NCBI RefSeq assembly: GCF_002775205.1
Contig: NC_036445.1
Location: 6,034,802-6,098,801, forward strand
Direction of reading: 5' to 3'
DNA length: 64,000 nt
Source of the DNA: Xiphophorus maculatus
Taxonomy: Eukaryota > Chordata > Actinopteri > Cyprinodontiformes > Poeciliidae
Made by a program: the position numbers and the translations under genes. Shown piece by piece: positions 1-64,000 of the stretch. The notes beneath the pieces are model-generated. The model searched no databases. It worked only from the letters and a program-made list of their open reading frames with translations, and was not told where the DNA came from. Each line of letters opens with the position of its first letter. The first letter of the stretch is position 1.

Positions 1-2190
1 GAACTTTGTGCAGTTGTAGTGACAAAAAGGCGTTAATGTTTTAATACGGAAGATAATGAAGAGTGTTAAAAACGAGCTGACATGTATGCTGAGTAAAGAT
101 TGACCCGCTGATAAAGGCACATGAGCGGTGCAGTTTCTTATCTCCATATCTGGAAGTGTAAGCTCTTCCTACAAACGCTAAGGCATCTAAAAAAATCCTT
201 ATAACTTAAGAGCTACTAATACGCATAATGTGAATTATTGTTACAAAACCAATTCAGAAATATGTTGGATTTAATAGATTATTTCTGATAACTAACTGCT
301 GCTTGAATGCATTTTGCAGTTTGTTTTAAAAGCAGGTGTAGCATAATTCACAAGCAGTTGAGCTGTTTTTATTTGCTTTACCATTGCTTTTGTCCAACTA
401 ATGGCTAATATACTGCATGTCAATACAGCTGCATGAATTATTTTATCACAGTTGCTGTTGCAATATCTTTGCAGTCGCATAAGGTTATTTGTCTTTTAAG
501 TACTAATAATTTGTAATCTAAATGTCATTAATAGCCAGCTTTTAAAAAGTTACTACCTCAAACGTTATTTTATTCAGAGACCTTTAAACGTACAGGAAAT
601 ATTGCACTTTTCATGAGTTCGGGGAATTCTGGAAATGCATCTTTGCCCCTCAATCTTTTTTTGCTGTGCTCTGCCCGTGAGCTTACCGAATTAAGAAATC
701 TACATGTCTGGTTGCAGATAAGATGTGTTTTGCTGTTGTGAAAGACATGTTGTTCGAACAACATATCTGATAAGCCAGCCACTGCCAACTGTCTTCCTGA
801 GCAGATATCTCAAGCAAATAGCATCTTATTATACTCGATATTATTCATTAAATAGAAGAATGATAAAAAGCATTGCATTTAACTACGGTACTACCGCTTA
901 TAAACAATTTTTGTGAAATAAACTATTTTAGCAAAAACAGAATGGTTTATTTAATTGTTTGTATTTATAAGAGGAGGGTCAATTGTAAAGCAAAATTAAA
1001 CATTCCTTACAGATACCGTGATTTATCAAGAACATTACATTTTTTGATTTTGCTACATTTAATCTTGCTTTCAAGGGCTTAACCTTTGTGCCACATTTTA
1101 TCCTATGTTTGCCTTTCTTTTTCCAATATACATCTTAATATCTAATTAAGTAGTTTAGTGTCTTTTCAGGTAGGTCCTGCAGTCCATATTCAAATATATT
1201 GCTAATGATTGCCAACTGCAATTTATTAACCATGTTGTCTTAATAAGAGTGAGTAGTGATCCTTCGTTTTTAACACAGTGAGTTCCATATCTTTATGACC
1301 AGGAATATATTTGCATAGTTGCATTTGTTTTTTGGGCAGGTGTAGTGGCATAATTTTAGCCTGCTGACCGGCAGTGAGTAGCAATAGGTGAGACAGCAGT
1401 TTGTCAGGTCTGTACAGCCTAGGAAAGCTGAATCACTCATTCACTTCTGATGGTAAAAAGACTTTACCTTAGTAAAAGTATCACAGAAAATGTTAGTTTT
1501 GAATCTAATATCATTTGGTATGTTGGTGACCCAACTAGCATTGTTAGCTGTTAATAAAGATTTATAAATAAACGTTGAAGGATCTCTTCTGGAATTCATT
1601 ACAATTACTATTTTTTACCTCCTTGCATTGTTCCAGATTTTCGTGGTTCTTGTGGTTTCTTTTTGAAGGTTTTAGAAGTCACTTGACCATATGGAACATG
1701 CTGAGATTCTTGAGAAGTCTGGGTCATATGTCACCACACATTTCCCTAATAAAACTAATGCAATAAGCACATTTTCTTATTGAAGATGTAAAAATGCAAT
1801 CCCAGCTTTAGTAGTAACATTTCTGATTTTTACATTTATTTTATAATCATACATGTGCAGTTGTAGCTAATAAAAAATTGGATGCCTCCAACATATGACT
1901 ATAATTTAATAACTTCCTAAAAATTGTAGGCTTAAGATGGGAGTAGATTAGGAGGTTATACATATCAGATATAGTTTAGTGAGACTAAAACTATAGTCAT
2001 TGTTCATCCTCACTCTAGATTATTCCTATTTGACACGACTTGATATGGTTTCGTTGTCCACCTCAAAATCATATTTAATGTTGTCCTTCAGATCATTATG
2101 CTATATTGTCAGTTAGATGCATTCCTAATGTATTCTGGTTATGTCTTAAAGTTTAATTTCCTTCTCAAAGTGCTTGGCTTTCTCTCTCAG
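1..2190. other. Non-coding, presumed inpp5b upstream intron
   Basis: No exon of the INPP5B N-terminal PH domain can be recognised here on either strand. The DNA is AT-rich, with only short open frames that carry no recognisable protein. Because the first recognisable inpp5b exon (2191) begins in phase 1 without a start codon, this stretch is most simply an intron of inpp5b, with the 5' exons beyond the left edge. Confidence 0.5.
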
Positions 2191-5100
2191 GGGAGCTGGC
2201 TGCCAAGCAGCAGGAGACAGGGCCCATGCTGTCTCATACTTCACACTCAGCCATTAAATCCAGCTACTTAGAATGCAGTAACTGTAACTGACTGCAAAAG
2301 ATGGCCACAGGCATCTGAAGCCCTCGGCTAGGCCCTGTCTTTACAATATAGAGATTTAAGTTTATTTGTTCCGTGACTATAAATCCTAAGCTTCGTTTTA
2401 GTTAATAAGCTAAAATGCATTACATTTAACATTTTTTCTGTTTTGTCTTCTTTACTCGCAGAGAAAGTGTCGGACAAAAAGGGATCGTTAGAAAAGGTGA
2501 AAAGTTCTAACAGTATCTCACAAAAGTCCAAAGGGAATTCCAGCCAAGATAAGTAAGTTGGGTTTTTAATTATTATTTTTATTATTATGAGTTTCTTTCA
2601 AAGTGATGGTTGAAGTTTGAAAAACAAATCCCTCCTGCAGTGAATGTAACTCTTATTAGCTATATTTTTAATAAATTGAAGTACTGCAAAGTGAAACGTA
2701 TACCAATTCACCGTACACAGAATACATGCATATATGGCATACTTTTCAGTAAGCTAGCATCTGTGTACAAAACGTGTTTTTACTCAAATCTTGCTCTTGT
2801 TGTTGGTCTTCTGTTGTGTTAAAACTTTGTGAAGAACAGAATTGTTGGTTTTGATTAGCAGTAAGCCATAATCAACTAATTTATCAGTGCAATATAACCA
2901 TTCCATCCCCTTTTTGGATTGAATTACTGAAATAAATCAACTTGAAACCTACATGTTCTGTTTCATAACAAAATGAGAGAGAAACCAAAAAAGCTTTGTT
3001 GTATGCTTTAAATTAGAGCAACCTTTTCTGTACAGCTGCACAGGTGTGCCACTGCCCTGTTATTAAAAAGCCAGTGCAGCACAAAACGGATCAAAGGGCC
3101 AGCCATGACAATAGCACTCTTTTTATGAGCAGTTCAAGTTTGTTTGCAGCTTTATTTAATGCAAATGTGAGTATAAGTTTATAGTTTAGCTCTTAGGTAT
3201 TTGTAATTGTACTTCTTGTCAGTTAATGTGATCTAACAAGGTGTTCAACAGTACTGCTGACTCTTTGGAAACACTACCTTGCATGAAGGTAGTGTTTGTT
3301 TACAATAAATTCCTGGAAAATCACACAGTTCTGATGTAATGTATGTATATATAGTACAATGAAATAGTACTTATAAATTATCTGTTTTTTTTAATGTAAA
3401 ATAGAATGTCTTTGTTAGAAAAAGAGTTGTTCCTGTTAAAGCCTGACCAGGGGCTTTGCTTACCGCTAAACAAGTGTTTTAAATGCAACTGTGCATTTTC
3501 TGGTCAGACTAGCCATTCATCTGTTTGTGAAAACACATCTACCCTGTTGCTCCTTAACGGTCCGTTTTTAACTTGTGTGGTGCAGCCAGAGCATTTCTAG
3601 TCGAGAGGAGCGGGATGATCTGGTGCGCTCCTCCAGCCACACCGCCTCCAACAAAGCTCAGATTCTGGCCATGCCGCAGTTCGGCCTGCGCGACAATCTC
3701 ATCAGGTGTGAGCTGCTGAAAAGTGAGGACTCGTACACCTATCTGGAGAATTTCAGGTATGATCCTCGTTTCAGTCACATCCTGCATTTGTTTGTCGGCT
3801 TTTCCAGGTGAAAGGATTTTGAATTTTAATATTAAGAAAGCTAAATATGTAACTGATTGCAGTTTTCACATTCTAAGTCTTTTGCATCTACATTTATATT
3901 TTGTTTCTAAAAGTATGGTGTGTGGAATTTCCATTTTTAGAAGCTATAAAAAATGACAGAGGCTTTGTGGGTTTGCATTGCTATTTACCAAAGAAGAGCA
4001 AGGCTTTATTAAAAGCACTAGCTGACTATTTTACTATCCTGTGGCTTGGTATGCAGCATCAACTCATTATGAGTTGCATTTAATTGAGTTAGTTTTTCCA
4101 TGCGTTTTATGTAACTGAAGGATTTTTTTTTTTTTACACTGGGCACATTGATTTGTACAATTACCCTACTGCCACCTAGTGGTAGACCTGTCTAACTATT
4201 TTTTTAGACACAAGTGATCTGCTAGGAGCATTGTAGACTGTTGAATGGAAGGAAACCTATCTTAAATCTGGACCTGAAGAGCAAATCTCAGTGGAGATCT
4301 AAATGGAAAGACTCTGCTACTGTGTGTGTTACAATCAAAGTGTCAGCAGACATTGCTGGTGTCCTCTATGTAATACTTCTGGTTTTGTAACCAGATGCAT
4401 TTTTTTCCGCTTTCAAGGTTTCTGTTTAAGTTTAAGTTTCTAGTTTCATACTTACAGTTTCCGTTTGGTGTCTTAGAAGTTTTGAGAAAATGAAAATACT
4501 GCTGTTTGCATGTACAATTAGCCATGTTGTAACTGGATTGCACAAACCCTTGCTTTTTTTATTGATAGTCCGCTGATATTAGCTTGTGTGGGATGCTATA
4601 AAGTTGATAGTCATGTTGGGATTGGCCAAAATGAAGCTGTGACAATAGGAAAACTTGATTAAAAATACCACAGCTTTATGGTGAAATTAGTATGTAATTT
4701 CAACAAGAATCCTAACTGCTGCTAAAATAGTATGACATTTAGTATAACAGTTAAATCACTGTCGTATATAATATATATTTTTATTGTTTTTTCCATCTAT
4801 TTTTTAAACTGCTTAATTTGTGTCTAACCTTTTTGGTTCTGTTTTATTTTTCTTAGTTTGAGAACATTTTCAAACTTTTGAATTTGTCTTTCTTGTGATG
4901 AAAAGCATAGATGGGGGTCTTCTTTCAGCCAGCTGACAGGCAATGCTGCAGTTTTCTGATCCACACAGTTGTAGAGAACTTATGCAGACACTTTTATTTC
5001 TCTCGGCTCTCAATAAAGGGGCTTTGATTAAGCCACAGAAATATGATGTAAGAACATTTTGGAAATTTAGAAATGGCAACTTTTTAAAAACAAAATGTTA

Positions 5101-8100
5101 TGACAGTTTCTCTTATGCATCCTATAGTTGGTTAGAAAGAATTTCAAAGTTTTTCGTCATGAACCACTGTATTACATTGAAACAATACGCTCTGGATAAT
5201 ATGTAATGAATTTTGTTTCACAATTTTAGCTTCCTCATCTGGAAATCAGGCTCAGAAATCCACTAGATTTTCCCATAGACGTAAAAATTCCCAGTCAGAT
5301 TGATCAGATTAAGTTATGATGATTATTATTTTTTCTCTTACAGATTCTTTCTTGGCACATACAATGTGAATGGTCAGACACCAAAGGAGAGCCTCCGTCC
5401 GTGGCTGAGCTGCACTCCAGATCCTCCTGACATTTATTGCTTAGGGTAAGTCATATTCATCCTGCTGGAGAAGAGCTCTGCTTAATCCCGTTGCAAAGAC
5501 CGACATTTCCTGCTCCTTCCTCTGACAGATGCTTGCAACTATCGAACCTGTTTAAGTAAACCACATTCTCACCCACAGATTCCAGCCATGCATACTGATC
5601 CTGCTTACGTTTCTATTTACTGCTTTGCTGTGAAGGGGTGAAAAAGTTTTCTGAACACGAGCAGCTTTGAAACTTTTTTTTTTTTTGCTCTTTTTTTTTT
5701 TTGTAGTTTTCAGGAGCTAGATCTCAGCAAAGAGGCTTTCTTCTTTAGTGACACCCCCAAGGAACTGGAATGGATGAAGGCCGTGTTTGAGGCTTTGCAT
5801 GAAGAAGCTAATTATGCCTTGGTAAGTAGGTTTTTATTTACAGAGCTGGTTTTTATATCATCATGAATTCAGAAGGTTTTAGCTCTGTTTACATGTTGGA
5901 GCCAGTCTCTCAGCATCTATCCTTTTTTGGTTTTATTCGCCAAGTCAGCCCACTTATAAGTTTTAGTTCATTTTAGTTATTATTTCCTCATTTCCCCTTT
6001 CTCAGAGTGCTGACTCTGTCTTGTTAACTTCCTCATTTGTTTGCACCACTAGTTTATTAGTCAGAGCTCAAGAGACATTATAATGAGGTGTTATTTCTCC
6101 CTGTGCACTTGGCTGATCTGCTCCTGACAGTTAAATTCAGCTATAAAATAAACATATTTTTGATTTGTGATTTATGCTGGACTCAATGGGAGTTTCTGTG
6201 CTTTTTTTTGCACATCTGCTTAAAGTTTTCTTCAAATAAGATGCTGATGGAACTAAATGGCTTAAAGCTTAATACTTTTGTATTTTATTTTAGTCATAAA
6301 CAGAGTTAAATAAGTATTCATATTTAATTGTATATGTTAACATATGATTTGTTGCTTCAGGTGAAGTTGATCCGTTTGGTGGGCATCATGCTGATCTTCT
6401 ATGTGAAGAAGGAGCATGCAGAATTCATCTCTGATGTGGAGGCAGAGACTGTGGGCACAGGCATAATGGGAAGGATGGTAAGGATGACTTCTGCAATGCT
6501 CTGCTCAGAAAAACAGGACTTTAAAATAGTGCTTGTTACTGCAGGTAAAAAAAACAACTAGTCTGTTAAATTGGTCTTCTCTCACTCATTTGGAGTGCAC
6601 TAGCTCTAGATTATTGTTGTTGTTAATTCTTGTCCCTTATTCGCAAGGGACAAGAATATGCAAGGGTTTCAATGCAATCGCTTGATCTAAATTTAAATAT
6701 CTGCCTTTATTGGCACTGATCCAGAACTTTTACTTAAACATTTAGTTTCAATCCTGACACAAGTGTTATGTAAGCTACAAACTACATACTGTAAGTACTA
6801 ATGGCTGTACTGCTGCAGTTTTTGAAGCTGTTTTATTTTGTCAATACTGATAATTACATATACAGTAAGTATCAGAATGATCATTTCATTATCAGATGTT
6901 AAATCTATATACTGCATTCTATGTATTGGACGTGACATGGTAAGAGACTTTAAAACATAATGATAACAAAAATATGCTGTTGCGGTCAATTATGTTGTGA
7001 TTTTAGATGTTAGATAGTTTGACAAGTTAAGGAACTAAATTTCCTGTTGAAAGCAATTTCATGTGATGTCATCAAAATAAGTGTGACCAAACTGAAGAAT
7101 GAGGAAATGCAGCCAAATACTCTTCTAATCACTACAAATAATGTAGTTAACATGTTAAATGAGGCAGTAGTTCAGATCGTTCTCATCAAAAAGATTTTTT
7201 CATTTTATTTTAGACTGCCAAATTCTTTTTCCTTGTATTAATCTTTTATCCTTCACAGGGAAACAAAGGGGCTGTTTCGATCCGTTTTCGCTTCCACAAC
7301 TCTGATATCTGCGTAGTCAACTCTCACCTCGCTGCGCATGTTGAAGAGTACGAAAGACGTAATCAGGACTTCAAGGACATTTGTAGTCGTCTCCAGTTTC
7401 GGCAGCTCGATCCTACACAGCCTCCACTCACCATCTTGAAGCACAAGTGTGTACTTCCTTTATGATTCTACATTGTTACACTGTACTGTAATTAGAATGT
7501 TGGTGCATCAAACAGGTTTATCATTATGAATATGGAATGATAGTCTGATGTGCGATCATGTCTTTGTTATAAATATGTCTGTGCTTCTTGGATCAGTGTT
7601 GTTTTGTGGATCGGGGACCTCAACTACAGAATCAGTGACCTGGACGTCGACAGTGTGAAAGATCTAATCTCTAAGAATGATTTTGAGACGCTTCACTCTT
7701 ATGATCAGGTAATTACTGACAATCTATTATCTTAATGTTCCTGACTTATCATTTGTGTTTATGAGTGGAGATATTCATTTGCTTCATGTGACCCTCAGCT
7801 CAAGAGGCAGATCGATGTGGAGGCTGTGTTTGTCGGCTTTAAGGAAGGAGAAATTGATTTCCAGCCCACCTACAAATATGACACCGGCTCCGATAAATGG
7901 GATACAAGGTATTTCTAACTGCTTTTTTCTTTATGAATCTATATTTTTAATAGATCCACACTGTTTGTAATAAAAGATTGAAGACTTGCAGAGAGATTAG
8001 TAGAACACAAACTATTCAATTTATCCTGGAAACATGTCTCACATACATTTCATTTGATTCTTTGAACGTTTTAGTCTTTAGAGGTTTCTTACATCATCCT

Positions 8101-11100
8101 AGTTTATGCAGCATCTCCATGTGGTTTTGAGTGTTCACAAAAAGAGATCCACTTGTTGATCCATTGTTTATTCAGCATTATTATTTTATCAGAAAACCGG
8201 TAAAGTCCAATTTGCTCTGATGTCCTTGTTATATTCATTTGACCTCCTGGATTACACTGTTTATAAAAAATATGTATAAATATGCCTTGATGACTAGGCA
8301 TCACCAAGTATCACTAACACTAACATTTCAGTGCTTATTTAACAATAACAAATTGTAAAATGAAATTCCTGATTTCTGTGTTTTACCACAAGTAATAAGA
8401 TAGACCAATTTGCAAATATTGTCCATTTTATTCCTCTGATTTCAGTGAAAAATGCCGCATCCCTGCATGGTGTGACCGTATCTTGTGGAAAGGCAAGAAC
8501 ATTCAGCAGAACCATTACAAGAGCCATATGGATGTAAGGACCAGTGACCACAAACCTGTCAGCTCTTTGCTCATCATCGGGGTAAATGCTTCAGTCTTCT
8601 AACAAATCTCATGTTTAATTCATTGTCTTTGGTTTGGACAAGATCCACTAACCTCAATATTTGACAGGCATGTTAGATATGTAAAATTACTTTAAGATTT
8701 TGCCTTGTCCTTCAAACTCTTATATTTGAATTCAGCTTCTTTCTGAAGATGAGAAATAGATTTATTAAAAAAAAGACATGACTCAGCTGAAAAGTACCAA
8801 AGAAAGTTAAGGTTAAGAGGCAGCAGTTCATAAATCCTATGATGCACAAATGCAGTTATTACAATTACATTTTAGGGAGAGTCATATAATAAAAGTTTCA
8901 CAAGTACTGACCTGCTTGGATCGCTTATTATTCTCTTTAATCTTTAATATTTTTCTTAATTACTAAGGCTGCCCTTTAATGCTACTATCCCACACATTTA
9001 ACTTTTTTAACTTCTTCTTTGTCTCCCTTCCCTTCATCAGATCAAGAGAGTAAATCCTGAAGCTTATAAGAAGACCTTTGAAGAGATTGTGCGCAATATA
9101 GACAAAATGGAGAATGAATGTATTCCATCTTTAAGCTTGTCCAAGCGGGAGGTAAAATTTCCTATCCTGTAATTTGTAGTTCAATAGAAATCGGTTTATT
9201 TGTATACATTTTCAGAGTTAAATATACTTTTTGTTTTAACACACTTTGTGTAAACAACATAGAACGATGTTATATTTTGACTCTGATTTTGTTTTCCTTC
9301 AGTTCCACTTCAAGGACGTGAAGTTCATGCAACACCACGCTGAGACCCTGAACCTTTTCAATGATGGGCAGGTCCCATGTCAGTTTGAATTCATCCAGAA
9401 GCCGAATGAATCCACGTACTCCAAGCCCTGGCTCACAGCCAACCCATCCAAAGGCTTCATTGCACAAGGTGAGGATCCTGAACATTGAAACTTAACTTGG
9501 ATCCTCAAACGTTGCATCATGGCTGCTGCCACAAATCTCCTAATGTTGTATATACATCTCTTATTTTCTAGGTGCTTCTATGGACATTGACCTGGAGGTC
9601 TTTGTAAACCGCACAACGGCACCAGATCTAAACTGCGGCAAGCAGGAGATTGAAGATATTTTGGTACTTCATTTGGAGCGAGGCAAGGACTACTTCATCT
9701 CCGTAACAGGGAACTATTTGCCAAGCTGCTACGGTACTTCGATCTATTCACTGTGCCACATGAAAGAACCAATTCAAGACATGCCGAAAGAGACCCTTCT
9801 TGAGCTGGTCAGCCACTTTTGAAATATCTTCTTTCATTTCTTGTCATCTCTTTTTTTAAAGTTTCGAACAAACGTGTCTTTTTCTTCTGAACATCAGGCA
9901 GAAAAGTCTCCAAACGATGATACAGCAACCGATGAAAAGCCTCTTGACATTCCTAAAGAACTCTGGATGATGGTGGATCACTTATTTCGCAATGCTGTCG
10001 ATCAGGTGAGAAAAGATTTGGATTTACAAAGTTTGCTGTTAGATTTGACATCTGTGTATCCAAGCTGCAGAAATCTGCAAAGGTTAAAAATTTCTGGGAA
10101 TAAAGTGCATGCTTTCAGCATTGCTCCTGAGTTGCATAATATAGAAGGTTTTTGCACATTTAAAATTTCCTAACAAAAAAAAGAAAAATCTTAGTTTTTT
10201 CAATTAAAGTTGTAAAAAATATATTCATTGGGTAAAAAATAAAGCGCTTGTATAGAGAGGATTTCACATTGACCCATATTGGAATGGATTTTACTTTTTT
10301 TTTACTATTAATATTCTTTCTTATTATTGGGTTTAGTTTGAAATTATTTCATTAGATAACAGTGTATATCTTAAAGTATATAATTCTAAAATTAGAAGGC
10401 CTTCCTTAAATTAAAATAAAGGTTTAAGTTTTTGATTTCTCCTGAGGCTACATAGAGGCTAATATGATTAAGTAATTATGCCCTGCAGCTTGTAGGAAGT
10501 CGGAGTAGATTTAAGTAAGGAGTTGCATCTATATTTCATTTTTTAAGCCTTCATTCAGAAACTTTTTTTTATTTAGGTCAGACACAATAAATCATTTATG
10601 TATGTGGTCCTAAGGGAAACCAAATGTAGTCTTTCCATTTACAGGAAGACTTATTTCAGCAACCTGGACTTCGGACTGAATTTGCTGAAATACGAGATTG
10701 TCTTGATTCAGGAATGCCGGATTCTCTTCGTATCCTTTCAAAAAAGATTGATTAGTTTTAAAAAAGTGAAACACTGAAATATTTGAAAAGCTTTGTTATG
10801 GTCTTTGTATACTTTTGCTACTCTTACTAAAGATTTACAAATGTAAATACTCCATATCTGTGTTGAATTTTAATTACATTTATTTCAGAGTGAAATAAAA
10901 CTCTTTGAAACTACTGAAAGTTCATGAAGCTCTCTGTCACCACATTGCCTTTGTTTTTTTAAATTGCAGACACCACAGAGTTGTTTCTGTGATACAAAAA
11001 TAGTTAGTCTTCAGTATATTTCACACAAGAATTGTTTCCTTGACTTTGTCAACCTGTAGCCGGTAGTAACCATTCAGTGGCAGAAGCCCTTCTTCTCTTC

Positions 11101-11584
11101 TTAGATGCCCTCCCAGAGCCTGTGATTCCCTTTCCTTTTTACCAGCAGTGCCTTGAATGCAGCTCCAGTGCAGGCCAGTGTGAGAAAGTAAGGAAAAACA
11201 TCACAGCAATCTTTTTTTCTGATGTTGGGGAATAAAAACCTAAATGTTCCGTTGACACTAACTTTCTTTTCCTTGTTCAGGTTATTTCCATGCTACCTCA
11301 GTTCCATAAAAATGTGTTCAACTATTTAGCAGCCTTTCTCCGTGAGCTCTTAAAGAATTCTGCGAACAATCGATTAGAAGTTGCCATTTTGGGTAAGAAA
11401 ATGAATGCAATTATTTTGGTTCTTTTTATGTTTAACAGGAATCATCCTTCTGTGTGCTACAAATAATGAATTCTCTTTGTTCACAGCCACTATTTTTGCC
11501 TCCTTGCTCCTGAGGTCGCCTACGAAGCAGGATTTTGCAGAAAAAAGGAAAACACAGGAGTTCTTTCAGCATTTCCTAACCTAA
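2191..11584 (+). CDS. inpp5b: Inositol polyphosphate 5-phosphatase B (INPP5B/OCRL family), 5'-partial, 18 exons
   Basis: Removes the 5-phosphate from PI(4,5)P2 and related phosphoinositides on Golgi, endosomal and ciliary membranes. Exons: 2191-2277 (tentative), 2462-2552, 3586-3756, 5344-5445, 5707-5821, 6361-6477, 7259-7446, 7597-7708, 7799-7908, 8446-8581, 9041-9151, 9303-9468, 9572-9807, 9898-10005, 10645-10729, 11060-11187, 11281-11392, 11487-11584; all phases join, giving about 756 residues. Catalytic motifs are [54 protein letters not shown] and SDHKPV. An ASH domain follows (FEFIQKP to GNYLPSC), then a RhoGAP-like domain ([39 protein letters not shown]). It is called INPP5B rather than OCRL because mtf1, yrdc and maneal follow as in human 1p34.3, and because no clathrin box is seen in the RhoGAP part. 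Oddities: a U12-type intron 15, a GTCAGC donor after 9807, and a C-terminus (QHFLT) without the CaaX box of mammalian INPP5B. The PH domain is off the window. Confidence 0.95.
3269..3297. repeat. Perfect 12-bp-stem hairpin in inpp5b intron
   Basis: The arms AAACACTACCTT and AAGGTAGTGTTT are exact reverse complements separated by GCATG. It lies in the intron between exons 2462-2552 and 3586-3756. Nothing ties it to a known RNA class; it could be the centre of a decayed fold-back transposon. Confidence 0.6.
4171..4182 (+). promoter_or_regulatory. Candidate CTCF core site
   Basis: The 12-mer GCCACCTAGTGG fits the reverse-complement CTCF core (GCCMYCTRSTGG). It lies in an inpp5b intron. A second match in the same orientation occurs at 51308. 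A motif match alone does not show binding. Confidence 0.35.
6626..6657. repeat. Perfect 13-bp-stem inverted repeat
   Basis: ATTCTTGTCCCTT and AAGGGACAAGAAT flank a six-base loop (ATTCGC) in the inpp5b intron after exon 6361-6477. The match is exact. The function is unknown; it may be the core of an old foldback element. Confidence 0.6.
10730..11059 (+). other. inpp5b: U12-type (minor spliceosome) intron of inpp5b
   Basis: The intron begins GTATCCTTT, the canonical U12 5' splice site (RTATCCTTT). It contains TTCCTTGAC at 11036-11044, an exact U12 branch-point consensus (TTCCTTRAC). The presumed branch A at 11043 is 16 nt before the terminal AG, and no long polypyrimidine tract precedes that AG. 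The exon junction joins ...MPDSL to [10 protein letters not shown] in phase 1, inside the start of the RhoGAP-like domain. All other introns in the window that I checked have U2-type donors. Confidence 0.88.
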
Positions 11585-12200
11585 CATTCCTCTTAGGCAC
11601 AAAATGTCTATTTTGCTGAAGTGGAACACTAAAAGAAGTACAGTATTTGAAACAAACTGTAGAAATTTATTTTGCCACATTTATGTACAGCAAAGTAGTG
11701 TATTTACATTAAAGAAATTATGATTGTAATTTCAGTATGTTTTGTGATCCAATTATCACTGATTATTGTAGATCTGTAGAAGCCTAAACATTTTAAATGT
11801 ATATTTTATTTAAAGAAAAGCTTGTATTTTAATGTCTTTGTATATAAAACTGTTTAAAAATGTGTGATCTGCTTTTACTTTTCTCTTTACATTGCATTTT
11901 ATTTATGCTTTTAGAAAATAAGTACATTATACACAACTTTAGAAAAAAATGTATATTCATTTTCAGCTTTACATTACTGTTAACAAATTAGTCCCTCATT
12001 TTTAACAACATAGCAACATAGTTTCACATCCATTGAAAAGAATTGAAAATACCACAAACTACCCAATAGCTGGGTACTTGGTTGACAACACAGTGGGGCT
12101 ATAAGCATTTGGCATGCAAGGAAAAACACTGATTATGGTGTAGATAAATAGAAAAAATTAATGCACTTTTGTAAAAATTGTAGTTAATAAATGGGACTAT
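11585..12200 (+). terminator. inpp5b: inpp5b 3'UTR and poly(A) signals
   Basis: The stop codon TAA at 11582-11584 is followed by an AU-rich tail. A canonical AATAAA lies at 12186-12191, with an earlier ATTAAA variant near 11710. Another AATAAA follows near 12412, so the exact 3' end is uncertain. Confidence 0.5.
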
Positions 12201-15200
12201 GCATAAATTAAAGTTATATACAGAATATAATTATTTATGAGTCAAATGAATAGAAGAAAAATATTTAATGAAAAAACCCAAAAGCTGTCTCTTCAGTCTT
12301 CACTGGAGCCGCTGTAATACAGACTGCTGCAGGAGATGCCTGCTGCCCACAGCCATCAGCATCTACATCTCACTGGAGAACATAAGAGTTACATTTTATG
12401 TCCTCCTACGATTAATAAAGTATTTTTGTGTATGACATGTAAAGATGATTTGATCCAATGAAATCCACGCTGAATATGCAGGGTTTTGTTGCACTTACAT
12501 AAAATAACATTTAATTTGTTGCCAAATTAATAGTGAAAGTTAATTTCTGCTGGCATATCCTGTGTGGGAAGGATATAACTTTTTATTTTTGCTCTTTGGA
12601 AATTATTTTATGATCGAGTTATATATGTAGTTTCCCATAATTCATCACAAATAGCTATGATCTGTGACGTTGTTTGGCATCCCCGTGCTGGGAGGAGATA
12701 GGAAGAAAGTGCTTGCCATCCTGAGCTTAGGGACAGGGCTCACGTTTTGAAAGGTAAATATGTATGTTGTTGTCATTTCCTTGTACCAGCTAAACTTTGC
12801 CATTGGTGTGTCGTCTTGTCGTTTTAACATCATTTAACCATTTATCTGCACAGCACGGTCGGTACGAGATGTCAACTGTCGACATTAGCGATGCTAGCTA
12901 ATACTTTAGCTTAGCCGTGAGCTAAAGAGTTGCTGCCTAGCACATCTATGTCTGATGTGAAATATGTAGTTGACACAGCTTGCGCAATGCTAACATACTA
13001 GCATCTATTAATTGACTTTTAACTCCCGAGTTATCGAGAAAATTAGAATCGTGTTTGTTTATAGTGGAGTTATTACACGTGGAAAACGCACAAATGCGCT
13101 AAATTGAGTAATAAAACGGAGGAACGCTGTAAATAAATTGAGATATCAGGTTTGTCTTAGCTACTTATAGAGTTTGCTAACTAACGGTGTTTGGCTAACA
13201 ACCTTAGTTCTGACATTTGGAGAAATCAAGGAAATTGCATTGTCAAACTTTTGAACAGTTGTGGCTGCTGGTGAGATTTCCAAATGTTTATATTTAGCTA
13301 ACATTTTACTCGTTTGCTTGCGAAAATAGTTGATTCTACTTGTCATGAGAAATGGACATCGAAACGAAGGTTCAAAGTAATTGCATTTTGGGGATTGTAA
13401 TGAGGTTTAGTACACTGTAAATCGTTTTTAGTTGTGTCCAGTCCCTGTTTGAATTGTTACCCAACTGGCTCTAGAAAGTTCTAGACTTTGATTTGACTGT
13501 CTACGTTTCTGTAAAATCAGCTAAACTCACTCTAGAGATGCTGTAGGGAAAATGCATTTGCCTCCTTACAGATTTCTCCTGTTTCTCCAACGTTTCATTT
13601 CTTAAAAGAAATTGTATTATTACACAACAATATCACGAGAGTGCACAGTGCTTTGGGTATTACAGCTAGAAACGACAGCTCCAAATTTAGGTGTTGTGAT
13701 GGACTCAGTCCTGAACTTTCATTGACCTATATACAAAGTCAACCTCAGCTGGAGAAAACTTCTAGGATTAAAAGAATAATGTCTCAATAAGATCTTGAGA
13801 AACTCATGCATGTGTTTATCTTTAGTAAATTGCTTACAGCTACAGTGTCTTCAAAGGACTGCCTAAAAAATCAGACAAGCTGCAGTTGATCCACAGCGCT
13901 GCTGCTTACGCTCTCACTAAAACTATTAAAAAGGAGAACAAGTTTTAAAGTCATTACACTGGCTCATTGTAGCTCAGAGAAAAGATTTCAAAATACTTTA
14001 GTTTGTTTATAAACCACGGGATGAAACAGAACCAAACACGGAAAAGCAGCATTCAGTTTTTATGCTCCACTAATCACTTTGAAATGCCTTGCTGCTGAAA
14101 TGTGCTATACAAATAAAATTTGATTGATTGATTGATTGATTGACTAATCTGGAAGAAACTTCCAGAAATCTGCAAAAAAAAAAAAAAATGCCAGTGCTCT
14201 GAGTTACTTTAATCAAGGCTAAAAAGTCAGTTGTTTAGAGTCGCATTTGGCTGTTTTGTTTATACTACTAACTGAAATGTCATTCATTATAATCTGCGGC
14301 TAAAAAGTTGGGCTGCAACATTTTACCTGTGACCCAACCACTGTGCATTGATCCACTATGTGCGGTGGTATAATTGCAATTATTGACAGAATGAATTCTA
14401 CTTTTCAGCAGAAATCTAGGTAGAGAATCTCTATCCATCACATCCTGACCTTAAGCTCCAGCATATTTTTTTTGTGACGCTGTTGAACAACAATCCGAGG
14501 CATAGCAGCAAGTTAACTTCTGGATGGCTCAAAAAATAGTAAAGATGAATAATAATGATAGTAAAAATAATATTTTGGAGAAGCCTCTCAAGAATCTTGA
14601 TGAAATTGATCTAAACTTAAGCAATTCTGTAGGGAAGAGTGTTCCAAAATTTGCAATTTCTAATCTATTGCAAGTTATTGCAAACAGTTAATAACAGACA
14701 ATTACTAGGTTAGTGGGGGGATTTATAATTTTTCTTTCTACATAATTTGGTTTGGATAGCATTTTTGCCCATAATAAATTATCACAATTTGAAGTCTATT
14801 TTTTTATTATCTTTGTCTGATTTTGACATTTGCTATATGATCCAAAATATTTGAGTGTGACTCAAAACTAAAGCAGAAAAATACAAGGACACAAACTTTT
14901 TCACACCCCAGTGTTTCCACCAGCGAGCTTCTGCCTCCTGCTACTTGAATTGCAATTATTTAATCGGCTCCTCTGTCTCTTCCAAAACAACTTCTATGTT
15001 TACTGTTTCATGTTTCAAGTATTTCCAATGGTAAAGATGAAATGTATTTTTGTCTCAAAGCCAAATGTTCTCTCTCACTGTTTTTAGTAGTGAAATTGTC
15101 ATATTTAGCTGTAACAAATGTGATATTTTGATCATTTAGAAGGGCTATTACAAGTGCCATGTGTTTTGGCTGGGTTTTAATGATTCTGGTGTCCTTTCAA

Positions 15201-16452
15201 GTTCTTTTAATGCTCTTTTGGATCATATATTTTTTCATAGAACAATTTATTTTCATATCAATTTTGAATATGTTGATTTTCTTTATTTTTTTCCATCTTT
15301 GCCTGATTTTGATCAAATTCCTCCTTCAATAGGATTTCATTGTATTTTGTACAAATGGTGCAAAATATTTTAACAATATTTCAGAACAGGACTACAGGAA
15401 GGACACAACACTAAATAGCATCCTTGAAGTTGCCTTAGTGCATCCTCTTTCTTAGACAGAACACATTGTTGGGCTTTGTTCAGTAAGATGACAAGCGTGC
15501 TTTCTGTGAATTTGGATGTGAAAAATGCTTCATCTGTTCAGGCTGAGACTTTACCTTGGCAGGTTAACTTGGCAAGAATTTTATCTACAAATCTGGATGT
15601 GATGAACAGATTTTGTGTCAAAGGATGTTCTCAGTACCAGAATTGTCTTCCTGAAACATGAGGATCACCAAAGAGCCAAAAATATTGTGTAATTTCTGCT
15701 CCTCAATATAACTTGAGACCTATCAATTGTTGGGCTGAAAAATCACAAAAACATCTACATCTCCAATGATTTTTTTAATATATGTTGCCATGAAATGGTT
15801 AGCAGCATTAAATAAATGATCAAACGTTTTTCCTGGACAGAATAACAATTATATTTGTAATTTTCTTTTAAAGGTTCTTTAACGTGGAATGGAGAATATT
15901 ATGTGGTCAAACTAAAAGATTTTCAGCTTGCATTTGTATTCCAAACAAAGTTTTACAGGCAAGTCATAAAATAATATTATTTATTTGCAATTTTGAAAAG
16001 AAACCAAATCTTTTGTGAACTAACTAAGCATATGTTTATGTATCAACTTTCTTGATGTATGCCCTACAGGTGACACCATCAATTAACAGATTATTTGGCT
16101 GATTTTAAATAGTTGTACTCATCTTCGTGCAAATCAAACACTGTTTGAGAGTCATATCAAACATGAACAGTCATCTCTGACTATGTTGTTATGTGTTCTT
16201 GGTATCATTACATTTTCATTGAAAATTCCTAAAATAGCACACATGGAGCATTTTCTAGACATTGGCATGCAAGTAACATACTCCGTCAATGCCACCTGCA
16301 GCCTTGATGATAGTTACACACTTAGTTTTATTTAATGAAATGTCACTCTGATTAAATCCAATATTTTTTTTAATTATGTTATGGTCTCGCCTTTTCTTAT
16401 AGTAACTTATCAACTAATCAAGGCCAAATATAATTATCTCTCATTTTTCAGG
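12201..16452. other. inpp5b-mtf1 intergenic plus mtf1 5' region
   Basis: No coding exon is recognised. The mtf1 coding exon opens with a 3' splice site at 16452, so one or more non-coding 5' exons and the promoter must lie in this interval or in the spacer. The stretch around 12640-13100 is relatively CpG-richer and is a reasonable but unproven place for the mtf1 transcription start. The rest holds an L2-type LINE tail (13840-14146) and otherwise AT-rich unique sequence, including a 61-codon open frame at 15476-15661 that resembles nothing I recognise. Confidence 0.4.
13840..14146 (+). mobile_element. 5'-truncated L2/CR1-type LINE tail with (TTGA)n end
   Basis: Translation reads a decayed reverse-transcriptase C-terminus: the LQLIHSAAAYALTK-like segment at about 13880-13925 corresponds to the LQ-x-x-x-NSAARxxT motif of L2-type LINEs, followed by a 'HYTGSL' counterpart of HWLPV. 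It ends with the fish LINE signature of a CTATACAAATAAAAT tail and a (TGAT)n microsatellite at 14119-14143. It is frameshifted and broken, in the presumed 5' intron of mtf1. Confidence 0.75.
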
Positions 16453-16510
16453 TAACACATTCAACCACTGTATGGTCCTTCTTGCAAAGGAAGGCAAGGC
16501 GACAGGGACC

Positions 16511-27134
<10,624 letters not shown>

Positions 27135-30100
27135 GAGAATTTCCACCGTGTTTTACTTTTCCACCCACAGCTCCAATGATTCTTCCAGCAGATGCCTCGT
27201 CCTTCACCCTGTATAGTTTGTGCATGTACAACCCTCTGTCTGTGCAGTGCATTCTGTTCTGTATGGCACTGTGTGGCATATATACAAACCTGTACAAACT
27301 AGGAGTACGTTTTCGATTTCTGCAGTAGTTGCAGTTAGTTTGCTCACAGAGATTTAGCAGCCTTTAGGCAAATCAATTCTGACAAGAAGCAGTTGATCCT
27401 TTGTGGAAAACATTGCCTGTATATATTAATCCTATTGATATCTACTCATGAACTGATGAAATGTTGTCAAAGCACTGATAATATAAAAAGGTTGTGTAAC
27501 TGAGCAGAACGAAAAAAAATATTTCTATATCTTTGTACTGTACTGTAGGCCGTATCGAACGCTTCAAACTGGTATGCAACTGACCAGAATGCACTGTATA
27601 TTGGAGGAATTTGCTCTTACTTTAATCATGTTTGATTTAAAGCATCATATAGCTCGTATGAAGTGGTTTCTTTAGCATTCTTAATGGAAAATTTATGTAA
27701 TCAGAAAAATGTGATTACTGATTGAGAAGAACCTATGATTAGTTCTGCCTGTCTTTTAAACGGCATTAAGTCAATTTGTAAGTTGCCTCTAACTTAAACT
27801 AACTTAACTTTTTGTATGTTAATTTATTTAAATGCTTGATTCTTTTAATATACAGGTAAAATTCTACTTTATTAGAGTAGAAAATTAATCTAATTTATTT
27901 CAATCAGGTTGCTTTTAAGTTGAATTTTATTTTATTTTTTCCTTATTTGGTTACTGACATGCTTAACGAATTTTGCTGAAAGCAAGTTTGTGAAAAGATT
28001 AACCTCTAGTTTAATGCACAGTAAAGCAAACTGTTGTCAAGGATCTCCAAGATATGACCACACTTAGTTTGCAACTACTGTCACCATCCCATTTTTTCAG
28101 GGCCGTGACCCTCTCAGGGATGCATCAAGTCATAACTGATCCCTGTTCCCTGAGTTCGTTAGACGTGTTTCTTTTTCTCAGAAGACTCACACTTGCAGTA
28201 GCCCTATGTTTTGCTGCACTCTTCCCTGTTTTTTGCACACTTTCTTGTAAAAAGAATAATTTCACAGCTTGCTAGCTGAGGCGACACCACTACAGACTTT
28301 TTTGTATACAACTGCTGTAAAGTAGCATTTAAAAGCTGGTGTCTGGAAACTGTAGATAGAGTACATTTTAGTGTAAGCTTCTTTGAGAACCTTGTAGATT
28401 ACAGGATTTGTATTTTTGTATAGAATTTTGAGCTCAGAGTTTGAACCTAATCTATCCTGCATCTTTACATTCCCCACCCCCTACCCCAATCACATTTATG
28501 TAGAGCAGTTTAGAGTTTTTGCTGTTTAGTTGAATTGTTCTATAACCAACTGGGCTTCTGTACAGTCACCATTTGTATCAAAAAATGTAACTTATAGCCT
28601 TTTGGTAAGAGTATAATTTAATAATAAGTATTGTTTCACATGGGACACAATGCAATGATGACAGAACCAAGGCATTATTTCTAGCAGGTTTTGATATGGA
28701 AGCTCCTTGGCCTAACAAACCATTCTACAAGCCTCTTTGCCTTGATCATCTTTCCTTCAACATGTCAAAATATTGATTTTCATCTCTTGCATGGATCACT
28801 TTGGCCAAAACAGGAAAAGTTTCTTCACAACGTCTAGTTTTTGTTTTCTACAACGGATGTTTGGAAGAATGTAATGAATTGCTATATGATGGAACAGAAA
28901 GCTGACTTTTAATTCATGGTCATAGTTAAAATGTGAAAATCTGGCAGTTTTTGGCCATTTTACATCAATTAAGAGCATCTTTGAGAGGCACAATAATCAG
29001 GATATGTTGTCTTGAGTCAGTAAACTCAATGCTGGACTCATTTAAATGTAGTACTGAAAAAGTTAAGCCACCCTTTTTTTGTATTTTTGTAAAAGCAGAA
29101 CATATTCTTGTAACCATGCTTAAGGACTCAAGCAAAGGTTTTTCAAAAGTTGCCTTTTCACTGTTTTCAAGCTGGTCCTAGTCATTTTGGTGATCAGAAC
29201 TGCTTGAAAATTAAATTACAGATCCAACATAGTTGTCAAAAATGTTAAATTATAACAGGTGTGTAAACAAGATGTATTGGCTCAAAGCTCTTTGGAAGTA
29301 ACTTTTAAAAATTTAAATGTTTTGGCTTTCAAACAACTTTGTCCCCTAGTATCGGTTCATTAAAAGGTGCCTACTTTCACAAATTATACTTTAGTCGAGC
29401 GCTGAATAAGAATCTGCTTCTACCTTAAGCATATTAAGTGTAGTTGGCTCAAACCCAAAGCAACATTTCTCCCCAGCATGCTAAACAGTTCTTTAAGGCC
29501 TGAACAGAAGTAAACTCATTTAAAGCAATATACAAATAATGTGTGGCTTACATTTTTTAATATTGTACTGCAGTGTTCAGAATCCCACTGATATAGTGCT
29601 TGAAATCACTCCCTGCATTTGAAAATGTCTGAAAAAAATCTGACACACTTAAAAACTACTGCAAGAAAGCCAAGCACCCATTACTTTTATTTTTACATGT
29701 ACTGTCAATTTATAGTACAAAACTATGCAATTTAAGGTGGCATTTGGAATTTAAATATTGACTCAAGACTTCTTTTTGCCTTCTACATGATTTGCATATA
29801 CAGTTCTTAGGCAAAAACTGAGTTTTCTGCAGACTTGTGCATATTGACATGAAGAGTGTGAATATGGACTTTAGAGTGTATTTCAGGTACAGTGCCCATA
29901 TATTTTGCAGTTGTCTTTGATTTATTAAAGAAATTGATTTATTTTAAGAGGTCTTTAGAGAAGAATTCTGTTTTAAGAATTAGTCAAACATACAGCTTTC
30001 TCTTCTTCGGTCCTCTGTGTTTGAATTTTGTCAACGTATCCGTTTGACTACATACTTTGTCAGCTTTTATCCTACAAACTAAAGCTTAATGCTGCCAATA

Positions 30101-30415
30101 TTTACATTAGCGATAGTTTCACAGCCCAGGTTTGTTTAACAGCTACATGAGAAATTGGTTTATTTGTTGACATTTGGAAGCAGAATGCTGGGTGTAAAAT
30201 GTTTCATTTTGTTCTCCCACAAATGACCAGTTTAACATAGGAAACCATATGCTTCCAAAGGAATGTCATACACCCAAAGAGAGAACTTACAGATATGTAT
30301 TTTTTAAAGAATGTATAATGTGAAAATGTTTGCTTTTGCTTGTTTCGTACAAAGTGATAAATACCTATGACTTGAGAGCAATATAGTACTAATAAAACCT
30401 TATTCATGTCACATT
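27135..30415 (+). other. mtf1: mtf1 3'UTR (about 3.3 kb)
   Basis: No further coding exon follows the TAG stop at 27132-27134. The sequence is uniformly AU-rich with many ATTTA-type and poly(T) stretches and no recognisable protein. The first strong canonical AATAAA that ends the block is at 30391-30396, just before the convergent gene begins, so I read the whole stretch as the mtf1 3'UTR. Earlier signals such as ATTAAAG near 29924 could give shorter forms. Confidence 0.65.
30391..30396 (+). terminator. mtf1: mtf1 distal poly(A) signal
   Basis: A canonical AATAAA is followed by a U-rich downstream region. Predicted cleavage at about 30405-30420 lies within a few tens of bases of the predicted 3' end of the opposing small gene. 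Confidence 0.6.
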
Positions 30416-30467
30416 ACATATTCAGTGTGCTTTGACTGTTGCTCAACACCCAACAGGATTGACCACT

Positions 30468-30473
30468 TTTATT
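30468..30473 (-). terminator. Poly(A) signal of the small coiled-coil gene
   Basis: On the minus strand, AATAAA lies 10 bases beyond the TGA stop, so the 3'UTR is very short. The predicted cleavage site falls near 30440-30455, almost meeting the mtf1 3' end from the other strand. Confidence 0.65.
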
Positions 30474-30483
30474 CAGTTACATT

Positions 30484-31053
30484 TCATGGGGACGTTTTGG
30501 GAAGTGGCTCTCCAGGTTCTGGCTGTGACTTTAAGTATGCATCTGGTAGAGATTTGTCCTGCAGAAAAAGCAGCATTAGTAGACGTTATGCAAGAAAGAC
30601 ATTGGGGGCTAAAAATAAATAAATACTCACCAGTAAGACCTTCAGTGCTTTCAAGTCATCCAAGACAGCGTTACACATATTTACTCTGTCTGTCAGGGCA
30701 GCCATCCTGGTAGAAATTTCACTGACTTCCTGCAGCATTGAGATAGATTTTGTTTGTGTATATGGAAAGCATTATTTTTGGGTTATAAAGCACCTGCAAG
30801 CTATAATCATAACTAAACACTTGGACTCCAGAACGGTTGTTTTAAAGTTAAACCCATTTATTTACCTTCACCTCCTGAAACAGTTTGGACAGATAGCTCT
30901 TAATGTTGGAACTGACCTGGTGCACCAAGTCCAGGAGATCAACAGCATCCTCTAAGACACCTGCTAAAGTAAACATAATTACAATGACAAACTACTTACT
31001 GTTTTTAATTTTGTTTATCGAAGAAAACTGATTTTACCTGTGTCCGAATCCAT
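30484..31053 (-). CDS. Unnamed small coiled-coil protein (92-94 aa), at the C1orf122 position
   Basis: Four coding exons on the minus strand: 31053-31038 (ATG), 30960-30872 or -30866, 30729-30631, 30558-30484 (TGA). All are bounded by GT-AG and phase-consistent, and every exon is open. The protein starts MDSDTGVLEDAVDLLDLV. It has two regularly spaced hydrophobic helices (about residues 7-35 and 37-68, the second containing ISTRMAALTDRVNMCNAV), then a Pro-rich tail ending PLPKTSP. There is no signal peptide or membrane segment. A poly(A) signal lies at 30473-30468. I do not recognise the family; the short amphipathic helices resemble subunits of small coiled-coil complexes, but that is only a likeness. 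By order and orientation (tail-to-tail with mtf1, head-to-head with yrdc) it is the positional counterpart of human C1orf122. Exon 2 has tandem donors 6 nt apart that include or omit Val-Lys. Confidence 0.8.
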
Positions 31054-31494
31054 GGCCGTACATACAACTCACTGGCCTAGTCCGTCGGTATTTATTAAAG
31101 CAGTTACAGGTGCTTTACATTTTCCTAATTGGTCTACCGCGTGATGACGTAATGCCTAAACGTGAAACAATCCAATAAACGCAAAAATATATAGCTAATA
31201 TAGGTATTTGTTTTCTAGTAATATTACTTAATAATACATTTAAGTAATCACATTTCATAAATTACTGAACTGCATATTGTGGGTCGGTCAGTGGGTGGGG
31301 AAAGTACTAGTACATGATCGGTCAATCTACTATGCGCAGGTTAATGTTAGGGTCTGTTTAAGAAAGAAAAATGGAGGACTATATATTAAAAGAAATACTG
31401 TTACATTTTTACAGATATATAAAATGTTTTTTTCATGTAAGGTTTCCGCATTTAGTTAATTGTTTTAGTAACTTACTGACACATTCATAATATA

Positions 31495-31528
<34 letters not shown>

Positions 31529-31986
31529 TATTTTCAACATTAAATAATCGTATATGCAAAATATTTTTTGGGAATTATTTATTTTGTGGGTTATAGCTCT
31601 TTTGTTCGAAGCCCGGCATAAGGGGACATGGAGGAGAAAAAAAGCGGGCTCTGTAGTTTTGGGCCTTGATATAAATAATTTAATCTTATCAAATTTTGCT
31701 TCTCCAGTTCTGCGGATATCTTGGCATGGATAATAAGTGAATTTTAGGGTAATAAATAATTAAATAGTTATCTGACTTTGAAAAATACTTTTATGTTCTT
31801 TTTAATTTTGTTCTTTTTGTGTTGTTAAAAAAACATGAACAAAATAGTGTAATGAAAGAACTTGTCTGACTTATCAAGTTTGTTTCTAGTCAAATAGGCA
31901 GTTGTGCCTTTAAAAAAAAGTGACGTCATAATTTAGAGGCGTAACCCGGAAAATCTCTGTCATTGCATCAGGCATCAACATGCTCC
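31054..31986. promoter_or_regulatory. Shared head-to-head promoter, small gene / yrdc
   Basis: The two start codons diverge and are 933 bp apart. On the yrdc side an exact CRE octamer TGACGTCA lies at 31921-31928, 59 bp before the chosen ATG. On the other side TGACGTAA at 31145-31152 and a CCAAT box (minus strand, 31128-31132) lie within about 100 bp of the small gene's ATG. The middle contains a (TTA)n microsatellite at 31498-31530. No TATA box is convincingly placed for either gene. Confidence 0.6.
31498..31530. repeat. (TTA)n microsatellite
   Basis: About 11 copies of TTA/ATT in the yrdc/small-gene intergenic promoter region. Confidence 0.95.
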
Positions 31987-34900
31987 ATGTTAGTGGAATA
32001 TCCGGCGTGTGTTTCAGTTCAGCTTGATTTTATGCGTTCGTTTGGATTTGTCGCTGCTGGGTTGATCAAATATAGAGGATCTCACTGTTCAGCGGTCGCT
32101 GGTCGACTCGGAACCGAAATGTGTAAAGAACCGAAGACTAAACTGCTCCGCTTGTACCCGCCAACCTCCAACGGGCCGACGGTTCATCGAGAGACCCAAA
32201 CAGGTACCTACTCGGAATAAAAGAGTATCCCAGTCAGTTTATATAAATTGTAGATGTAGCTGAGCAGGGGAGAGTTTAACTAACACACATACTTTTGACC
32301 AAAAAACACGTTAGCTTTCTGAAAGTGTTGCTAACTTTGATTTTATTTTTTTTTTATCTAATGGACCCTTTTCAGTCAAGCATTGCGAAGGCAAAGTGAA
32401 TTAAAGATGAAATCTCTGTCTTACCATAATATTGGAAAATGGAAATAACTTTTTAAGCAATAACTGTGTCCAGTCTGTTGTTTCCATGTTTAGTTTAGTT
32501 TGAATGTTATGCCATTCTCACGGTGACCATATTGCTAAGGTTTCACGGCGTCAGAGTATTCACAAACATTTTAGACAAAAATATATACTCAGTGGTCACT
32601 TTGTTAGTTACTTGTTGGTGTGGTGTCATCACTCTGTTGCTGTTTAGCATATATAGGCAGCACAGCTACTGCAGAACACTGTGAACCTACTGTCACGTTC
32701 AAGAAACCGGTTTGCTATGATTTGAGCTTTGTGACTCATGTAGGGATGGAGATGGTGAGCAGAAATGCTCAAATAGAATACATAATGTATCTTAAAGGAT
32801 AGTAATGTCCTTTAAACTTTGGGTTTCAAATTGTTCCAAGAAAAATCTCCCGAAACAATTATGCAACCACCAGCATAAACCATGGACACAAGGCAGGCTG
32901 GATCTGCGGTTTCATGTTGTTTTTATGGCAACCTTTGACTATCATTTGATCATCAGAGGAGTCCATGTTTTTCCAATCCGCTGTTGTCTAATTTTGTTGA
33001 GTCTGTGTGAATTTTACACAATGTGATCGGCTGCTGTCACCCATCTGCTTTAAGTACATTTCAGTAACAGGCAATTCAAGATGCTTTACCGGACGAAAAC
33101 ATAAAACAAGAAACTTTACATTTTCTTAAATGTTGACATAAAAATCATCATAGAATATTGTAAAGAAAACTACAATTAATCTACAATCAAAGGCAACTCT
33201 GAACAAGTGATTTTCCAGTCTTATTTGAAGAAACTCATGGCTCCAGCAGTTTTGCATTGTACATCCCCATATGTGTATGTAATTGTTTGTTTCATCTTGT
33301 TATCTCTTCTTAGGTTTATATATTCATCTTTAATGTCTGTATGCTGTGAACGTGTGAAACTGAAGTCAAATTCTCTGTTTGTGCACACTATCTTGGCCAT
33401 TAAACTGGAACTGGTTCTGATTCCCATTCAGGCCAAACTGGATGTAGCAGGGGAATTGCTATAAAAAGTGTAGGTGCAACTTGCTATAGGATAACTAATC
33501 AAAAACTGTAGGGGTGGTTATGTATATATTTTTCAATGACAGTTAATATAATGATACATCTTTTACTGAAGAAAAGATCAAAAGATGGATCAATGCACCC
33601 ATAAAGGCCCAAAAAATGTATTTATTAATGCCAGTTACAAACAAAAGTAAACTTTTCATCAGAGCTGTAGATCATGCTATTGATTATATCTGCTTACGGT
33701 TTTGTTTCCTCTCAGATGACTCTGAAATCCTGAGCTGCACAGTGAAAGCTCTGAAAGACGGTCACATTGTTGCAGTGCCGACAGACACTATCTACGGTCT
33801 GGCGTGTTTGGCCCAAAACTCTGAGGCCGTCAAAAAAATCTACGAAGTGAAAGAACGGAACGGACAGAAGCCGCTGGCGATCTGTGTTGGAGAAATTCAG
33901 GATATCTATCAGTGAGTGTGCTGATCTCAGTTCTGATTAGTCTCTGACTTAGGAGAGTCCTTTAATTCTCTCTTTTGGACTCATGAAATCACTGCATGTT
34001 CTGTTTAGTTATTAAAGAAGTAGGGAACCACTAACCTCTTGTTTCCTGAGTAGGTACTGTAAGGTGAAGGTGAAAGAGGATCTTCTAGGTGATTTACTGC
34101 CTGGTCCCGTCACTCTTGTGTTTGAAAGATCTGAAAAGCTGAATACAAATCTCAATCCTTTTACTTCAGTAAGTCTTCTTCTTTAGTTGGACAAGCATTT
34201 AAATAAAATCCCAAGTGATGTGTCCTTGTAGGCTGTCAGCTGTTATTGTTTTGTCCTTTAGCTTGTAGGCGTTCGTATTCCTGATCATGCCTTTATGAGG
34301 CGCCTCTGCCAGATGTGTGGGGAACCATTGGCACTGACAAGTGCCAACATCAGCTCAAATACCAGCACAGTGGAAGTACATGTAAGTCTCAGAAACATTG
34401 TTTTTTGAATCATGTGCAGCATTTGGTAAGCTGAATATGGCTGTTTTCCTGTTAAAGGAGTTTCAGGAGCTCTGGTCAAAACTAGCTGTGGTGGTGGATG
34501 GAGGACCAATAGGAGACCAGACCCGGCAGGGGTCAACTGTGATTGATCTGTCGATACTAGATAAATACAGAGTCATCAGATCAGGCTGGTAAGTTTTTGT
34601 TGTTGTTGTTGTTTTTTGATTAAGTATTGCTGTTTGAAGTTTTGTTCACTACTACCACATTCTCTACTCAAAGTTTAGATTTTTCTGTAGAGGGATAGGG
34701 TTGTCACATTTATTGGCACCCTTAATATTTGCTTCCTTTTACCAAGTGCTCCCCACTCTGCTAACATTTAGCCCATCACAGACATAATACATAGACAGTC
34801 AGAAGTCAGGGAAGCAGAAGTGATGATCTGCAGAAATTGAATGAAGTGAAATGGTCAACTTCAATGTTGACAGTACAACATTGACAACAGGGATAATAAT

Positions 34901-35677
34901 AATAATTGTGCCACTGTTGATGACAATTTATTTATTTTTTCTGTGAATGAATATACTCAATTTTTTTTTCCCATTTCACATGTGTGAGAAAATGCTATAC
35001 TTGAATTTAAGACTTTCTATGCATTTTTACTAGGGGTACCAATAAATGTCCTGAGCAATGATTAGTAGCACTAGAATTAGTAGAAATTCTGCTGTATTAT
35101 TTTAGGTAATAACTGCAGTAATCATTTCTGGATTTCCAAACACATCATCCTTTCTTATTTATGCAGATTAATTCCTATTAATAGAGTGTGGTCTAATGTT
35201 CTAAAACAGGTGTTTAAAGTTTTAAACTAAGCAAACTGGCTTCAGATGTGTGGATTTTACAGAGGAGCTCATATTATTTTCTCATAAAAATTCACTACAA
35301 CATTGTTAAAATCTACTCAGTAAAAATCCTGCTGTGAATAGGAATTTCAATTAAAGTTAAGGACATACTTTAATCAGCAGTTTGACATTAATTACTCTGA
35401 TAAAACATAACCTCAGCTTACTACAGTCTCCCCACAAATGCCTGCCAGCTTGGATTAAATACCACAGAGTCAGCTCGTCACATTGTGTTTATTTTTGCCT
35501 CTCTGACTCTGAGCTCCATCGCCGTCCCCCTCTCCTAAAACCTCCAACGCTCCCTCTGAAGTGGACTTGGTGTGTTAAACGACAAATGACCCTAATTCTG
35601 TTTTCAGTGCCCTTTCTGCCACGCTTGACGTGTTGGAGCATAAATACGGACTGTCAGAGAACTCAAAGGAGGAATGA
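31987..35677 (+). CDS. yrdc: YrdC domain-containing protein, threonylcarbamoyl-AMP synthase
   Basis: Makes L-threonylcarbamoyl-adenylate from threonine, bicarbonate and ATP, the first step of t6A formation at position 37 of ANN-decoding tRNAs, in cytosol and mitochondria. Exons: 31987-32203, 33716-33911, 34054-34168, 34262-34381, 34458-34588, 35608-35677; 849 nt, 282 aa (human is about 279). Family motifs: [13 protein letters not shown] (residues 91-103), KxR-type [41 protein letters not shown] (201-207) and GSTVIDL (241-247). It ends [17 protein letters not shown]. The basic, low-acid N-terminus fits a mitochondrial targeting segment. The start is uncertain: ATG 31987 gives 282 aa, and ATG 32032 (267 aa, [10 protein letters not shown]) resembles the internal Met of mammalian YRDC; the longer open frame to 31963 starts with TTG. 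Divergent from the small coiled-coil gene and convergent with maneal, as in human. Confidence 0.96.
34700..35055. mobile_element. Non-autonomous Tc1/mariner-type element with imperfect TIRs
   Basis: The left end GTCACATTTATTGGCACCCT and the right end AGGGGTACCAATAAATGTC (inverted) share a 'rACATTTATTGGyACCC' terminal repeat. The 'ttattggcaccc' ends are characteristic of fish Tc1-related miniature elements. It is contained in the last yrdc intron and has no coding capacity. Confidence 0.6.
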
Positions 35678-35950
35678 CCTTTAAACTCTACGCACTCCAA
35701 ACGCACGCTAAGACGCACAACCTGTTCTGACCCAAAGGTACTCAGGGAAGTAAGAATGTAAGAGCTGGACGTTCCCATGGAAAACAAAACATGTAGGGAA
35801 AACCTAAGTCTGTCATCACAAATGGTGGCTCTCTTAAACTGAGAGTTGCTTTTTCTTTTTGTAATTTTTTATTTTTTATTTTTATTTTTTGCTTAACCTC
35901 TGATCATGATGTGGTGTAGAGGTTCAACATGTCTCTTTATTCAGGAATTC

Positions 35951-35956
35951 AATAAA
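35951..35956 (+). terminator. yrdc: yrdc poly(A) signal
   Basis: AATAAA occurs 274 bp after the yrdc stop and is followed by T-rich sequence. A second AATAAA near 36070 is a possible alternative. Confidence 0.55.
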
Positions 35957-36643
35957 TGAAGTAAGCTGAATCTTCTGTAATATTTTTCTCTTTAAATCTC
36001 TTCATGTTGTGAAAGTTTTTACTGTGTGCCTAAATTATCCTTTGTAGCACAGTGAAAGGATTAGACTTCAATAAATTGTGTTTTATTGTAACTCAGCCAC
36101 AGATATTTTATACCTGACAGTTTCAAATTCGCTCTATGGTTATTAAGTTTAATAATCTATTAGATGCTGTTCCAGTTCCTCTTTTTTGTACCAATTGTTG
36201 TTCCATTTGTCTACTTTCATCCTAAATTGGACCTGCGTTTTTTTTTGTATCTTAATTTCATCATCTGTTTAATATATTACTATAATAAAAGCTTTATTTA
36301 TCTTTTAACTGTATATTAAAAACTTTATAAGCCTTTAAAATTATTTTTGCTAACATTTTAAAGAATATATAAAGTACATATTTCTCGACGAATATTCATG
36401 GACAATAAAATCACATAACGTATGGATTTCACACAAAAAAAATGATTCCAGTGTTGTTTACGTTTTTTGTTAACGTCAAATGAAACAAGAAGGATTATTA
36501 ATTTTGATTTCCGAAAGATTAAAGTATTTTGTGCCAAAGTTAAACTCCTACGACAGACTGTGAGCCTGACGTGGACAGTGATGACTATGTTCATCTTTCT
36601 AACTTTTAATTGTTATATATTTGTTCATATTCCAGGTCTGAAT

Positions 36644-36719
36644 TATATATATACAGTACAGACCAAAAGTTTAGACACACCTGTGTGTCCAAACTTTTGG
36701 TCTGTACTGTATATATATA
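36644..36719. mobile_element. Foldback miniature element made of two Tc1/mariner ends
   Basis: Two 37-nt arms with a single mismatch flank a 2-nt centre. Each arm carries ATACAGTACAGACCAAAAG followed by TTTRGACACAC, which I recognise as the end of a widespread fish Tc1/mariner family. The repeat unit CAGTACAG...CTGTACTG (36654-36709) is flanked by TA on both sides. Confidence 0.8.
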
Positions 36720-38809
36720 TATAGAATTTGTTGAATTTTATTTGAATGCAGTCTTAGTTCATACCAGCTTACCCAACCTAAAACTTGAGTTAAAACAGAA
36801 CACATACTGTAACTCTTCAAGCAGTCACGGGGTATCTTTGGATACTTTGTGTGTGTGACATAACGCAAAAATGCAACTACTGTTGTACTATTGCTTTAAA
36901 ATATCCGTGTTAATCCTGGTATTTAGTGAAATCGTTCCTGTTATAAAATATGTCAGAGGCAATGATTTGCTGTACGCCAAGTATTCACCAATTATCTTTT
37001 TATTGATGACTAATAAATTGCTTGAAAATCAGTATTTAAAAATGGACTATTTCATAAGTTGACAGTAATGTGGTTAATGTGTTAAGAGAAATTTGATTCC
37101 AGGGGGATTTTTAGGACAGAGTTTAGTGTCTCAACTATAAATAGCCTATCCTTCTGGAGTGTTTGAGTAAAAAAAAAAGTTAACTAAAAGTATGAAAGAC
37201 CTTTAGACAATCTAGAGGTACATTGCTCATAATTACTTTAAAAGTTCACAAGAAAGTGTTACAAACAACATCAGTTGTTGATGCTGACCTTGTGGAAAAT
37301 CAGTCAATACACAAAAGAGCCAAACTAAAGTTAGCCCAAACAACTGATTCAGAAAGGTTTGCTTTAACAGATATCAAAGTCCTTTTTTTTAATTGTAAAA
37401 AACCCAAAAAAACTGTAGCATTGATAAGCTACTAAATCTTCTTTTGCTAAGTAAAAGATACTGTTAGTCTTGTGCATCTTTTTCTTATACAAAAAATGAA
37501 TAGAAGATAAAAATATTTATAGACACTTTATCTGAGCTTTACTTACCTGAGGAACAATTAAATTACCCTTTGTGATGAATGAAGTGTTTTTGAATTTAAA
37601 TTTGAGTTGAACTGATGACAATATTCTTGTGTTATGCCACCTCCCATCCAGGTTGATTAGTGTCACTCTGCATTCAGCAGACAATGCTGATGAATTCACC
37701 TATTTAACTGTTTTGGAGGGAAAGAAAGACATCAGGTAAATGCAGGGCAGCAGGTTCCTCTGCTAACAGATGAAGAAAAACCAGAAGTGATGTGGTATTG
37801 AGGTAAATTACCTCTAAGTCGTCGTATATAAATGGTGAATAGATTTGTGTGTTGGGCCTGTCATTGACTTGCTACTAGTGCGCTGTATTTATTTTACTGT
37901 CATGGCAGAGATGGTCTCCAATAACCTGTGACTCACTCAGAGATAAAAAACATTTTTTTCAGACATGCACACTAACATTGTCCCTCCATCTTACAGTCTT
38001 AGTAGTCATCAACATTCTCTTGGCATAACTGCGGTGGCATGTTTCGCCGCTTTTCTTGGCAGAATTCGTGCTCATTTAATGTGATTGGTTTCCTGGCACA
38101 AACTCAGCACATTTTTTTTAACAACACTGAGGTCCTTGTTGAAATGGCTATTCTCTTAATGTCAGCCTGCTTTATGCCTTCCAATGCAGGTTTTTATGTG
38201 TATTCAGGATCATTTACCCTGTTGGGATACCCCATTATGTCCAAGTTTCAATCTTCTATCTGCTAAGCTGAGGTGAAATTCAAGAATTTGAAAGAAGTTC
38301 CTCTCTTTCATTTTTCTATGTGTCTCTGGAAGTAAAACCCACACCATGATGATATCACCTCTCAACACTTTGTTCATTGTTCAAATGCTGGCTAGCCTCA
38401 TACTGACTCGTGAGCCAGAAATTATATATTTGTAATAAGAAATGCTAATCTCGTTTTTGATAAAATATGAATAATTTGTATTGTACTCAACATTCTCAAT
38501 TTAAAGAAGATTTCTTATTATCAGCGAAAATCTCCTCCTAAAACTTTTTTAAAAATGCCAATCTACTTTAATCATCTGTGCTGTCCGGCCCAATTTGTAC
38601 CATTCTTCAGTTGCGGTTCAGAGCAGCACATAATTTTTCAGGCCATGCTTTGTGCGCACCTGGACTAGGCTCAATAGCTAGATCAATGTCAGAAAACCAA
38701 CCAATTTAAATAATTTCTGCCACAGGTTAAATAACCTTCCTGATGGCTATATGAAGCACATAATGGAGATGCTATGGGGCAATTTGATCCTTTGTGAATT
38801 AACATATAC

Positions 38810-39022
38810 CAGCGTTTCCCAATTCCGGTCCTCAGGCCTCCCTGCCCTGCATGTTTTAGGTGTTTCCCTTCTGCTACACACCTGGATTGAATCTATGGGT
38901 GATCAACAGGTTTCTGCAGCACTTGATGGTCATGCAATCATTTGAATCAGCTGCTCTGGAATAGAGGCACATCTAAAACATGCAGAGCAGGGGGGACTGA
39001 GGACCGGAATTGGGAAACGCTG
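38810..39022. mobile_element. Intact hAT-type MITE (213 bp) with 8-bp TSD
   Basis: The terminal inverted repeats begin CAGCGTTTCCCAATTCCGGT and are identical for 25 bp, with a second shared block GCATGTTTTAG further in. The element is bounded by perfect 8-bp direct repeats ACATATAC at 38802-38809 and 39023-39030, the hallmark of hAT insertion. It has no coding capacity. A degraded relative is at about 53385-53500. Confidence 0.9.
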
Positions 39023-39519
39023 ACATATACCAAAGCTTGTGAATCTGATTCTTGTTTTTTTTTTAAATTTATTGAAGTTTTATATTGTATGGTTATTCCA
39101 CATAAAGGCTAAGAATGCTCTTAATTTAGATTTTTCATCAGTTTAATATATAAATGTGATTTTCTTCTGTATTGTTTTCAAGTAAATGTTCAACTCCACA
39201 CCTTAGTCTAAGAGAAGTGATACAAATCAAGTCATGCACAAACAAAAAAATAATCTCAGTCTAGTCAATTAAAATCCTTTAGTGATGAAGAGAAAAGCTG
39301 TACGCTGTGGAGATGGACTTCACATTTTGTTTTTGATTAAGAGGCGCGAGAACAAATACGACATGCCCATTTCAGAGTCCTGGACTATTAGAGTATTCAG
39401 CAAAACTTTCTCTCAGCGTTTTCCCAAAAGACCCGGAACACTGTGTTTTAGTCACAAAAATGAGCATTTGTTGCCACCATGATCATTCTGATGCTGTGGA
39501 GCATAATTCTGTTTAAAGC

Positions 39520-42500
39520 TCACATCAGCCACTGCTGCTTCTCTTTATTGAACTGCTCGGCCCAGCGGCGGGTCAGTTCCAGATAGTGTTCAGGTCCATG
39601 TGGCTGATAGTCCAAGTACACACGGGTCACGGTTTTCTTAGGCATGGCCCTCTCTATCTGCGTCCCTTCATGCCATTCGTTAAAAGACGTGATGGTGACG
39701 ATCTCCGGCCTCACGTTGAGTGCCGCCTGCAGAGCCGTCTCATAGTAGCGACCGTTCACCCTGTTGCGAGTGTTGTGGTTGTTCCAAGGTCGAATGCTGG
39801 TGTCGATGTAACCCGGCCCAACGCTGGGGATGAAAAGGAGGTTGTTCCCGTCACAGAAGGCCTTAATGGCCTTCCAGTTCTGGTGGGAGGAGCCGAAGGA
39901 GAAGCCGTTGGAGGCGAAGTAAGTGTACATTCCATCGAAGCCACCTGCCAGGATGTCATGCTTGTGACGCTCCTCAACAATCAGAGCGATGAACATGGAG
40001 TCGTATGGGGAGCCGCGCACACTGTGGGAGCCGGTGGGAGTCAAAAATTCAGACCAGGACTCTGGTGGAGTCAGATAGGAGTCATAGATGTAGAAGAGAG
40101 GAAGACTCTTCCCTGTGCTGGAGGTGAACTTGTAGAAGGCCCCATGATCACCGTACCTTCAGAGACGAGGATGTGACAAAAACATCAGCAAGGCAATTTA
40201 TTTCAGTAATTTAATTCAAAAAGTCAAACATTACGCACAGAGTGATACATTTCAAGCATTTCTGTTGCAGTTTACAGCAAATAAAAGCCCTGAGGTCAGT
40301 TAGAATATTACATAAGATTACAAATGATTTTTCTAAATTGTCAGCCGTCGATGAAAACGCGTCGATGTTGTTATTACAACTCAATGCTAAGTCTGGGCTC
40401 CATTTGCATGAATTACCGCAACAGTGTGGTAAATCATCAAACTGGCTGTGCTGAGGTTTATTTAATAGTGACCTTCAGTTCGTCTGCATTATTGGCTCTG
40501 CTGTCTCTCCCTGTTGAATACTTCATTCTCTGGATTTTAGGCAAAGTGATTTTGTGGGCAAATTAAGCAGATTGTGGCCATTTAACTAGATATTGGTACA
40601 TATGGCATTGTAGAAAGGTGCCAGATACTTTTGCCCATGTATTGATTTTATCAGTTTGAGGTGCTTCTTGAAGCAAGTAGAACACGCTTTGTGATTCTCC
40701 ACAATTTTTGAAAGGGTTTTCCTTCATCCTCCTCAAAAGGCTTTGATTATCTCCCTTGCATGTGCACCTCACCTTTGTTTCTATACCACACCTTCTGTTT
40801 CCATGCAACTTTCCTGTAGTTTGCCTAAATACAGAATTCTGTGAATTACTAACTTCTTCAGCAATTATCTTTTGAGGCTTGAACTCTTTGTAAAGGCTGT
40901 CACTAAATATCTACTGAACAACTTTTACATCAGTTCCCCATGCTGATGAAGTGTGATGAATCTTTGGATTGCTTTTAGTGATTCTAAGTGCTTTAATGCA
41001 AAGAGCTATATTGTCAGATGATAGAAATGTCTGCTGTTATTTGAAACATTAATATTCGCCTTCAGTGACAGAGTAGTAAAGACTACTTTACAGTTTGTTT
41101 GCCAGCAAATGAAAGTTGTACATTTTTTACCTGACACATCCTCACCAACTTTGGTAAAATATGTCAATTTTCAGCACAACTGTAAGAGTTTGGTTTAAGT
41201 TGGGGGCTTTGAATTAAGAGTGTACTTTATGCACACTTTTCCTTATGCCCTCTTTGATACTAAAAGATTGAAAAGAAAACTGCTTTCATATCAAGAACCC
41301 ATTTATAAGTCATGAACCTGGCCTTATATAATCTAGAAAAACAACCTAAAAGTCTTTCTATGTTTTGACCCTTGTTCCCTCAGCCATGCATGCAAATCTA
41401 ATGGATTTCTGTTTGAGTTGCATCAGTGATGAAGCGCAGCCAGACAAGCACCTACCTGTCAATTATGTACTTGATGTTGTCGTGCAAAGTCTGGTCATTT
41501 CTTCCTCTGTAGGGTTGGATCTGAAATGCAACCTGAAAAAAAGCACACGAGAGAATACATATTGTGTTTTAACTGATATCACAGTCCAAACTTTTGCCAA
41601 TATCTAAGTGATCCTTAGATAGCTAACCTTTTTGAGCATAGGGCTAAAAGTAATGTATTACTGAGGTTAAGCAGAAATAACTCAGTACAAGGCTTTTAAA
41701 GTCAAATTTTATTGAATGTAATCAGACTTAGAAATCCTTTTACCACTGCTTTTTCCTCAAAACAAAGTTACGATTTTGCCCCAAGTTAAAAAAGCATAAA
41801 GAACATTCGCTTCATGTTGCCTTCTAGCATATTATAGCATTTTTGTGGCAATAATTCCAAAAAGAAAATAACTACTAACTGAACTCCTGTGCTTTCATGT
41901 CAAATTCCCCAACAATGTATACATCTATTTTTTTATCCTGTGCAGAACCCCCTGGGAAGGCCTCTGAGACACTTCCGTGTTTTAAGAGAAACATCAATTT
42001 TCAGTTAATGGCAAAGTAAAAAGCTGTGATATTACAAAAGAACTGACATGGCGTGTACACAAAAGGTGCTAAAGCTGAATATTTTAAAAGGAGGAGTGAA
42101 AATTCTGTGAGTTTGATGATGCATAATTCAGATTGAAACACCACTTTAAAAGCAGTGAAAATCCACAGAGAACAATGTGAGGAGAAAAATGGCCTTTTAA
42201 AATGACAGCAGCGACTAAATGGATGTCATGAAGGGAGCTCAGTGAGAAAGCTGGGCTCAGCCTTAAGTACCGTGGAGCGTCTAGTACATCATTGGTGTTA
42301 TATCAGATGTAATCTTTGCTAGATTTTGAAGCACATCACTGTTGTTTGGCACAGTGGGAGACTGTATTACAAATATGGAGCACTTCTGGGAACCACTGTC
42401 AACATGGCATTCATCATAAGTCCACTAAGAAACTAAGCGGATGTTTGCACAGTGCCTTAAAAAGTATCTTTCACACAAAATGATATCCAGTTTTGAAGCT

Positions 42501-45500
42501 GCTTTACCAAAAAGAAATATGAAAGGTGTGATGCTTATTTACATTCAGTCTATTTACTCTGATGCCCCTAAAGAAAACCCAGTCACTTAATTTGTAGAGT
42601 TCAGTTTAGTCCCAGTATAGATCCATCTGTGAAATATAAAGCGTGGTTCATTTTAAAACAAACCAAAGCATCTCATCTAAAAATGGAAATCATTTGGGCC
42701 AACTGCCAACCTGTCAAGACATGGCTGTATTGTGAAAAAAAGCTAAACTTTTACATCTGACACAAAGCTAACACTTTCCAGTAAATAATAATAATAATAT
42801 CAATACAGATAATTAAACATAGCATAATGGTCCAAGTCCTCATTGCTTCTTTTGAACCTGATGAATATGTGGTCATTATTGGAATCATGAATTCTGTTAA
42901 TCCTGAAGGACAATGTCCAGTCATTAGTTTATGACCTTAATCTCAAGCGTATTTAGGTCATGTAGCAAAGCAACGATCCAAAGCATACCAGCAAGTCCCG
43001 TCTGAGTGAATGTAAAGAGAACAAACCAAACGTTGCCTTGTTAAAGTCTGGATAGGATGGGTCAGAATACCCCATAGTGATGTAGAAGACTCATTGCCAG
43101 TTATCCTGCATGCTTGATAGCAGTTGGCTGCTTTCAGGGGCAAATTACTTTTTCAAACTGGGCCAGCTTTGTTTTGATAGCCATTTTCCTCTTAATGAAA
43201 AGGTCATCATTTAAAATCCTCATTATTGTCCATGCTTAACTATTAATATTCATTTGTTGATCTGGCTCATGTTCGTTTGACACAAGAAGAGAAATCTGCA
43301 AGGAGCAGGATATTTGCTTCCACAGAAATGTTAACTTACAGAGAGCGTTCAGCCAGCATTAATTAGAGAAGCAGCCAAGAGCAGTGGAGTAAAGCCGGAG
43401 GAACTGCAGTGAACTGAGAATATTGTTCTTCAAAGTATTGACTTATGGAGGAAAATGTACATAACCAAAATGCATGTCCGAGTTTTCAGACATTTACACT
43501 TTGTGTTGGAATATCATATAAAATATAAAACATAGAAATAATATGAAATTTGCTGCTGTATTGTGACAAAAATGGTGTGAAGGACTTTTGTAGACCCTGT
43601 GAATGATCTGTCAGGATTCTGACAGGCTTTATGGGCGACAAAACTGTTGCTTTGATTTCTCTGTAACTGCAGACCTTAGAAAGTATAAATCATAGCTTTG
43701 AATCTAAGTTTATGAAGCCATAACTTTCTGGACTTTGTGAGCCTTTAGTGTGAACCTCTTCTGAGAAGCTGAGGATATAAAGCCACATGATTATCACCCA
43801 AAGGGGAGACACAAATCTGTTTCTCTGCAGCTAGGAGTAGACCCGCTACAGTACTAATTTCCCCAAATACTGTCCAATAAATTTCCTGTAAATTTTAAGT
43901 AAATGAGTTCAAGCATTATTATACTTCATAAACACTGACAGCATGACCCTGGAACAACTGCAGTATGATTTATGCTGAGCAGGGAGGAATTTAATGCCAT
44001 CTCATGCAGAAAGCACAAAGGGAGGGATTAGGGCAAACACAAAGCTACAGATCTTTGCAATAATTAGATACATTTCAACTAAGCTTAGGACATTTCTGTA
44101 ATTGAGAGTGCCACTTTCTTTTGTGGTCACACCCTGTGGACAGACACAATAACAATGGGTCACACAAGAAAAAAATTTTGTCATCCAGAGACAAAAATAA
44201 AACAGTCTGTCTGATCACAGGGCACCCAGGGGCCGTATTCCCCTGTGCACTTGACATGGCCTACTTACGAGACAGAACTTTTATAGCCCCTCAGGGTGCA
44301 GATTGTTCAGAGGCACAAACTGACTCATGGGACCTTTGATGCTCACTTCACCTCTGCTCATTTCCTCCCTGCACCCAGCTCCCAGGACACCCCACCACCA
44401 CAAACCCTGTCCCCACCAAACCACCCCCATGCACTCCCTGGGGCGGAGAGACTATTTCGGCGCCGGTTCGAGCTGAGGTCGAGAATCAGCAGCAGCAGTG
44501 GTTGTGCTTTAGAGCTTTCCAACTCTACTGTGCACAACACGCAAGCTGTGTGTGGGAGCTGCTGAAAATACCTTTCACCTTATATAATGAAAACTCCATT
44601 GGTTTCTTTTGTAACGTTACCCAAAGATAGGTGAAGGTTTTTTTTTAGGTGTGTAGTGTGGGATTGCTGGAATGATTGGTGTCGAGTGTACAGAAGTTTT
44701 TCCTTTTCTTTTGTCCAGCAAAATGTTATTGCAAGCCAGAGAGCAATGCATATTTGTCCCTTCAAATCATCAGTGCCTGGCCATTTATGTCAATATTTAG
44801 TTTCAAAAACACACTTTTTTCTGAAAGAAGTTTACACCCACTCATCATCTGCATTGATATCCTATCCTAAGATTTATTTTAGATGTTCTTCTATAAGGTG
44901 GAATGAATATATGTGATTTTTTTAAGTATTAGGTGCATATGTTTTAATTTATCTTTGGATTTACTCTACTCTATAAATCAAAACATTCATGCTGAAACTT
45001 ACAACTTTGGTGTGAGTTAGTATACTAACTCACACCAAAGTGTTGCATTCACCCTCCTCACTTGTCTTTTTTTTTTTTTTTTGATTCTTTGAGCCCAGGA
45101 AAAAAGGTTCAGTCCAACATTCTGCACTCTGAAATTCTAAGACTGCACAAAAGGAAGCAGTGCAAAAATAAATGTTTCTCTCTGCAGAAAGAGTGAAAGA
45201 AGCTTGGTAGGAGGATACTTAGAAAAACTGCACTATGTTTTTTTTTTTATTCACAAGCTTATAAGAAAAAATCTCCTGATTCAATAAGATGCTGACATGT
45301 TGCAGAATGAAAATGCTTTGAAGCATGTCACTTATTGTTTTCCACTTGCATTCAATGAAAATGCCACACTGACCAGAGCAGAGCTGACAGCAAATTGTAG
45401 TGATAAACCCTATCTGTTAGCTTTGTTCCTGACAGCATTATGTGTGAAACCCTCACAAGCCCACTGTTGCATGTCTATTCTGGTAGTTCTTGTCTTGTCT

Positions 45501-48500
45501 CTCCGGAGTTACTTTATTTATTTGCCTCCAGCCAGATAACTGAAGACATAAATGTGATATAAAATCTGACAGTCTGGCCTGAGTCCATTGCTTCTCACTA
45601 GAGCTCTGCATAGAGAGGACTCTTATCTGTGCTGAAAAATGAATTATCAGGATGCTCATGTGAGGATATGAACTGTCATTTTCCGGGATTGCATCACCAT
45701 CATTCATCTTCATAATTATATCACCAATTTTTAAAAACAATTAGTTTTTTGAAATTCAAGTAGTATAGATTTTCTTCATGACAGTTGTCTAAAAGGGATA
45801 CAATTGCAATCAAAGATCATCACATTAAGGAACTCTGCAAATGCACACTTCCTTGCAAAGTGTCTGTACCTTTTTATATTACATTCTGTAATGTGTAAAC
45901 TATAGGTTTTGTTATATTTTTTATGTTTCAACAGCTTTTCCCTCCATTCCCTCTGTTCTCAACGATTTCCTCACATGAACTTTATACCCTTACAAGTCAA
46001 TGTTTATCTGTGAATATTCAATACTCTAACTGGAAGCAGGCAGCTAAAATAGTTCAGGACTATTTAATTTTTTCTGACATCTGAAAATAAAGGCCGTAAT
46101 GTTTGATTGTGCCTGTGTGTCTCTCTATTTAGCCCATGTAAATGTCTTGTTTCAACTTTATTTTTCTAGTCTATATAAGCCAAAATAACTGGATGACATT
46201 AAAAAAATGTCATAAAAACAACATCTTTAGGTGTAAGTTGAGGAGAATGGACATCAGAGTAAAACAGCTCAAGCTTTTCAGGAATTGTTGACGTCTAATG
46301 ATGTTCTCAGAGTCACTTTGAACTATGAGAAACTCTTTCCAGCATCAATTTGTATATGGCATTTCCAATCTTATGTAAGAATTTCTGTGTGATTAAAAAC
46401 AACTTCCACCCTCATTTTCACAGCTCTACCAACTGGAGTTCATCACCGACAGCTCCATTCAGATACAGTTTGCAGCTGTTCACAGGTTGCTAATGCTTCA
46501 TAAACCTGGTTTCCAATTATGAATCTTCACATTTGGCGTACTGCGTGTGGGAACAAATATATTAGTCTATTTGTCAGACAGTGCACATTATTAACAAGTA
46601 CAGTATTTTAAAATGATAGGAAGGTAGGCGTGACATGCTTTCATTTATGTTCATATCAGTTACTAATATAAAAATAAAGTGCAATAATTAGAACCATAAT
46701 ATAAAAGTTATGGGGTTTTTTTTAGGCCAAATATGAATTAAGACAAAAAGGAGTTTCTATGATTCCAAATGTGACCGTAGTGTTGCTGAAGTTGGTTGGG
46801 GTTTGTCCACTTCTGTAAATCAATGCAAATAAACTGTAAGTGTCCAATTCTCTGTTACTCAATAGGAGAAGGCTCTGAGAGCCATGGACATGTTTATGAT
46901 ACTTTTAGGTTGGTCCATCGTTATCTTTTCTTAACACAATGTTACACGTTAAAGAATGTTAAAAATAAATTATTTAAATAATGTCAAGTTGAACGTATTC
47001 AGGGGGACACAAGGCTTTAATTATAATTTTTTAAATTAAAATTGCAAAGGGCAATTTGTTTATTTTTATTTTTTCCTGCTCAACAATAAACTGAACCTGT
47101 TCTTCTGCTCACAAGCTGATTGGGTGGAGGAGAAGGAAGATCACAATGCAGTTACTGTATTTGATCAAGTCCAGGATTATAACATTATATTATAAATTAT
47201 ATATTATCTGAACCAGTGCCTCATTGTTCTTATTACCAGTGTAGTTTTACTAGAAACTAAAAAGTTTTATCTTTAAAAATGACATTTTTGTATCAGCATT
47301 ACCATATTTTTTAACAGATTTGGGGTTCATCTTTTCTGTGTCAGAGGTAAAGAGCAAATTAAAATGTGAACAGAAGCAAAAATAGGCCTATTTTTGCTCT
47401 GTTCAGTAAGAATCCACATGATTAAAGGTTAAGCATGATGGAAAATCTTTAGCTGCATTAATGATGAAATATGACCTTGTCCACCAGCAGGTGTCGACTT
47501 TAAATAGCACAATCAATAAAGAAATTAAACCTTCACTCTTGCAATAACAAATTTGATATACACAGTGAAAAATATAGAAGAATGCCGTGTTTTACAGCAC
47601 ATTGCTCCTCTCAGAGCTTCTCTTCCACCAGTTTTCAGCACTTTTTCCGCTCTCACAAAATGTGCTGATGCATTTTACCTTCAGGCTGTGTCTGTATGCA
47701 GCATCCAGTACAGCTGGCACCAAATCCTCAGCGGGTTCCCCGTTGTCGTCAGCGAGGCCGGGAGGATACCAAGACAGCACCAGAACCCCTGGAAACACAG
47801 AGATGATTCAGGCTGGAAATCTGTCTGCGCTTCTGTCTTCATGTTTTCATCCTGCTCATCTAGTAGTCATGGTATTTATATTTACTCATCTGCATTTCTC
47901 ATCTAAGCCTGTCATGTCGCGTTTAGGAGGAAATCTCTCAGCACACTTAGGCGCTTTGACAGCTCATGCACTTAAAAGCATAATGCAGAATCCTTCATTG
48001 ATGCTGGCAGAAAAAGGACTTAGCCGAGCCTTGCAAAAGTATTCGTACCTCTTCAAATTTTCCTGATTTTTTTTTCCATGTACAACCATATCACACTCGA
48101 TGACTTAAAATATTATTGAAGAGATCTTTTATGTTCCTTTTCTTTATGTTCCTCTTCTTGTTCCATTCGCTCAGTGAAACACATTAAATAGATCAGTTCA
48201 AGAAGAATAGAAATCAAAGAAGCAGGTAAGAGGCTAAACGGTAACTCTGGAGGAGCTGCAGAGAACCTCAGCTCAGGTTGGAGAATCTTGCTGAACAACT
48301 ATTAGTCATGAAAAAATATATATGGGAAGAAAACCATAGTCAAAAGAGAAAGTATTCTTAATCATTATAGAAAAAAACAACAACAATGCACATCAGTGAG
48401 CAAAAAAAAGAGATGGCAAGAAAATAAAAGTTTGGTGTCACTATTGCCTATAAATGCCCCAATACAATACAAATTGAAGTTCTAATATGAAAAATGGAAG

Positions 48501-50622
48501 GTACTTTATAGCTACTACATTGGTCACTGGCGTCAGACAGGAACTGGCACGTCAGATATGCAAATAATAATAAATTAAAGTTATTACAGTACAACACTCT
48601 CTCATATGTATGTGTATAAGCAATGTGGCTATTCCTATTCATTTTCGCTGTCGACATTGATGTGGCAGAATATCATTTATCAGCTCAAGCGGAAGTGTTA
48701 ATAGTTTGACTTATGTTTCTAATTAATTGGGCTGTTTTAACTAAGCATTAGCAGCCAGCCCTCCACTGGTCCATCTGTTAAAGTGATGAGCTTTCAGAGG
48801 ATTGTATGAAGGGCTCATCAGTCCGGATGGTGTACAATAACCCAGTGAGCCGCGGGACAGAAACATCAGGGTCTGTCACGTGTAGCCTAACGCACGAGTC
48901 TGTTACTTGACACCCTGCAGCAGACCTCAGATGTCTTTTAGAGTCGGAGAAGCTTTTGGAAAGGCAACAACATGTACGCATTTATAATTTATGACACTTT
49001 TCAAGAAGTACTTGAAGTTCACAACACTGGAGACACTGGATCTGGCTGATAATTTAATACTTTGTATCATTTTACTGCTGATGGATTCTTTTTATTTTAC
49101 TTTTCAAGCGAGGCTATTTACAGTGCCTTGTAAAAACATGCAGGCATTGGGCTTCACATTTTGTCACTGTGCAAACACAAACTTCAAGACATTTTATTGG
49201 GATTTATTGTGACAGCCAAAAATACACAATGTTGTGATGTTGAAAAAAAATGATCGATGTGTTTTTCACTAATAGAAATTTTCCGTTTGGCATGGACTTG
49301 TATTTAGTCCCTAAAGTCAATACTTTGTAGACTCACCTTTGTGATTAGAGCTTTTTATCTTTTACGGTTCGACTGAAGTCCTGCCTCAGGTTCAGCTGGA
49401 TTTATGTCTGAACTTAGTCCTCATCTAACATGACTATTCTTCCATCTAAATCTCATTGTATCTCTGGTTGTTGGTTTAAAATTGTTCCCCTATTTGAAGA
49501 CAAATTTCTGCCGTATCTTTTTTGACGTCTCTAACAGGTTGTCTTCTGAATATCCCTGTTTTTTGGTTTATCTTCTCATCAACTCTGACCTGCTATGCTC
49601 TGCTGAAGAAAAGCCTCCTACCACCTTGCTGGAGTCAAACTGTTATGAGATTTCAAAAGCCAGTGGAGGACGAGACTTGGTCAAAACCGAGCTGCAGCAT
49701 TTTGTTCCAGCTGTGAGCAATTTGAGATTTTCAAAGTTTGGTCGTTAGTTTTCTAAGCAAACTATTTTTTATATTTGACCTTTCTGGTCCCTTTTATGTT
49801 CCTTGTAATGATGTTTACTCCTCAATGTTCTCTACCAAACCTCTGAAGTCTTTATAGAAGAGTTGTATATGTCTAAAAAATAAAATCCCAATAAAATACA
49901 TTGATGTTTTGGAATGTAACATGGCGAAAATAGTGAAGCAGTTAAGAAATACGGACACTTTTGCACTTCATTGTAAATCCTTGAGAGCAATAAGCGCAGG
50001 AATAGATCGACTGAGAGTTTGCGGAGCTGTCCAGTCTATTTGTGGTGCTGAAAACTGTTCAGCGTACTATCAGACTTGTAAAGAGAAACTCCAAACCAAA
50101 CGAGGGAGCATCACGGAGCTGCATACCTGCCGCGGAGGCTCCGATCTGCTCCATGTGGGACTCCAACACGTCCGGATCCCGGGAGCTGTACGAATTCAGC
50201 TCCGGGTAGAAACTGGAGGCGATGTCCTCGGGCGGCATGTGTTTTCCTCTCGGGTAGCTGGATGCGACCTTGGGGTCCCAGTGTGGGACCAGGATGTGGT
50301 CCCAGTGGATGTATTTCCCGTCCATATGAGGGCTGCCGTACCAAGTGTAGTAAAAGATGTGGACATCGTAGAATATTGTCCCCTCTGGACCAGAGTTGGA
50401 CAGAACTGCTTTTGTGTTTCCCCCTTGCGGGCGGGCTTGGACTGGGGACGCGGTGGCTTCCCGGGACATCCTCCCTCCTAAGATCGGCAAGAGCTCCAAG
50501 CCAGGAGCCAGATCTGAGAATCCGTCAGTAGGTTTCAGGGTCCTCAGTCCCATCAGAGACCCGAAAATGAAGAGGGTGAAAAGAAACAGGGCAACGCAAG
50601 CCTTCCTCCGCAGCCTTGCCAT
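39520..50622 (-). CDS. maneal: Glycoprotein endo-alpha-1,2-mannosidase-like protein (GH99)
   Basis: Type II Golgi membrane protein of glycoside hydrolase family 99, related to MANEA, which removes glucosylated mannose from N-glycans by an endo cut; MANEAL's own activity is less well established. Minus-strand exons: 50622-50127, 47788-47679, 41532-41456, 40156-39520; 1,320 nt, 439 aa (human about 457), phases consistent. Residues 8-26 form the signal-anchor. A variable stem follows, then GH99 motifs: IFYYTWYGSP, YIHWDHILVPHWDPK, SSFYPELNSYSSRDP, VLVLSWYPPG, FIPSVGPGYIDTSIRPWNNHNTR and FNEWHEGTQIE, whose Glu388 and Glu391 correspond to the paired catalytic glutamates of GH99. It ends RRWAEQF...QQWLM as in vertebrate MANEAL. 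The start (MARLRRKAC, context ACCATGG) matches the vertebrate N-terminus; the open frame upstream adds 12 non-conserved residues. Confidence 0.97.
40590..40870 (-). mobile_element. Mariner/Tc1-type relic in maneal intron 3
   Basis: Read on the minus strand, 'gataatcaaagccttttgaggaggatgaaggaaaaccc' followed by 'ttcaaaaattgtggagaatcacaaag' resembles the fish mariner text encoding LxRxxKENPF ('...aggatcattcaggaaaacccattcaagaatttggg...cacaaggag'). It is heavily decayed; identification is by recall of the family consensus only. Confidence 0.45.
42905..43175 (+). mobile_element. Internally deleted Tc1-like element in maneal intron 2
   Basis: The blocks 'aacgatccaaagcataccagcaagtcc', 'agactcattgccagttatcc...gcttgatagcagttg' and 'ggggcaaattactttttcaaactgggcc' occur in the order found at the 3' end of a common fish Tc1-type transposon (catalytic DNDPKHTSKS region, then the ...RLIASYRKRLIAVV C-terminus and the GCAATTACTTTTTCACACAGGGCC terminus). 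Middle sequence is missing and the frame is broken. Confidence 0.7.
44340..44545. other. GC-rich block inside maneal intron 2
   Basis: A pyrimidine/C-rich run (44340-44440) is followed by CpG-containing sequence around GGCGCCGGTTCGAGCTGAGG. It stands out sharply from the AT-rich intron. No exon of a known gene is recognised; open frames exist on both strands but have low-complexity Pro/Ser composition. It may be a regulatory element or CpG islet. Confidence 0.35.
45004..45041. repeat. Perfect 38-bp palindrome
   Basis: ACTTTGGTGTGAGTTAGTA is followed immediately by its exact reverse complement, with no spacer, in maneal intron 2. No TIR or TSD of a known family was recognised, though a foldback origin is likely. 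Confidence 0.85.
48030..48110 (+). mobile_element. Tc1-like terminal fragment
   Basis: GAGCCTTGCAAAAGTATTCG and TACCTCTTCAAATTTTCC match the 'gtgccttgcaaaagtattcatacccctt' terminus of the fish Tc1 family. Only the end is retained, in maneal intron 1. Confidence 0.65.
49118..49640 (-). mobile_element. Tc1-like transposon, 5' half on plus strand reads as antisense transposase
   Basis: It starts CAGTGCCTTGTAAAAACATG and continues with 'cttcacattttgtcac', 'aacttcaagacattttattgggat', 'agtcaatactttgtag', 'tctctaacaggttgtcttct' and 'catcaactctgacc...ctgctgaagaaaagc'. These blocks follow, in order, the terminal repeat and reverse-complement transposase text of a common teleost Tc1 element. It is missing its far half and has many frame breaks, within maneal intron 1. 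Confidence 0.75.
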
Positions 50623-51214
50623 GGTTGGTAAGGGTTGCATGGGATGAAAACGGCGCAAATATACCAGTTTTCAGGTGAAGCACAACTAAGAATCTGCAAA
50701 CAACTCTCTGTAAGTGTCCCGATAGAAATTCTGCTGAACTATGCATGGCTGCAGTTCGATCGCAGCAGACAGCCTGGCGCATTTGTTTGGGAGATATTTA
50801 ACTTTCTTTTGCTCCCCTTCTCTCTCATTTTGCTAATCTGGATCAGGAGCGTCAAAAATAATAACAAGAAGACAAAATCACCCTTCAAAAACAGACAGCG
50901 CTCATGTTTCCTCTTGCTCTGAGCTCCAGCAGCAGCGGCTCCATTCGCCTAACATCCAACACATGACCGGTGTCCCACAGCAGCAGTGATGCTGCACAGT
51001 GTCGCGTTTGAAAGCCTCTGTGGTTGGCTGCTTTTTGTTTACAGTTTCTATTTTGGACGCCAAAGGGGCGTGGCCTGGCTCGTCATGCTTTAGCCTCAGC
51101 CTCCTTTGCTGCACACCCAGGACATCGCATCAGCATTTAAAGACGAGAAGGAAACAAAACAGCTGAGGATAAAGGTTTAAAAGTATATGCAGTTGTTGAC
51201 AAAAAATTTTTTGT

Positions 51215-51242
51215 GTGTGTGCGGGCGTGTGTGTGTGTGTGT
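51215..51242. repeat. (TG)n microsatellite
   Basis: An interrupted GTGTGTG run with a GCGGGC break, between maneal and lin28a. Confidence 0.9.
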
Positions 51243-51307
51243 TACACTTTTTTTCGTAAAATTAAATAAGTTTTACAGTGTTAAAACTTTAGGCATTTCC
51301 TCTTACT

Positions 51308-51319
51308 GCCATCTAGTGG
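51308..51319 (+). promoter_or_regulatory. Candidate CTCF core site
   Basis: GCCATCTAGTGG fits the CTCF core GCCMYCTRSTGG. It is about 690 bp upstream of the maneal start codon, between maneal and lin28a, in the same orientation as the match at 4171. Confidence 0.35.
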
Positions 51320-51349
51320 TCATTTCATGGAACAGTCGCCCCAGTACCT

Positions 51350-51398
51350 TATTAGGGTACCCCATGGACGACTTTAGTGTACTGGGGGTACCCTAATA
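51350..51398. repeat. Inverted repeat around GGTACC
   Basis: TATTAGGGTACCCC and GGGGTACCCTAATA are exact 14-nt inverted copies 21 nt apart, with an extra pair CCCCAGTAC / GTACTGGGG interleaved. The origin is unknown; it could be the two ends of a very short foldback element. Confidence 0.6.
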
Positions 51399-52489
51399 TG
51401 TTTAAATGTATTAGTTGTTATAAAAAAAAAATAATAATAATAAGCAGAGATGGAATATGCTGTCCTGTGAGTAGAATCTACTCTAGTCATATGCAAATTA
51501 GCAGCTTGGTAACATTGTAAAAGAAGCCTTTTTCCTCATCTTTTCATGGGATAATCACCTAAACCGTGAAACTAATATCACTATATTGTCATGATAATTA
51601 TGGTGGATATATAATGGAGAATGGAGAATGTAAAGATGATATTTCTTTTTGTATTCTGCTGGGATATTTAGTGATTGAAAGTAGTTGGAAGAACCCCAAG
51701 TTGAATGTCATTTAGGGCGCATTCAGTAATGAACTGGATCTATTTGTGTGTGTGTGAGTTTGTTTTTGTTCAAAAGCAGAGTTTTTTTCCAATTGAGACG
51801 ACAGACTTTTCATTCAAATGAAAATGTTCCCGGAGAGATATTGCATAGGTAACAGCAAGGCCTAATAGTGTATAAAGTGATGTAACAAAGTGGTTCCTTT
51901 CTGTCTGCTGGCTCAGATTTAGCTATGTGGTCCAGAAAGCCTTGGATTGTGGCCGAGACATTAGACAGCATTTTAGAGGAACTGATGTACCACAGTGTGA
52001 AAGGGCTGACATGCTGATATGCTATTAATTTATTATTTTTTTTATCCAATAAGCGCTTTAGAATAAATAAAACCACCGGAGGCTTTAATTTGTCACTGCA
52101 CTGAATCCATCATCTAATTTCACTGGCTTCTCAGACAATAAGATTAAACAAAATAAAAATGTTATAGTTAGAAATGACAGTACATGGGCATATAAAGTCA
52201 CTTCCATAGTATAGTTGTGTATAATTATTGCTCACGTTGTTGAAACAGAAATTGTTAGGAAACAAACAGGACGTATGAGCTTTTGGGTTACTAATAAAAG
52301 GTGCCTAGAAGAAAGTTGTTGAAAGAAAGCAATTAAAAGTTTGATTAAAATCTGCTAGAATCAATGTAGAGGACTTGGTAATCATACAAAACAAGATGCT
52401 TTGGAGAGATTATTCTAAAAGTTAACTTTCTGGCCTATGTGAGCAAAAATTAACACTTGACAACACACTAAACATACCATCCCATGATA

Positions 52490-52640
52490 AAGGTCAATAA
52501 AGGGCAAATACTGCAAGAAAACGTGTTAGAGGTTGCAAGACTTGCATCTCAGGAGGAGGAGGTTCACCTTCCAGTGGGACAACCAGCAGCAGTTTCTTAT
52601 ACAGGCAATATGGTTCTTCACCCAGAGCACAGCTGCATTA
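52490..52640 (+). mobile_element. Tc1-like transposase fragment
   Basis: The translation ILQENVLEVARLASQEEEVH corresponds to the 'ILEENLLEAAKDLRLGRRFTFQQDND' stretch of fish Tc1 transposase; the DNA reads '...gcaagaaaacgtgttagaggttgcaagacttg...ggttcaccttccagtgggacaacc'. It is frameshifted and isolated. Confidence 0.65.
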
Positions 52641-53384
52641 GGGGCAGAACAAACAGTCAAAAAAAGAAAAAGGTAATACTGAACAAGTTTTAAAATTCTT
52701 ACTGACAGATCCTGTCATTCATAGAGGATATGTGTTTTATACAGTGTAAACACTGTAAGCTAAAGATGATAAAGTTGGTATCTGAATTATACTGAATTAA
52801 AGAGGTTTTCCAGGGTTTTTTTACAATTCAGGATTGAATGTGATTACTCGGTCAAAATCTAAAACATGGTTTGGGATGCAGGAATTCTTTTAGTCTTCTT
52901 GTGAAAACACAACCAAAAATATTTTCAATTTTACCATTGAGACAAACACAAAAGTTGCATTATTTAGATCACTCAAACCTGGTTTGAGGTATTCCTCACT
53001 GATCTTCATCCCTATAAAGATACTTGACCGTCTCAAAAACAAGTTTAAATAATTAAATTTCTTGTCAAATTCTTGGTAGCAGAATAATGATTTCATTCAA
53101 GCAAGAATCGCCAGAGGAAAACCATGAGCATACAGATCTGCACGGATTGGATTAGATCAAAGCAGAATCATATTTTATAATGTCAAAAGTGATTAGTAAA
53201 CAGTTAAAATGAAGCAAAGACTGGAAATACATTTAATTTATGAACTGCAATGTTACTGGAGTTATGACAAGTTCTTTGAAGTTGTTTTGAATAGCATAAT
53301 TTATGGAAAAAAATAATAATTTGCAGAATCTAGTTGGACTATGTCAGCTTTGTTGGAGGAGATTCATCTAAATCTGGCAGGAGC

Positions 53385-53500
53385 TGGACACTCATGCTTC
53401 CAGCACCCCTCATTTTAACTGATGGCTGATTAACAAGCCATTGTCGAACTAAAACATGCAGGACAGTCCTCCTTGAAGACCAGGTTTGGGAAACACTTTA
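53385..53500. mobile_element. Degraded hAT-type MITE end
   Basis: AAAACATGCAGGACAGTCCT and AAGACCAGGTTTGGGAAACAC are a diverged version of the right end of the intact 38810-39022 element ('aaaacatgcag...gaccggaattgggaaacgctg'). The left end is not clear. Confidence 0.55.
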
Positions 53501-54787
53501 ATAGTGCATCATAAAAATGATTTTTGTCAAAGATGTCAATTTGAATGTCAGTCTGTGTGATTATTTGACTCCAACTGCTGTATTGCAATGAAGCAAAAGC
53601 ATTAATAGTGTGATAATAATGAGATTATATGAGATATTTTGCAATGCTCAGGATGGAGCCATTGCTTAAGGCCAAATTTTGCCACACTTTTTCCTTCCAC
53701 TTAAATTTCAAATAACACTGGGTGTTTGGATGCAGCTCTCTGAAGAGCAGCCAGCTTCGTTAGCATTTTGTAGGATGCCCTCCTTATGCAGGATGTCTGC
53801 TGGAAAACTGCCAAGTCAGCAATCTTCCACATTGTTGTGTAGATCATTAAATGACAAATGTCCTTTTTTATTTAATCTTGAGTAAAGTTCAAATTGTCTG
53901 GTAAACAGAACTTTGGGTTTTCATCAGCTGTAAGCCATCTTCATTCAAAGTGAAATGATTACTTTCTGTGTAATAAGCATGGAGTTTTTTTCCTCACTGA
54001 ATTAGATTTAAATAAGATTTCCGATCATTTGTTCTCTGTGTGTCTTTTTTTCACTGCTCAACGTGAAAACAAGTATATTCCAACTGATTTTCTGTTCTGT
54101 CATATCTTTAGTGTCATTCTCATTTTCTGTGTAAGCCAATTATGTAACACTTACGGTTTTTTCGGGTCCACAAGGGGTCGTTGTGGTCGCAATGATAAAC
54201 TTTACTCACATATTGTTCAGTCTTTTTGTGATAACTTGACATTTTAGATGTATTTAACGCATGTGACATTTCTATTCGTATCCTAACAATGGTCTAGTAA
54301 TTCAAAGAAATCCCCGGTGCAGGGGACGTTTCCTTTTTTACTTTTGTTGCAAAATATCCCCTTACGAACAAGATTAAATAAGAAAAAGAAAACTATACTA
54401 GAGAATTATTTTTGCCCTCTTTTCCATTTCTGTGTGTAAAGTGTTTATGCAATTTGAACGAATTCCGTTTGATAGTTTGTACTATTTTATTTTGAAGTTC
54501 TTTTGTTTTTGACATCCTCGTTCTTTAACGCGTCCATCGCTCCACAAAAGACGAGAGTCAACGTTTCAAGCTGATGTGATCAATTACTATTGATCCATGA
54601 ATTCGTTTGCTTGTTTTAATCAGCACCGTGATGATTTTACAAAACGTTTTTTTTTTCTTTTTCATCTGGAAAGGAACAAGGGTTTACTTTATAAATGCCA
54701 TAGTTGGGCTTTTTTTTTAAATCAGCACACAAATATATGACTTTTAAATTCAAAGCAGTCAAATGAAATTTAAATGACACTAAATTC

Positions 54788-54812
54788 AATAATAATAATA
54801 ATAATAATAATA

Positions 54813-54854
<42 letters not shown>
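54788..54854. repeat. (AAT)9(TAT)13 self-complementary microsatellite
   Basis: Nine AAT units switch to a run of about thirteen TAT units, so the two halves are reverse complements and can fold into an all A-T hairpin. Confidence 0.95.
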
Positions 54855-54856
<2 letters not shown>

Positions 54857-55347
54857 AAAATATTTTAAAACAGTAGAAACATTAATATTTTTATATATTT
54901 TTAAATATAATGTCACCCATATTAGGTAAAATTAGGCATTTTCTCAAATTTTTGGGCTTTTGTACTACAATGAATTAGATATGAGTGAAATAATAATAGT
55001 ACTAACATTAATAAATGTTCGATTTTCAGTTTCAGACAAATCGAATAAAACTTGATAATAATAATACAAGATATTTTTCAGAATCTCTGCTCATCCACAG
55101 TCATTTTATCACATTGCCATTTTTGTTGCAAACATTTAGGATAAAATAAAACAATACAAATTCCGAGAAAGTATTTTGAACTATATTAAATGTTAAATGT
55201 CTGACCTTTTTGCACAAAAGGACACTTTAAGAACAAAATAAAGTGGATTCAGCATGTGTGGACCAACTGATGCTGCAGTTTGCCACAGCCACCTCACTGC
55301 TGCAAGTCCAGCTCTGAATGGAACATCAATTTATTCATTTTGTGTTG

Positions 55348-55408
55348 ATTGGTCCTTCCATCACACAATGCATATGCATCCTTGGGGACTGTAATCGTGA
55401 ATCACGTG
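55348..55408 (+). promoter_or_regulatory. lin28a upstream element cluster: CCAAT, MORE (POU dimer), E-box
   Basis: An inverted CCAAT (ATTGG, 55348-55352), the exact 12-bp palindrome ATGCATATGCAT (55368-55379), and CACGTG (55403-55408) lie within 61 bp, and 148-208 bp upstream of the lin28a ATG. ATGCATATGCAT is the published MORE element bound by POU-factor (Oct) dimers. The spacing to the start codon suggests proximal promoter, but the transcription start is not defined. Confidence 0.55.
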
Positions 55409-55555
55409 GACATGACCGAGGGAGTGCGTGGGGGGTTTGTTGGATAAGAAATTGTCATTTGTATTGACCAACAGTGCTGACCACTGCAGGGGAGCTAAAA
55501 GCAGCGATCCGGGAGAGAACAGCAGTGGGAACTGGGACCGAACTGGCCCACAGGC

Positions 55556-58500
55556 ATGGCAGAAGGTAAACCTGAACGTCGGGATGCTTTTTGCAGAGTT
55601 TTATCTTTAAAGCGTGCTCGGAGTGCCTTATGGAGGGGCAGGGTTTTGGTTGCATTGTTTGGAATGTTATTGGGGTGTGAGGTAGTGGAAGTGGAGGTGG
55701 TGGTGGAGATTCTTCAGCAAAAATTCTCCCCCTCCCCACTTCTCATTGTTGAGCAGAGGAGGGGGGGATAGGTTGCCAGCCCCCTTTTGTTTACCTCCCT
55801 CTCCCGCTTTCCCTCTCGCTGCGCAGCTTCTGCTTTTCGCAGCATTTTGCATGAAAGTGGCAGTCTGTGCGGATTACCCAGCTTGAGGGCTACAAATAAA
55901 AAAAAAAAGAAAGAAAATATTGTATCTTGGGTGCTAATTTTTGACTCAAGGCTGAGGCAGAAGACATGGGTTCCGTTTCTAACCAGGAGTTCCCAGGTGG
56001 AGTAAACTTCATGAGCAGCACGTTAATGTTCCGAGTTAATTAAGCTGTTTTCGGATCGACTGTCTCACTGATTGTAAAGGAGAGTTTTAGGGCATTGTTC
56101 GCACACGTGACGAGCATTGCACTCAAATTTGACCCTTTAAATAGTTGCATTTTCTGAAAGTTTTGTGCACATTTGAATGCAAGTTTTACGCATATTTTTT
56201 TTTTTTTTAAAAAGTTTTGCGCGTGTTTCTTGAACAATATTGTGCAACTGCTGGTTTTTAAATCGAACATATTTACTGAAGCCTCAGCATGGCGTGCTCA
56301 GTCATTGATTCGTATCGATTACCGATCCGCAGAAATTAACATTTTTAAATTTACAGCTTTCCTTTTTGTTGGTTAAAGCCGGGAGAGTTTTTTTTTTTTT
56401 GTTGTTGTTGTTGTTGTTGTAATTTTTATATTTGGAACTTAAGAGTGAACAAATGTTGAATTTGCAGGAGTGTGCAAGACTGAGGGAGATGAGGGACCGA
56501 GCACAGAGGAAGACACGCAGTCCTTCCACGGGGTCGGGGTGTGCAAGTGGTTCAACGTCCGCATGGGCTTCGGGTTCCTGTCCATGACCAACAGAGAGGG
56601 AGTGCCGCTGGATGAACCGGTTGATGTGTTTGTCCATCAGGTAGGTCTGGCCGCTCTTCCTGCAGAATCCCAACAAAGAAGTTCCAGACTCCTCTTTTCT
56701 TTTCTTCTGGTCATTTTTAGCTCGTTGATCATTCGTTATTTCTCACTCGTTACTCGTTTCTAATTTAACACAGTTAGTTTGAGTGTCTTAATTTTTGTTC
56801 TTTTAGTTCTTGCAGCAATTGATTGTAAAGTTTTGAAAAGAGACACGTTTAGATGTATAGATTGTAAAATGACTCAGCTTTGCAGTGTAACATGCGGTTG
56901 ATCAAAGGAAAAGACTAATTTACTTGACTTAGATGGATGTTTGTTGTAAGGCGTGGAGTTTTCTTTTGGAAAAAAATGTTTTGTAATATTAGAACATCTC
57001 TTGGCTTTTTTTAGTTAATTTTTTAGAGCAGTAAGAAAAAAAAAAACACGATGGAATCACAAGAGGCACAGGGGCGGATTTAACAGGATGTGAGTTTCTG
57101 GGCTGCAGTTTTGGTGCCCTACTCACAAGTTTCGGTTCAGGTGTTTTGTACAGATCCTAATAACGACCAATGTCATCTCTAAGCAATTTACAAGACTAAA
57201 AGATCCACTTTATATCCATGAATATATTTGGAAATTTGTCCAGTTGTCAGGCTGACAGATGGGAATTGATGTATGTGCAAAACTCTTTGCGAACTTTTTC
57301 ACTGAATTGGTCCCAATGCTGGTTCTAGAGTGATTCTTTAAAAAAAATGGTTTGCTTTTTTCTACAACCCATTATCTGAGTCAGAGCCTCATCTCATCTC
57401 CCTCTAGTTTATGTTTTATTTCAATGTTAGTGGAGGATGGTAGGGCAGAAAATTTGACTACACAAAACAGATTGTTAATTCCTGTAAACTCTTGACTCCT
57501 TATTGCTGCTATAATGTATTTACTTTGTTTCTTTTTTAAACAAAAGAGGGTTGTTTGTGAACACAACCCTAATCAATGGATCGCTAGTACCAGCAGCATA
57601 AAAAATGGGATAAGAGCAATATTTACAGCATGCTTTACATAACACAGTGTTAAAGAAACTAGTTGGTAATTACATTTATCAAATCAGTGGAAAACATCAG
57701 CATGAATGCAGGTCAGAAATCTACTTTAGCTCTGTGATGAGTGACATAAAAACAAACAGTGGTAAGATTGATTGTCTTGAGATGATGTGTTGTGACCTGG
57801 TTCTATATAAATAAACTGAACTGAAATTGCTTGTGTTTCTCCAATATTAATCTGACATTTTTTCTGAATAATGTTGCTTAGTGTTATTTTGAATTGGATC
57901 AATGCAAAAACAAAGCCCTGGAGTTTTAAACATGGTGCCTTTTGATTGGCTGCTGGTCTCCATGAGTCTTGATCTAACTTCTGATGAAAGAGGTTCTTCT
58001 GTCCCGACTCAGACTTGGTACTGTAAAAGATCATTTATTTGTGTTAGTTTATCAGGAGCAGCAGGGACTGATGCCACGCAAGAATCAAACATCAGCTTAG
58101 CAGCAAAACCAGTTTGGTGGAGAAGTAAAATTGTGCACAGCACTGAACACATCATTCCCAATGAGAAACAGGATGGTAGCAGCATTATGCTGTGGAGATG
58201 CTTTTATTCAGCGTGGACAGGGGAGCCGGTTTGAGTTGATAAGAAGATAGTTTTAGAGAAAAGCTGGAAAATCTTGGAAGAAAACCTGCTAGAGGCTGCA
58301 AAATATTGGGGCAGGACAACAACCCTAAACACAAATAAAGCTGTAATAGAATGGTTTACATCAAAGTGTGTGTGTTAGAATGGTTTGATCAAATTCCTAT
58401 TTGATCTTAATTATAATACAGCACAGTCAAAGTCAGTTAATCATATAATGTTAGGCTAAGTAAGCTGGGCCCATTGCATTGAGACTTTACAGAAACAGAG

Positions 58501-61500
58501 CAAGAGTGGAAATTAATGGTATTAAACAGAGAAAACCCTCATTATTATGGATAGATGGTCATTATTATCATCATCCATCTGCTACTACTGGGTTGTGGAA
58601 GAGACTGAACACACATTAGGCAGGGACACTGGTTCAAAGTTACTTTTTATCTTTTTCTTTAGGTGTCTTTTACTCATGCAAAGTACAGTAGATTGATAGT
58701 AAGGTGCACATCAGCTTCAAAGTTTTTTGGCCTTGTCCACAATGATTTTTAGTCATTGCATTTCTTGTTTTTAAATAGTTTACTACAAGTATGGCATTAT
58801 TTCCAGAAAAGTCAGGAAATATCATCCAAAAATGTCCAACTGTCTGTGTCAGGCCTATTTATGACAATGTGATGAATTCACTAAAATACACTAAAAACAA
58901 AGGAAGACACATTGAGCTTTTGCTTAAAGCAGCTTCAGGTGAATTCCACTTTTCAAACCCAGATTTTCTTATTTTTGTCCAATACTACAATTGCGTATGT
59001 ATGTTGTTTAAGCATTGCTAATCAGAGGTTATTTTACAAAGATTAAAGATCATACAAATGCTAAAATACTACATATAATTTAACTGCATAATCTACTCCC
59101 ATTTCCATTTTCTGATAGCTGTTTGGTTTAGCTGGTTGCAAAAATGTGAGAAATTATGACCCATCTGTCCTGCTGCTAGATTTAGTTTCCCTTTAGTAGA
59201 TTACGAGTAAAATCTAAAAATGAATTAAATCATTGGTTGTAAAAGTACATGGTTGACTGGGGAAGAAAAAGGAAAAAAAAAACTAACTCCTGTGGCTCCA
59301 ATTTGTACCCCAAACAGTCAGGTACCAAACAACCAAAAGGGTGAAATGTCCATTATGAAGATGTGTCTAAGGTCAAAAGTTTTAGTTTGTGAGATACCTG
59401 TTTTCAAATAGTTGCATATTAATTATCGGCAGAAAAATCTAACAACTGATTTTTTGCCATTAGAAAAGTGTTCCACATGGACACTTCTGGAATACTGTTA
59501 ACATAACATCCACTTATTTAAAATTATATTTTTTGAGGTTCCCAAAACTTCAAGTACTTTCCCAGTAAGCCCTTGCTTAAGTCTGGCTTGGCTTACACAC
59601 CTAACAGACATAGAACAAAGCTGCACAAAAACGGAGAACAAATGATAATCTTTATTGTCCTCCCAGAAATGTGTGAACATATTTATGGCAATGAAAACTA
59701 AATAATCTTTTTAAAAAATATTTTAATGTAATTTAAGACAGTGCCTTTCTTCTGAATTGAATAATGGTTTGCCGATTAGATTTGTGATCCATGAAACACC
59801 TTGAATAGACTGTTAAATATCACTACTTTTCTTGTTTACACTTTTTTCTGTCTGACTTGATTATAAAAGTTAAGACAACTACTTTAAACTTTGTCAGCAA
59901 CAAGTTTCTGCCTTGGCCTCATCTGTGAGAGGGCACCTCCATCTTCTGTCTGATAAGATGACGTTTAGCATGTGAATGAGAGGAATCCCTACAAGCTGCT
60001 CATTCACCTCAGAGTTCCTGTCATAAAATGATTAAAGGGTCTCTGCTGTCTGGTCAACCCTTCCACCCTCCTCCCCGTGTCTGTGTGTGTGTTGGCAGTA
60101 TAGAGGTACACTACAATTTATTGCTAAACCCTTCTTTGAAAAGGACTATTTTTAGGTGCCTTTTCTTGTTTATGTACCAACAATCTATCTTGGGCTGTGA
60201 AAACAGCCACTTGCATGAAGTTTGCATGATTTCACATGCAGCCCCTGATTCAGTCTTACTACCATCTGACTATGATGATGCTTGCAGAATTATAGTTGTG
60301 AGTTTTAATTGAAAGCTACAGGAAGCTGGGTACTTCATTACTCATACTCTTAAACAACAGATGATAGGAACCTGCCGTTTAGATCTTCACTAGTTAGAGA
60401 GTTAAAGTCATTTGAAGTTGTATTAATATATTATTCTGCAAAGTCCCCATTTGCCAGCATCCAATCCTTTATCAATTTCCATTTATAAGCTTTGGTATTA
60501 CTAATTTAATTTACTAACCCTTCAGAGGGAACTGAAGGGTTGGAACTGGAAAAAGACTGGAAAAAATAATTAATAGCACAGACATTCAACCTTTTAAAAG
60601 CTAAACATTTTATATTGGATTGTTTTAAATGAAACAATACCTGGATTTTTTTTTATTGTATCATAATTGATACATTCAGCATTTTGTTATTATCATGTAT
60701 TGTGTCCTCCTCAACCAAAAAGACATGGATTGCATATTTTTAATAGCATAAACCTAATACAAAAACATTTGATGCACTGGTCCCTACTCCCTTCTAAAGA
60801 ACTTATAATTTTTATTATACCACATTATGAAAGACAATTTTTACTGGTAATCCATTTTTTAAATATTTTATTTCCTTGTAAGCATTTGAAAGGGCCTTTA
60901 ACTCCACAAAAACCTCTTCTTAAAAGATGTTTGTGTCCATTATTGATTTAAATTTTCTACCTGGGAGTAGAAGACAAATGCAAGACGTAACAAAGCAATT
61001 TTTTTGAAAGCAGTAGCAACTTTGTTCAAGAGGCAGAGTTTGCAGAAATATGTGCATCAAAATTCATGCATTTGGTCTAATGGAGTAAAGTCTCACACTG
61101 AATGGCAAGCTTGAAAGAAATTAGATATTTAAGGTGGAATAAAATTATTTTTCTGCAAACTTTACTCAGGTTGGGTTTTTTTAATGGTCATCTCACATCA
61201 GCTTCAGCTCACTGGCTTTTAGAATGGTGACCATGTATTTCTATTAACCATAAGTTATTAAAAGCAGGATATGAAAAATAAGAAAATGCAGTCTTAAAAA
61301 TCTGAACAGATTATTTAAATCTTCTAACAAAACCGCTTTTGCAATTGATTTCAATATGTCATGATTGATACATTAAGCTTTTCTCATTGTGTATTCATCC
61401 CATTTTCCCTTACCAAATGTATCTACAAGCACCTGATTCACTACACTGACCTTTAAAATACACCTGAATACCTAAGGTATCACAAGTAATATGCAGACTT

Positions 61501-63903
61501 TCATCACAGATTTCTTTAAAATATCTACTGTTGTTTCAGTTAAGTCACATGTGGCCATCTTGGACTTTGGTCTTCAATAAGAGGCTAGAAGATGAGAATG
61601 GAATGTGATACAGCAGGAAAGGCAAAGTAAAAGCATTTTAAAGAGGCAGAAGCCTCAGCAATGTGCATCCAAAAATGATGGTGTTTATAAGGTTAATAAG
61701 CCATAAATAAAAATAACCTGCTGAGTTAAACGCAGGTTTGTGAGTTGCATTGATCGAAAAAGTAGTAATGTTGACTTTTTTCATTAGAGAAAATTGATGC
61801 AGAGAATCTGACAAAAAGTAAAGCCATGCATCCTAAAATTAGTGGCCACGCGTCGAGGAAAAATTAAGTCCCACGGTTCGCTGGCCTTTGTGCTGGTGGA
61901 CAATAGAGCCATGCATCCGAATCAAGCACCCCTCAGCCGTGCCCCGAGCCCCTCTTTGTCCCAGCAGAAGTCTTTCTATTGTCCCTCTCCACTCTGATGT
62001 CTTTCTTTGCCTTGCTTCGCTTCCAGACATATTCTAATGTAGTTTACTCTAGACCCCACAAATAGCACCTCCACATCAGGTCCTCGAAGGATAAAAAGAA
62101 GAAAAGAAACCCCCCATCCTGATGCTTTACCTGTGTGAGAGTGGCCATGTGGTAGGTTGAGGGTGAGTTATGGGGGTGGGGATGTTCACACGTTTGAGAG
62201 AGGAAATGGATTAACGGTCACCGGGTGAAGAGTGGTACTGGGACGTCCATGTTGCCAATCAGATGTCATTTCTCACAAATAGTGTTCAAAATGTAAAATA
62301 TTATACAGACATACAGCTTGTTTTTCAAATGGGACTGGGTGAGGGGTTTGCAGTTCACCAAAACCTCTGATTGTATTTTTCAAGAGCAGCGTATAAAGAT
62401 TTAATCCTTGTCTTTTAGAAGCCCATTTCCAAAATGACTCCCATTACAATGAATTGAATGTTTTGTTGGGTTCCAATGAGTTTTGACCTACAAAGAATCC
62501 AGACGTTTAGTTATAAGACACAAAAGGATGAAGCTTTGCTCCAAAATAAAATCAAAGAAACAGGATTACCGTTTTATCAAAGCAGATTTGCTAAATTACG
62601 GCTGGCTGTTCTTATGTCAACAGTTTGCGGCCTGCGTGACAATATAATCTTACAATCCCACCTAGGGATTTGTTTTTTGAGGGGCTTCCCATGATGCTTT
62701 AACCAGTCTGAGGTATTTATCCACAAACCTGTGCCACACCTTTTTTCTGTTTTATCTTTTATGCATTTGTTTTGGAGGTGGAAATGCTCTTTGCACATGT
62801 TAAGGAGAGGACTCTTTTCTCTTCAGGTGACTGTGGCATCAATAAAAAGGCAGTTAAACATTCAAGCCTGCAGGCCCATTGTTTATTAAGTAAGCAGATC
62901 CACCTAATGTCATCAAACTTATAACAAAGTGAAGTTATCAGCTCCTTTCCACAAAGATCTTGAGTGAAAACGATGGTATCAAAGTGAGATATTAGTCATT
63001 TGTGCTCCTTGTCAGTTTATATCTTTTCACATCTTTCTGCCAAACAACTATCCGAGGAATGTCACCCTGACCCCCAGCCTTCATAGAGAGATGCCTTGCT
63101 TGCCGTGTCACCCCACCCCCAACTCGAGCACCAACCCCTGCATCCTGTAGTTTAGGGTTAGTGGTGGTGGTCAGTGTGTTAGTGGAGCTTTGTGATGTGG
63201 GTGGGAAAAAAAGGTGGGGGTGGGGGCGGCAGTGTGGAATGCTGCTCCTCCGGTGAGGATGGGGGATGAGGAAGAGTAGAGGGGGGTGATTGAAGATTAT
63301 CCTCATCAGTTTTTTCTCCTAAATGCAGAAAAATAATACGGAAATTCAGCATTGGGTCTCCATCACTTTTGTAGTGCATGGTGATGTGAAAACTAGCTGT
63401 GGAGAAGGAATGATGAGCTTTTTATGGCTTGCTTATCTGGTTATAGGCATAACATACCAGATACTTGATAAGAGCGGTTGGGTTCTGATTTTAAACTGGG
63501 ATAAATGTTTGGTGGTCAGAGTTTGTACAAGCCAATGGTAGCCGTGAGCTAGTCAATATGGGCAAAATCATCTTCAATTTTTCCCACACAAATGAGTTGA
63601 AGAGAAATCAAGCACCCCTTCTTTCAGATTTACTGTGAGATAAATGATTTCCACACCTGGAGTTTCCCAAACCACAAGATGTTAAAGTTGAATGAGCTCC
63701 TGTTTTGTTGCCTTTCAGAGCAAGCTGCACATGGAAGGTTTCCGCAGCCTGAAGGAAGGCGAAGCGGTCGAGTTTACCTTCAAGAAGTCATCGAAGGGCC
63801 TCGAGTCGCAGCGGGTTACTGGACCGGGTGGCATCCACTGTGTGGGCAGCGAGCGGAGACCCAAAGGCAAAAAGGTCCAAAAGCGCCGCTCAAAGGGAGA
63901 CAG
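55556..63903 (+). CDS. lin28a: LIN28A RNA-binding protein, 3'-partial
   Basis: Binds the let-7 precursor loop and blocks its maturation, keeping cells undifferentiated; it also binds mRNAs. Exons in the window: 55556-55565 (only 10 coding bases: Met-Ala-Glu plus one base), 56468-56640, 63719-63903; phases 1, 0, 2. The cold-shock domain spans about residues 24-97, with CKWFNVRMGFGFLSM (29-43, RNP1-type) and VDVFVHQ (55-61, RNP2-type) split from SKLHMEGFRSLKEGEAVEF by the 7.1-kb intron 2. The RVTGPGGIHCVGSERRPKGK segment and the basic KRRSKGDR linker follow. The two CCHC zinc knuckles must be in the next exon, past the right edge. GVGVCKWFNV and RVTGPGG fit LIN28A better than LIN28B, but teleosts can carry two lin28a copies, and which one this is cannot be told. 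Start context GGCATGGCA is good. Confidence 0.93.
57793..57832 (+). mobile_element. LINE/SINE 3' tail fragment
   Basis: GACCTGGTTCTATATAAATA followed by AACTGAACTGAA resembles the 'ctatataaataaactgaactgaa' tail shared by many fish retroposons. Only the tail is visible. Confidence 0.45.
58150..58440 (+). mobile_element. Tc1-like transposase fragment
   Basis: The translation EHIIPNEKQDGSSIMLWRCF matches the Tc1 'HxIPTxKHGGGSIMLWGCF' motif. It is followed by DNA for 'agctggaaaatcttggaagaaaacctgctagaggctgcaaa' and 'caggacaacaaccctaaacacaaa' (the QDNDPKHT catalytic stretch), then 'gaatggtttacatcaaagtgt'. It is the best preserved copy of the family in the window but still frame-broken. Confidence 0.75.
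60516..60541. repeat. Perfect 10-bp-stem hairpin
   Basis: AACCCTTCAG and CTGAAGGGTT flank the six-base loop AGGGAA in lin28a intron 2. The stem is too short for a typical microRNA precursor. Confidence 0.5.
63150..63290 (+). other. G-rich tract, potential G-quadruplex
   Basis: Plus-strand G runs include GGGTGGG at about 63198, then GGTGGGGGTGGGGGCGG at about 63213-63229, and further GGGGGATGAGG / AGGGGGGTG. Four or more G3+ runs lie close together about 430 bp before lin28a exon 3. The transcript would carry the G-rich strand. Confidence 0.5.
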
Positions 63904-64000
63904 GTACGTACTGGCAAACTGGGAGGTTTTAACACAACAGAGGTTTTAACTATTTCAAGGTTTTGAATAAAAGAGAGTGAGGGTAATTTGAAAAAAAAGG

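Follow-up and report, generated by a model that had tools for sequence, protein, structure and literature searches.

A predicted U12-type intron in the RhoGAP-encoding part of inpp5b and its counterpart at the same codon of ocrl

In minor splicing, the U11 and U12 snRNPs recognize the donor and the branch site jointly, after which U6atac and U4atac act. Published abstracts put U12-type introns at <0.5% of introns and name a defective minor spliceosome as a cause of human disease. The closest described systems for the intron treated here are the vertebrate U12-type GT-AG introns of U12DB, IAOD and MIDB. INPP5B and OCRL, two paralogous phosphatidylinositol 5-phosphatases, take part in cilia formation (excerpts of PMC5143364); a 5' isoform switch is described in PMC9580925.

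The window, which is the whole stretch of 64,000 nucleotides (64 kb) of Xiphophorus maculatus DNA that was analyzed, includes an intron of inpp5b at 10730-11059 that, judged from its sequence, is almost certainly a U12-type (minor) GT-AG intron. It resembles the catalogued vertebrate introns in its donor, its branch site, its phase 1 and the presence of U11 and U12 genes in the same genome, and it is unlike them in that its branch-to-AG distance of 16 nt exceeds the optimum. An intron with a U12-type donor splits the same codon of ocrl in this genome, and human OCRL has an intron at the corresponding place.

The inpp5b gene and the signals of its intron

The modelled gene and the features in and around the intron are as follows.

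3586-11584, + strand: modelled portion of inpp5b, 16 exons with 697 codons and a stop; the 5' exons lie outside the model
10645-10729, + strand: upstream coding exon, 85 nt (28 codons and the first base of a Pro codon), equal in length to human OCRL exon 21
10730-11059, + strand: predicted U12-type GT-AG intron, phase 1, 330 nt, read from sequence
10730-10738, + strand: U12-type 5' splice site GTATCCTTT, 9/9 to the consensus
10753-10755, + strand: in-frame TAG of the retained intron, reached 8 codons in
10894-10899, + strand: AATAAA within the intron, a possible intronic poly(A) signal or a chance occurrence in AT-rich DNA
10968-10969, + strand: U2-like AG behind the T-rich tract TTTGTTTTTTTAAATTGCAG, internal to the predicted U12-type intron
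11036-11044, + strand: U12-type branch site TTCCTTGAC, 9/9, with the branch A at 11043
11058-11059, + strand: 3' splice site AG, the first AG downstream of the branch site
11060-11187, + strand: downstream coding exon, 128 nt, equal in length to human OCRL exon 22

The phosphatase domain of the encoded protein matches human type II 5-phosphatase INPP5B (3mtc) with 527.7 bits and OCRL (4cmn) with 471.6 bits, and Pfam identifies a RhoGAP domain in the C-terminal part (PF00620, 81.4 bits). The reading frame is open through the 16 exons (697 codons). The intron lies in phase 1 within the RhoGAP domain, where it splits a codon for Pro, and the junction of the exons at 10645-10729 and 11060-11187 encodes ...PDSLPGSNHS..., which aligns without a gap to ...PETIPGSNHS... 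of human OCRL; the splice joint is therefore fixed by the protein alignment. When the RhoGAP protein was queried against viral_contigs and genome_contigs, no relatives were confirmed. In the linker ahead of the RhoGAP domain, another inpp5b intron (9808-9897) has the unusual donor GTCAGC.

The intron starts with GTATCCTTTC and ends with CTGTAG at 11059. Its donor matches the U12 consensus [AG]TATCCTTT at 9/9 positions, and the branch consensus TTCCTTRAY is also matched at 9/9 positions close to the 3' splice site. The sequence-only reading had called both signals exact and had placed the branch site at 11036-11044 with its A 16 nt before the AG; re-reading of the sequence bore this out, with the A at 11043 and the intron end at 11059. 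In excerpts of PMC3584512 the optimal distance between branch site and AG is given as 11-13 nt, compared with 16 nt in the window intron and 12 nt in the ocrl intron described below. Across the 64 kb window, the + strand contains a single copy of [AG]TATCCTT (10730) and a single copy of TTCCTT[AG]AC (11036). The - strand also contains one of each, at 12576 and 7034, respectively, with ~5.5 kb between them.

The intron stands apart from the other introns of the gene in several respects. Among the 15 modelled inpp5b introns, only 10730-11059 combines a 9/9 donor with a 9/9 branch site. The other 14 match the U12 donor at 2-6 of 9 positions, and the single 8/9 branch-like match found among them, TTCCTTGTT, does not have the branch A. 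Conversely, the donor at 10730 has 3/9 matches to the U2 donor, the lowest of the 15, versus 6-8 for the other 14, and its Shapiro-Senapathy type score is 44.6 versus at least 72.4. In the fixed register from +5 to +9, CCTTT of this donor pairs 5/5 with AAAGG of the U11 5' end; 0-3 pairs are formed by the others. Free snRNA duplex energies do not separate the window intron from the other 14: a stronger predicted U12 duplex occurs in two of these, and a stronger unconstrained U11 duplex in one. U12-type introns lack a distinct polypyrimidine tract; the 3' end of the window intron is not clearly poor in pyrimidines, which make up 0.69 of the stretch from -20 to -5, compared with 0.62-0.94 in the other inpp5b introns (with some boundaries 1-2 bases off).

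Genes for both recognition snRNAs are present in the genome (704 Mb in 101 contigs). The U11 gene was found with 118.6 bits, and U12 snRNA gave one match (129.8 bits), the 5' region of which carries GAGTAAGGAAA. A second U11-like copy (L016, 1500-1640; 68.5 bits) has a different 3' end and is perhaps a pseudogene.

Elsewhere in the window, neighboring genes lie at 19271-19546, 22181-22420, 33700-33915, 39520-40158, 50059-50670 and 56449-56763, all from a Pfam search save 22181-22420. Their domains include C2H2 zinc fingers (a gene we take to be mtf1), the Sua5/YciO/YrdC domain of yrdc, and, on the - strand, pieces of a glycosyl hydrolase 99 (presumably maneal). A cold-shock domain piece, below the Pfam cut-off, is assumed to belong to lin28. 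The open frames at 21650-21967 and 57893-58234 resemble what we take to be fragments of Tc1-like transposases.

The corresponding introns of ocrl and human OCRL

A search for RhoGAP domains gave 144 matches in the genome, and six places were picked by eye for inspection. One of them, L012 (G000:C23:8911000-8919000, - strand), is ocrl, whose exons are found there by tblastn. The 71 residues encoded by two of its exons score 133.3 bits against human OCRL (2qv2), and 42/71 are identical in inpp5b. Between these exons lies the following feature.

L012 5135-3864, - strand: predicted U12-type intron of ocrl, 1272 nt, phase 1

The flanking exons are 85 and 128 nt long, as in inpp5b, and the same Pro codon is split in the same phase 1. 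The intron begins with GTATCCTTGA and ends with TTTCTCCGTAACTTGTGGTCCAG. Its donor matches the U12 consensus at 8/9 positions, with the core GTATCCTT exact. The putative branch site CTCCGTAAC matches at 7/9 positions, with its last A 12 nt before the intron end; a match of at least 7/9 would turn up by chance in 0.08 of intron tails, so that this branch site alone is weak evidence. Its predicted U12 duplex has a value of -5.0, and a better one (-6.1) is available elsewhere in the last 40 nt of the intron. The ocrl and window introns are thus alike in position, phase, donor core and a U12-like branch site, but differ in length (1272 vs 330 nt), in the completeness of the two signals and in the distance of the branch A from the end. 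The sequence-only reading had pointed to OCRL as a place to look for the orthologous intron, and in ocrl of this same genome a U12-type donor indeed occurs at the same codon and phase.

For human OCRL, exon blocks were derived from the splice-variant coordinates in PMC12142645. Their lengths equal those of the window inpp5b in 10 of 11 cases, including the 85/128/112 blocks around the intron; the sole unequal block, c.1880-2256, differs by 33 nt. Exon 21 corresponds to c.2257-2341, and because the exon blocks are equal in length, intron 21, which follows c.2341, is placed at the position of the inpp5b intron. In Table 2 of PMC12142645, the wild-type c.2341+1 donor has no score (a dash) in GeneSplicer, MaxEntScan or NNsplice, and has an SSF-like score of 45.00. 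Among the 13 distinct donors of that table it alone lacks a MaxEntScan score, and the SSF-like score closest above its own is 69.74; a dash for GeneSplicer only is found at three other donors, and an NNsplice dash at one other. By contrast with these predictors, SpliceAI recognizes the donor (donor loss 0.60). The variant c.2341+1G>C is listed under Lowe syndrome and caused aberrant splicing, the pattern of which could not be assessed by the authors (PMC12142645). In a second published study, the acceptor of intron 21 scored only 0.05 in NNsplice, yet the wild-type minigene was correctly spliced.

Human OCRL intron 21 shares with the window intron its codon and phase (exons of 85/128/112 nt and a gapless protein alignment), a G at +1, and a donor and acceptor that are very weak for predictors in the two papers. 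It differs in belonging to a paralogous gene, and its assignment to the U12 class derives from position and published predictor scores. From its position and these scores, intron 21 may be U12-type: its ends are weak for the predictors and it is nevertheless correctly used, and it is therefore probably of this type. A weak U2 intron is also possible. The near-equality of the Shapiro-Senapathy type score of the window donor (44.6) and the published SSF-like score of the human OCRL donor (45.00) is weak support, as 59 of the 768 donors compatible with the OCRL protein sequence lie no more than 1 unit away. The word U12 is absent from the main texts of both OCRL splicing papers (PMC12142645 and the minigene study), and the c.2341 boundary is not given in excerpts of papers on Lowe syndrome, Dent disease or cataract (PMC8535715, PMC12978871, PMC7889681).

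Class, age and use of the intron

The U12 class of the window intron is supported by the agreement of the signals in its sequence with the modelled gene structure, the presence of U11 and U12 genes and the ocrl intron, and the earlier proposal of a U12-type intron at 10730..11059 in the RhoGAP-encoding part of inpp5b was upheld on these grounds. If the intron were instead of the ordinary U2 type and its likeness to U12 signals accidental, this would agree with its terminal AG and T-rich sequence, with the degeneracy of U2 branch sites, and with the U2-like acceptor inside the intron at 10968-10969. This reading is extremely unlikely, however, as a 9/9 donor with a 9/9 branch site is expected by chance with p ~7e-8 per GT-AG intron (first-order Markov model of the window, with the branch site allowed in 20 positions), the donor has the poorest U2 match of the 15 (3/9), and ocrl has the identical donor core at the corresponding place. 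Chance resemblance to U12 signals was set aside in view of the joint probability and the ocrl paralogue. The notion that the gene in the window might be ocrl, or else a pseudogene, and not a working inpp5b, draws on nothing beyond the mutual similarity of inpp5b and ocrl; given the 697 codons open over 16 exons, the top match to INPP5B (527.7 vs 471.6 bits) and the separate ocrl locus in the genome, its probability is negligible.

Position, phase and class are common to the inpp5b and ocrl introns, which makes common ancestry the simplest reading, and the U12-type intron would most likely be older than the separation of INPP5B and OCRL. A separate gain or conversion in each of the two genes would be compatible with their different intron lengths (330 vs 1272 nt), and the comparison of the two introns is confined to their signals. 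On the other hand, codon, phase and flanking exon lengths are the same in both genes, as they are in human OCRL by exon lengths, and excerpts of PMC7367187 argue that class conversion is likely one-way, from U12 to U2. Separate origins are accordingly regarded as very unlikely, and an ancestral U12-type intron is preferred.

In inpp5b, U11/U12 would recognize the donor and the branch site (minor spliceosome after excerpts of PMC3584512), and the minor spliceosome would join the two exons of the RhoGAP domain. Full-length INPP5B would then depend on the minor spliceosome, as the sequence-only reading had suggested. If the intron is retained, translation continues as RILSKKID* and stops after 8 codons, upstream of two more exon junctions. 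Because the stop at 10753-10755 lies well upstream of these junctions, the intron-retaining transcript would be expected to undergo decay; any that escaped would give a phosphatase protein lacking the greater part of the RhoGAP domain. Splicing from the 10730 donor to the internal AG at 10968-10969 also leads to a frame that hits a stop. Slow splicing could permit intronic polyadenylation at the AATAAA of 10894-10899, a motif that may equally reflect chance in AT-rich DNA.

Bearing on INPP5B, OCRL and Lowe syndrome

No link of INPP5B to U12 introns or the minor spliceosome was found in the main texts of the papers searched, and catalogues and supplements may list the intron. INPP5B and OCRL are both absent from the main texts of the minor-intron papers PMC6717393, PMC9501576 and PMC6865273. 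In PMC13216214, also on minor introns, OCRL is absent and the sole INPP5 match is INPP5E in a reference; the passages of PMC8819188 and PMC9715561 treat no U12 intron of OCRL. U12-type introns are a known class, and genome-wide catalogues may already include those of inpp5b and ocrl. The interest of the present intron lies in its common position in INPP5B and OCRL and in the Lowe syndrome variant at that position.

INPP5B and OCRL are regarded as able to stand in for one another. If both genes carry the same minor intron, a single splicing defect would strike INPP5B and OCRL at once, and if OCRL intron 21 is U12-type, the Lowe variant c.2341+1G>C would strike a minor splice site. We lean slightly toward a broader proposal: that both INPP5B and OCRL, in humans too, may keep an ancient U12-type intron in their RhoGAP-encoding parts, that c.2341+1G>C would be an unrecognized minor-splice-site mutation, and that the problems of cilia, eyes, brain and kidneys in minor-spliceosome diseases may arise in part through the joint loss of both phosphatases.
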